From positions 82,544,760 through 82,608,759 of the forward strand of contig CM060316.1 in assembly GCA_030674155.1 (NCBI GenBank): 64,000 bases of DNA, read 5' to 3'. The first letter of the stretch is position 1; each line of letters starts with the position of its first letter. The position numbers and the translations under genes were made by a program. Below the pieces are notes generated by a model that did no database searches, was not told where the DNA came from, and saw only the letters and a list, made by a program, of their open reading frames with translations. Below, one piece after another: positions 1 to 64,000 of the stretch. Source of the DNA: Stramonita haemastoma (Eukaryota; Mollusca; Gastropoda; Neogastropoda; Muricidae).

Positions 1-137
1 GTGTGTGTGTGTTGTGTGTAAGTCAAAGTCAAAATTTTATTTTCAGATGGTACATTGAATAAGCAATAAATTTGCTTTTTTTCATCAAGCTATCTATCTA
101 GCAACAAACAACAACAACAACCCCCCCCCCCCCCCCA

Positions 138-171
<34 letters not shown>

Positions 172-431
172 AAAAACACCTAAACAAAAAACCAGACATA
201 CTAACAAAAATGAAACAGCAAGCAAAATACAACCAGCCCCCCCCCCCCCCCCCCCCCCCAATATATTTAGTTACAACATTGTTACAACTGAAAACAACAA
301 AATAAACTCAAAAGGAACTAAAGAAAATATAATAATAATAATAATGATAATAATAATAATACTAATAATGATAATAATGATTGTGTGTGTGTGTGTGTGT
401 AGGTGTGTGTGTAGGTGTGTGTGTGTATGTG

Positions 432-470
<39 letters not shown>

Positions 471-629
471 GAGAGAGAGACTGCATATTTACATTTCAAT
501 TCTTGGTACCACTAGCTCCAGTTTTGTTTCCCTGTCAGAAGATGAAAAGAATCATTACTCCTGTCCAGTATAAACTAGACCATCATGGTGTCCTACCCAT
601 GTAAAGAAGTTTGTTTTTTTGCCCTTCAG
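1..629. other. Intron of neurabin gene, repeat-rich
   Basis: No coding exon is visible. The stretch holds a partial GT repeat at the left edge, a SINE-tail-like sequence (22-90), two poly-C runs (121-136 and about 237-259), AAT-type repeats, and GT plus GTCT microsatellites (380-475). It ends with the pyrimidine tract of the first visible exon. Confidence 0.7.
22..95 (-). repeat. SINE 3'-tail fragment
   Basis: The pattern of a T-rich start, GAATAAGCA, T-run and CATCAAGC resembles the segment at 50052-50125 and, more loosely, the tails of the SINEs at 56386 and 61865. Read on the minus strand it would be the 3' end of an otherwise missing SINE. Confidence 0.4.
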
Positions 630-774
630 GTGAGAACTCCGAAGCCTCAGAAGAAGGCTATGTGGCGTACATTGAAATCCCCCATTGTCCAGCTCTGAAG
701 AAGACAACAGCAGTGATGAAGAAGTCCACGTGAAGAAACCCAGTCGTATTCGCTTCAGTAAAGACCCCATTAAG
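630..774 (+). CDS. PPP1R9A: Neurabin exon: acidic linker plus PP1-binding motif (1-base frameshift)
   Basis: The acceptor follows a T-rich tract and ends in CAG at 627-629; the donor GTAATT begins at 775. The exon enters in phase 1 (GT completes a codon) and ends in phase 0. The first part reads [17 protein letters not shown] in the frame starting at 632. The second part reads [20 protein letters not shown] then IRFSKDPIK in the frame of 685. The two parts join only if one base is added in the C5 run at 679-683. R-I-R-F is the expected PP1 docking motif (human neurabin has K-I-K-F here), and acidic residues before it are typical. A shorter exon starting at 693 would avoid the shift but lose the conserved YIEIP-like segment. 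Confidence 0.85.
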
Positions 775-998
775 GTAATTGATAGAGTTAGCTGTGTGTA
801 TCGTGTCTGTCGGTGTTGGTACTGTCTTTCTCTGTTGGACCTTCTGTTGCTTTGTTCCTTCAGGTGTGTTTTGTTTTGATCTTCAGGTGTTTGAAAAGGA
901 GAGGGATTTAGTTTTTTGGAGTGGTTGCCGCGAGACTCTGTGTGAGTGTGTGTATGAGCGTGCGTGAATGTGTATGGCTGCGTGCATGTGTGAGTGTA

Positions 999-1069
<71 letters not shown>

Positions 1070-2947
1070 TGAGTGAGTGAGTGAGTGTGTTTGAAGTGTT
1101 GTAGTGAACTGACATACTTTCTTTTTATTTTTTTTTTATTTTTTTTTTTTAATGGACATACTTTCAATATTATCTATTCATATGTTACATCAGACACCTA
1201 AAAGGTGGATCGGTAGGTCTAGGTGGTAACACGCCTTGCATAGAAAGCTAAGAGTCCGGGTCGGAGTGTGCGGTTGTTCAAATCCCGTTTGGGCCCAAAA
1301 CTTTTTCCCTATCCATTAGACCATGAGTGGTGGTCTGGGCGCTGGTCTTTCGGATGAGACGATAAACCCATGTCCCATGTGTTACACATCACTATTTAGT
1401 GCACGTAAAAGAACCCACGGCAACAAGGGGGTTGACCCTGGCAAAATTCTGTAGAAAAAGCCACTCTGATGGGAAACAAATACAGTTGCATGCAGGAAAA
1501 AGAAAAAAAAAAATGGGTAGGGGTTTGCACTTGTGGTGACGTGCTCTCCCAGGGGAGAGCAGCCCGAATTTCACACAGAGAAATCTGCTGTGACATAAAG
1601 TGGTACAAAATACAAAATAAAAAAAATTAAATAAAAAAAAAAAGTCAGTTTAGTGCTCATTACTGTGTGATGTATTTTATGTTCAATTTAAATAGTAACA
1701 GGTTGGAGGTCCTGAACAATATCACTTTATTGAATATGTATTGTTTTGATAGAAATATCTGGCAAAATGTTCATTTGTATGCGTTCATTTTTTGTTTGTG
1801 TAATAATATTACCAAATGACAAATGGTGGCAATATCACCATTTAATATTGACCGCTGTCTGTCTGAGTAAAATTCTATGGTTTTTGGTCTACATGATGAT
1901 GAAAAAGCTGTCCAGCGTTATTCACCTAAGGCAGCCGATGATTCTAAATGAGAATACATCCCAAAATACCATGTAAAGAGATAGCTGATGTGATGTGTCA
2001 CAGGTATTCCCGACCTACAGTACCTCAGATTATGACAGACGCAATGAAGATGTGGACCCTGTGTCTGCCTCTGCTGAGTATGAACTGGAGAAACGGGTGG
2101 AGAAGATGGACGTGTTTGAAGTGGTGTTGCAGAAAGGTAAACAGGAAAAATTAAAGAATTCTTCCCCCTGTGTTGGTGTTTCAATTCTGTCAGTTTAAAT
2201 AATAATCATCTCACCTTTTGACAATTTTGTGGCGAAAATACTTCATTCACAAATTTTTGTTTAATCAAGCAGTGAATAAATTAGGGCAATACTGATTACA
2301 ATTTTTCATTGTTGGAATTTTTATCTAAGTATGTTTTAGGTCTTCAATGTTTGCTCACATAAGTGATATCAGACAATAAGAAAGGAAAAAAAAGAAGAAA
2401 GATCCATCCTCCCCCCCCCCCCCCCCCCAAATGCAAACAAACAAGAACAATAGGGAAGTAGGGGAGAGGGGGTTAAAGTAACTTATATAGAACATTTAAT
2501 CAACTGTAGAAAATGGGAGTAACTGTAGGTACACATCATCAATCGAACACAAAAACCTACACAATCAAACACAACTGTCTAGAAATGAAGGTGAGGATGA
2601 GGTTTATTTCTCTCCCTCATAAACGAGCTACTGACATGTTCATGAATAAACACTAGAATAATAATAAGTAATAATAATAAATATAATAATAATAATAATA
2701 ATAATGAATAATAATAATAATAAAAATCAACACATAATAATGATGATGATGATGATGAATATGATGCTAAGACCGTGGATGGGCCTGCCTTGTGTGACAT
2801 GAGGGTATGTATGTGCAGGGTCGGAGGGTCTAGGCATCAGCATCATCGGCATGGGGATAGGGGCTGACGCAGGCCTGGAGAAACTGGGCATCTTCATCAA
2901 GACACTGACCAATGCTGGAGCTGCTCAGCGGGATGGCAGGTAGGTAC

Positions 2948-3031
<84 letters not shown>

Positions 3032-3659
3032 GTGTGGTGGTGGTGCATGCAAGTGCATTCAATTCTGTATGTATGTGTTCATGTGTTTTATAGATGTAAA
3101 CCATTTCACAAGTATCTGCTTAAAATGTTTGTTTATCATAACAAGAACTAGAAAACAAACACTGGTACTCACAACATCAAATCAAGGTGAGTTGGTCCAG
3201 AGAAGTTTTAAACAAACAAAACAAAATCCAGCTTGAATATGACCCCAACCAACCATTGAATTTTCTCTTATCCTGAAGGATTGCTTTACCCACAGAACAT
3301 CATTCACTGGGATGTTACCTGCAGTGGTCATGATTGTTGCCTTGATGATAACACCTTTTTTTTTTTTGGTAGTCTAGTCATGCCAGACCACCCACTGCTC
3401 CCATCAAAGGATGAGCAGTTGGCAGACAGGTACCATAAACACAACCACTAGTCATATTTTGGATGTGGTGGGAATGTAAGCCCACAATCTTGGACCCAAA
3501 GTAGGACAGACAGGCAGATAGGGTAGACAGACAGAAGGGGGGTGGGGGGGCACAGAGAAAGGAGAGAAGTGACTGAAGGAGTTTTGAGGAGGATTTGGGA
3601 GAGGGGAGGAGGGGATATAGACAGAGATTCTGATAGATAAGGAGGGGGGGCAAGGGGAG

Positions 3660-3719
<60 letters not shown>

Positions 3720-4923
3720 CGGCAGAAGTATTTTGCTTGGCCATCTTTGTTGAATATTAGTTTTACAGATACTTAGTGCTGGCTTTCTTTCCAAAAATTT
3801 TTTTGGTGCGTTTTCGTTTGGATACTGTATATCATAGCCAGTGTAAACTTTTCTATGTTGATGACAGTTGTGGTTTTCATATGATCATGGGAAAAACTGC
3901 TTTGTTGTTCTTCTGATATGCAAACACAGTGGATAACTCTTTTTGGTTTTTCCCTTCCTTTTCTTATTGCCATCTTTTGAAAGACAAAAGAATGCTCTTG
4001 GTGTTAATAATCTTAATGTTCCGAAAAGAGGACAATCTGATATGATCTTTGAAAAAGAACAGTCTTTGATATGCAGTATGAGGTTTATCTGTTGAGGTGA
4101 AAAAAAAGGGAGGGTCCTCTGGAGAGGAGAGGACTTTTTTTCTGGCTTGGCTTGAAGACAGTTCCCCCCCCCCCCCCCCCCGTGACTTTTTTTCCTGGCT
4201 TGGCTTGAAGACAGTTCCCCCCCCCCCCCCCCCCCCCCTCCAGTGACTTTTTTTCTGGCTTGGCTTGAAGACAGCCCCCCCCCCCCCCCCCCCCCCCCAG
4301 TCATCTATCTGTAGATAGTTATTCCTTTCAAGGACATGGCGGGTAAGGTAGCAAGGGCACATCCTTAGATCTACTGGCCCCAGAAATTCTCTTACCTGGG
4401 TTGTCGTCACAAAGATTCCTATACTTTAGGGTTTGCTACAGGTAAGCGCATGATTCGTCACAAGGAATAACTGTAGTAGTTTTGTAGTCAATTGAAAAAG
4501 CACATCCTTTCAAGAGACTGAAGTCTTGTTGTCCCCGAGCTGAATACGAAGTGGAATCAGAGAGTGGTAAGAGTCAGTGGAGCAGTGCAAGGTAGAGTGA
4601 TGACAGATGGTTGGGGGGGTGGCTTGATGGTGTGGGTAGGTAGGTAGGCAGGCCATCACTCAGCAAGCAGGGGTTTACTCAGCAGGCTAGCTGGCTGGCA
4701 AGGAAATCACACTGGCATTTGAAGGGGGCTAGAGGTCAGTGTCTATCATCTTTCCTCCTCTCTGGATTTGAGTTTTCCTTCCCTCTTCTCTGGGTATGTC
4801 TACCTTCATCTTCTCTTTTGTTTTCTCCCCTTCCTTCCTTTTTTTCTCCTTTTCTTGTTGGGGTTAGGGGTGAGAGTTGTTTACTTTTTAAATAAGATCT
4901 TTTGTTGCTGTTGTTGGAGCCTG

Positions 4924-4975
<52 letters not shown>

Positions 4976-7900
4976 CTCTCTCTCTCTCTTCTCTCTCTCT
5001 CTTTTAGAGCCTCTGTTCCTAACCCAGTTCCCCTCTCTGAAAAAATACCTTTATTTTCCAGTTGATATGTTTTTACAGAAGCTTCTGCTTATGTTGTTCT
5101 GTATTGGTAATCCTGAACTACATTCATATATGTCAGTGGTTTGTTAAGCAATTGTTTAGCTCTTACAGAACATAATATATGTAACATTCTGCTTAGGAGA
5201 TGGCTGTAGCTTATGGAAGGTTGCCAGATTTTTTTTTTGTCAGTGAGAGGTTTTGTTCTGAAGTATTTGACTTTTGAACAACAAAATGTAATGTTTGTTA
5301 TTGTCTGTCATTTGACCTGTTGTATGTAATCAAAGGATTAACTGAGTTAAAATTCTGTATCTGTTTTTTTACTGTGCTTTTCATGCCTGATGAATGAGTA
5401 ATGACACATGGAAATGCAGTCAGTGATGAGGTACTCCGTTTGTGATCTTGTCAGTGACAGAGAGGGAGTGATGACTCTGACATACAAATGTTTCATGACG
5501 TGCTTTGAATTTGCTCTGCCTCCACTGATGTTGTGTATGGTGCATCTGTGATTGATCTCTTGTCTGCTGACTCACTTTCAATCATCCTTTCACCTCTTGC
5601 CAAAGGTCACTCGTATATATAAGGGAGCACACTCATTTCCGCCCCTGTATGCCTTCTAAATCATTTGTCAGCATGGGGATGATGGCTTCATCAGCAGCTG
5701 TGTCACTCTGGTAAATGGATATTAGCTTATACAGTGAAACCTCGAAATGACATTGAACACAAGTAAACAGCTGCATCAAGTGTAAAAAAAGGACAATAGT
5801 GATTGCACTGTGTTTGAATCTGGTTTCCCCTGTGCTGAAGTAATATGTGTTTAAACTGGGGCCCAGCTTTTCCTATCTTCAAGGTTTGTCTTTGGTTGTA
5901 AAGTGGTGTTGTTTCTGTGTTCTTCTGACATAAGTTACAAGTTGTTTTAGAATGTTTCAACATAAAGAGTGTGTTTAAACAACTCAGAGCAAGGATTGTC
6001 AGCATAAGGAAAACCGTTGCATGGGTGTGTACTGTGTGCATTTCATGATTTGTGGCAGAAAGTTTTTTCATGGAAGTGACTATGTAGTTTCTTTTATGAC
6101 ACAGATGTGAAGACATGTATGTTGGGATTACCCCAAGGAACACTGAAGAAATGTTTGCCAGACTTGACATTAACCTGGCACGTTATGCAATTAAAGATAG
6201 AGGGCTATGCAGGGATTACTTAAAGGAGACACTCCAGGCCTTTGCATTTTGCAAAGATAAACAGTGTAGAAGGAATCACCTGTGATTAAGCACATGTTTC
6301 GTTAATGGTCAGAGGTGTACAAAAAAAGGAGGACAGTATCATGGAATGGTTTCCAGTCAGTCTTTTCACCACTGTGTACAGAATTCAAGTCAACGACCAA
6401 ATCATCGAGGTAGATGGTAAAAGCCTTGTTGGTGTCACGCAAGCCTATGCTGCCTCTGTCCTGCGAAACACCAGTGGACAAGTGAAGTAAGTATTTTCCC
6501 CCACATTTTCTTTTGCCCAGCTTTTATTTTATGAATTTAATGATGAACATGCACTTTTATGTATAAATTGTCTAGATTCATTTGTCTTATTTCTATGTTG
6601 ATATTGTTGTTCCTGAAAACAGCAGTGGTAGCACTCACAATTTTTCACAAATTAGCAAATTTGCAAGATACAAGGACATGAAAACTAGACCAAAAACAAA
6701 CAAAATGGCACAGGAAAGGGTAGGGGATTAGGAGGTAGTACAGTCTAAAGAAGCGCCCTTGCTAGCGTTAGGGCGTTGACTGTAATCTAAGGTTGCGGGT
6801 TCGATCCAGCTATCGCTATGGCGTTGTGCCTTGGAAAGCCTTTACGGCTATTTCACCCACCCGGTGTAAAAGGTACCAACTTGTGTTGGGGGTAACCTCT
6901 GATGGGTCTATCCAGGGGATCTATGACTCTCAGTCGCTTAACGCACAAACGGTAACCGCTGATGACCTATGGTCGGACAGACTTTACTACATCTAAGAAA
7001 GCGGTTTTTTTCCACAGCTAGCAGATGGATTTAACTTTGTTTATTTTTTGGAGAGGGCAGTCAGCATGTGATGGTGGGTGACTGAAGAGTGGATGATATT
7101 ATGACACCACTCACGCTTAAAACTGCACTCTTGAGGAAGCAGGCAAAGCACACTGAGGCTGTGAAGATAAGAAATGCCTGTAAGTCACTGGGTTTCAGTT
7201 GTTCCTATTGGTGCAAGATTGGCAGCGCTGTTGGAAATTGAAAGTTTGTGGTCATAGACATTCCACTGTGGTGCTAAGATAAACATCAAATGGCACCATT
7301 TTGGATGTGATGTTCAACAGTGTTTGGAGTCAGGGATGAGGGGAAATAATAGGAGTGGCATATTTCCAACCCTCCTCCCCTCACTTAGGAATTTTTATGC
7401 TTTATGATTTCCCCAATATCAGCCTTGATTTATAGAATCAGACTAAAAGATTGTGATGTTTGATTTTTGCTATAATTTTAGGATCCAATCACCTTAAAAA
7501 AAAATCTTAATTGACTGTAGTTATGAGCAAAATTCTCTCTTCAAAAATCCTGTGGTTTTATAAATTAACGGTAAGAGTTGATGGTCATTTCTTATTTGTT
7601 CACAATACACCAACAGTTTCTGTAGAAGCAAGTCCATAGTCTACACCTACCTACCTACTCATGGTTGAATCCCTCCCTGTGCACAGGTTTCAGATCGGGC
7701 GTGAGAAAGACCCCACCAAAAGTGAGGTGGCCCGCCTGATTCAGCAGTCGCTGGCTCAGGACCGAGCGAGGGACACCCCCCGCACAGCACTGACCACAGC
7801 CGAATGAAGGAGCTGGAGGAGCAGTTCCACCCCAAGGACGAGGTCCTGGAGCACCATGCACACGACCACCACCACCTGCAGGTAGTTCTTCTGGGCGTCT

Positions 7901-8236
7901 GCACCTGTCTGCAGGATTGTCATGTGGGTCTGTAGAACAGAACAAGCCATATGTATACATGTCCACGAGAAGAAAAAAGCATGTATACATGTTGTGTTGT
8001 TTTGTGTGTGGGATTTGGTGTGTTTAATTTTATTGAAATTGAATGTGTTGTATGGTATTCTACTCACAATCACAAGCACGCAGGTGCGCACATGCATACA
8101 TAAAAAAAATGCATGCATGGATGCATACACATACACATACAACACACACACACACACACCAACTACAGGTACTTCACAACACACACACACACACCACGCA
8201 CACACACAACCACACACACACACACTTCACTCACAC

Positions 8237-8325
<89 letters not shown>

Positions 8326-8486
8326 ACACACAACACACACACACACAAACAACACACTCACACAACAGAACACACTAACACAACCACAACAAACAGCACT
8401 GTTCACCTCAATCAAACACACACACACCACACCACCACACACACGCACGCACGCACACACACACACACACCACACACACACACACA

Positions 8487-8559
<73 letters not shown>

Positions 8560-10340
8560 ACACACACACACACAACACACACAAACCACACACACACACA
8601 CACACCCCTCTGAAAACCCCCATAACTGTTATCATTTCCAACCCATTGGGGTCAGACCAATGGTCCTGGTGCACTGTTTGCTAAGGAGCGTGAGGAGGGC
8701 AGACTGGACGAGGAGGAGGAAGAGCTGGAGGAGGAGGAGGAGGTGCTGGAAGATGAGGAGGAGATGGACGAGAGAGACCTCTGCTGGTGCAGGGGAGTTA
8801 CCCGCCCCTCAAGGAGCAGGAAAAGGTGAAAAAGGTGGCTGCTGGGTTTGGTCAGTCAGTCTGTCAGTCTGTCTGTCCATTGGTCCATCCATCTATTCAT
8901 TCATCCCATCATTTTGTTTTTCAATATGTGTGTTCCCCCCTCTCTCCCCCCCCAGTTCTGTTGTAGACATGTTCTCATAAACGTAACAACTGTGTAGACA
9001 TCTTGGTGGTTCTTGCCAAACCATGAGTCTTTTCATCTTGGTGGCCCAGGCCAAAATCTTGTGTCAGTTATTGATGTCAGCTGATTGCCAAGGCCTACAC
9101 TAAACTGTAAAATGTTGTGTTGAGATTGCCTTCAGCCACGACAAGCTCTTAACATAACAACCTGCGCTCTTCTTACTTTAATGGAGAAAAAAAACCTGTT
9201 GTCAGAGCATGGCTGCCTATATGGCAAGGTACTTGAAAACAGTCATACACGGAAACTTCATTTTCAGTGTGCAATTTCAATCTCACATTGATTCCCAGGT
9301 GGGATGAATGAGTCAGAGTAAACATTCTGGGTAACCCCAGAGTGTTAAGCTGGGGAATGCGCAACAACAACTATAACAATATCATTTCATCTGGGCAGCT
9401 TGGTTGAATTTTGAATTGTTGCAGTGATTGTATTTATGTTCCAACGGAGATTTGCCATGTAGGGAAGAATTTAAATATGGCCTTTGTTTACCTGTTTCAG
9501 GGAATGGAAGAATCTCAAGAAAAAGAGCGCCACCAAGAGCTCCTTCTGGAGCTGGAGAGTGCAGCAGGGGACACGACTCCCCAGTCCATTCCTTCCCTGG
9601 CTGAGGAAGTGAGCAGCAGTTCTCCAGAAGACAGTCTGGATGGTCCGCCCAAACCGCCCATCGAGGTCTTTGACCTGCCTGAAAGCAGCAGCAGTGAGGT
9701 GGATTCCCCGGAAATGGAACAGGAGAAGCTTTTTATCAAGCTGAAAGAAGTGAGTGTTTCAGAGACGGAATTAGGCAGGCATCAAACAGTTTTTGTTGGT
9801 TTTTAATTTTTTTTTTTTATTATGATGGTGAAAGAAAGCAAGTGTGTTGAGGTTTTTGTGGTTTGAAAATTTTTTTTAGGAATGAAGAAAATGTAGCGAA
9901 GGATAGTAAAAAGATGAAGGGATAAATTTGTAGTGTGTGAATTTACTCAACGAAAAATGCATACGTATAGGTTCGTGCACAGACATACACACACACGGAT
10001 GCTCTCACGCATACACTTTTTTCTGTATCTCTCATATGATAGGAAAATTGATGGTCAGCAGCTAGTTAGGGAATAGTTAAAAAGTGAAAAATGACTATTT
10101 TTTTTAATGCAACTGTTTTGTGAGGGTTTTCTGTTCATGTCATACAGTGCAAATGGAATCAGTTCAGCCTGGATAGTCAAAATCTTTATTGTCTATCCAA
10201 AAGGATCTTTTCAAATGACTGTATTATTGTTGCTGTGTTGCAGGCGCACTACAAAAATGCTGTAGCTGATGCAGAACTGGCAAAACTCCGTGCAAAGGTG
10301 GGATTTTGCAGAGCTGTGTCTTCACACACACACACACAAC

Positions 10341-10416
<76 letters not shown>

Positions 10417-10863
10417 TATCTTAGTTTTTAAAAAAAATCTTTTTTTTCCTTCTTTTGATTTATTTGTCTGAATTGAAATGGATGTTGAGAATACAAATGA
10501 CATGTGGAGACATTCATGATATCAAACTTAGAAGACTTGCTTACATTTGATGTCATCTGGTATTCCAGTCTTCTTAATTTAGAAATCATTGTGCAGTCCA
10601 ATTCACTCCAAAGTAATCACTTTAATCATCTTTAGTCTTTTGACACAAGCATCAAGTGTTTTGGAAGATGACACAAAAAACCAGTGTAGTGTTAAGGACT
10701 TTGATAAACTTAATGACTATTTTCATACTGGTTAAACTGATTGTTCTATCCAAATTTTTCAAATATATAAAAAAAGCACTGAAGAACTGTCCATTAAGAC
10801 ACAAAAAGCACATAAAAAGCAAGTGAACACTTCTTTTAAGTTCTGTGTAACACACACACACGC

Positions 10864-10936
<73 letters not shown>

Positions 10937-12421
10937 CACACACACTACTCATCAGTGACAAAAATGATGAACAATGTGCCAGTAGTGGAGGTCTGCAATT
11001 TCATTTTATCTTTGTCTTCTATCATTAAATTTTGTCATTTTCTGAATTATAAAATAAAAAAATCTACCAGAGTGCTGAAGATTACATAGGTTTTTTCCTG
11101 TTCAGATCATTGTCCTGGAGACAGCCGAGACGCAGAAGAAGCAAGTGGAGAAGAAATATGAAGATGTGGTCCACCGCCTGCGTGACGTGGAGAAACACCT
11201 GGACTCTGCCAAGAAAGAAAACAGCCAGTACCAGGTGAATCTGAAAAGGGACACTTTACCAGTTTAGCAGACCTATACAGAGAGGATATACATCCATACA
11301 GGTAGAAGAGCTGGGAAAATCAGTACAGAACGAAACCCTTATAAGTTCCTTTTACAGCTGTCTGCAACAAACACTAGAAGTGACCAACACCAGTTTCAAA
11401 AAGAGAAAAAAAGAAACACTTTTCAATGTGTGTGAGTTGGTAAGAAATTGTGTCGGTCAAGTCTGTAAGAAAAGATGAACTGTGGAAGGATGGGGGAATG
11501 TCACGCTGTGAAAGTGTAGGTGTGAGGAGGAGGAGGAATTCTAGTTGGATAATCAAAGTGAAGGGGGTAGAAATAAAGGGTGGGGTGGTCGCAACAGTAA
11601 CAGAAGAGTATTAGAACAGGAAGCAAACAGTTATAGGAAGAAGTCAAGAAGGGAGGAAGGAATATCATACCAGAACTAAACTGAAGTCAGGAAAGGGGAA
11701 AAAGTTAGGATACTGATGCAAGGAGAGCTTAGGCATGGAACATTGTCTTAGAATAATGTTGCGAGAAGAATTGAAAGGGGTGTGAGTAGGAGATGGGAGG
11801 AGGCGGAGGAGGAGGAGGGTGCATGAATCATGTTAGGATACATTTGGATAAAGGAAGGGGGATAATAGCAGGATGTTGGGGAAGAAAGGAAAACATTTGT
11901 TTGAGTAGTGTTGAGGCACAGTGAGAGGAAAGGGAATATTTCATGACAGAAAAATGCTGGGAAAGAAAAGAAAAGAAAAGGAAAGCCATATGAAGGAAAT
12001 AGGAGTGGCAGCTTTCCTGATACCATGGGTGGATGTGTGCAGGACATGCTGGAGGGGTCTCAGGGGCAGTACATTTTGCTGGAGAAGAAGATGAAGGTGG
12101 ACTTTGGGGCCCTGGAGAAGAAGTACCACAAAGCCAAGAAACTCATCAAGGAGTACCAGCAGAGGTCAGTCAGTGTGTGGTAGTGGCCATCACCTTGTCA
12201 GTCAGCACTGTTAGTGTATTGGGCCCTCTTTTTTCAAGTTTAAGGACACACACTCCTATGCCATACACTCACATGCATGTAGGCTCGGGCATACATTCAT
12301 GGGCGCACACACGCACGCACGCACGCTCTCACACACGCATGCTCACCTCACACACACACTCACACACACACAACACACACACTCACACACACTCTCTCAC
12401 ACACACTCTCACACACACACT

Positions 12422-12493
<72 letters not shown>

Positions 12494-12497
12494 CACA

Positions 12498-12538
<41 letters not shown>

Positions 12539-12542
12539 CACA

Positions 12543-12592
<50 letters not shown>

Positions 12593-13323
12593 ACACAACA
12601 CACATTACACACTTACACACACACACTCCACACACACACACACAACCCACATCAGATCTATGTTATGTACAAATGGTTTTGGATATGTCTGGGAAATGCA
12701 AACTATCGGAGATGTTTCTCTGTTTATCAGAACCTTCAAAACTAGACTTGTGGACACATATCGCCAGAACTGGCACGACTCATTGATGTCCTATCCAGAT
12801 TACCTAAATTATCATCCTGAGATATGTAGAGCGAATTATGTAGGACTTCTGGTTTCTTATGAACACCGCCGTATACTATGCTTATTAAGAAGTAATACAC
12901 TGCCACTGAAAGGAATTCCTCGTTATAAGAAAACACCTGTAAATCCCTATTGTGTTCAGTGTGATGGATCTGCCATTGAAGATTTGTGTCACTTTTTGCT
13001 CATATGCCCAAGATATGCAACTTTACGTAAGCGTTATATCCTCCTCTATTATCACAGGTTCCCTTCAGGCTTTAAGGTTCAGATGCTGTGCTCAAACCCT
13101 TCTGACAAATTGATTGTGAATTTGGCAGTTTATGTAATTGAATGTCTAAAAATCAGAAACATATAGGTCTTTTTGGTGCTTACTGTACTATATCACCTCG
13201 ACTGCTACATGGTTGCTTTTCATATTTTGTGTTCATATGGGTCTTATGGCCTGCAAAAACTGAATAAAACTGATTGATTGATTGATTGATTAATTGATTG
13301 ATTGACACACACACACACAACAC

Positions 13324-13366
<43 letters not shown>

Positions 13367-14589
13367 CAGAGTGAGAGCGCTCACAATTTGACAACCTGGG
13401 TTCGATTCCAGTCGAGAGATTTTTCTCCTGGAGTTAACATCAGTGCTGACTCCACTCTCCCCAAAAGTCCTTCGGATGAGACTATAAAAACCAAGGCCCT
13501 ATGTGTGAACGCACGCAGAACATCTTGTGCACACATTAAACCCTGTTCCACTTTTCGTAAGAGTAGGCCATGCGGTGGGAACACATGACATTTACAAAAC
13601 TGCATACACACGGGGACTGGATGTAAAAAAAGCACAAGAGTGCTTATCCCATTATCCTCAATATAAAAGAATTTAAAAGAACAAAAACACACACACACAC
13701 TCACTCACTCACACTCTGTTATAGAAAATAAATCCACGGCACACTCACTCACTCACACCAACAGAATGCCCCAGAATTATGCTCCCTTACTGATATTTGT
13801 AAAATGACCTGATAACAGTAACTTTACAGATATGTGCTTGTGTTCCCTTACTGATATTTGTAAAATGACTTGATAACAATAACTTTACAGATATGTGCTT
13901 GTGTTCCCTTACTGATATTTGTAAAATGACTTGATAACAATAACTTTACAGATATGTGCTTGTGTTCCCTTACTGATATTTGTAAAATGACTTGATAACA
14001 ATAACTTTACAGATATGTGCTTGTGTTCCCTTACTGATATTTGTAAAATGACTTGATAACAGTAACTTTACAGATATGTGCTTGTGTTCCCTTACTGATA
14101 TTTGTAAAATGACTTGATAACAATAACTTTACAGATATGTGCTTGTTAAACCTTCTGTAATTTCTACTTCCAAGAAAATTAATTGTATGCTTATAAAGTC
14201 TGGCTTACATAACCTTTTAATTTTTTTCAAGACTGCATGTGTTTTCTTAGCCAGATGTGTCTGGCATTATTTTCAGCCTTATTGCATTCAAGTTGACTTA
14301 TTTGAAAGTGCAAAAGTGGTTCTATTATTGATAATTAGATAACTTTCTATCTCCAAAGTTGGAATGCAGCTACCTTAATGGGCAAAAAAAAAATTAATGG
14401 CAAATTGGTGGTGACCAAATCTTGGAGCTTTAGCCAAGGAACAAAAACCAAAAAAAACACACCAAAAAACCTAACCCAAAGAGGAGATTCATTTCTGAGT
14501 TTCCAAGAGAAGCAAAATAGGATAGTTTCTTAGTATAGCAGACTGATCAATAGCTAAAAACCACAAAGAACTTCCAGCTTGTTATGACA

Positions 14590-14620
<31 letters not shown>

Positions 14621-15284
14621 GTGTCCCCAGAGAAAAGGATTTCATCCAGGAGCGTGAATCCTTGCTAGAGCAGCAGAGTGAAAAGGACCAACAGTACAAC
14701 GGCCTGGTCAAAAACCTCAAAGATAGGGTGAGCATGTATATATATGGCTGTAGGGCGTACAGCATTGTGAATGGGGTACCCTTCACCCCACTCTTCCCCT
14801 GAAAACAACTTTGACATCTTAGTCACATATATGTGTACTCAAACACATGTGCATGGGAAAATACACATGCACACACTCGCACGCACGCACGTACATGCGC
14901 CCATATGCCCACACACCTCACCCACACCCACATCCACACGCACGCACGGATACACGCACGCACACACAGCACATACACACACACGCACAACACACACATA
15001 CATACATTCTGTTATCCTGATATAAAAGAATAAATAAATAAATAAATAAATAAAAAATGCATAACTGCATGTGTCTATGCTCACCATACATATATGCATG
15101 CCTACACATAGACATATACTCACATTTGAACACACTAGTGTAATCATGTTGGAATAAAACTGTACACAGTCCATAATTACTTATCCACTTACACCTCACA
15201 CACATGCACGCACGCACGCATGCACGCACCACATGCATGCACGCACATGCATGTACGCACACATGCACATACGCATGTACGCAC

Positions 15285-15317
<33 letters not shown>

Positions 15318-15334
15318 CACACACACACACAACA

Positions 15335-15410
<76 letters not shown>

Positions 15411-17512
15411 CTCTTTCTCTCTTTCTCTCTCTCTGTCTCTTCTGTCTGTCTCTGTCTCTCTCTTTCTCTCTCTCGCTTTTTCACTTGTATATTCAACATT
15501 GATAGATAGCAACTTAAGTGAATACTCACAACTGCCAGTCAGCAATGTGCTGCAGAGTATTCCCTGACTGTCCAAGAAATACATGCCTCTGTGTTTGGTT
15601 GCACATAAGTTTATAGAATGCTGTATCATGTTCTCCATTGCTGCATGAATGGCGTACTGCCGTGAAAGAGAATCATTTCTGCTCCACTTTAATTAAGGAA
15701 AATTATTTGTCTTTATCTTATTATCTAGAACATTTAATTTTAATTAAATTGCTGAAGCACCATAAAGTCAAATGAGAAAGGTTTGTTTTTCCTTCTTTTT
15801 TTTTTTTTTTATTAAATCAAAAAAAAAAATCTTTTTCATTTGACCACCCTCCTCACATAGGTTATTTTTCCTTTAAAAAAAAAAATCTATGTGAGGAAGT
15901 TAGTCAAAGCAGTGTTGGTGGTGAGGCCTGTATGTTGAAATGAAGCGTGGCAGTGTGGGTTGTGCAGGTGTTTCATTTGGAGAGTGAGTTGAGGGAGGCG
16001 CGGCGAGTGGCGGGCCTGCCCCCTGAACCCCCACAGCCCATGGAGGACATGCAACTGCCTGAGCCCAGGCCGGCCCCCCGCCCTGTGCGCGCTGTCCTCA
16101 ACGGAGATGGTATGGAGCACAGCGGGGAGAGAAGTGAGAAGAGAGTTGGACAGTCAGGCTGCTGTGTTAGGCTTCAGGCTTTTTAAAACTAAGGAGCCTG
16201 CCTGCATTTGCGGCATGTTCTTAACTCAGCTGCTGTTTCTAACGCCAAGGTTTTTTGGTTGTTTTGCCTTTTGTTTCTTCTTCTTCAATTGATCGGAATG
16301 GATGGACATAGTGAAAGGCCTGGTTTTTGCCTTTTGTTGGACAGCCACCGAAAATCAAAGATAGTGAGGAGTAGTGACTTGATGATTGTTTCATGACTTA
16401 AAAAACTAATACAGCAGACCCGTAATGCAAGAAGGTTCATGCCTTTGTTTGGAATCGTAGATAACAGTAAATGTGTGCAATTGTTCAGTGTTACAGATCT
16501 AACATGCTTTTTAACACTAGTTAGAATATGTTGGCTTGCATTGTAGTGTATGTGTGGATTTGTTCTTCCGCTAGTGTCTGTGTGATCTGACACAAAAAAT
16601 TCTTTGTGGCCCCCTGTTCATAACATTGCTGCTTTTTGCCTCACCCCTTTTTTTGTTAAAAAAGAATGAAATGAAGATTGTCAATCAAGCAAACTGAATG
16701 TTGTTGATGTCAAATTAACCTTTGACATCATAACACTTTTCAATGGTACTTGTGATGAGATGCATACCGAATCATCAGTGTGAGGGGAAATAACTTTATT
16801 CATGCACATTCACAGTGAGGGGAACTTGGGCCAAAACACCATTTGCATATGGGATGAACTGCCCCAAGTCAGAGCGGGGCTATGGAAATGGTGGGCAAAG
16901 GATTGCATGCACATGATCTCTTCATGGGAGAAACCGCGGGGCTCTAGGCTGAGGAAACAATAAAGAAAAAGTTGGATAAACCAAGATTTAGCAATCAGGA
17001 AGTTTTACTGAAAGATGTTTTGGAGGAAGAAACCGATGCATTGTGAAATCAATCCTTTTCTGATGTCTCCTAGTGGTTAAAAACATCCCTCTTCACCTTC
17101 GGCTGAAGGCTGGTAGGAGTGCATGACGGGCGTATGCATGTCTGTTTGATGAACGACACTAATGTTGATTGATGTAGGCGTTGTCATAGAGTGTTAAGGA
17201 ATAGCGCTGTGAAGCATGTGGGCAGCAGTGTGTTGACCTGCATGGTGGATTGCAGAGGAGGAGGAGGAGGAGGAGCCCCTGTCCCCCCTGCCCCAGGATG
17301 TGCTGGACATGTCCTCAGGCTCTGAGGCCTCCCACACGCACTCTCCCCGGGTGGGTTACTGACTGCACCCCCCCCCCCCACCTGGGGGGGTTTTGTGACG
17401 GCACAAGATGAAACTGTTTGCCCTGTGTGTGTGTGTGGGTTTTAGTGTGTGTGTGTGTGTGTTTTGTGTGTGTGTTTTGTGTTGTGTGTGTTGTGTGTGT
17501 ATGTGTGTGTGT

Positions 17513-17552
<40 letters not shown>

Positions 17553-17766
17553 TGTGTGTGTGTGTGGTGTGTGGTGTGTGTGTGGTGTGGTGTGTGTGTG
17601 GTGGTGTGTTTTAGTGTGTGTGTGTGTTGTGTGTGTGTGTGTTGTGTGTGTGTGTGTGTGTGTTGTGTGTGTGTGTTGTGTTTAGTGTGTGTTGTGTGTG
17701 TGTGTGTGTGTGTGTGTGTTAGTGTTGTGTTGTGTTGTGTGTGTGTGTGTGTGTTGTGTGTGTGTG

Positions 17767-17829
<63 letters not shown>

Positions 17830-20800
17830 GTGTGTGTGTGTGTGTGTGCACATGTGACTTGTGCAGTGGCAGTATGTGCCAACATGTTTTCTAAGGTTTT
17901 TTTATGCCTTTTTATGAAGACTTCTCTTTGATTTGCAAACATGTTTTTCTTTTGCTCATTTTAACATGTGGACATGCTTATTTTTGTTGTGGTTTTGACC
18001 AGTGTGCTGTATTTTAACATAGAAGGATAGTGTGTCTTAAGCTATTGCATTTGCATTAGTTCTAACAACTGGCTTGACTGAAAACATGCTTATAGTGCTT
18101 GGTTAGCTCTGGAAATGAAACCTGTGAAACTTATGAATTGATTGTGCTTTGTGCATAATACTAGCATCTGTACCACCCCCCCAAAAAAAAAAACAAAAAA
18201 AAAAAAAACCCAAAACCAAACAAACAACAAAAAACAACACAAAACAAAAAACAAAAAACCCAACAAACAAACAAATAAAAAAAACTCAACAAAAAACCCA
18301 ACCCCCTCCATCTCTCCCCTCAAAATAAGTCAGCTCATGGTTGAATTCATCTGTGTGGTTGTAAGAAGTTAAGAGTTATTACCCCTTGCTTGGACCTGTA
18401 GTGGCTCTCATAGGCTAAATGTTTGACTGTCATTTACTCAACTTTTTCAGCAAAAGTTAGAAAATCAATTAAGCCTGAAAGGACAGCTTAAAAAATAGAA
18501 CAAAAAAAAAGGGGGGGGGTTACTTTGTGCTCAGAGTATGGTTATTAATATGATTAAAATTACATATTGATTGAAGCAAAAAGATAAGCATGTCACCATT
18601 TTTTTTAATGGACTGCTTTTGGCTTGAAACTTATTTTGGATTTTTAAAAAATTGAATAAAAAATCTATAACTGACTTGCCTTGTGTAAGCCCATATTAAG
18701 TTTGCATCTCTTGTATGTCTGCAGTTTTGAAAAAAAGTTGCATAATTTACTGAAAAAAAGAAGAAAAATGAATAAAAGAGCAATCTTTTGATTGGGGTGT
18801 GTTTGTTGCACTTCATACTTCAAATCATTGAGAGCAAATTGTGTACTTAATCGTTATCATACTTGACATATGCAGTATCTCATTGAAAGCATGTAAGGGA
18901 AGAGATAAAAAAAGAAAAAGAATCACAGCTAGAAGTTTGATTGGAAGCACAGCATAGGAAGGAAAAGATGACAACTGAAGCGGTTTGTTCCCCCACAGAC
19001 GGAGAGGAGAATGGGGCAGACAGGACGGGGGAGGGTGAAGAGTCCGGCAGCAGGGAGGTGGACTTTCCCTCGGTTCCTGACACCCCCCTGTTGGACACGT
19101 CTGCTAACCGCGCTCGGGCCCAGCTGGCCAGCAACATCCCCTCCCGCAGACCTCCCACAAAGCGCAGCAAGGTAGCAGGACAGCAGCGATGTAGTGTGGG
19201 TTTTTTCTGTTCCTCTGATGTGCCTGCAATAAGCGGCATGTATCAACTTCGGATGTTTTGCCTGTATTATTGAAGAAAAGTCATTATTGAAAAGATTTTT
19301 TCAGAAAGGGAAAAAATGTGGTTCTTCCAGGTTTTTTCATCAAGAAAATATGTACAGGGCTTGAAATGGTTTCAGTAATTATTTGGGGAGATCTTTTGCT
19401 GTCCGTAGAGTTTCCAGCAGAATCTTATGGTCTTTCTCAATGGAAAAAATCTTTGTGATATTTATAGGGGTAGAATCACATGAGTTTCATGTCAGTACTT
19501 ATCTCAGAGAATTTTCAGTGCTCATAAAAATAGAAATTGAAAAAAGTGAGGTGTTTATTGTAAATGTCTGCAGCGTTTGGTTAGTTTGTTTGTGCTACAG
19601 AGCTGATCCTGAAGCTGGGTGGGGTTGTGTGTTCAGTCTTTAGAGCAAGAGCTGGAGGAGCCAGAGGAAGAGGTGATGGTGGCTGCTTCCTCGACCCCTG
19701 AGGTCTTCACCTCTCCCAGTCCCCCTGCCGGCCAGCACGACAGTGGGGAGAGTGGTCTGGAGACCTGGATCAAGCACGACAGGTAACGCAAAAAACAGTG
19801 TCCTGCCTGGACTGGTTGTGGTGTATGTGGGGAGTGTGAAGCAACTGTGTGTTGAGTGGGGATTTTGTCATCATTGTTGTCGCATTCTGTTTGAGTGCTA
19901 CTTTTGTGTACTGTACATGGTTTGCTGTGATTTCATATTTAGAGGGTGGATTTGTTCATACTGTTCAATCTGTGGTAGTTGTTTTTTTTTGCACCGTTAT
20001 ATTTTGTATTGTTTTGTCAGAATGGTTCTGCCATGGTTATGACAGTGGGTTTTTCTGTGCTTTTGAATTGGTGGTGATTGGTTTTGTGTGCTGTTATAAC
20101 ATGTATTTGTGTGTCAAGATGATTGTGTTGATTACTGTGCAGATATATAAAAAATAATATTTGTGTATACGTGGTTGCTGCTTGTTTCAGTATCAAAGAT
20201 TAACAGTCTTGTTTTGCATCATCTTTGGACATAAGTGGATGGATCCAGGCAAAAATGTCTTGAGTATAGTTGACTGATAAAACAAAGGAATTTAATGAAT
20301 TAGGCTGAAAAGCTGTGAAAACTTTTCTTTATAAATTTGATGTGTGTGTTTGGTTTGCATGTACAAAAGTAGACGGGGAAAAGTGTAAGTAAACAGTGAA
20401 ATATTTTGCAATAGTTTTATAGTTCTTTTTCTTTTTGCTTGATTTTTTTTTAAAAAGGAAGAATTGGGTTCATGTTTTATTCTTGCATTTAGCTCAATGC
20501 TGGTCACAAAAATCAAGTGGGCTTGCACATTGCCTTTTGGATTTTTTGTATTTGTTGTGGAAAGAGGGGTGTTAGTAATGTTTTAACTTGTGATGTGATC
20601 ATGAATCCTTTGCTTTGATGCGCTGCCAAGTGTAAGTATTTGACTAGTTTGCAGTAAAGGATGTGCTGTTGTTGGCAAGGAAGATGAAGAGTAGAGGAAA
20701 AGGGGATAAAAGAAAGAACCAAGAAAGAAGGAATTTAAAAAAAGCTTGAGTGAGAGAGGGAAGAGAAGACTGCTTATGAGAGAATACAGATCAATAATGA

Positions 20801-23800
20801 ATTGTATGTAGTATGGTCTGCTACTGAAGCCTAGCAACACAATAATCTTGATGGGTGAGCTTTTAATTTGTGGATTTGAGTTGTTGTTCTGGGATGCGCT
20901 GTTTTGGCCATTTGAAAAAAATTTCAGCAAACTTAGTAAAATTAATAAAACAAGACATTTTGTATTTCATGTGAAAAGTTTATTCCATGTACTATTGATA
21001 TTTACAAAATCCTTTCAATAGAGAGAAGACAGAAAATGGTGAAAAAAAAAGTTTTGACACTGTGATTTGCTTACCTTTTCAGAGTGTAAGTATATCTCTA
21101 ACAGCTAATCCACAAAAAGAATAGGATTGGTTTTACAATAAGATCAGTTTCGTCAGCCTCAACAGTCAGTTTTGATGTAAAGATTCACTGTAAAACCAAT
21201 GAAGTCCTATTGTGCCAGCATCCTTTTTGAGAAATACAGCAGTCTGAAATAAGCGCTTTGATTTGTGTACTCTACAAGATTCAGCGCTATAGAAATCCCA
21301 TGTATCATTATCATTATTATTATTAAATAGAATTAAAACCCTTTCTATAATCACTACCAGTCATACTGAATAATTAAAAGGAAAAATGTTGCTGTCAGGG
21401 GAAATGGTTAATCTAACAGCATGAGTAGGTTCCCTTTGATTGAACATCATTTACAACTTGAAACAACCAAACCTACCAGAAGTGTGCTGTAGCCAGGCAT
21501 ATGGCACACCATTAAGCTGTGTCAAGACTGCCATAGCTATAGCTACAGCACAACTCCCAGTGAAAAGAATCATTCCTTCTCTTGTTCAGGCCATAGCAGT
21601 AAGAAAGTAAAGGGGATTTTGCTTGTGTCACTTTAGAGTGAAGTGGTGGGCGATGTGTACTGTGTGTATCACTTCCATGGAAGTGGTGATGACGTGATGC
21701 TCTCTGTTTGGTGCTTGCCTGTCTGTAGAGTGCCTGCCTTTTTCCCTATGTAAGTAGGACAGGTCGGTGAGGTCACTATTCAGTGTGCACTCTCTCCCTG
21801 TAGTGCTTCTGTTGTTTCCTTCAGTTTAAGCAGATCAGCTGTTGCGCAGTTGCTGTTTCTTTTCAGTTCCAGATTTGTTTTTGGTGACTGTTACTAACAC
21901 TGTCACTGATCTTCATGTGTGTATTGCCACTGATGGACAGATGGTTATGCAGATGTGTGGTGTATTTAAAAAAAAAACCCAGTTCTAATCTGTTTTGTTT
22001 GGTTTGTTTTTTCCTTTCTGTTTTTTTCTCTTCTGTTTTTCTTTCTTTACGACCCAAATGAAAGCTATGTTTTGTGCTATTGCTAAGCCTGGGCATTTAA
22101 TTCCAAGTTGCTGCTTTTGTTTGAATTTATTTTTGTATGGTAACAGTGTGCTGCTAAATTACTTTCTGTGCTTGGTTGGATATTGTCAGAATTAATCATG
22201 TGTTTGTAAATCTTGGCTGTTGTCATTTTTTTTACATCAATTTTATTCAAATGGTTTTCTGTCTTTGAAAAGAAAGGAAAAAAAAACCCAACTGAACAAC
22301 AGCTACTGGTGAAGAATGATTTGAGACTAATTGTAAAAAGTTTTCAGTTGGGAGGGGGGGGGGGGGAGTTCTTCTGTGTAAATGTTTTTTTGACAAATCT
22401 GATTAAGAAGTAAACTGGAATTGAACTGTTGTCATAAGACATTTGCTTTATAACAATGTTTAAACTTAAAAATTGTGTACTTAAAAAAAACCAAACAGGT
22501 GTAAGGGTGTAAGAGTTAGTCTTTATTTTATTTACTACCATGTAGTTAATTGTTTTCCTCATTTCATTTTTTTTCTGTATTTACATACTTGTTTTTTTAC
22601 CTACATATTTGTAGCTGTGATAAGTGTTGTAGCCATTTTTTGTCTTCACAATTTATGCATCTTTAGTTGTTGATTTAAGCATTTTCTCTCAAGGGGGAGT
22701 GGAAACAAAATCCATTTACTTGGTAGAATCTGACAAAATGCGTTGCAAAGAGTGAAAAGACCATGTTTTAATCTCTTGCACATCCTGCATGAACTCACAC
22801 AAGCATGTGAAACCTTGAATGATTTATGTAGTTTTTGCCATGTGTCTTGTCTCCTGTCTTTGATATGTTGTATGTTTAGCTGTTACACACACCAAACCCA
22901 TGGAATAGGCAGTGTGGCTTGTTTAAAGTGCATTGGGTTTGCATTCTTTCCTGAACTGGCAAAAACCTGTGGAGAATGTTATGTCTTAATGTTTAGAAGG
23001 TATATCAACCCTATGCACATCTGTGCTTCAATGTGTGTGTGTGTGTGTGTGGTGTGTGTGTGCGTGTGCGTGCATGCCAGCATGTATGCCTTATGTTAGG
23101 GAACCCTACCAGGGAGAGTTCATTACCATTGTACAGTAACTTCTAATCTTTTTTCCTGCCCATATATGTTCTCTTTTTAGGTGTATACTTGCATGTAACG
23201 AACAAGCATCACTGCATGGCTGTAAATGTACATGTGGCTCTCTTTTTGTCAATTCATTGATACTGCCTGTGCAAGCAAGTGTGTTAAAACTCTTGTAAAG
23301 TAAATTTGTTACCATAAAGTCTGGTGGTTGGGAAGCGAGGAGTCAGAGACCTCAGCTTCTCTAGGGGCCAGCATATTGAGGGTGAAGTCTATCTTTTCTC
23401 CCTTGCCGCTTTACCTTCCCTGTCCCTCAAGAGGGCAGGTACCCATTTACAGTTGGGTGAATTGGGGGATTGTACTGAAGCCACGGTGCACGAATTGTCA
23501 CCCGTCCACAAGTCGACCACACTCAACACTGCTTAACCATAGCTTGGAGAAAGCGAGTGCTTTAACCACTGAGTTATCCCATTCCCATAAACTCTTGTAG
23601 GTGATAACAAGCCCCCCTGAACAAATAGATATTTAGTTACCTGCTGCTTTTTAGGCTAATTCATAGACAGCCTTTGCTAATAGATAGCTACTGCACCTCT
23701 AACATATCCTCTCTTTATTTTTACCCTTTTTTTGTTGCTTTGCATGCTCACTTTGGTTTTGGTCTATAGTTGGCCTGTTTCTCTCTCTCCTCACGTAGCG

Positions 23801-25596
23801 ACAGCACTGTTCGGAAAAGCGATGCCAAGAAATGGCGTGCACAACAGGCAGGAAATGAGACACCACCTGTTTCACCTCCCTCCCCTCCCCTCCCCGTCGC
23901 CGCAGCCCCACCCCCCTCTGTGGTGGCCGTTGGGACGGACGATCAGGACAGTCAGTCAGACTCGCACAGCCTCAACGATGCTAGCACTCCTGGGTAAATG
24001 CCTTGCTTTTGTGTCTGGCTGTAGAACTCTGAGCGTGCTCCTGAAGCAGTCAGCAGGGGCTGCATCCTCACAAACAGCAGGCGTGCACTTTTTGTATGTG
24101 TATTATATGTTCATGGTCGCAGAAATATTCTCTTAGGCACAAAGCATGCATTCACTCATGCACACTTTCATATCATGGTCATCTTCACCTCCGGCACTTG
24201 TGTTTTATTTAGGTCTGTTGGAAACAAGATGTATAAAGTGTTACTCTCATTATCTTCTCCAGTACACCAAGGGCTTAAACATGATGATCTGAGATTTAAA
24301 AATTGACATATGGGGTATGGCTTCTGTGATTGGTAGGGCTATAAACAACAGCAGTGGAATAGATTCAAGTCATGTCAAATCCAAAACACTTTAATCATCC
24401 CATGAAGGGAAATTATATTTGTTGGATTGGACGATCAGTAATGTTGAGTAGACCCTGAAAACAAGATGAAAAAAAAAGGAACAAAAACATGACAACAAAA
24501 AAATGTAAGAACCCCCCCCCCCCCCCCAACCAGTCACTGCTGAACCTTTTCAATGTTTAGTGTCAATAAAGGAAGATACAAGACAACATAGCTAAAACTT
24601 CCCACTGTAAGCACAATACTACAGTCCTGTTTCAGTTACAGACCAGGAGACATGGAAGTCATATCCCCTCCTCATGTTCTCTCCTCCTCCCCCCTTGCCA
24701 GTCAGAGTTCTTCAGTCTTCCCTTGCTCCTCGTTTCTGTCTTCCTTCATGGGGGTGTCATTTTTGTTTGCTGCACACATTAACTGGGGTTGGTTATTGCA
24801 CCAAATGGAAGACCACCACATACAACAACTAAACAATGAGGAGGAAAAAAAAGAGCTTTGCAGTTTGTATGTTGTTGTGTATGTGATGTGATTTGAAAGA
24901 TTTGTTTACAGGTTGTCTGAGTTCATTGTTCTTTTGAGTAGATTGTGCTTTAATTGCATTTGGGTTTTTGTTTAAGAAATTTTTGTAATGTTTTGTTTAG
25001 TGATATTCTAGCATTTACCAGATTGCTTTTGTCGTTATGTTTATGCTTTCATGTGAACCAGAGCTTTAATAGCTGTACTGGAGCTTTTTAGCCCATGGCA
25101 ACATTTTTGGCATTAGTTGTATTTAGCCTTGATGTCTTTGAATGAATGGATATAGTGTATGTGATGGAAACATAACTGGGTGCAGAATTCTAGATCAAGT
25201 CACCTAGCGTTTCTGTTCTAGGCTTATGGATGTTGTTCCCTTTCTATTAACCAGGTTTGTTTGTACTTTTGGCTTAAAGTATGATACTACTAAGTCCACT
25301 TTCAGGGGCCAACTTAGGTGTATTTGCAAGAACAAACATGCCTCTGTACCAGATTTATTGCTCCAGGTGTTCATTACTTTTTAATTAAGGTGTGTATGAC
25401 ATTGTGGTATGTGATATTGTAGGAGTTAGATGTAATTTTAAAACTGTCTTTAGGTTTTATTGGTTGATTGATTTATTCCATCAATAGCTATAAAGGGGGC
25501 TGATGTCATGTTAAAGAAAAACCACTGCCAGTAACAAATCAAATCAATGTGACAGTCACACCAGAACACATGAGGGATGTCTGGAAAGGAAAATTG

Positions 25597-25659
<63 letters not shown>

Positions 25660-28600
25660 CACACACACACACACAAACACATTCAGAGAATATGTGGCAA
25701 TGGTTAAGAAATCTGCAGTATGCCAGTGCAAGGGCTTGCTATATCCATATTTTTCGACCATGGAGCCAGCAAAAATCTGTAAAAGAAAAAAGGATTGTCA
25801 CCATTAACGCTTAAAATGTTTATGAAAATAACATAATGATGGAGATGTATGTAGAGCATATATCAAGATCACAATTCAAAGTACTCTATAATTTTAAAAC
25901 CCCCCCCCCCCACCCACCCCCACCACACACACACACACTTAGGTCACCTACTGTCTCTGACATAATTCATGTACGAACACAAAAATGCTCACACATGTGC
26001 ACATACACACAAAAGGAAAGCCAGCGAACTATTCACACATTTCAAATGGATGAACATTGCAGCAAGGGTGCCCTTGTTTTCATTTTCAACTGAAACATTT
26101 CTTGATGAAATACAGTTAAGTAATTCAGTGAGACAGAAATGGATCTAGCAGTTGGCTGGAGTATAATATGCAAAAAAAAAAAAAGAGAAAAAATGGTAAA
26201 ACATAGATCATCTGATTTTTGTTAGTTGTTAGACAGGAAGTTAACCAGCACATTGTTGTTTCACCCTGTAGCAGCAAAGACGACAGTCAGTCAGACACGT
26301 CCTCGTCAGTTTCTCAAACGTCCTATGACCCCAACAAACCACAGTTCAGGGGTATGGGGTCAGAGATTCCAGAACTGGCACAAGAGGAGGAGGAACAGAG
26401 TGCTGCCCCTTCATCAGGCAAATCGTCATCTGGTAAAGGTCAGTAAATTTGTGGATTATATTTCTGGTTCCTTATTGTTTCCCTTACTGGGCTGTTTTTT
26501 TTTGTGTCGTGTGTGTTTTTATGGACCATCAGCACTCACTTTTCCATTGTTGTTCATCTGTTGTGCTTGTTTCACTTTGTGTGAGGTGTCAAGAAAGGAA
26601 GTTTGAGGAGTGTGGCAACTGCAAGAAATTGGCATGGCTTGGCTTAACAGATGACATTTTAAAATTTTTAATAGAAAAGCTTGCTGCAGTATGAGGAGAA
26701 CAAACAAATGATTAAAAAATTTCCCAAACAACCCCCCCTCCCCACTACATGGTTATAAAGTTATGTATATGATGTTGTTGTTGACTTTTGAGCGATTCCA
26801 TTAGCGTGTAAATGATTGTTAAAACACATGTGAACTAAAGCAACAGCAGCTTTGCACTAACCCAGAGCATAGAACATGCTGCAGGTTGGTCATAACTATA
26901 TGCAGATCGAATGATTAGCTTCAGTTCTCTATCAAGCAATGATGACGAAATAAGCAGTACACTTATGGTTGTGAAAAGAAAACTACAGGAGAGAAAAGTA
27001 TAATTTTCTTTTGTAGAATGGAGAACATAATGAGTATTCTGTCAGACTGATTGTTTCATAAAGTTTTCATTGATCGTACAAAGAAACAGAGCATCTTTTA
27101 AAAAAGAAAGATTTTTTTAAAAACCTATTTTGTATGTTTACATACATTTAAAATACCTGAAAAGAATTATTATTAGAAAGAGTTAAGCCTGTGAGTAAGT
27201 GGTGAAAGCTTTTTGTGTAAGTGCTGAAAAGCCCTTTGAGTAAGAACCGAGAGCTTTGCTGTGCTCTTGACAAAAGAACAAGTAATGAAAGCTTTAACAT
27301 AGGCCATAGCTGTTTCATTCAGAGGGGGTGTGATCAGGAGGCTTGTTGCTTGGGATCAATCTGTCTGTCTCCTCAGCCTTGTCTCCAGCATGAAAAACAT
27401 TTACAGGGAGTTCCTTCTGCTGCACGATTTCTGCTGGATAGGGATATCTCAGGCTCTAATCGTACTGATGTGCTGCAATTTCAGGGCTGATTTTTCTACT
27501 TTTGCCTTGTATAGATAGCTACATTCCATGTTCAGGCAGAGTTCTTAAGGTGAAAAAATGGATTGTGCAAGAATGATTTATCTCTCTCTATTTCTCCCTA
27601 GAAAAAAAAAAAGCTGCGTATGTTTGAATTTGAAGGATGGTCATGCTTTTATCTTTGCTTTCTTTTCTTATACTCTTGAATGTATGTGTTGGCTGTGCTT
27701 GTTGAAACTCCATCCATTATCCATCTGTCTGTCCATCCGTTTGTCTGTTCATCAATTCATCTAGTTTTTGGAAGTGGGTGGACAGGGGATAGGGTCTTGC
27801 TTTCTTTTTTCTTCTTCTTCTTTTCTCTCTTTCTTTTTAATAGATGTTATTTTCTGGGAAGGAGTGTTGTTGATGGGGTATCTTTTTTCCAAGTATTTAT
27901 ATCCGCATGAGCATGTGCAGTTTTTATACAATGGGAAAACTGAGTAATGGTTGCTTGTTTTCTGACCGAAGCCCTTAGCTCCATAAAACAAGGGCAGTTG
28001 CATTATCTTTATATCTTGCTGTGCATAGATGAGTGAGAAAATGGTTTGGTTTCTTTTATCATACTTCTTATTTATTTATAAAATATTTTTGTCATAACTT
28101 TTTTTTGGTTGTTGTTGTTTGGTTATATATATTGGGATGTTAGCTTCTGGTTTTGTTTAGTGTTTGATGCATATATCACATGAGCATGGCAGGCTTTGGA
28201 TTGTTAGGAAGTGAGAAGACAAACTAATTCAGCTGCATGTGCATCAGCATAATCATACATTCATGCATTCCACTCTTAGTTAAAAAGATCTGTTACCAAG
28301 AAAAACGGCTGTTTATATATACCGAAAACTGTTTTTTTCTATCTCGGAAGGTGCTGATGTAACTGTGCAATAATTCTGCAGTCTTTTTTCTGATATCTGT
28401 GAAGCCACTAAGAAATTTTAATTATTGTAAGTAAATTAGATGTGCACATTTTGTTGTGGTCATTTTCAGGTCCACTCGATTGAAATATCTTTATGATTTT
28501 GTTGTTGTTGCCAGGGCATTATGTTTAAAGATCTAGATTTGGATCTTTTTACAACCAAGAAAAAAATCAGTCTGCATACTATCTGCCATTATTTCAGTTT

Positions 28601-30379
28601 TTATTTTGAAATGAAACAAATCAATCAAATCAAATTTGTTTTACAAATCCCAAAATAAAACTTCTAAGTGTTCAAGAAGCCCTTTTGATTTATGTTATCA
28701 TCCAATTTATTGATCCTGCCGATGTGAAGGTTATCTTAACATTGCAGAAAACTCACTAGAAGTCAATCTTGGATTTGCCAGGATTGTCATTGTTGATAGG
28801 AGCAAAAACTGTTTGTTTAAATGGCAGGGAGAAAAGTATGAAGTAGCCAGAAGAAGATGTAAGAAGCAAGGGTGGAGAAGTAAGAGAGGGGAAACATGTA
28901 GGCCGGTAAGCCTGTGAGGAACTGTGTTTGTTGGAAGACTTCACAGCATGGACCAGAAAAAGGAAAACTGTTGTTGCATCCACTTATACAGAAGAAAGGA
29001 AAAACAATGGGGAGGGGGTCTGTTTTAAAGCAAAAATGCAGGCATACATCACTAAAAGTTATGTCGACTTGTATGAAGTCAGAGATCTGCGCCATTCCTC
29101 ATCGTCAAAGGAAACAAGTGTTAAAAAGCATAAGTTATGATCCACAGAGGGAGCAGCACTAATGAGCCTTTCTCTCAAACAGCTGTGCAGTACAGTTTTA
29201 ATGCAGTCAGCATGCTGTAATGTGACATGATAATTAAATGACACTTGGAATTAAACCGGGTGTTCAGTGTTCACCCACCACACTGGAATGAGCTCACTGT
29301 TACGCTGCTGACATGATGTGAGAACAGTGTGTTGATGCTATGCCTGTGGTATGTGTGTGTGTGCCCCCTGTAGATAGATAGATAGACCCACATGCATGTA
29401 TTGTGTGCCTCTCACCCACCACCTGTCTCCTTACCATGACTAGGCTTCTCCTTCCCTAAATTTTCACGGAAACCCAAGCTGCCCTTCGGAGGAGGGGGAA
29501 GCAGCAGCAAAGGAGGGGAGGGCATTGTTCTGCTGTCTACCAAGCCTCTGGGAGAGGGCAGTTCACTCCCTTCTGTGGCTTCACCAGCATCGTCTTCCTC
29601 TTCGGGTATTATGCTCTTATCTAAAAAGTCCCTTGATGCCAGCTCGTCTGACCTGGATGGTGAGTGACAGACAGAAGCAAGCTTCAGAGTATAGGGAAGG
29701 GGAGCAGAAAGGAGGAATAGTTAGTTTGCTCAAGAGAGTGGAATTAACAGGAAGCATATGGTTGTGTGAGAGTGTGTGTAGGGTGTGCATGCCAGCAAGT
29801 ATGTGTGGCTACTGGAATGTGCATGTGCAATGTGTATCAAGTGTGTTAACTGTTTATGTGCATAGTAGTAAGGGGGGGGGGTGAAAAGGGGGGGGGGGGG
29901 GAGTCGGGTGTAGAAAAGAAAAAGAGGAAATGAGATGACCGTGATTTTGAAATACTGGTAGAAGACAATGACTTAAAAAAAATACTCACACGCAAGTTTC
30001 AGAAACACAGGAATTGAGACAAGAATAGGAAAATAGAAGCATAAGTGGGATGGGTATTTACTTAACAGAAATGGGTGAATCTGTAAGAGAGACAGGATTT
30101 TAAAATTTCAAAGAGTTTACGGGTTGTTTTTTTTTAATGTTGATTTCAATGCATTGTTGACATGTTTCCTGACACCAACTTTTTTTTTTTATGTTGACGT
30201 CCATGCATCACTGACCAGTCACATGTGTGTGCCCCTCACACTGAATGTTTGTTGGTGTCAGACTCAAAGCATCAGTCACATGTGTTCCCCTTACCCTCAG
30301 TCTGCATGTCTTGCATGGAAGTGTGCAACACTTGCCTGGTGAATGTATAATGCAGGGTTTAAAAGTGTGTGTGTGTGGT

Positions 30380-30420
<41 letters not shown>

Positions 30421-32666
30421 AATTTTGTGCTTCTGCAGGTGAATGCAATGTCACATTTACTTTTGAAATTATTGAGGAATTTTTAAGTATTTTAATGAAT
30501 AGAGCTTAGCTCTTCAGGCATCTCAACCCTTGAATCTAACAGCATATAACCCTTGTCCTGTATTGTTAAAAACCTGAGGTGAGGGGATAAAGCAGTCAGG
30601 CTCTCAGCTGGGCTATATTTAAATGATGTAGAATGAGGGAACAAAGACCAAGACTGCTTGTGACAGCAGAGAGGTTGATGTACCTGTTTTGGAAATGAGG
30701 GGTTGATAGTTCAAATCCTGTTTGAAGGTGGATGTGTTCCCCCAATCCACAGTACTGATGGTTTGTTTACTATTATTTTGTGTATAATACATGGAGGGGG
30801 GAGGGAGGGTCCTCTTTGTAACAGACTGTCAATGCTGGCTAAATTTTTTTGGAAAAAGGGTAAAAGCTCCAGAACATTCTCTTAAAGCAAAGAAGTATAC
30901 ACAAAGACGAAAAGAAACAAAGGAATTTAAGGGTTTGGTGGCATTGGATGCTGTGTCATGGAAACTCACTCCCCCTGTGGAGAGTAGTCCAAATTTTTCA
31001 TTTTGAAAAAACTCAACAACAAAAAAGCTTACAATACTATGCCACACAACAGGACACAATATGACATGACATGATTAAACGCAAAACTACATTAATAATA
31101 CTTACACAGTTCAAGGAACAGAAAGAGGAGGAGCTTGTCATTGGTGTGAAGGTATGAAACAGCATACACTGGAATGTCGGCATGAGTGGCCATGTCAGAA
31201 AAATAATACATTCATTAGAGAGTCACTGTGAGACAGGTGGGAAAAGAAACTGTGATACCTTTACATTTTGTTCTTATCATTATAAAAAAAAAATCTTCTG
31301 CTATCCAGGTCTTGAAGGCCTGGTGGTCTAGGTGTCATACATCTGTCAGGACTGTGAGAGTTTGATTTCCATCTGAACAAGGACTTCTTCCCCATCCATA
31401 GTCTTGGAGTGGTCTGGGTGTAGACTCTCAAGTGTGGCAGTAAACCAAGGTCCAATATCCAACATGTTATTCCTCGAAAAAATCTTTAAAGCCACTCTCA
31501 TAGGTTTCATGGACTACAGTCTGTACAGTTTTGTCCACAAAATCATCAAGCTATTGGAGGATGTTAATCTCAGCTATTTGCTATCCAGCTCACTCTACAG
31601 TTTGTTTCATCTGTTTGGCATTGGCATTATAATGTTTATGGATAGCTATGTTTTCCTTGTACACTATGGGTTCTTGGTTAAATAGCTGGGTATGTAACGA
31701 TACTTGTATTACGGGGAATGGTGACATTATCTGTACAAATTGTGTAACCTGTCTATATCTATGTTACCTCTCTGTGTATCCATACGTCATTATGCACAGA
31801 AATTTAGTGTCTTCTCTGTGCAGTTTTGATTGCATGGGTGGTGGCGCTAAATGCTATGTTTGTTTTGGGGAGATGTATTCAAGGCAAAAAACATTATTTG
31901 TATTATGCAATTGTTCTTTTGCTAATTGTTTTCTTTGGAAGGGTTTGTTTAAGCATATTTCAGTGCATGAAACAGTTTATGTTGAGAATGATATGTTATG
32001 TATCTGTTTTCAACAGCTTTTTAAAAATTATTATTATTATTTTGATTTTTCTAAAGACTGCCTTTTGACTCCATTTTCATTGTCTTAAAAATTTCATCCA
32101 GAGATTTTTTTGCAGATTCTTATATTAATTTGTCTTTGAAGACATATCTGTCGTAATTTTTTATGCCATGAAGGAAAACTGATTATGTTTGCGTATGCCT
32201 CCCAGTCACAAGTATGTGACAGTCCTGGTTCACAGCTGAAAAAATATAGTGTGTAAATGCTCCCACAGGAATTTGTTTCTGATAGATATATCTGCTTATT
32301 TCCTTGTGTGTATGAGCTTGGATGTTTGTGCTCATGTGCCCATATGTTTTTTTGTTGTTATTTTTAGAAGACAAAGATTTGAACCTCTGTATATTTTCAG
32401 ACAATTTGAAATTTTAAAATGAATTCTTCCACGCAAATGAATTTGAATTAATTTAGAATATGAAAAGTACAAGACAATTCAAAGTAAACTGGCAAGAATA
32501 AACAAAATCTGACTTTCAGTTCACATCCAGTTGTTTTTTTTTTATCTTTTTAATTTTCAGTTCACATCCAATTACATTCAATTGATGCTTAGCACATACA
32601 CACATACTCCCTCTCTCTTTCTTTATTTGTCTTCCCACTATTGCATGCACACACAGACACATAGAC

Positions 32667-32738
<72 letters not shown>

Positions 32739-32750
32739 CACAGACAGACA

Positions 32751-32812
<62 letters not shown>

Positions 32813-32854
32813 ACACACACACACACTCACTTACACACACACTTACACACACAC

Positions 32855-32901
<47 letters not shown>

Positions 32902-33993
32902 ACACACACACACACACACACACCCCTTTAAAAACCATTTTCCACAGTTGTTGATATCTGTGTGTACTGTCCTTCTTTCCCTTCAGCCCTCAGTACAAAC
33001 AGCGACATCTCTTCCTCGCTGATGGTGTCGGAGCCAGACGACGGAGCGGCTCGTTCAGGCTTCACCCTCAACATCTCCGGCACTCCTGCCGCTGAGGTAC
33101 ACACACACACACACACAGTCCTGAGGAGCAGTGCTGCTGATAGAAACTGCTGACATCTTTCACTGCCCTGCTGCAGCAGAAACTTTCCTCTATAGCCGAT
33201 AAGGAAAAATACTGACTGATCACACCTGACTGACTTATCCTGTCCCTTTGAAGAGTCATTTAGGCGCCACACTGAATTTTTCAGGCAGTGCATCTTGTGC
33301 ATGTTGAACTTGTCGGAGATGTATGCTTTAGTCGAGCGGTTAAGATCGTTTGACTTCAATCCAATCCTATGGGTTCATGAAGTTGTAGGTTCGAATCTTG
33401 GCGAAATCTGGTGATTTAATGGAGGGAATTTTTACAATCTCCCAGGTCGATTTCAAGTGCAGATATTCCGGTGCCTTAATTCCCTTCGTGTATATACACA
33501 TGTAGTAGATCAAAGATACACATTAAACTTCCGTAAATCATGTCGGCATTTGGTGAGTTGCGGAAGCATAGACTTACTTGGCTTACATCCCTGAAGTTGG
33601 AATGCTGCTACCTTCATGGTGGGCAATAACGGTCACATATGCAAAATCTCACCATTGGTGAATCTCGGACTTCTAACCAAGGAACACCCCACCCCCCTGT
33701 TGGAGCCTGTTCCTCTCCAGGGTGCGGATTCCTGTGTCCATGTCATCCATACCACTGGGCTGTAGCTGGCCTCTTCTGCTATGAAAAGATGGAGAGGTTT
33801 GTCATGTGTGTGCATGATGTTACGTGAGATCTCACACACCAGACCTTGGTGTATAGTCTGATCTGAAAGACTGCAGGGAAAAGAAAGGAGTCGGAATTAA
33901 TGTTGATTCCAGGGCAAAAATCTCCTTAGAAACTTAGCAGAAACTTATACTCACTTTGTCAATTACATGAATTTGATGATCTAAACCCCCAGT

Positions 33994-34069
<76 letters not shown>

Positions 34070-34572
34070 CATAACAACTACATATCAGCCCATGAGGTTT
34101 AACAGAAAGACAAAAAAAATTGTATGCCTTTTTTGAAGTCAAAATTCTTTATTTTTTGCTTCTGAGAGGAGAGACATTCACTGATACATTTGTCTCCGTT
34201 TGTTGAATAGTGTGCGATATGGAAAATAAAGCTTTAGACTGTTCATAGATGGTGTTGAAGCATTGACAATGCTTTTGTGTGTACAGTTTGTTAGGTTTAA
34301 AAAAAAAAAGTTTAAAATTTTTTTAATTCATATTTTTTACTCTGTTTGTGTCTGATAATGTTTCTCTGATGCGCTGTGTGCATTGCAGGAGAACGTGTCG
34401 CCCAACAAGCGGAGCCAGAACCAGTTTGAGTCGTGCGGGATCTGGGATTGGAACCCGGAGCACGTGTGTCACTGGCTGATGGCCCTGGAGCTGGAGCAGT
34501 ACACAGCCAACTTCATGGAGAAAAACATCAACGGCAGCCAGCTCTTGATGCTGGATGGATCCAGGCTGAAGG

Positions 34573-34645
<73 letters not shown>

Positions 34646-34703
34646 ATATGTACCAGTCAGTCAATCTATCTATCAGTCAATAATTTATTTCTGTTTTTGG
34701 AGG

Positions 34704-34780
<77 letters not shown>

Positions 34781-34829
34781 CAATCAATCAGTCTATCAGT
34801 CAGTAATTTATTTCTGTTTTTGGAGGCCT

Positions 34830-34910
<81 letters not shown>

Positions 34911-35608
34911 ATAAGTGCCAATCAATCAATCAATCGATGATATCTATCAGTCAGTCAATTTTTTTTTGTTTTTTGGGAGGCCTGTGTATGTGTGCGTGCG
35001 TGTGTGTGTGTGCGTGCGTGTGTGGTCTGATTGCATTTTTCAAGTTGTTATCCAGTCTGTGAGCTCTTTATTTGTAGGTGCTTCACTGGTGTCTTGATGA
35101 CTAGTGATTTTTGCCTGCTCTGAGTTAAATTTCCTTTCTTGTTTCTCGTTCCCCCCCCCCCCCCCTCCTTCTTTTCAGCATATGAGGAGTTGAAATGGGG
35201 TCTGTGGGCTGATATCTTAGTGTATGCACATGTTCCTGTGCATGGATGAATTGTGGCTTTTTAAAATTTTTTATTTTATTTTAAGTTTGGGGGGGTATTT
35301 TTTTGATGAATTGTGTAAGTATTTGATGAAAATGTCAGAAATTTAGCTTCAAGGCAGAGGTAAAGACAGACAGTCAAGATAATTTGGTGCATACTGTGCA
35401 CCTTGTATAAATACACACATTTTTTTGTCCACAGACCCTTGGCATTCTCAACAGCAAAGACCGTGAGCTGCTGAAGAAGAAAATCAAGGAACTCAAGGCA
35501 GCAGCTGAGAAGGAGAAGAAGGAGAAGGAGAAGGAGCAGAAGCTTCAGGAGAAGGAGAGGAAGGCTCGAGAAAAGGAACAGAAGAAGCAACAGCAGAAGA
35601 AGAAATGA
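630..35608 (+). CDS. PPP1R9A: Neurabin/spinophilin-type PP1 regulatory scaffold gene (5'-partial, 21 exons)
   Basis: This is the 3' portion of a neurabin gene. Neurabins bind F-actin, recruit protein phosphatase 1 through an RVxF-type motif, bind receptors through a PDZ domain, and multimerise through a coiled coil at synapses and cell junctions. Visible in order: R-I-R-F docking motif (exon 630-774), the DYDRRN...[17 protein letters not shown] linker (2004-2136), PDZ domain with a GLGI loop (2819-7740), acidic stretch (8656-8825), IEVFDLPE block and coiled coil (9501-16000), Ser/Pro-rich linker (15968-33096), SAM domain and basic coiled tail (34389-35608). All exon junctions obey GT/AG and agree in phase once three single missing bases are allowed for. 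The N-terminal actin-binding region is outside the window. The SAM domain makes it neurabin-1-like. About 3.1 kb of coding sequence is spread over 35 kb. Confidence 0.95.
1199..1645 (+). mobile_element. tRNA-headed SINE, with A-rich tail
   Basis: The head contains an A-box-like TAGGTCTAGGTGGT and a B-box-like GTTCAAATCCC. The body carries TCTTTCGGATGAGACGATAA, also found in other SINEs of this window, then AGTGCACGTAAAAGAACCC and a GTTGACCCTGGCAAAATTCT block. It ends in an A-rich tail at about 1600-1645. It lies in a neurabin intron in sense orientation. Confidence 0.7.
2004..2136 (+). CDS. PPP1R9A: Neurabin exon: conserved linker between PP1 motif and PDZ
   Basis: Starts right after CAG (2001-2003) and ends before GTAAAC (2137). 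Enters in phase 0 and leaves in phase 1. It encodes [19 protein letters not shown], then [20 protein letters not shown] and VVLQK. This is the most diagnostic stretch of the neurabin family; human neurabin-1 has the very similar VFNTYSNEDYDRRNDEVDP and [18 protein letters not shown]. In vertebrates this region together with the RVxF motif makes up the extended PP1-binding surface. Confidence 0.95.
2819..2939 (+). CDS. PPP1R9A: Neurabin exon: first half of PDZ domain
   Basis: The acceptor is TATGTGCAG ending at 2818; the donor GTAGGT begins at 2940. The exon reads [20 protein letters not shown], then [24 protein letters not shown] is the carboxylate-binding loop of the PDZ fold and [15 protein letters not shown] is a neurabin signature. 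It ends in phase 2, with the Arg codon (AG|A) split across the intron. The donor lies about ten bases before a GT repeat of nearly 80 bp, so the exact donor could slip. Confidence 0.95.
2951..3027. repeat. (GT)n microsatellite next to a splice donor
   Basis: About 38 GT units, almost perfect. It begins about 11 bases after the donor of the first PDZ exon. Confidence 0.95.
3662..3717. repeat. (GA)n microsatellite
   Basis: A perfect GA run inside a purine-rich intronic stretch (3530-3720) with no coding signal. Confidence 0.95.
4132..4299. repeat. Triplicated unit ending in long poly-C
   Basis: Three tandem copies of GACTTTTTTTCTGGCTTGGC plus TTGAAGACAG, each followed by 15 to 25 C. Copies differ mainly in C-run length. 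Confidence 0.9.
4926..5004. repeat. (CT)n microsatellite
   Basis: A CT run with a few TTCT or CCTC interruptions. Confidence 0.95.
5614..5623 (+). promoter_or_regulatory. TATA-box-like site inside intron
   Basis: TATATATAAG followed by GGGAGCACACTCATTTCC lies in the intron between the two PDZ exons. It resembles a core promoter but no exon with a start codon and donor is evident downstream, so it is a weak candidate for an internal start site. Confidence 0.25.
6382..6486 (+). CDS. PPP1R9A: Neurabin exon: second half of PDZ domain
   Basis: The acceptor is GTGTACAG ending at 6381; the donor is GTAAGT at 6487. It encodes [20 protein letters not shown], then [14 protein letters not shown]. This is almost identical to fly and vertebrate neurabin/spinophilin PDZ domains, including the helix containing VTQ.YAA.VLRNT that lines the peptide groove. 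It enters in phase 2 and leaves in phase 2 (AA|G Lys). Confidence 0.95.
6748..7000 (+). mobile_element. tRNA-headed SINE, second family
   Basis: The head has TAGCGTTAGGGCGTTGACTG and the B box GGGTTCGATCC (about 6796-6806). The body contains CACCCACCCGGTGTAAAAGG, GTTGGGGGTAACCTCTGATG and GGTAACCGCTGATGACC. It has no body similarity to the other SINEs here. It ends near a T-rich run. A 67-codon open frame inside it is incidental. Confidence 0.65.
7687..7881 (+). CDS. PPP1R9A: Neurabin exon: end of PDZ and following His/Glu-rich linker (1-base frameshift)
   Basis: The acceptor is GTGCACAG ending at 7686; the donor is GTAGTT at 7882. The first part reads [20 protein letters not shown] then [11 protein letters not shown], the last PDZ strand and linker. 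In that frame a stop appears at about 7805. The rest is open in another frame, [20 protein letters not shown] then HDHHHLQ, and exits in phase 0. Adding one base in the C6 run around 7775-7780 joins both parts and restores the exon phase. This looks like a homopolymer undercall and not a broken gene, since all downstream exons are conserved. Confidence 0.85.
8141..8605. repeat. Compound (CA)n field
   Basis: About 460 bp of CA repeats with scattered ACC, AAC and GCA variants, ending roughly 50 bp before the acidic neurabin exon. Open frames translating to THTHTH come only from this repeat. Confidence 0.95.
8656..8825 (+). CDS. PPP1R9A: Neurabin exon: acidic Glu-rich linker (1-base frameshift)
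   Basis: The acceptor CAG at 8653-8655 is preferred (opening [18 protein letters not shown]); AAG at 8683-8685 is an in-phase alternative. Human neurabin also has an acidic block at this position. The Glu-rich frame runs to about 8778. The 3' end is sensible only in another frame, [15 protein letters not shown], which joins the next exon in phase 0. One missing base in the stretch 8771-8782 explains this. The donor is GTGAAA at 8826. The exon sits about 50 bp after a large CA-repeat field. Confidence 0.75.
9501..9749 (+). CDS. PPP1R9A: Neurabin exon: IEVFDLPE motif and start of coiled coil
   Basis: The acceptor CCTGTTTCAG ends at 9500; the donor is GTGAGT at 9750; phase 0 at both ends. The exon opens with [20 protein letters not shown], has a Ser/Pro/acidic middle ([19 protein letters not shown]), and contains [20 protein letters not shown], which aligns with human AIEVFELPENEDMFSPSEL. 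It closes with [10 protein letters not shown], the first turn of the coiled coil. This motif is shared by neurabin and spinophilin and supports the family call. Confidence 0.93.
10244..10297 (+). CDS. PPP1R9A: Neurabin 54-bp coiled-coil exon
   Basis: An 18-codon exon in phase 0 at both ends. The acceptor is GTGTTGCAG (10243) and the donor GTGGGA (10298). It reads [18 protein letters not shown], matching human IKHAVTEAEIQKLKTKL in pattern. It is symmetric, so it could be skipped without changing frame. A long CA tract starts about 25 bp after the donor. Confidence 0.88.
10323..10413. repeat. (CA)n microsatellite
   Basis: Nearly perfect CA repeat starting about 25 bp after the donor of the 54-bp coiled-coil exon. 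Confidence 0.95.
10850..10945. repeat. (CA)n microsatellite
   Basis: CA repeat with a few GC substitutions, about 160 bp before the exon at 11106. Confidence 0.95.
11106..11234 (+). CDS. PPP1R9A: Neurabin coiled-coil exon
   Basis: The acceptor CCTGTTCAG ends at 11105; the donor is GTGAAT at 11235; 43 codons, phase 0 to 0. It reads [20 protein letters not shown], then [20 protein letters not shown] and QYQ. Heptad-like spacing of hydrophobic residues with many Lys and Glu supports a coiled coil, the multimerisation segment of neurabins. Confidence 0.9.
12043..12164 (+). CDS. PPP1R9A: Neurabin coiled-coil exon with LEKKY(H/N)KAKKLIK block
   Basis: The acceptor is GTGTGCAG ending at 12042; the donor is GTCAGT at 12165. 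It reads [20 protein letters not shown], then [20 protein letters not shown]. Human neurabin has QALEKKYNKAKKLIKDFQQ at the same place, so this is a firm match. It enters in phase 0 and leaves in phase 2 (AG|A Arg). Confidence 0.94.
12245..12650. repeat. Compound (CA)n field
   Basis: CA and CACT repeats about 400 bp long, directly joined on the right to the 3' end of a non-LTR retrotransposon. Confidence 0.95.
12655..13303 (+). mobile_element. Non-LTR retrotransposon 3' end (5'-truncated LINE)
   Basis: An open frame runs to the stop at about 13166 and includes [40 protein letters not shown] and [20 protein letters not shown]. The C-x2-C ... H-x4-C cluster is the zinc-finger-like motif found at the C-terminus of many LINE reverse transcriptases. 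A short 3' UTR with AATAAAACTGATTGATTG and a GATT repeat (about 13268-13303) makes the tail. The 5' part is missing, as in typical truncated insertions. It lies in sense orientation between two coiled-coil exons. Confidence 0.8.
13369..13690 (+). mobile_element. tRNA-headed SINE (5'-truncated), common family
   Basis: The head is cut close to the B box (GGTTCGATTCC at 13399-13409). The body has GGAGTTAACATCAGTGCTGA, CCTTCGGATGAGACTATAAA, AACGCACGCAGAACATCTTG, and the tail GGGGACTGGATGTAAAAAAA then AGCAC...GTGCTT and a run like ATTATCCTCAATATAAAAGA. Same family as the elements at 44957, 55131, 56386 and 61865. Confidence 0.85.
13787..14146. repeat. 61-bp minisatellite, about 5.9 copies
   Basis: Copies start at 13787, 13848, 13909, 13970, 14031 and 14092. 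Each reads TTACTGATATTTGTAAAATG, then ACTTGATAACAATAACTTTA, then CAGATATGTGCTTGTGTTCC, C. Only a few substitutions separate copies (for example ACAGTAAC against ACAATAAC), so the expansion is recent. Confidence 0.95.
14356..14445 (+). repeat. Dispersed repeat, related to 33598-33690
   Basis: Shares GTTGGAATGC.GCTACCTT.A and later AAATCT.GGA.CTT..CCAAGGAAC with the segment at 33598. The family is unidentified. Confidence 0.45.
14631..14727 (+). CDS. PPP1R9A: Neurabin coiled-coil exon
   Basis: The acceptor is GTCCCCAG ending at 14630, just after a TTTA repeat; the donor is GTGAGC at 14728. It reads [20 protein letters not shown], then [12 protein letters not shown]. This matches human KELDFIKRQEAERKKIEDLE and the following VRIRDLE. 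It enters in phase 2 and leaves in phase 0. Confidence 0.92.
14837..15410. repeat. CA/CGCA compound repeats
   Basis: Several blocks of CA, GCAC and TGCA repeats (14860-15005 and 15195-15410), separated by AAAT repeats near 15030. Followed by CT-rich repeats to about 15480. Confidence 0.9.
15968..16109 (+). CDS. PPP1R9A: Neurabin exon: end of coiled coil, start of Pro-rich linker
   Basis: The acceptor is TTGTGCAG ending at 15967; the donor is GTATGG at 16110. It begins [14 protein letters not shown], equivalent to human AEVFRLLKQ, then turns into a Pro-rich linker ([20 protein letters not shown]). Enters in phase 0 and leaves in phase 1. The GC content is much higher than in the surrounding intron, as in the other exons of this gene. 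Confidence 0.88.
17256..17354 (+). CDS. PPP1R9A: Neurabin acidic linker exon, possible cassette exon
   Basis: The acceptor is GATTGCAG ending at 17255. It reads [20 protein letters not shown] then [12 protein letters not shown]. Two donors compete: GTGGGT at 17351 has the better consensus but leaves phase 0, which does not match the next exon. GTTACT at 17355 is weaker but gives 99 bp and phase 1, matching both neighbours. With that donor the exon is symmetric and could be skipped, since the previous exon also joins the next one in frame. Confidence 0.7.
17424..17850. repeat. (GT)n compound field
   Basis: GT repeats broken by GTTTTAGT and GGTGTG, starting about 70 bp after the acidic linker exon. 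Confidence 0.95.
18999..19171 (+). CDS. PPP1R9A: Neurabin linker exon with RAQL motif
   Basis: The acceptor is TTCCCCCACAG ending at 18998; the donor is GTAGCA at 19172. In the phase-1 frame it reads [39 protein letters not shown] and [19 protein letters not shown]. Human neurabin has TRAQLSVKNRRQRPSRTR here, so the RAQL plus basic run is a family feature. It ends in phase 0. Confidence 0.88.
19637..19782 (+). CDS. PPP1R9A: Neurabin acidic/Ser-Pro linker exon
   Basis: The acceptor is GTGTTCAG ending at 19636; the donor is GTAACG at 19783. It reads [20 protein letters not shown], then [20 protein letters not shown] and LETWIKHD. Phase 0 to phase 2. The 4 kb intron that follows is the longest of the gene in this window. 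The linker is poorly conserved, so support comes from splice signals, phase and codon composition. Confidence 0.82.
21250..21325 (+). repeat. Retroelement 3' end with (ATT)n tail
   Basis: Two AGCGCT motifs (AAGCGCTTTG and CAGCGCTATAG) are followed by AAATCCCATGTATCATTATC and an ATT repeat. This organisation resembles widespread invertebrate LINE or SINE 3' ends with hairpin-forming GCGCT motifs. The family is not assigned. Confidence 0.5.
23322..23587 (-). mobile_element. tRNA-headed SINE, minus orientation
   Basis: On the minus strand the head reads GGGATAACTCAGTGGTTAAA then GCACTCG, a typical A box. The rest includes stretches complementary to TGGGTGAATTGGGGGATTGT and GTACCCATTTACAG. Different body from the common family. 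Confidence 0.55.
23799..23993 (+). CDS. PPP1R9A: Neurabin Pro-rich linker exon
   Basis: A strong pyrimidine tract leads to TAG (23796-23798); the donor is GTAAAT at 23994. It reads [20 protein letters not shown], then a Pro-rich run ([20 protein letters not shown]), then [20 protein letters not shown]. Phase 2 in and phase 2 out. The Pro-rich run could bind SH3 or EVH1 domains; that is inference. Confidence 0.82.
25600..25680. repeat. (CA)n microsatellite
   Basis: CA repeat in the intron between the exons at 23799 and 26272. Confidence 0.95.
26272..26438 (+). CDS. PPP1R9A: Neurabin Ser/acidic linker exon
   Basis: The acceptor is TTTCACCCTGTAG ending at 26271; the donor is GTCAGT at 26439. 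It reads [20 protein letters not shown], then [20 protein letters not shown] and [15 protein letters not shown]. Phase 2 to phase 1. The opening DDSQSD repeats the DQDSQSD near the end of the preceding exon. Many Ser sit next to Asp or Glu, suggesting acidophilic-kinase sites (inference). Confidence 0.83.
26439..29443. other. 3-kb neurabin intron
   Basis: AT-rich, no recognised exon or element. Short open frames here lack flanking splice signals and have no recognisable product. Confidence 0.5.
29444..29659 (+). CDS. PPP1R9A: Neurabin Gly/Ser-rich linker exon
   Basis: The acceptor is CCATGACTAG ending at 29443; the donor is GTGAGT at 29660. It reads [20 protein letters not shown], then [40 protein letters not shown] and [11 protein letters not shown]. 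Phase 1 to phase 1, so it is a symmetric exon that could be skipped. I see no counterpart in human neurabin; it may be lineage-specific. The IVLLS and IMLLS repeats are a small internal similarity. Confidence 0.8.
31290..31470 (+). mobile_element. Degenerate tRNA-headed SINE
   Basis: The head has GCCTGGTGGTCTAGGTGTCA and a B-box-like GAGTTTGATTTCC. The body GAGTGGTCTGGGTGTAGACT ... GGCAGTAAACCAAGGTCC matches, with divergence, the body of the SINE at 1199. Confidence 0.5.
32665..32925. repeat. (ACAG)n and (CA)n compound microsatellite
   Basis: About 18 ACAG units (32665-32737) followed by CA repeats with ACTT interruptions to 32925, about 60 bp before the exon at 32987. Confidence 0.95.
32987..33096 (+). 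CDS. PPP1R9A: Neurabin linker exon before SAM domain
   Basis: The acceptor is TTTCCCTTCAG ending at 32986; the donor is GTACAC at 33097, directly followed by a short CA run. It reads [20 protein letters not shown], then [16 protein letters not shown]. Phase 1 to phase 0. Roughly equivalent to the Ser-rich human segment before the SAM domain. Confidence 0.82.
33310..33560 (+). mobile_element. SINE with tRNA-Ser/Leu-like (type II) head
   Basis: The head reads TAGTCGAGCGGTTAAGATCG, then TTTGACTTCAATCCAATCC, a long variable-arm-like segment, and GTAGGTTCGAATCTTGG. The AGTCGAGCGGTTAAG start and extended variable arm suggest a class II tRNA (Ser or Leu) ancestor. The body has ACACATGTAGTAGATCAAAG and a run to about 33560. 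Confidence 0.6.
33598..33850 (+). repeat. Dispersed repeat related to 14356-14445
   Basis: The first 90 bases align with the segment at 14356. The rest includes AGATCTCACACACCAGACCT, comparable to the CACGGGGCCTTGG segment of the common SINE, but the match is loose. Confidence 0.4.
33997..34065. repeat. (GT)n microsatellite
   Basis: Perfect GT repeat about 320 bp before the SAM exon. Confidence 0.95.
34389..34571 (+). CDS. PPP1R9A: Neurabin exon: SAM domain, main part
   Basis: The acceptor is GCATTGCAG ending at 34388; phase 0 to 0, 61 codons. It starts [20 protein letters not shown] and continues [41 protein letters not shown]. The pattern W...V..WL..L.L.QY...F....I.G..LL.LDG..LK is the SAM fold, and human neurabin-1 reads SVQQVSHWLVSLNLEQYVSE. 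The donor GTTGTG is weak and merges at once into a GT repeat, so donor choice may be unusual. Confidence 0.95.
34572..35000. repeat. Three tandem units of (GT)n plus a 70-bp spacer
   Basis: GT runs at about 34575-34645, 34707-34780 and 34829-34910 are each followed by a related spacer containing CAATCAATC or CAGTCAGTCAAT, then TTTATTTCTGTTTTTGGAGG and CCTG. The array begins at the donor of the SAM exon. Confidence 0.9.
35435..35608 (+). CDS. PPP1R9A: Neurabin last exon: end of SAM and Lys/Glu-rich tail, stop
   Basis: The acceptor is TTTGTCCACAG ending at 35434. It reads [20 protein letters not shown], finishing the last SAM helix, then a highly charged single helix ([37 protein letters not shown]) and TGA at 35606-35608. 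Human neurabin also ends in a Lys/Glu/Gln-rich helix after its SAM domain. The tail may be a longer single alpha helix here. Confidence 0.95.
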   Translation, partial: TLGILNSKDRELLKKKIKELKAAAEKEKKEKEKEQKLQEKERKAREKEQKKQQQKKK

Positions 35609-36808
35609 TTTTCTGGCAAATGGGAGATAGTCGTCCGATGTGTTTTTTGTGTTGTTACTGTCATTGAGAGAGACACAGACATGAAAAAAGGAGGACCGTC
35701 AAGTGGAAGATATGCTGAAAGCCATCTCATTACTTATTCTGCTGTGGCTGTCTTAACTCTATTATGCAAATAGGAGATGAGTGGTAACACTGAGCTAGCT
35801 GGTGAAAGAGTGGAGAGCTGCTCTTCCATAACAACATGTGTGGAAATTAATGGCATAGCCTGCTCACAAGGTGGCTGCAGATTTGGTGTTAAAAGCGGGT
35901 GTACAATGTTGGTGGTTTACAGAAAATGGAATGTGTTTTTTACAGATAAGTTTGAAATGATAGTGAAAGTTGCAGTTTTGGGGAAAATGGTGTTTCAAGA
36001 GTGGTGATGCTTCCAGCTTTGAAAGGATTGCCATAGCAACATGATCGTCTGCTGCCAAATTCAAAATGAAGTTTCCCTTGTGGAGAAACAGGACTGTTTC
36101 TATGCATCCAGAAATGTGAACACATATGTATGCATGTATATATATATATATACATGTATGTATGTATGTATGCACATGCACAAGGAAAGTCAACAAATGC
36201 TCACCATTATCCATGGGACATGACGGTGACATATACATGTGCTCATGAACACACAGTATCATTTTACATGGTAAGCCTGTGTGATTTTAAACTGTAAGTA
36301 TGAGTGTGCCTGTGTGGGGAGAGTGAGTCATTTGATGTGATATCAACTAATTCACAGTCGTATGAATACTTAAATTATTTGTAATACTTTGTATGTAAGA
36401 CTTCTGCACAAGAAATATCAATCCAACTCATTACTCTGTATTTATACCATAGCAAGAAATATATGACTCATAACTTTTTATTTATACGTAGGAGTATGTA
36501 TATGTGCACTCTCTTCATTATCAGTTAATCACGCCTCTGGCCTATAATGAATATTTATGTTTGTATCTTTTTTCGGTTTCGGTTAGAAATGTAGTATTCT
36601 TTAAAAAAAAACACCCCAACATGATCCTATAAACTTTGGCAAACGTTTGGATGTCATTGGAGAGGTTAGAAAGCAAGCTGTTTGTGCCAAATGTAGTGCA
36701 TCACTGTCACCAGTGTCATGGAGTCACTTTGGAGTGATTTTTCTGAGGCTTTGTCAGGCAGAATCTGACATGGCATCTGTAGCTGGCGAATTTGAGCACT
36801 GCATCATG

Positions 36809-36891
<83 letters not shown>

Positions 36892-37290
36892 GCTTTCAGA
36901 AATATGGACTGTGTGGAGAAAAATGTGTACTGTCCACAATATACTGAAGAAGTTTAGTGTCAAGATATCATTTTCATGTTCACTGCAAACTGACCACTTA
37001 CATTTAGTTACAAAGAGAGAAATTGTGATGTAGAACTGTTTTGCAATAACAAAAAAACCCAACAACTTGAGCATTTTTTTCTTATTGGATTAAAAATGGC
37101 ACCTGTATGAATGGAATTCTCATGAGCTTTTGTCTTGGTTGCCCATGAAGTTTGTTCACAGTCAGCTTTTCAGGAGCATCTGTCTGTGCACATAACTTGC
37201 AATGCCTGGGTCTGTGTGGGTGCACGTAAAAGACAGGCGAAGAACACAAGTGGGGGTAAGAGATGGAGGGATGGTGGTGGGGGGGGGGGG

Positions 37291-37352
<62 letters not shown>

Positions 37353-38090
37353 TCCAATCAGTATCAACGACAGCTAATATTTTAATAGTCTTTGTCTTCC
37401 TGGTGACAAGCCAGCCTTGAGTGGCCTACAGATAGAATTGATTCATGGTTGGTGCTTGAGCATTCTTTGGAGAATGGACATGCTGAGTCTGCAGTTCTTT
37501 AGCAGTCTGTGTCAGTATGGAAGATTAATCCAGAACAGGATGGTTTGCAAACAACAGTGGGTTTTTTGTGTCTTTTCTGTTTCGTTCTCTTTTGTTTTGG
37601 CTTCCAGTTTATTTCATGTTGGTGAATTTTTTTTTGAAATAACAAATATCAAATGACTTTTTTTTTTTCTCTCGTAGTGAAGGCTACCATCAGATGTAGG
37701 GTTACATCTTTAAAAGAAATCTCTTCAGTATGGCCAGTATTAATATAATTCTTCTTCTTCTTTAGCTTCTTTTGGAGTAATTGAGTGTATTGCGCAAAAG
37801 AGCTTTTTACTGAATTCCTCCATTTGTGTTATTTTTGTACCAAAAGCTTGGGTCTTTGCAAATGATGTCAGTTTAAGGATTAAGAAGTGAATTTTTCTGG
37901 ACATCCATTAGGATACATGGTGAGTAAAATCAACAGGTTGATCATAATCTGAGACAGTGTCAGTCTCACTTTCACCTTTTACTTTTTTCAATACATGATT
38001 ATTTCACAGACCTCTTTCCTGTTTGTTTATTTATTTATTTGGGTTTTTTTCCCCTCTGGAATCTTTAAAAATAAAGAATTTACTTTTATT
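35609..38090 (+). other. Probable neurabin 3' UTR
   Basis: Follows the stop codon with no coding signal. It contains a GT repeat (36814-36888) and a G/GA repeat (37279-37347). The first clear AATAAA is at 38070-38075, so the UTR may be about 2.5 kb; the true end cannot be fixed from sequence alone. Confidence 0.4.
38070..38075 (+). terminator. Candidate polyadenylation signal AATAAA
   Basis: A canonical hexamer followed by T-rich sequence and a GTT repeat (38101-38116) that could act as a downstream element. An ATTAAA near 37089 is an alternative. Confidence 0.3.
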
Positions 38091-39688
38091 GATTCAAACT
38101 TTGTTGTTGTTGTTGTTACTGTATGATTATTTACACATCACTGCCATTGTTGCCATTTGGTAATGAAGGAGTAGGACTATGGTTACAGTGAATACAAACT
38201 GTGTATTTTTTTTTAGCCAAATTTTATTTTCACTGGTGTATTATTCTTGTGGCAGTGAAGTTATGCATTTGAGAAGAAAAAAAAGGTGTCCTAACTGGAA
38301 AGTGATGCATTTCAATTTTCTGACTTTTGTTTTGAAAAAGAATTATGTATTTATTTATCTATTCATTTATAGAAGTGTGATACTTGCCATATGTTTTGTG
38401 ATATGTGTACAAATCATCAAGCACAGTAGCTCCTTAATTTATTCAGTTACTTTTATTTATTTATTATTATTGTTATCTATTTTATTAATTTTTTTTTTTA
38501 CAGATTAATGCTTTGCTCTGATGGGGATAGTTATATCCTAGTTGACGTCTAATGCTTCATCAGGTTTCATGTGAGATGAATACTGCTTACTCTTTGTCAG
38601 CTTGTAGAATGTGTAAAATTGTATCGCAGCTTGTGGAAGTATGCATTAGTGTGTTGTCAGTTGGGTCAAGGTAATCACAGTTTTGGGCAGCAGATGTAGT
38701 TTTTGATTTGAAAAAATATTCTGTATAATTCTGTTTGTTAAGTTTTGCTCTGTCTTGAAGTCTGTGGTATGTGTGCTGAGCTTGCCAAGATCAAAATGAA
38801 CACATGTGTGCAATCAGTTTTGGACTTACCAATATATCTTTCAGGAAAGTCTTCGTCATAAGTCAGCAGCTAACCTTGTTTTATGTAGAAGATCCGGTCT
38901 TTTCTTGGTTAAAAAAAAAGAAAAAAAAAGACATTGGTGTGTTTGTTGATTCAAAATTGCTGCCTTTTATATTTACATGCAATTTTTACTAATGAAAGAA
39001 AGGCATATTTTGAAATGAGTACAAGCTGAAGTTAGGCTTGGCTTCCAGAAAATATTCAAGATATCACAAGAGCAGTTTGTCTCGATGAACATCATATCTG
39101 GTTCCACAGACCTCTTCCCAAACTAGCAAAAACAAACAAAAGGAAGTCTAAAAGGGTATCCTTAAGCACCTGAGGAATAGGAAAAGACCAAAAGACTAAC
39201 AGTCAACAACAACAGTGATAAAAACAAAAAATCTGTATAATTAAGGCAGAAATGTGTATTGAAGAAGTCTTCCTGAAGCTATGGATCAATTTTCCTGATC
39301 TTATTTTCTTCCCATAACATTCAGTGATTGTGCCCATCAAAGCAAATTTCCATTGAAAACAGAATCATCTGTCACCTTGTGTATCAATTTGAAAGGGTTT
39401 TTTTTATAACAAATTTTAATCTATTCTTTACAAAACAAACAAAAAACCCAACAAAAATCAGCCCTGAGTTTTATGCAAATTTCTGAAGTTTATAGGTGTG
39501 TTGATTTCAAACTTTGTGAAATTTGTAATTACATGTTTGTATGCCACAATATAACAGTTACCTTTCTCAGCAGTTTGAAAATGTTGTATGTAAGAACTTA
39601 AGATATTAAGTATTCTAAAGTAATAATCTTATATTCATTTGGTTTCAAGTACTTGAATGACCATCAGATATTAATAGATGACTTTAGG

Positions 39689-39761
<73 letters not shown>

Positions 39762-40192
39762 TCCCATGCCATTTAAATGTAATCTGATAGAAGTCTATGT
39801 GTAATTTAAATTGAAGAAGAAAGAAGGAAAGGAACACATCTGATATTAAATTATGTTTAAACTTGTATTTTCAATTGTGTTAATGCAAAAAGCACAGCAA
39901 CTTTGAATGTCACATTTTTCATGCTACAGGTTACAGCTTCTCATGAATTTTTTAACAACTTTTTTTATATGATATATCTTTGCTGATTTTTAAAACCAAA
40001 AATGTTTGTCATCTGTATGATTTCATCAAGACTGTGCAAATTTCTTTCACTCTACTATAAATTGCATTGTATTTTTTGTCAGTCAGTAAACTTAGCAAGC
40101 ATTTTTCTGACATGAAAACATCATGAAAGGTAGTACGATATTACTAATTTCTGTCAGCATTTTGGCGTTTTTGCTGTGGTTGAGTTTTTGCT

Positions 40193-40265
<73 letters not shown>

Positions 40266-40301
40266 GTTGCACTTTAGGGGAAAAATAAGTTTTGTTGACA
40301 A
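38091..40301. other. AT-rich intergenic or distal UTR stretch
   Basis: No gene recognised. Contains GT repeats (39692-39757 and 40195-40263) and short A/T runs. Confidence 0.5.
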
Positions 40302-40726
40302 TGTGACGCTCCACCACGAAATGAGTCGCTTATCACCGAATCCACTTTTTCGCTAGGAGCTACTAAAGGCAGGTGGGGGTCAAGTTGTCAATTTTGAGAT
40401 TTGGATGGATGATAAAACTATAGCACTTATTCTACCTTGTAGTGAAATATCAAGGTATAATTTTGTTTCCTTTTGTCTTTAAACGTGCTTTGAAAATATC
40501 CAAGCCCTCATTCTAACCACTTATTACTGTGTTAAACTTGTCAATTTCTCATTTTGACATTTCCTACAGTCTATCATTTCAACTCATAATAACTTTTGAT
40601 TGAATCGTTCTATGTTTGATCTGTTTTTTTTTATTTTATAGCCATTTTATTGCAGATTGATAACATGTCACTAACTAAATATTGACCTCTGGTGCAATGC
40701 GACTTATTATGTGGTGGAGCATCACA
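40302..40726 (+). mobile_element. MITE-like element, copy 1 (425 bp)
   Basis: Starts TGTGACGCTCCACCACGAAA and ends with the inverted match GTGGTGGAGCATCACA. Internal sequence matches the reverse complement of copy 2, for example GGCAGGTGGGGGTCAA and GTCAATTTTGAGATTT here against complementary segments near 41930-41970. It has terminal inverted repeats but no open frame. No clear target-site duplication is visible around this copy. Confidence 0.8.
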
Positions 40727-41575
40727 AATAAAGCAGAAAAAATACAGATTGGTCTTTATCAAACAAAGGCAGGTAAACTTTAAAAAAAAGAAGAAGATGA
40801 TATTCTCTTGTTTTTAGAAACCGAAGTAAAGGTAGCAGGTTAACTTACCTTTATGACACAAAGGACACAAAGATTGAAGAAAGAAAACACCTGGTATCTG
40901 AAAGGAAAATAAGAGTTACCAGATTCAGCTAAGGGAAAGAAACGCCAGAGCTGCTGTCTGCAGATGTACATGCTGTGTCCTTCTCACCGCTGTCAAATCC
41001 ATCATGAAGTCATTGAACTGGAAACCAAAGGAGAACCCAAATAGTAAGTACCTTGTTCAATGTTTTGGGTGCGTCTGAACATAGTTTATGATTTGACCAT
41101 ATCAGTTTTGTTTTAAGTTTGTTGGTCAGAAGCACCCCAAAACATCGACAATGTACCAGATGAGTTAAGTTGTGTGGTTTCACTCCCTGGTATTGCCAGT
41201 TAGAAAGGGTCTGCAATGGAGAAGATGGCTGCTGACCATGGCCACAGGGAGGCTTGCTGTTTGTCATCCTGGTTTCATGGTAGAACGCAGGATCAACCAT
41301 TGTATTTAGGATTCATTTCTTGCCATGGAGTTTTCACACAGTATTGTTCATCACATCTTGCCGCTTGCAGAAAATGTCTTTGTTTGACTGTCACAATGAA
41401 TGATATCTTTTGAAAAACCAGAGTAGTAGTTAAGATATCTGTGTGAAATGCCAGTTGATTTTGAAATGTCTTGTTTACTTTATGTATTTTTGTTGTTTGG
41501 GCCAGTGAACAAAATTGAATAATATGAAATGTGTTGGAAATGATTGCTTGCTCTCAGTTTTGTCCTCTCTCCTGC

Positions 41576-41578
<3 letters not shown>

Positions 41579-41608
<30 letters not shown>
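41579..41608. repeat. (TA)n microsatellite
   Basis: About 15 TA units directly left of MITE copy 2. A short TATATATA also lies on its right side. Confidence 0.95.
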
Positions 41609-41612
<4 letters not shown>

Positions 41613-42031
41613 ACGCTCCACCACATAATGAGACGGAGTGCACATGAGGTCAATTTTTAGTTATTGACATGTGATTAATGTGTAATAAAGTGGCTATCAA
41701 ATACAAAAAACAGATTGAAAATCGGACAATTCTGTGCAATATTATTACAAATTGAAATGATAGACTGCATGATGTGACAAAATGAGAAACGGGCAAGTTT
41801 ATTTTGGTAACAGGTTGTCAGAATGAGTGCTTTGGTGTTTTCAAAACACATTTAAAAGCAAAAGGAATAAGAATTATGCCTTGATATTTCATTTTAAGAT
41901 AAATAAACAGATCTAGTTTAATAATCAATCAAAATCTCAAAATTGACAGTTTGACCCCACCTGCCTTTAAAGGCTCCTAGCGCAAAATTGGGTAATGTGC
42001 TAAGCGACTCATTTCGTGGTGGAGCGTCACA
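41609..42031 (-). mobile_element. MITE-like element, copy 2 (423 bp), inverted
   Basis: Starts TGTGACGCTCCACCACATAA and ends TTTCGTGGTGGAGCGTCACA. Both ends pair as inverted repeats, and the whole element is the reverse complement of copy 1 with moderate divergence. It lies within a TA tract (TATATA on both sides), consistent with insertion at TA, as in Tc1/mariner-like elements, or with expansion of the TA tract afterwards. Confidence 0.8.
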
Positions 42032-43680
42032 TATATATAAAATCAGTTTTCCCATGTCATATACTTTTTACACAAAGTCAGTTAGCAGATTTTGGAAGTC
42101 CAGTACAAAGACTAGTTAGAAAATGATAGCAAGATGGATCTGTTTGCAAAATTGTTTTCTGCAGTTATCATTTATCAAAACTGCTGTATTCAGAAACCAA
42201 TCTTTATGTGTGAACAAAAGGGCATATTGAAGCCTGACCAAAAGAGAAAATATAGCCAATTATCTATTTTATGTTATTTTTTGGTGAGTAGTATAAATGG
42301 CATTTTTCTATTAAAGGATAGTTAGTGTTTTAAATGAGGGTGTTGTGACTTATAATTGTTCTTTAGGTTTTGATGAAAGGAAGACACTTTGTGTCTTGGA
42401 ACAGGAATGGTGAAGAAAGTGAGATAATTAACTTTTATTGTGAAAATATTTCGTTTTGTTTTCGTTTCACAAGAATAATGTATTATTTCTGTAGTATGTA
42501 GTTAAGGCCTGTTGTGGGGAATGTTGTGGTAGCACAATCCTATTCAGAACATAATGAAGCATTTCAGTTTTGTAGGTGCAATATAATGCTTTTTGGGTCT
42601 TTTATTCTCCAGCGTTGTGTGTGTATTTTAATAAGTTGGTTTGCATTAAGAGCAAGACAGGTTTGAGAATTACTCCATAATTGTAAGTCCTGAACATATG
42701 CAGCTAGTCTTTTTTTTTCAGCATCTTACCACTGTCTTGCTTTTGTAAGGTTCTGAAGACAAACCTTTTTAACTAACTGCGATAGACATAGGGGAAAAAA
42801 GTTTACAGACAAAAGCCCATTCATGAGCTTGGCAAGGAGAGGGGGGATAGACCAGCTGAACCAAACCTGTGCATTTTAATGTTATCAACATCTCTGCTTT
42901 CTCAGGGGACGTTGTTGATATTGGATTCCACCTGCATGTTTATGGTAACAGTTTTATCAGCTGTGATGCTCTTAGTAGTATCCTAGCCAGGTTTTTCACA
43001 CTTGTCTAACATGTGTACCTTGTACATATCTCCAGCTATTGCAGCCGTTCTCAAACAAAAGCATATCCTCAGTTAAGTCACTTTCATGTCTATATGTATG
43101 TACATCTCCTTTGCAGCCATTTCACTGTTTGTTGATCTTCAGTAAGGTTTTGAGCAGGTCATTTGAGTGCCTGTAGTCAGGTTGGTCACATCAGTGTGCG
43201 TGAATCTATTTTTACAACATGAAAGGTTTTCGAGGCCTTGGTCCAGTTGTGAGGTGGGAAATCTTGTTTTGTCCCTCTTGTTCATGATGAAGCAATATGG
43301 ATGTGAAGGGCATGTGTTGAAGTTTTGTATTGGAAGAGACCTTTTGTAAGTTATCTCATGGACCGTACAATCAAGAACTAATGTTCACTATTTTTTTTTT
43401 GCCTGTTATTTCATACCATCACTAGTTTTGCCTATGTACTGATGCAAGGTTGACAAGGAACTGAATCAACCTGTGTGTTCATTATAAAAAGGACAGTATA
43501 ATGATTGAAAATATATATTATTATATATATTTATTTATATATAATTATATATATATAATGTCTGTTTTTGTGTTGGTAAGGGAGAGGTTGTGGGACAAGT
43601 CAAATTCAGTCACCTTGTCTAAACATACAGTAACTTTTCTCTGGACCAAAAACTTGACTAACAATGTGTGTGTGTGTGTG

Positions 43681-43720
<40 letters not shown>

Positions 43721-44888
43721 TGTGTGTGTGTGTGTGTGTGTGGATAAGCAAGCTAGAAGACTTCTTATTTGGTAGAACATTGCAAAATACTTTTAACAAC
43801 GTATACATAAATGACTGAACATTTTTAAAAATCAGTTTTGCTTACAAATATGTAATGGCATATGAAGTTCCATCTGTGTTGTTTTATTTGTTTTCTAGGA
43901 ATCTTGGTGGTTATATGAGATAAAAAAAACAACCATCCCAAACAGTAAATGGGCACTGAAATCAGACATACAGTGATGAATTTCGATATGCTGCAAAAGA
44001 GGTCAAGTGTATGATGGAGATTAGTGTGCGAATGATAAAGATTAGTTGGAGGGAGGAGAAAATGATGCCCACGTTGGTTAGTGACTATCAGTAATCAACA
44101 GAAAAGAAGAACTAATTTGCCCCTGTGACAAGTGAAAACGTCAGTTGAAAAAGGAGTGAGGAAGTGAAGGAGGGAAGATGGGGGTGGGTGGGCAAAGGGC
44201 AGATAAACATTGTGTGAAACTCCATTTTGGAATATCTAGGTGGAGCGACACTGTTTTACAGAGCTTCAGCAATTCTGTATTGCATGCTTAGGTGTTTCTG
44301 TTTGTTTGTTTGTTTAATGTTATATGGTTTTTGCTTTATCAACATCTACTTAAAGAGCTTGCCAAGACTTTAATAACCAATTACCCACCACATTATTTTT
44401 CCAAGAATTTTGCTTATACTGAGGGAGAAGGCAATGTGAAAGGAATTTTTCATTTTTGTGAATGGCTGAACAATTTTAATTGATGCAAGCAGTGTGCATC
44501 ATGAGAAAGAAGGCCGAGCACTCAACCACTACTTGGTTATTGACCACTCTTTTGCAGTACAGAGGTGCTAGCTTGAACTACAGTCTTCACATTATTGGTC
44601 AAATTGGCATGGGTGGGAAAGGGGATGGGAAGTAACTTTCAGATAAGTGTAACTGAGCTCTTGCCTTTGTTTGCATTTTTATTAAATATGGTTTTTTTGT
44701 GTGTGTGTGAAATTGGTGGGTTATTTTTTATGTATGAAGGTGATATTTACACTAACATAATCTTTGTCTCGAGATTCATTCATCATCTCATGTACATGCT
44801 GTGTACAACTATGAATAATATAATAAATTATCCATTATGCTAATGAATTTGAGTCTTTGTGAATGAACATGATGATGAGAGAGAGAGA

Positions 44889-44925
<37 letters not shown>

Positions 44926-44956
44926 GTGTGTGTGTGTTTAAGTGTGTGTGTATGTA
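42032..44956. other. Intergenic stretch
   Basis: No gene recognised. A GT repeat lies at 43665-43742, an AT-rich low-complexity patch at 43509-43558, and GA/GT repeats at 44880-44950. Confidence 0.5.
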
Positions 44957-45306
44957 TTATAATTTATTCTTTTATATCTAGGATAATGGAATAAGCACTC
45001 GCATGCTTTTTTTTTTACATCCAGTCCCCGTGTGTTTGCAGTTTTTGTCAATTTTATCATCTGTTCCACAGGCACTCAAGGGTCTGCTCTTATGAAAAGC
45101 GGAACAGGATTTAACGTGTGTGCAAGATGTTCTGCGTGTGTTCACACACGGGGCCTTGGTTTATAGTCTCATCCAAAGGACTTTTGGGGAGAGCAATGTT
45201 GGTAACTGATGGTAACTCTAGAGGAAAATATCCTCTCGAATGGGAATCGAACCTGGGTCATCAAATTGTGAGCACAGTGTTCTGACCACTAGACTATCCT
45301 GTCTCC
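44957..45306 (-). mobile_element. Common-family SINE, near full length, minus orientation
   Basis: On the minus strand the head has GATAGTCTAGTGGTCAGAAC and the B box GGTTCGATTCCC. The body and tail match the elements at 56386 and 61865, ending in a run complementary to ATATCTAGGATAATGGAATA. Confidence 0.88.
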
Positions 45307-47395
45307 CTGTGTGTGTGTGTGTGTGGCGCGCGCGTGGGGCATACGCACACACAAGGGATGGATGGTATTTGTGTGTGGATGTATGTATGAATATGTGTCA
45401 TGGGGGGAAGGGGAGTGAGAGAGTCTACAAACATGCAGATAATCATTTCCATGAACAACTTTTTCTAATGCTAGATGATCTAATGCCATTTAAAATTAAA
45501 CTTTTACTTATATATTTTGAGTTGAAAGCACTGAGATTTAGAGAACTGTATAGCCACCTGCAAAGACTTATGGTCATTCTATTAGTCTTTTTAGCTGATC
45601 AGAGTGAAGGATGAAGGTCATGCTAGCATGTACTGGGGAAGGTGAGGGGGAAGGGTGTAGTTTTGTCTAAACAGTTATCTGATTTTTATTTTCAGCATAA
45701 CCTGCATAGGCACTTGCTTTTTGTTTCTTTTTTCCACACACGTTTCATGGTTTGTGACAGAATCAAAAAATACATGCAGAATAACAATACTGTGAAGCTA
45801 ACTGGCTTTGAGCACTGCTGTTGGACATAACTCATTAACTCATGACTGTATCAGTTTCAAAAGTTATTCCTAATGCATTCAGAAAAGAACTCTTCACTTG
45901 AGCAATTCTTCTTACCTGCATTCTATGTTTTTCCCCTTAACTCCATAATGAATCAATGGGGCACTACACTGAAGAGCCCTTCACCAAATTCCCGTTTTTG
46001 TTGGTTATGTTTCACAGCTTGTGTCTCTGCAAGGGGGTTTCCCTGTCTATTCTACAACCTATGTAAATCCATCGCTTTTTTTTTCTGTCCACCCTTTTGT
46101 CTGTTTCCCACAGCAATTGTGGTGGGGTTTATTTGTTTTTGTTTTTTAGCGAGGCCAGCGTATCTCACTTGCATTGGAGACCCATGAATTTGCATAAACA
46201 TAAAGAGCAACTTTTCAAATAAATGAAGTGATGTCAGCTTTGTGAGAGGGCCTTGGCGCACAGATCCTCCACTGCTCCAGAGGCCTACAGGTCGACCGAA
46301 AAATATGTGGCACCGCACTGAAGAAGGCAGCACGAATTTTATGCAGCAATAGGAGCCTATCTAGATTCAATGTCTCCGTGTATCACTAAGTATCAGTGGA
46401 TAAATTTTGAAACTGCCACTGCTTTTTACCGCAAACGGGCTTTTTAACCTGAAAATTACAGGGAACAGAGAAGAAGAACCTGGAAATAGAAGTCCACCAG
46501 AAAAGTCATCCACATTTGCAGTGCAAAATATCTGAGGATGGGTTCAGTTTTGAGACGTCTTGGGCCTAGCCCGCTTCTGTGTACAGGAGTTGTCCAAAGT
46601 CAAGTCGGTTCTCGAAAGAATAGGTCTAAATTAAGAAAGTAAACAGTTTTCAGGATTATAGATCTACAACCTTAAAAACAAAACAAAACAAACAAAAAAG
46701 AATGAATGATCATGCACTTTTAAAAGATCTATTCATAGGTTCCGGTATCCACCCAAATCCTTTAAAGTTTCAAGAATTAATTGCTGTCCTTCAATACAGA
46801 CACGCGTGACGTACTCTCTCCAAAGGGCAGAATGAGGGAGAAGGATGAGGATTACGCCCTTAGGTCTAGGCTATATTAGTATAAGAAAAGGAGGGGAACT
46901 TTTAAGGAAGATTTTTTTTTATGAGCAGTCTTTGACGTCATACACCTGAAAGATGAAATACGTCATGTGTGTCATGTTTAAGAAGTGCAGCTGTAATTCA
47001 GGCAGGATAATGCCTTTGCACTTTGAAAAGACATGCTGTCAGTCTTTTTATAGTGTTAACAAAAATATGATTTACTGGTTTTCAGATCACAAGTTTCGTA
47101 ATTCAGTCACACCGAAAAACTCAGGGATTGAGTTAGCTATGTATATTACAATTTTTGGCGAAAATTACTTCTATACAGTAGGCTAGTCTAGAGATTAGTC
47201 CTGTTAGTCGCACAGCGGCCACGATAAAATGATAGCAAGAAACCAACTACAAAGATAACACCGGCCGTGTTGTTGAAGTTACTGAGATTATAACTTTGCA
47301 AGTCCCAGGGTAGATTTCCCAGTTAGGGAATAGCACCGGCTATAGGCCTAGCAAGGAGAAGGGGTCTCTGTCTCACCTCTATCTGCCTCTGCTCC

Positions 47396-47428
<33 letters not shown>

Positions 47429-47689
47429 ATTCTCTCACACATCACCATAGGATGCCTGTGTTGTCAGGGAATAAGACTAGACAGGAGAAGAGGAGGACCA
47501 CAGACTGACAGCATGTCAAGTCTTGACACGTCACCTCACCATAATAGATTAGCCTACCAGGCCATTTTCAGTTAACACTATTCAAGCCGTCTGGAACCCG
47601 AGACAACCATAGGTATGCATGAGTCATAAGTTCGTGCAGTGCCATTGTTAAAAAGGGCCAAAGTTTTGTCGATTAAAAAACAACAACTT
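45307..47689. other. Intergenic stretch
   Basis: A short GT/GC run (45308-45335) and a CT run (47405-47428). No coding exon could be supported in either strand, although 46230-47300 is somewhat richer in CG dinucleotides than the gene introns. Confidence 0.4.
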
Positions 47690-47850
47690 TTATTTCGAGG
47701 ATAATGGAATAAACGCTTATGTGTTGTTTTTGTATCCAGTCCCCGTGTGTATTCAGTATTGTAAATTTTGTCATCCGTTCCCAACGGCACACAATGGCCT
47801 ACTCTTCCGAAAAGCGGAACGGGTTTTAACGTGTGCGTAAGATGTTATAG
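47690..47850 (-). mobile_element. Truncated common-family SINE
   Basis: The tail and part of the body only: the TTTCGAGGATAATGGAATAA segment, CCAGTCCCCGTGTGTATTCA, and CCGAAAAGCGGAACGGGTTT, then it breaks off. Minus orientation by comparison with the complete copies. Confidence 0.8.
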
Positions 47851-48505
47851 GAGGAAGGAGGAAGAAAAGCAGATGCTCTGCATTGACTTATGTTAAATCA
47901 GTCTAAAGCAGACTTCATACTGAAAGGCCGAAATCAGGGAGGGGAAAACAGAGACCTCTCCCCCCCCCCCCCAAAAAAAAAAAAAAAAAAAAAAAGACGA
48001 AACAAAACAACGCAACCGACCAAATAAAAGAAAACCCCAAACAAACAACAACAAAAAACAAACCCAAAACAAAAGAAAAGAAAACCAACCAACCACCCAG
48101 ACCCCCCCCCCTCCCCCCAAAAAAACAAAAACAAAACAAAAGGAAACAAAACAATACAGCAAACAAAACAACAAAAACTCCTAACCCAGTCTGGCTCAAC
48201 ATCTAAAGGGGTGCCAACATCTGTAATATCCGGTGGCCATAAACCATAGTTATAAACTGTCAGGGAGCTGTCAGTATCTGAGCTGAAGACGAACCATGTT
48301 GCTATTTTTCTTCCTTTCGGTGCTTTTTCTTCTTCTCGTCTGCGCGCGCGCGCGCGTACGTGTATGTATTTTAGGGGTGAGTGGGTTGAGTCTTTTTTTT
48401 TTAAACACCCTTTGCCCTCCGGCACAAAAGAAGTTAAGTCGATTTCTGTCACTGTCTTTGTCTTTATGTTTGTGTCTTCCCCACACCTCTGTTGTGTGTG
48501 TGTGT

Positions 48506-48536
<31 letters not shown>

Positions 48537-49384
48537 GCGGACACGTATGGGTGTGTTTTTGGGCTCACGTTTGCATCGTTATCGTTCGAAAGTGTTTTGG
48601 TAGATGATTTTAGTCAATGAAATCAAAGTCCTTATTTTGTTATCATTTGTTATGCTAGGGTTTATTGATACGTTTTGATGATAGGCCTATGTTTCTTTAC
48701 TGACTAACAAAACAGAGATACATATAGTGTAGGCTATACTTTGATGCTTGAAAGGCATTGCCATGCCTAATTTAAATGAAATACAATTTGTTGCCGTTTG
48801 AGATATGCTAGAAAGTAGTTTTCGTTGCCGGATAACTCAGTCATGTTTTTCATTCGAGATCTATAATTTGTAATGTTCCCGTGAACACTTCCACACGTCC
48901 ACATCTGCTAATCCTGATTGGTGATTTCATGTTCCTGCAGGGGGGGGGGGGGGGGGGGGGTCTTGAAATAAATCTTCAGTTAAGTCTTGAAGACTGAATT
49001 TCAGTTTTCCCCCAAAAGATGTTAACGAGAAGAAAATATTCCATCCTTGATGTAATCCCCGTGTTTATGCTAAGAAGCTGTAAAAAGACTCGACACAAAA
49101 TCGCGTCGCGCTAGTACCCCAGTATCGTGTGCATGCTACCAGAATCGCACTATTTATGTTTCTGTAACCTACCGAATCTGTGGTATTGCATTGTGTCGCA
49201 TCGTTTCTTATTGTATACCACTTCCAGTCACTGCAGATTTCTGTGCATGAAATTGAGGCTGCTCTTCTTGGAGAGAATGCATCTCAAGAGCAGCGACACC
49301 TTTTTTACTATTTGCATGCCTGCACATGTAGGCGTGTTTGTTTTGTTATAAAAGTGGCTTCCATAAAAATATGATTTTACCGGG
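47851..49384. other. Low-complexity intergenic stretch
   Basis: A/C-rich simple sequence (47955-48180), a CG alternating run (48345-48357), a poly-G run of about 27 (48507-48534) and another of about 20 (48941-48960). Long minus-strand frames here arise from A/C-rich sequence and are not supported as genes. Confidence 0.6.
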
Positions 49385-49612
49385 GACAACGGTCTTGTCT
49401 GGGTTATTTTGCATGTTGTAGATCGTGTTGCACGCAGGACCGCAGTTCATTGTCTGATACGAAAGACTAGCACTTAGATCACCACTCGTGGCCTTGTGGA
49501 CAGGGGAACAGTTAAGGTTCCAGTGGGGATCGAACCTGTGACTTGCTGCTTTCAAGATGGGTATATTACCTCTAGACCACTGATCTACCAGATCACCCGT
49601 CCCATTACACCA
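49385..49612 (-). mobile_element. tRNA-headed SINE, minus orientation
   Basis: On the minus strand it starts GGTGATCTGGTAGATCAGTG then GTCTAGAGGTAATATACCC, with B box GGTTCGATCCCC. It ends with sequence complementary to GGACCGCAGTTCATTGTCTG. The body differs from the common family. Confidence 0.65.
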
Positions 49613-50014
49613 ACGTGTTATGACAGGATCCGGCTCTAACTTCCATGCTTCATCTTCTTCCCAGCGTAAATACAGCCACAAGAAAGCGATGCGACGTAGG
49701 CTGACGTAAAGAAATCGTTATCTCGAAAACTCCCCACTCTAATTCAGTCACCGGGCAAAACCTGACCGAGACTTGTAACAGCTACACACAATGGATCAAA
49801 GTTCGACGCTGCATCCACTGGGTTCACTATGATTATGAACCATGATGTACAAGTTGCAAATAATTACATCAGTCCTAGGGGTGAGTGTTTGACAGATTAT
49901 TTTGTCGTTGGTGTTATCAGAGCAGTCATGTAATTTCTACCTCTTATTTTCATTGTAAGCCCTATCAGTGTACTATTTGTATGGATATACTGACGACCCT
50001 GTCAACAGATAAAT

Positions 50015-50029
<15 letters not shown>

Positions 50030-50056
<27 letters not shown>

Positions 50057-50130
50057 TGAAATCTTTATTTTCCAAGGGTAACAGAGTAAGCATGCACATA
50101 CTTTTTTCATCCAGCCCTTGCCCTGATTAG
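50030..50130 (-). repeat. (GA)n and SINE-tail fragment
   Basis: GA run at 50020-50050 followed by AATGAAATCTTTATTTTCCA, AGCATGCACATAC and TTTTTTCATCCAGCCC, similar to the fragment at the left end of the window. Confidence 0.45.
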
Positions 50131-50443
50131 AGAAAAGCAGCCCCCTTCCCCTAAAAAAACAAAAAACAAAACAAAAACACAAAAAAGCCAACAAAACAAA
50201 CCCCCCCAAAAAACAATCAAAAACAAGCAAACCCCCCAAAACCCCAACAACAACAATATAACAAAAGAAAAACCACCATCACCAACAATAAAAGTTCAAC
50301 CTATGATTTCAAAGAAGTAATAGGTAGATCTATACTTTCATCAGGCGCAATCCCCACTAGATACATTGATAATCATTTAAAAAAAAAGAAAAAAAGGAGA
50401 GAGGATATAGCCTATGAATTCAACAAACACACAATCCCTAACT

Positions 50444-50483
<40 letters not shown>

Positions 50484-51082
50484 GCAGACAAAGATCCGCA
50501 CAGAGACACAGGAAAGGGACGGAAAGTAATTTCTTTCCAACGCATTAGTCTTCCTGTGCCGCCCCGCCACCAAGGGTACATACAATAAACCACCAGATGA
50601 GGAAGTGTCTCCATGATATAACACTAGACAGAAAGAACGCCCATTATTACCACCGCTACTGTACAGTGATTTATTTTGCGGTCACCAACAGTAAGGCACT
50701 GAGCATTGTCTTACGCCAATCTATTTTGAGAAAAGTTCCACATTTCACGGTTTGATAAATCTTAGATCTATAAAATCAGATCTAAGACAGGTATGAATTG
50801 AAAGATGCAAAAGACACGGGTAAAGGCCTGTTTGGCCAGGATCCATTGTAGCCATCTGATTTCTATCGATTGACAAACCGGGAATGGCTGCAGGAAGCGA
50901 TGGCATTTTTGTGCACATGAAATGAACAAGGTGTTTTGAAATGCATTTTCGTTAAAATACTTTTGTGAACCTACAACAAGTCGTTGGTAAACATTAGAAA
51001 TGATAACAAGGAGATCCGACGCGGTTCTGGTGTCACCTAAGCACCTGTGAGTTTTTTGTTGTTGTTTGTTTGTTGTTTCTAG

Positions 51083-51613
51083 TCAGACTCGAGAAGATCA
51101 TCAGAAGCAACAACATCAGCTTCTGCACCAAATACCACCTCTACAAATCCCTCGTGATATCTATCCTCCTATATGGCTGTGAATCATGGACTCTGACAGC
51201 AGAGTTAGAGAGGAGAATCCAAGCATTCGAGAACAAGTGCCACAGAAGACTCCTCAAAATATCATACAAAGAACACAAGACCAATAACTATGTGAAAGAA
51301 GAAATCAAAAAGCGTGTGGGGCCCCAAGAGCCTTTGCTCTCCACCATAAAGAGGAGAAAGCTGATGTGGTTTTGTCACACCACAAGACACAACACCCTAG
51401 CAAAAACCATCCTGCAAGGAACAGTTGAGGGCAAGAGAAGAAGAGGCCGCCAAAAGAAATCATGGGTTGACAAAATCAAAGACTGGACCGCCCAACCCCT
51501 GCAACACCTCCTACTAGCCACACAGGATCGTGAAGCATGGAAAAAGATCTCTGTTGTGTCTTCTCTCATGTCCCCCCTACGTCCTTTGGGACATGGGACT
51601 GAGTGAGTGAGTG
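51083..51613 (+). mobile_element. Non-LTR reverse transcriptase C-terminal fragment
   Basis: An open frame encodes VRLEKIIRSNNISFCTKYHL, YKSLVISILLYGCESWTLTA, RRLLKISYKEHKTNNYVKEE, RRGRQKKSWVDKIKDW, ending ...PLRPLGHGTE stop at 51606. The ILLYGCESWTL, RRLL.I and GRQKKSW.D motifs are typical of the C-terminal part of RTE/BovB- or CR1-like reverse transcriptases. A GAGT repeat tail (51600-51613) marks the 3' end. 5'-truncated, with the frame still open. Confidence 0.85.
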
Positions 51614-51874
51614 TTTGTTGTTGTTGTTTTTTGGGGGGGAGGGGCAATTTCCCATTGAATCAGCGATGGATGAGAAGGGGGAGAAAAGGTGTCCACATGG
51701 GCGAGGCCCATTCACGTCCATTCCCACTCCAGACAATAAGACTTAAAGAAGATTTCCTTCTAATATCCTTTTCATGTTAACCATCAAGTACTGATGGTTG
51801 ACAATTAGACTTCGATCTAATATGTTTTTGGTTTCTGATATTTTTCTGTTTTAGCGGAAATAATTTTCCTTCTA

Positions 51875-51887
51875 ATGTGTGTGTGTG

Positions 51888-51946
<59 letters not shown>

Positions 51947-51962
51947 CGCGCACGTGTGTGTG
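51875..51962. repeat. (GT)n with a CG run
   Basis: GT repeat ending in an alternating CG run (about 51938-51951), a classic Z-DNA-prone sequence. Confidence 0.9.
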
Positions 51963-52490
51963 AGGTGGGGTGGGGGTGGGGTAGGGATATGGTAGAAAGA
52001 CAACAAACGCCTGGCTTAACCGAAGTAAGTGGCAACTGCCTTCATGTTACCTGCTCTCCTCCTCGCATTAGCCTGTCCCATGTCTCATGCCACAGTAAAC
52101 CAGTTGGGAGGAAACGAACTATCCAGAGGGCACAAAGAGTCAACAATTCGTACTTCTCATTGGGCTGCTGTGTCCTAGATTCCAATCATGAGCCGAGTGG
52201 AATGTGCATGGTGTGAACACGATGGCTGCCATTCAAACATGCTTATCAAGTAAGCAGAGAGAAAATGATGATAAATCAATGCATTGCATTGGCTACTACT
52301 GTTAGTTGCGAAGTTAATTCACACCTTTATGATCATAAGCATCCTACACTCACATAATAATGGCTGTGATACAGACTTACACCTGGCATGAATGCCAAGT
52401 CGAACATGATGCACACGCGCGTGACACCCCCCCCCCCCCCCCCCCCCCCCCCCCACACACACACCAGAATTCACTCCTTGATATCTTTTA

Positions 52491-52660
52491 GTCAGATTTA
52501 TTGCCATCTTTGATATCTTGAACAGTCAGATTTATTGCCATCTTTGATATCTTGAACAGTCAGATTTATTGCCATCTTTGATATCTTGAACAGTCAGATT
52601 TATTGCCATCTTTGATATCTTGAACAGTCAGATTTATTGCCATCCATTATACATTGTACA
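52491..52660. repeat. 34-bp minisatellite, about 4 copies plus decayed ends
   Basis: Units start at 52491, 52525, 52559, 52593 and 52627, each GTCAGATTTATTGCCATCTT then TGATATCTTGAACA. The last copy diverges into GCCATCCATTATACATTGTA. Preceded by a poly-C run of about 27 (52428-52454). Confidence 0.93.
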
Positions 52661-53279
52661 GATTTGTTGCCATCCATAAACATGAAGAAACACATTTATC
52701 ACTCTATGGCCTGCAATGCAGTACAATACTTCTCAAGACTGCTTTCTCTTGCATCGTGATGAATTAATAATATTGGGATCTGCTTTTTGCTCCTACGCTG
52801 GTGTCCACGCTCCGATGTGCACAAAAAGGTACATGCCGCTTGACAGTTTTTCAGTCTGGCGAAAGGTGCCACATTTCACCATGCTTTTGAGAGTGTTTCT
52901 GTTGAATGAGGTTTTGTGCGTCAGATTGTTTGTTTTTCACTCTTTGTTGGAGTCAATCTATCTAGTCATGAGGTATTTAGCTTTACCCATCTGAAGCCAT
53001 ATACTACCTGTTACCATCTTAAAATTCAAAGTCAGATTAAAAAGATGCAGCTGTTCTACGAAGGTAACCGAACACTAGGATTAAAACCAGCTATTCAGTT
53101 GCTCCCCACACCAACACCCTAGACAACCACAGGCCTTACACTGATCAGGATGGTTGCAGCGAAGTGGAAGAACCACATAAACCACACTTAAAAGGCGATA
53201 CTACGACTACAGGAATTAACAGTGTTGGTCATTAAAAAGAACAACACAAGGACATGATAATAAAAGAAATGACAGGCCT

Positions 53280-53824
53280 TACTTACTTACTTATGCCTGT
53301 GAATAACCTTGGGAACATAGGGCTGCAACAACACTCATCCAACGGACTCTGGGAGATCCTCTTCAGCTCTGCCCATGTCATTCGGCTGCCTTCATCTCAA
53401 TGCTTCTGCGCCAGGTCTGTTTTGGTCGACCTACTTTCCGCTTCCCTTGTGGGTTCCAGTCAAGGGCCTGCCTGGTGACGTTTAAAGCAGGCTTGCGGAG
53501 CGTATGGCCGATCCATCCCCATTTCCTTTTCTTGATCTCTGTCTTGATTGGAGCGTGTCTGGTCCTGTCCTACAGTTCTTCGTTTGAGACGACTTCTGGC
53601 CACCTAATACCGAGGGTGTTCCTAAGACATCTGTTGGTGAATGTTTGGAGTTTGTGGGTGTTGGTCTTTGTTACCCGCCAGGTTTCTGAGCCATACAGAA
53701 GGACCAACTTGACGTTGGTGTTGAATATTCGGATCTTGTTGTGGAGTGAGAGGGCTGTTGATGTCCAGATTGGGCGAAGGGTGTTGAAGGCATGACGGGC
53801 TTTATTTATCAAAAAGAACAACAC
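53280..53824 (-). pseudogene. Non-LTR reverse transcriptase remnant
   Basis: On the minus strand: NKARHAFNTLRPIWTSTALS, LHNKIRIFNTNVKLVLLYGS, ETWRVTKTNTHKLQTFTNRC, LRNTLGIRWPEVVSNEEL, then a stop, then [40 protein letters not shown] and [17 protein letters not shown]. The KLVLLYGSETW and [10 protein letters not shown] motifs are those of RTE/CR1-like C-termini. The stop stands where Trp is expected, and further breaks follow. A TAAG repeat at 53280-53294 marks its 3' end. Confidence 0.88.
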
Positions 53825-55028
53825 AGGGACATGATAATAAAAGAAAATGATAGGCCTACTTACACAGAAAATGCTCGCCTCTCTTATGACTTCGATCTAC
53901 GCCCTTTACTCTGTAAAGTAAATGTAGGCCCTACTGACAACCATAATATCTGGGATGATAGCTTTAGACTCTTTCCGTTACTACCAATGATTATGTAATA
54001 CCTAGGGCTCATACCTTCTCTCGCCTCTGCTGACTCGAGACCTTACACAAGACAGGAAGAAAAGCCAAGACAGCTACCAGATGGTCATTTCTGAAGATCT
54101 CTGTAGTCCAGCTCTCCGAGAGCTTCCTTCTTCTAGTCGGGCCTCTATTCACATCGGTTCTAGAAATCCATGTGCGACTTAACGGACAGTAGTTTGAAAT
54201 TTGTTGCAATCTTAGCGCATTGTAACATAGTTTAGAATGTTTTAGGGTCGATTTTGATGCTTCTCGTTGCGTGTGTTTCTTTATTATTAGTCTTATATTC
54301 GATTGTATGTGGTTGTTTTACTTCGCGGTTTACAATTTCTTAATTTGAAATAATCAAGTAGTCTTCCGCCTTTGAGTCGAGTAGAACTGAAGATATTGGG
54401 GAAGTCTTTTAAGAGAGACACACGCTAAGCCAGACACGAGTCATTTATGGTTACACTGTGGTTCATTGTTTAGAGCTCTGTACATCTTGATGAAGGAAAC
54501 AAAAAATAATCAAATACACATTATTATGAGTCGTGGCAAAACGATTAAGGCTGCTAATAGTAGGCCTATTGATGATTTGTATGATTTTGGGGGGTAATAT
54601 TGAAAACACAAATAAACGGCTCATGATGCACTCACTCAATATTAACCAAAGTGGAAATGAAAAGCACTTAGTGGCAAAGTTGAACGAAACCGTAATTTTT
54701 CGTATCTGATCTAAGTGTTGGGCCACAGTATCACCACCATGACTGTGTTGTCACCAGCTTCTTTATATACAAGAGTTCATAACTATAAGGCAATCCCAGT
54801 CATCCACATTCCAAGTAATAAATAAAACAATATAGTAATAAATAGGCCTGACACGCCGGCAAGTCGCAATTCTATATACAGTAGTAGTCACGTGACAGAT
54901 TTATAGTCTCCCCCATGGGGATGACTTACGGTTAATCCTATGTTTTTGCGTCAGTCATGCTTTTGTACAACTGGACGACAAAACACAGGCAGAAATGTAT
55001 GAATGACACTGGCAGAGCCACTGCCATG

Positions 55029-55058
55029 ACACCACACACCACACACACACACACACAC

Positions 55059-55131
<73 letters not shown>
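55029..55131. repeat. (CA)n microsatellite
   Basis: CA repeat joined directly to a truncated SINE on its right. Confidence 0.95.
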
Positions 55132-55133
<2 letters not shown>

Positions 55134-55400
55134 GAGTTAACATCATTGCTGACTCCACTTTCCCTAAAAGTCCTTCGGATGAGATGAGACTTTAAACCGA
55201 GGCCCGTGTGCGAACGCACGCAGAACATCTTGCGCACACGATAAATCCTGTTCCGCTTTTTGTAAGAGTAGGCCATCGTGTGCCGGTGGGAACAGATGAC
55301 ATTTACAAAACTGCATACACACGGGGACTGGATGTAAAAAAAAGCACGTGAGTGCTTATTCCATTATCCTCGATATAAAAGAATAAATAAAATAAATATC
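55132..55400 (+). mobile_element. Common-family SINE, head missing
   Basis: Begins inside the body (GGAGTTAACATCATTGCTGA) and carries CCTTCGGATGAGATGAGACT, a small duplication of GATGA relative to other copies, then the complete tail ending ATAAAAGAATAAATAAAATA. Followed by a poly-C run (55400-55426). Confidence 0.85.
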
Positions 55401-55409
55401 CCCCCTCCC

Positions 55410-55441
<32 letters not shown>

Positions 55442-56166
55442 TTGCGCACTGCCACGGTAGCAGAAAAAAAGATAGTGTAAGCAAAGTCCTTTTCCACATG
55501 CGAAAAAGAGGAGATAAAAAAAAAACCCAAACATTTCCAGTGACACTTTTTCATGAAAATTTTATGAAGTAATAGTTTTCCCGATGGCATCATTGTCTCA
55601 AAACACTCTCAGGTTACCCACCATTGCTTCAGTTTCTGATCTTGTAAATGTTCAGAATCTACATTTGTCAACAGTTTGAGTAGATCTATCCCACTTTTAA
55701 CTGTCTTCATTTTGAGATGATCCATCATTAATGGCTACTCAAAGTCAATCCTTTTACCCCTTCCGTGGCACACACACAAAGCGTTAAACAGTAGGCTATT
55801 TGACCGACTGTCTCATATCGTTCTGATCACAACTGACAGATGTTCTTGACTCTCTTTATGGTATGTTTCGCGTCTGATCATCTACACATAATTATTCTGG
55901 TGGTACTTCGATGTTCGCTTCTGTGGACAAGCGAACAAGATGCCGTTGCTCACCCGCGAAACCAAACGAAATGCGGGTGACAGGGTCGCTCACAAAAACA
56001 GTAAGTCCAGTCTGTCATTCAGACTTGTGTGTGTGCGTGTGTGAGTGTTTGTATCACAGAGAGTATCAATAACGTCAGTGGCACCAACCAGCCCAGTCAG
56101 TGTCTGTTGTTTTCTCCCCCTCTGTGCTTGACCAGCATCCTGATATAGGCCTAGATCTATCTGTGC

Positions 56167-56321
56167 TCAGGGGCCGCGGATAGACAGGCAGACCGGGAAG
56201 AGCTCAGAGCGTGGTCCGTTGAGCAACCGCTGACACATCTCCCTCAGGAACAACTGTCGGAACCGGGTGTAATCTGGGTCTCCAGTCAGTACTGTAACAC
56301 ACCACAGTTCTCGAGTTACGT
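56167..56321 (-). CDS. Exon 2 of candidate secreted peptide precursor
   Basis: Read on the minus strand. The acceptor CTGTGCTCTCAG precedes 56321 and the exon begins with AC, completing a codon opened by exon 1 (A|AC, Asn). It reads VTRELWCVTVLTGDPDYTRF, RQLFLREMCQRLLNGPRSEL, FPVCLSIRGP, then TGA at 56169-56167. There are three cysteines (residues 138, 160 and 175 of the joined protein). Codon use is GC-rich and open over the full 155 bp. N131-V-T is an N-glycosylation sequon created at the junction. An internal CAG acceptor (exon start 56291) is less likely since the upstream part is also coherent. The product is not recognised. Confidence 0.6.
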
Positions 56322-56385
56322 CTGAGAGCACAGATTTTTTGGTTCTTTTTTAAAGCAGATTTTACAAGTGAGATAGATATTTAGT

Positions 56386-56709
56386 TATTCTTTTATATCG
56401 AGGATGATGGAATAAGCACTCATGTGCTTTTTTTCATCCAGTCCCCGTGTGTATGCAGTTTTGTAAATATCATCTGTTCCCACCGGCACTCGTACGAAAA
56501 GCGGAAAAGGGTTTAACGTGTGCGCTAGATGTTCAGTGTGCGTTCGCACACGGGGCTCGGGTTTATAGTCTCATCCGAAGGACTTTTGGGGACAGTGGAG
56601 TCAGTACTGATGTTAACTCCAGAGGAAAAATCCCCTCGAACGGAAATCGAACCTGGGTCGTCAAATTGCGAGCGCAGTGTTATGACCACTAGGCTAGGCT
56701 ATCCCGTCC
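56386..56709 (-). mobile_element. Common-family SINE, full length, minus orientation
   Basis: On the minus strand: head GATAGCCTAGCCTAGTGGTC with a small CCTAG duplication, B box GGTTCGATTTCC, body with CCTTCGGATGAGACTATAAA and CGCACACGTTAAACCC, tail with AGCACATGAGTGCTTATTCC and a run to 56386. It lies within the intron of the candidate peptide gene. The microsatellite on the right touches its head. Confidence 0.9.
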
Positions 56710-56710
56710 T

Positions 56711-56794
<84 letters not shown>

Positions 56795-56828
56795 GTAGGT
56801 AGGTAGGTAGGTAGGTAGGTAGGTAGGT

Positions 56829-56870
<42 letters not shown>
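56711..56870. repeat. (GATA)n, (GGTA)n and (GA)n microsatellites in series
   Basis: About 21 GATA units (56711-56794), then about 8 GGTA/GTAG units (56795-56828), then GA (56833-56870). The stepwise change from one unit to the next suggests slippage on mutated units. Confidence 0.95.
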
Positions 56871-56872
<2 letters not shown>

Positions 56873-57415
56873 TTTTTGCAATTTAAGCATTTTACATTCA
56901 ATAAGTTGACTGAGGGGTGGACGGACTGATTGACCGACTAACTAACCAATCAACCAACGAACAAACGAACCAATCAATCCCCGGCTGAGATGGAAATACA
57001 TAATTGTTTTTACCCACAGGACAAAATGAACAATTATTGGACAAATGGTTTAAGATGCACAGATCAACAACATAATCAATCAATATGCATATTCCACAAG
57101 TGTGACTTGAGTGTTATCACACGAGATACTTTTGTAAACAGGAACACATTTACAAAGAAAAGGTATCCTTTTTTTTTTGTCCTGGCTAAAACTTTGGTGC
57201 CTTTCTTTTTGGAGGGGGGAGGGGGGGTGTATGCAACTGTTTGCTCACTACCAATGTTGCCACGTTTGGACTTTGGGGATAATGTATAAGCATGAATCTA
57301 ACATGCATGTTTTTTTTTTCCAACAAGCTTGCCATGGCAAGCACCTCTCTGAATTTTAGAATGGGATTTTCTTGCGTGTAACTGAGAGTATCTAAGGATG
57401 TGTTCACATTTTCAT

Positions 57416-57640
57416 TTTATTTTTTATATCAAGGATAATGGAATAAGCACTCATGTGCTATTATTATTATTTTTTATATTTTACATCCAGTCCTCGTGTG
57501 TATGCAGTTTTATAAATGTCATCTGTTCCCACTGGCACATGATGGCCCACTCTTACGAAAAGCGGAACAGGATTTAACGTGTGCGCAAGATGTTCTGCGT
57601 GCGTTTGCACACGGGACCTCAAGTTCGAAGTCTCATTCAA
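57416..57640 (-). mobile_element. Common-family SINE, head missing, minus orientation
   Basis: The tail (ATATCAAGGATAATGGAATA) and body up to the CACACGGGACCTCAAGTT segment are present; the head half is replaced by unrelated sequence after about 57640. A TTATTA expansion lies inside the tail. Confidence 0.85.
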
Positions 57641-58570
57641 AGGATTGAAAATGGATTGGGGTCTGCATACAAGTTGGCTTTGAAGGGAAAGTCTCTTACA
57701 ACCAACTGGCCAACAGAGAGAGTCCAGCATGAGATCAAGCCTAGAGCAAACTACCCACTTAGTCTACTGTGCGACCAGAGGTGAAGTGCTGGCTACGACT
57801 GATGCTATTCTCATCGGTCACTGACTCGTGCTTTAACTGTCAAGAAGTTTACAATGAGGATAGAGAGGATGACTCCCCCCCCCCCCCCCTCGTCCTCCCT
57901 CTACCAGGATTATTTATTTTATGCGATGTAAACATGTCCACATACTTCCAGGTGGCTGGATATAACATGTTCTTTTGTTTACTGCTCCTACTCCCCCTCA
58001 TTCTTTTCCAGCTTTTTCCTTCACGTTAAGTCAGATCTGTATAACAGGTTCCCCCCCCCCCCCCCCCTTTTCTGTTCCTTCTTTCAAATGGTATCTTTCT
58101 TTCTGGCTGTTTCTTCTCGTTAAGCCAGTTCTGTGTGATGGTCTCTTGATTTCCCCCCTTCTGTTCCTTCTTTCAAATGGTAGCTATTTTCTGTATTTAT
58201 TTTAATTTAAAGCCTGTCTGACACTGGTCATAAAGAATGGAATGCTGACAAAGAATAAAATTGATTTGATCTGTACTGTATGGTCATCCTATCTGCCAGA
58301 TTGCAGGTGTTAGTCATCTGGAATAAATATGTATTTTTCTTTGCATATTTCTGTCCGCTTTTTTTTTTTTTTTTTTACCACGTAAAGATACCAAATGCAG
58401 GGCAGATAAACTGGGTGGGTTTTTTTTTACTTTAAAAACTCTCCCCGTTTTTTGTACGTTTTTATTTATTTGTTTGCTAGCTTGGCAAGAAATATTGTGA
58501 GAAGCTGACTGCCTTTGTCTAGAAAAAAGTATTTGTTCCTGTCATTAAAAACAACAAACCCCACCCCTAT
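57641..58570. other. Intronic stretch of candidate peptide gene
   Basis: Two similar blocks (57985-58075 and 58110-58185) share TTCTGTTCCTTCTTTCAAAT, suggesting a local duplication of about 90 bp. There are poly-C runs (57875 and 58052) and poly-T (58365). No exon recognised. Confidence 0.5.
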
Positions 58571-58665
58571 CGCCACCCCCAACCAAACAGTAAGAAGAGT
58601 AAAACACTGATTCTCAACAAATGTTCACGAACAGAACCACCTGTATGCCTGCTGGAGGAAAAGAT

Positions 58666-58690
58666 CCCCCCCCCCGGGGGGGGGGGCCCC
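58666..58690. repeat. C10-G11-C4 palindromic homopolymer
   Basis: A run of about ten C is followed directly by about eleven G and then four C, a perfect snap-back sequence. It could be a true hairpin or an assembly artefact. Confidence 0.9.
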
Positions 58691-58905
58691 ATGAAAAAAT
58701 TAATATGCAGATTTGGAGACAGGGAATGGCTCTGGCCCAAGAAACAAATAATATATATAGATTTGGCATGAACCCATTCCCAATACTTTAGCATTGACAT
58801 GAAGCCAATAGAGGTTGGGTTGGTCCATCACCTGTCCTCGCCTTTGAGGAAAAAACAACTTAAAAAGCAATCAAAATAGGAAAAAAAGAGCCACCCTTCA
58901 CGTAC

Positions 58906-59296
58906 TTGCACGCAGACGTTTGGGTAGGTCGTCAATGGTGCCCCCAGGTGGAATCATGGCGATGATTTCAGAGGTTGTGGGGACGTCTGTGGAAGATTGT
59001 GGCAGCAAGGAGGGCCGGGAGAACGCCCCTCTCTTGGGAGAAGCCTGGTTTCCCCGTACTCTGCCAAGCAAGCGGTTGTAGTACTGGCCTCGGGACACAG
59101 CGCCAGATGCCCGGCTTGTGCTGCCTGCAGGTGGGGGATCAGAGGCACGGGGGGCGTGGGTGGAAGGCTGCATTCTGTCTACGCCTCTACGGCCCCATCT
59201 CCCATTGTACAGCTGTGTGTAGAGGTTCCCGTCAGCCACGTGCACACAACACAGCACCATTAGCAGAAAACTCAGGGACCATCTGGAGGGACACAT
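58906..59296 (-). CDS. Exon 1 of candidate secreted, amidated peptide precursor
   Basis: Minus strand. The ATG at 59296-59294 has A at -3. Residues 1-23 are a signal peptide (MCPSRWSLSFLLMVLCCVH then VADG, with A-D-G before the cut). The next 11 residues are NLYTQLYNGRW, immediately followed by G-R-R, the standard signal for dibasic cleavage and C-terminal amidation. The spacer is Pro/Ser/Arg-rich and includes SRGQYYNRLLGRVRG, a possible second peptide. The end of the exon, TSEIIAMIPPGGTIDDLPKR then LRA, contains the dibasic KR (126-127). The donor GTACGT at 58905 fits the consensus, and the exon ends in phase 1, matching exon 2 at 56321. Joined length is 181 residues. I find no family match from memory. 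Confidence 0.65.
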
Positions 59297-60214
59297 TGTC
59301 ACAGGCGAGCTTCACTCTCAGTGTGGTTTATTTCCTTTGAAAATGCACTGTGGACTTCTTGGACACTGGTCTCTTCAAACAAGAGTTCTCACGCTCCTGT
59401 TGTACTCTCTGTGGCTGAACAGTCGAGTGCAGCTGGGCTTCTGACACCACAGGATCTCATTTACAATTGATGTATCAATTTTGACAAGCAGCAAACACCT
59501 TAACCGACTTTGTAATGTAAAATAACTGTTACACGCCCTTCATGCTAGGCCATTTACCTGAAAAACTGCGTCTTGTTTTGGTACACATTCAAACACTAAA
59601 TTGTGCCCACGCAACCCACACAATCAGGTAAAACACGATTACTGACTAGCAAGTTGTGACTGTCAGCTGTTCTCAAACCGCACCTTTCAAAGGAGGGGGT
59701 AAAGAGTACTACTCCACAGGGCCCAGGTCTTGTTGTACTGTGGCCAAGACCCACGACATTAACTATGGTGGGCTGAGAGCCACAAAAGATTTATTTCAAT
59801 TCTTATAGAGATTCTTTAAAAAAGTCATTTTGAAACAAAATCAGCATTACGCAAAGAAAACGTCAATTATGCACAATAGATCAGTGCTACAACATTTTTG
59901 TTTTTCAGTCATTTAACCTTGATTTGGTTACCCCAAACTGACCAACGGAAACGACCAAAAAGTAAATCAACTGTCACTCCTGCTTAACTCTAAAGAAATG
60001 TTTTAAAGAAGACAAGTTTATCTTTGACTTTTCTTTACAAGTCTTGTCTTTTAATATACCCGACTTTGTTAATAAAGTATATTCATTGTTGTAATGCTGA
60101 AATGGAAACGTGTGGATGTTAGCCTGAAAGTAAAGTCCGTACAAGATTCACTATTCCTGTAGTATGTCGAATGTCGTACTGTTTTGTAGCCAAACTCTGA
60201 ATAATAATAACAAT

Positions 60215-60218
<4 letters not shown>
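59297..60218. other. Region upstream of candidate peptide gene
   Basis: Would hold the 5' UTR and promoter for the minus-strand gene. I see no TATA box at a convincing distance and no other coding sequence. Confidence 0.4.
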
Positions 60219-60306
<88 letters not shown>

Positions 60307-60322
60307 GAGAGAGAGAGAGGAG

Positions 60323-60368
<46 letters not shown>

Positions 60369-60380
60369 GAGAGAGGAGTC
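60219..60380. repeat. (GT)n and (GA)n microsatellite
   Basis: GT repeat (60219-60300) that changes sharply to GA with GGAG interruptions (60301-60378). Confidence 0.95.
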
Positions 60381-60541
60381 TTTTTGTCACGCTGAAACGA
60401 AAGGAAGAATGTCACCGCAGTTGTGAAGCATATCATTTGCTGCGTCAAGAAATCCAGTGGCTAGTGCAACCTGTCATTGTGTTCTCTTGCAGAGTGGCAT
60501 GGGTAAGAGTTTGAGAGGATTGACAATAAAAAGACGTTCTT

Positions 60542-60545
<4 letters not shown>

Positions 60546-60579
<34 letters not shown>
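60546..60579. repeat. Poly-G run of about 34
   Basis: One of the longest homopolymers in the window. Confidence 0.95.
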
Positions 60580-60582
<3 letters not shown>

Positions 60583-61449
60583 GATAAGTTTGATTCTGCT
60601 CCTTTGCAGTTAATACGTAATAAGATCGATGTCTTCAGGAAGGGACTGAACTTTAGAACACTTCAAAAAAGTAACCTGTATATAGCTTATGATGAATATC
60701 TTTCGTGGAAGATCGTGTTTGACACAAAAGTTTTATGCCGTCCTGGACAAGGATTTATTTTGTTCTTTTCCCCCCTCTCTTTAAGTCAGAATCTATATCA
60801 TGACTTATGGATAACAGTGTAAGACAGTCACATGTGCATACTTTACACTGTTAATTCCAGTATAAATGTAAAAAAGGAAGATTTTTGCAAAGTTGTATAA
60901 AAGCAAAGATGCATTTTACATTGCAAGCATTTCACTTTTGTCGCTGGCACTTCACCATATGAAAACAGGGCGTTTTACTGGAACGGTACGTGGAAGAGGT
61001 TATATAGACTTTCAAAGCTCGGCCTCTTCCAGGAGCTGCGGTGACAGGAGATGTGTCATCACTTATTCTGGCCTGTCGACTAACTGACGTGGGTAGGTAA
61101 GACTCTGTGGCCTACACCGCTGTCGTTTGTTTCGTCGTCCTTGTATTGTCTCCCGAAAACTTTACATTCATGCCTTGTGATTTCTATTTCCATTTTTTTT
61201 CTTGTTCTGTTTTTCGTTCTAAAGAAAGAGGGTGGAAGTGTTGAAAGAATGAGGGAATAGAGGGTTTTAAGAGATGGGGAGGGGGGGGGGGATTCTAATA
61301 ACAACAGACATATGTAAAAAAAACAACAACAGTTGACTGAAAATGAAAAAAAAAAAAAAACCCAACCCTTAAATAACTAAACTTAGCTTCAATTCTATAC
61401 TGTTCTGTTGATCTTAGGCCTAAATATGCGTAGCCTACATACACGGAAG

Positions 61450-61750
61450 GAAGGAAGGTGGCAGGATGGTTAAGACGTTCACCTGCCAACAAGTAAACCG
61501 TGAGGTTATGGGTTCGTACCCGCCCTCGCCCTTTCTTCCCAGTTCAACGAAAAAATCGAACTGAATGTTATTCGGATGAGACTATAAACTGAGGCCCCGT
61601 GTGCGAACGCATGCAGAACATCTTGCGCACACGTTAAAACCCCGTTCCGCCTTTTGGAAGAGCAGGCCATCGTGTACCGGTAGGAGCGGATGATCGTCTA
61701 AAATCATTAACAGTGAAAAGACGTAAAATCTAAAGAACGAACGAGGAGCG
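61450..61750 (+). mobile_element. SINE with alternative tRNA-like head and common body
   Basis: The head GGCAGGATGGTTAAGACGTT then CACCTGCCAACAAGTAAACC and B box GGGTTCGTACCC differ from the common family, yet the body (TTCGGATGAGACTATAAACT, AACGCATGCAGAACATCTTG, CGCACACGTTAAAACCCCG) is the same. The tail is lost, replaced by CATTAACAGTGAAAAGACGT and a TA tract. Confidence 0.8.
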
Positions 61751-61758
61751 GATGACAA

Positions 61759-61763
<5 letters not shown>

Positions 61764-61836
<73 letters not shown>

Positions 61837-61842
61837 ATATAT
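61764..61842. repeat. (TA)n microsatellite
   Basis: About 79 bp of TA with two ATTA interruptions, able to form cruciforms. Confidence 0.95.
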
Positions 61843-61864
61843 AAACCAGCATGCACACAGGTTC

Positions 61865-62213
61865 TTTATTCATTCTTTATTCTTTTCTTTTATATCGAGA
61901 ATAATGAAATAAGCACTCTTGTGCTTTTTTTCATCCAGTCCTCGTGTGTATGCAGTTTTGTAAATGTCATCTGTTCCCACCGGTACACGATGGCCTACTC
62001 TTACGAAAAGCGGAACAGGATTTAACGTGTGCGCAAGATGTTCTGCGTGCGTTCGCACACGGGGCCTCGGTTTAAAGTCTCATCCGAAGGACTTGTGGGG
62101 AGAGTGGAGTCAGCACTGATGTTAACTCCAGGAGAAAAATCTCCTCGACCGGACTCGAACCCAGGTCTTCAAATTGCCAGCTTAATGTTCTGACCACTAG
62201 GCTATCCGTCCCC
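61865..62213 (-). mobile_element. Common-family SINE, full length, minus orientation
   Basis: On the minus strand: head GGATAGCCTAGTGGTCAGAA, B box GGTTCGAGTCC, body with GGAGTTAACATCAGTGCTGA and CCTTCGGATGAGACTTTAAA, and the full tail ending near 61870. Best reference copy of the family in this window. Confidence 0.9.
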
Positions 62214-62216
62214 ACT

Positions 62217-62400
62217 GTGGCAGGATGGTTAAGACGTTCACCTGCCAAGAAGTAAACCGTGAGGTTCTGGGTTCGTACCCATAGGTGTCGTGTTTAGACA
62301 CCTGCCAACAAGTAAACGTGAGGTTCTGGGTTCGTACCCACAGGTGTCGTGTTTAGACACCATCCCTGAGGAAAAATCGGGGAGTTAAGAGTTCCAGGGC
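62217..62400 (+). repeat. SINE head with tandemly duplicated B-box segment
   Basis: Starts with GGCAGGATGGTTAAGACGTT as at 61461. A segment CACCTGCCAA.AAGTAAAC, GTGAGGTTCTGGGTTCGTAC, CCA.AGGTGTCGTGTTTAGA occurs twice in a row (about 62240-62299 and 62300-62360). No common-family body follows. Confidence 0.75.
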
Positions 62401-62811
62401 GGCTCGGGGCTGTAGGCCTATATGGCAACGTTCTGGTGGCTCCTGCGACGGTACTGGAACCATTTGTATCGGTCATTGCCTTTCCAATGGATCATTCCAG
62501 TGGAGTGGAGAGGGGAGGGGGGTGTCTCTGCATTGGTAACAGTTTGCCCTCCATACTTACTTACACAGGCTTTGCGCTCTAAAGCGCAACTCCATAGTCT
62601 TCCGAGATTGATGGGTGCCTACTACTACATACACGTTTTTTCCCCCTCTCTATGCAAGCTTGGTGCATGGACTGCAATCTCATCAGAGGTCTGTCATATG
62701 GCCGTGAAGGACACTTCAATCATCCTTGAAAACTTGGATGAGGGAACCTATCTAACACACTACACCTAATACCCCCCCCCCCCAAATCCAATCTGATGAT
62801 GTTGCTTAGAG

Positions 62812-62842
62812 CCCCGCCGACCGCAAGGCCATATCGGGGCTG
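62812..62842. repeat. Inverted repeat AGCCCCG...CGGGGCT with GC/CA run
   Basis: A seven-base-pair stem around CCGACCGCAAGGCCATAT, then an alternating CG run and CA repeat (62850-62898). It looks like the end of a dispersed repeat. The same CGGGGCTGT also occurs near 62404. Confidence 0.5.
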
Positions 62843-62899
62843 TCACCTCGCGCGCGTGCGCGCGCGCGCGCACGCACACACACACACACACACACACTC

Positions 62900-64000
62900 A
62901 TTAAGATTGGAGATTAAAACACCTTTTTATGTAGGCCAGAAATCAAACCAGTAATTTTGAAATTTTCCCGTGACACTTTTTTTTATATTATTATTATTAT
63001 TTATTTATTTTTTTTACTTAGGTGTTCCACTCTGTATAACAGGGTAGTTTTTTTTTCCATCTATGTGACAAATAGTTGTTTCAAGAAATCCAAACATTTT
63101 GAAAAAAACTTTTCCAGGAGATAAAACCAAAAACAAACCAACAGCAGAGCTGTATTTTTTGTAAGGCGTTGGCATTAATTGAACCATGAATAAATAGGCT
63201 TCTTTCTTTCTTGAATAAATTTGGGTTTTCTGTTTACTATTGTTTTTGTTTCTGCCTTTCCTTTTTGCTGTTGCATTTCGTTTCCTTCTGTCTACCTTCC
63301 TTTTTTTTTCTTCCTCTCCTTCTACCTTCCATCCTTCTGCTTACTCTTCCTTTTCTTTCTTTATCCCCCCCCCCCCCCTTCCGTCTCTGTCAGTCGGTCT
63401 GTCTCCTCCCCCCCCCTCCTTTTCCCTGTTCCACTTTTCTTCATTTCTTCTTTCATTAAACTACGCGCGACAAATCAACCCAATGCGGCATGATTTACTG
63501 CTGTGCCTTATTCATGTAGGCTTACTACCCGCTGGCTGATGCAACAGATGGGTGTTGTTGATCAATGCTACAGGTTACGCCAGCATATATCATTATTAAA
63601 CCAGGGCAATGGAACAGCTGTACTGTATACAGAAATATCAGTCAAGCTGCATGGAAGCTTTCAGTCACGAGGAAGAATATAAAAATATCGCTCGTGGACT
63701 CCCTACGTTCTATTCGTAGAATCAAGCGCAAGGCCCCACCCCACCCCCCTCCTCGATTTCTCGTCAGCTCCTGTTTTATTTATAGAATCCACGGAAAGCC
63801 CTCCTTTCTTTCTCCCTGCCCCTTCTAGCAGACTGTATAATGGTATAGGCCTACCTACCATGATTTATGAAGACAAGAGCGGAATACGATGTGGCGTTAT
63901 TTCCTTGACGCTAGTCCTTTCTTAGTGTTCATTGAGAGTCAAGTTAATCAAGTCATTTTTAAAATTTTTTTCGAGGATGATGAATAAGAGAAGAGAGAGA
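62900..64000. other. Right-edge intergenic stretch
   Basis: T- and C-rich low-complexity DNA with pyrimidine runs (63290-63440). The last 40 bases (TCGAGGATGATGAATAAG) appear to enter another minus-orientation SINE tail. No gene recognised. Confidence 0.5.

Follow-up and report, generated by a model that had tools for sequence, protein, structure and literature searches.

A gene on the minus strand of the window, the whole 64,000-nucleotide stretch of Stramonita haemastoma DNA analysed here, encodes in two exons a protein with snail homologues and a conserved C-terminal cysteine pair, and the amidation motif that follows its first aromatic segment is absent from the four relatives in which that region is present. 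We give an even chance to the view that this gene is one of a family of secreted peptide precursors in caenogastropods and is single copy as far as testable. Such an unnamed family, shared by whelks and periwinkles, would combine a compact conserved cysteine domain without a recognised fold with repeated FYNQRW cores that are open to peptidomics and receptor tests.

Homologues and copy number

With the sequence alone as query against about 5.8 billion proteins, 143 candidates yielded a single protein at E <= 1, a 177-amino-acid hypothetical protein of Nucella lapillus (P0001), which was matched over 98% of its length with an E value of 1.4e-44, indicating a real gene and not a chance reading frame, as first proposed. 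A two-row profile then added proteins of Babylonia areolata (P0002) and Littorina saxatilis (P0003) (at which point three of 3032 candidates had E <= 10), and a four-row profile added two nameless ENA proteins, P0004 and P0005 (five proteins among 7995 candidates sharing most words). Identity to the window protein was 57% for Nucella, 50% for Babylonia and 36% for Littorina, all three of them Caenogastropoda. P0004 is without the N-terminal part, and counts for that part therefore cover five of the six sequences.

None of the relatives carried a functional name. Pfam returned no match for the 181-amino-acid model or for the Nucella, Babylonia, Littorina and P0005 proteins, and the 181-residue model had no match among PDB sequences. 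The literature searched gave no description of the family, and none of its papers contained stretches of the family's own sequence, although sequences in the figure or supplement of a muricid survey (PMC10036341) may include it; the accessible part of that survey counts 88 neuropeptide precursor genes in the muricid Reishia clavigera. The suggestion that no known family is involved is in keeping with these results.

When the 2.17-Gb genome was searched with exon 1, the query matched only itself (1 match, 13 candidates scored), and the Littorina protein matched only exon 2 of the gene (1 match, 9 candidates scored). Because the Littorina query missed the gene's own exon 1, divergent exon-1 copies might escape it. 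The gene thus appears, as far as could be tested, to be single copy at the sensitivity of these two queries only.

Gene model and splice acceptor

The first-pass annotation had joined positions 59296-58906 to 56321-56167 on the minus strand, and ORF translation with a splice-site check reproduced its 181-residue protein exactly. Both exons encoded protein with snail relatives in the frame proposed, bearing out two in-phase minus-strand exons; the relatives, however, placed the second acceptor at 56291, giving 171 amino acids (Table 1). In the Nucella, Babylonia and Littorina proteins, PKSQLAA, PKSQLAV and PKSALVV ran straight into LTGDP or RTGDP, so that the join read IPKSQLAxLTGDP in Nucella and Babylonia and IPKSALVVRTGDPDYT in Littorina, with nothing like NVTRELWCVT between. 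An in-phase acceptor, ACAG/TACTG before TACTGACTGG, starts exon 2 at 56291 and restores this join. Homology of P0005 ended after KSQLA and that of P0004 began at VLTGD (VLTGDADYT); judging from these break points, the two proteins would extend into the intron from opposite ends. NVTRELWCVT had little likeness to the P0004 stretch at the same place except V-x-V at the join.

Table 1. Features of the gene, with identities of protein regions to the Nucella, Babylonia and Littorina proteins, in that order; Littorina values depend on a gapped alignment
Feature	Positions	Strand	Identical residues	Remarks
Exon 1 coding part	58906..59296	-		Residues 1-130 plus one base; donor A/GTACGT at 58905; aligns along its length with the Nucella and Babylonia proteins
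Signal peptide, residues 1-23 by inspection	59228..59296	-	12, 9, 9 of 23	Hydropathy; most hydrophobic at about residues 7-20
Aromatic segment NLYTQLYNGRW, residues 24-34	59195..59227	-		By inspection
Gly-Arg-Arg amidation/cleavage signal	59186..59194	-		Window protein only: 1/6 sequences, 1/5 with the N-terminal part
Residues 24-38			7, 8, 7 of 15	
First spacer, residues 39-65			9, 8, 7 of 27	26-33%
Second conserved segment AVSRGQYYNRLLGRVRGN	59048..59101	-	14, 11, 5 of 18	In the alignment, close to the second FYxQRW copy in P0005 and Littorina
Second spacer, residues 84-105			8, 3, 2 of 22	9-36%
Residues 106-130			16, 16, 6 of 25	
Intron, phase 1, as set by relatives	56292..58905	-		Holds microsatellites and two dispersed-repeat copies
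Extra exon-2 stretch of the first-pass model, NVTRELWCVT	56292..56321	-		Probably intron; absent from the Nucella, Babylonia and Littorina proteins
Exon 2 coding part with stop	56167..56291	-	31, 28, 24 of 40	C-terminal domain LTGDPDYTRFRQLFLREMCQRLLNGPRSELFPVCLSIRGP, 60-78%; Cys codons 56233-56235 and 56188-56190

Both acceptors are in phase, as are 5 of the 12 AG sites listed, and the pyrimidine content upstream was 0.55 for 56321 and 0.45 for 56291. Because the tract at 56291 is no better than that at 56321, the choice of acceptor rests on homology and not on the splice signal. Exon 2 probably begins at 56291, which would make NVTRELWCVT and its cysteine intronic, and 56321 may serve in some transcripts. 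With the 56291 acceptor, two cysteines are therefore left in the C-terminal domain; the layout that is conserved is C-x14-C, and the third cysteine of the domain originally described probably came from the acceptor chosen. The nearest AATAAA within the 4 kb scanned beyond the stop lies at 54285, about 1.9 kb past it, and says little. ARAGORN found no tRNA in the gene region.

The intron contains two copies of a dispersed repeat (56377-56554 and 57408-57615), 83-92% alike and about 1.05 kb apart, and a minus-strand tRNA-like stretch, GGTTCGATTTCC, lies near 56650 beside the first copy, where ARAGORN called no tRNA; we take the repeat with its tRNA-like neighbour to be perhaps a SINE. Elsewhere in the window, 34359-34562 (+) encodes a SAM domain stretch of another gene (Pfam SAM_2, E 1.4e-8), and 53573-53896 (-) matches Pfam DUF6451 (E 3e-19), a frame that we presume from its resemblance to be retrotransposon-derived. 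A weak match to a tankyrase-binding protein C-terminal domain at 18941-19270 (+) had an E value of 0.0027 and 18.6 bits against a Pfam cut-off of 27.

The C-terminal cysteine domain is the best-conserved region

As shown in Table 1, the C-terminal cysteine domain was the best-conserved part of the protein, more so than the supposed peptide. In many neuropeptide precursors the peptide is better conserved than the rest, which is the opposite of the pattern seen here. Read from the alignments, C-x14-C was kept in all five sequences that have the domain, namely the window, Nucella, Babylonia, Littorina and P0004 proteins. Conservation in related species, anticipated for both the peptide and this domain, was thus found for the cysteine domain and the aromatic segment, whereas the amidation signal was absent from the four relatives that have its region.

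An AlphaFold2 model of the Babylonia protein, built from six rows, had a mean pLDDT of 55.8, with little order in mid-chain and helices in the C-terminal part at 125-132, 135-154 and 158-169. The 40-amino-acid exon-2 piece modelled alone gave one helix at residues 5-24, best at about 11-20, with a mean pLDDT of 73.7. Since the two models disagree on a second C-terminal helix, the last helix is uncertain. Foldseek found no PDB match for the Babylonia model, at its mean pLDDT of 55.8.

The aromatic segment is shared but its amidation signal is not

The N-terminus was hydrophobic by hydropathy and conserved in the relatives, consistent with a signal peptide, which would be cut between A-D-G and N. 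By inspection, each of the five members with an N-terminus had a matching aromatic segment immediately behind its signal peptide, and the version of the core was LYNGRW in the window protein, LHSPRW in Nucella and LHNRRW in Babylonia. Three cores occurred in Littorina (QFYNQMW, RFNNQRW and RFYNQRW) and three in P0005 (NYYNQLW, GFYSQRW and HFYNQRW), and AVSRGQYYNRLLGR of the window protein aligned near the second core copy. A core pattern that was written after seeing the sequences did not appear even once in 20,000 shuffles each of the Littorina and P0005 proteins, and it matched nothing in the window, Nucella, Babylonia or P0004 proteins.

The layout first described, a hydrophobic N-terminus, NLYTQLYNGRW followed by Gly-Arg-Arg and a Pro/Ser/Arg-rich spacer, was recovered in the window protein, but Gly-Arg-Arg is not family-wide. 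After the conserved Trp, the sequence continued as WASRG in P0001, WGNRA in P0002, WGVNRR in P0003 and WRVRG in P0005, so that G-[KR]-[KR] was missing in all four. The proposal of a novel amidated RW-amide as the conserved peptide is consequently not supported, the motif being found in one of the five members with the N-terminal part, and the family does not fit a conserved amidated-neuropeptide precursor, in which Gly and a dibasic pair bound a conserved peptide, because the site occurs in the window only. At best, an RW-amide would be specific to the window lineage, and Gly-Arg-Arg in one genome is too little to name an amidated peptide.

Dibasic sites followed a core in Littorina (MWGVNRR), in P0005 (RWRTLERR, after the third core) and in the window (WGRR). 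Dibasic pairs occurred elsewhere in the Nucella and Babylonia proteins too, so some processing may still take place in the family. Neither dibasic nor amidation sites kept a common position among family members, and in P0005 no basic residue immediately precedes copy two or copy three.

Proposed precursor and alternative readings

We propose that the signal peptide would take the precursor into the secretory pathway, and that one to three aromatic segments with a core of about (F/Y)(Y/N)(N/S)QRW, the first directly after the signal peptide, would sit on a disordered Pro/Ser/Arg-rich chain. The likely signal would be short peptides from the N-terminal segment or segments. The helical C-terminal domain, probably with one disulfide across C-x14-C, would serve folding, sorting or storage, or might itself be released. 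In the window species, the first peptide could end in Arg-Trp-amide by means of its own G-R-R, whereas the ends in the relatives would differ and be unamidated. We infer secretion from neural or endocrine cells, proteolytic release, the disulfide and action on a receptor.

Several observations argue for this precursor reading: the homologues themselves, spacers that diverge while the C-terminal domain stays at 60-78% identity, the first segment after the signal peptide in 5/5 members, three cores each in Littorina and P0005 with some dibasics after cores, C-x14-C in 5/5, and the predicted C-terminal helices behind a disordered middle. It is weakened because no processing site is held in place, because the C-terminal domain outconserves the peptide, and because confidence in the structure models is low to moderate. 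The first two of these points favour its main rival, an intact small secreted protein in which the helical cysteine domain would be the active part, as a protein hormone, a cytokine-like molecule or another extracellular factor, and the aromatic segments would be binding motifs in the uncut chain. This is a substantial possibility, although we would put it short of even: no known active domain was recognised in Pfam, among PDB sequences or by Foldseek with the low-confidence Babylonia model, and the repeated short cores on divergent spacers resemble peptide copies.

A conserved RW-amide neuropeptide precursor with a three-cysteine domain, as originally read, could draw on WGRR in the window and on the 56321 acceptor, which is in phase and has a fair pyrimidine tract. 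The lack of Gly-basic-basic after Trp in 4/4 relatives with the region, and a third cysteine not included in the exon that the relatives use, make it very unlikely. Fast-diverging spacers and a changing copy number would also suit a non-signalling secretory product (of mucus, egg capsule, seminal fluid or similar) in which the repeats are structural, which we regard as most improbable.

Comparison with known peptide systems

Database and literature comparison set the precursor reading beside three systems. The molluscan CCK/sulfakinin peptides, which include an oyster GGGRWamide co-peptide, share an RW-amide end near aromatic residues, and oyster CCK2 ends in RW-amide in the portions of the reports available to us (PMC4200219, PMC6219549); by eye, however, the DY...GGGR(F/W) motif was absent from the window protein and its relatives, in which amidation is not conserved. 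The nemertean GGRWamide, found by mass spectrometry, is likewise an RW-amide peptide and, according to the part of its report consulted, was not detected outside nemerteans (PMC8557429); set beside the window protein by description only, it shared the RW-amide end and no other likeness was seen. In the literature searched, FYNQRW and FYSQRW were not found and FYSQRY alone was present; NGRWamide, NQRWamide and YNGRW occurred in none among the matches listed, and nothing was found on luqin in Neogastropoda. The 12 of 26 matching places seen in PMC6425005 held no matching family, which is a weak negative.

The first-pass annotation had likened the gene to luqin-type precursors in layout, and this likeness held: like luqin/RYamide precursors (also described in the available part of PMC5576490), the window family has a signal peptide, a putative peptide directly after it in one or more copies and a C-terminal cysteine pair. 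Membership did not follow. The family has C-x14-C in place of the usual C-x10-C, the signal encoding an R(F/Y/W)-amide end is in the window only and missing in 4/4 relatives, WRPQ of molluscan luqins is absent from the window protein, and the genome carries a separate luqin-type exon. Cysteine spacing alone does not bar membership, since accepted luqins vary too; in the parts of the sources seen (PMC7041311, PMC5940834), 8 residues lie between the cysteines in C. elegans, one cysteine is lost in Drosophila, and luqins of parasitic flatworms have no cysteine pair.

The separate exon, on contig C28 at 15158076-15158104 (+), has clean splice signals and encodes AVPTNKPYYWRPQGRYGKRSSHFSSSDDDFDIL (WRPQGRY-GKR). 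It was found by a genome pattern scan allowing one mismatch, which gave 2 places, the other with Ser codons; exact WRPQGRF(G) patterns occurred at 13 and 14 genome places, and at all of them a Ser codon stood in an Arg position. When about 54 kb downstream were scanned with a filter for the C-x10-C exon of this gene, six candidates came up, none convincing by eye. The C28 peptide, NKPYYWRPQGRY-GKR, would have an RY-amide end, as against the RF-amide given for molluscan luqins in the portions of reviews seen. The C28 exon appears the better luqin candidate, and the window gene was rejected as luqin because the same genome carries this separate exon.

Two arthropod peptides come close to the cores of the window family: the crustacean pEGFYSQRYamide resembles FYSQRW of P0005 (known from a reference-list entry in PMC5940834), and the Daphnia pQTFFTNGRYamide, which follows its signal peptide, resembles YNGRW of the window protein (PMC7041311, in the part available). 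We do not claim luqin membership, because a resemblance over six core residues can arise by chance. It is conceivable, though unlikely, that the family is a second, caenogastropod-specific offshoot of luqin/RYamide, in which an FYxQRW precursor would have been kept beside the true luqin gene, the cysteine spacing would have changed and amidation would mostly have been lost, while an RW-amide end would have been regained or retained in the window species.
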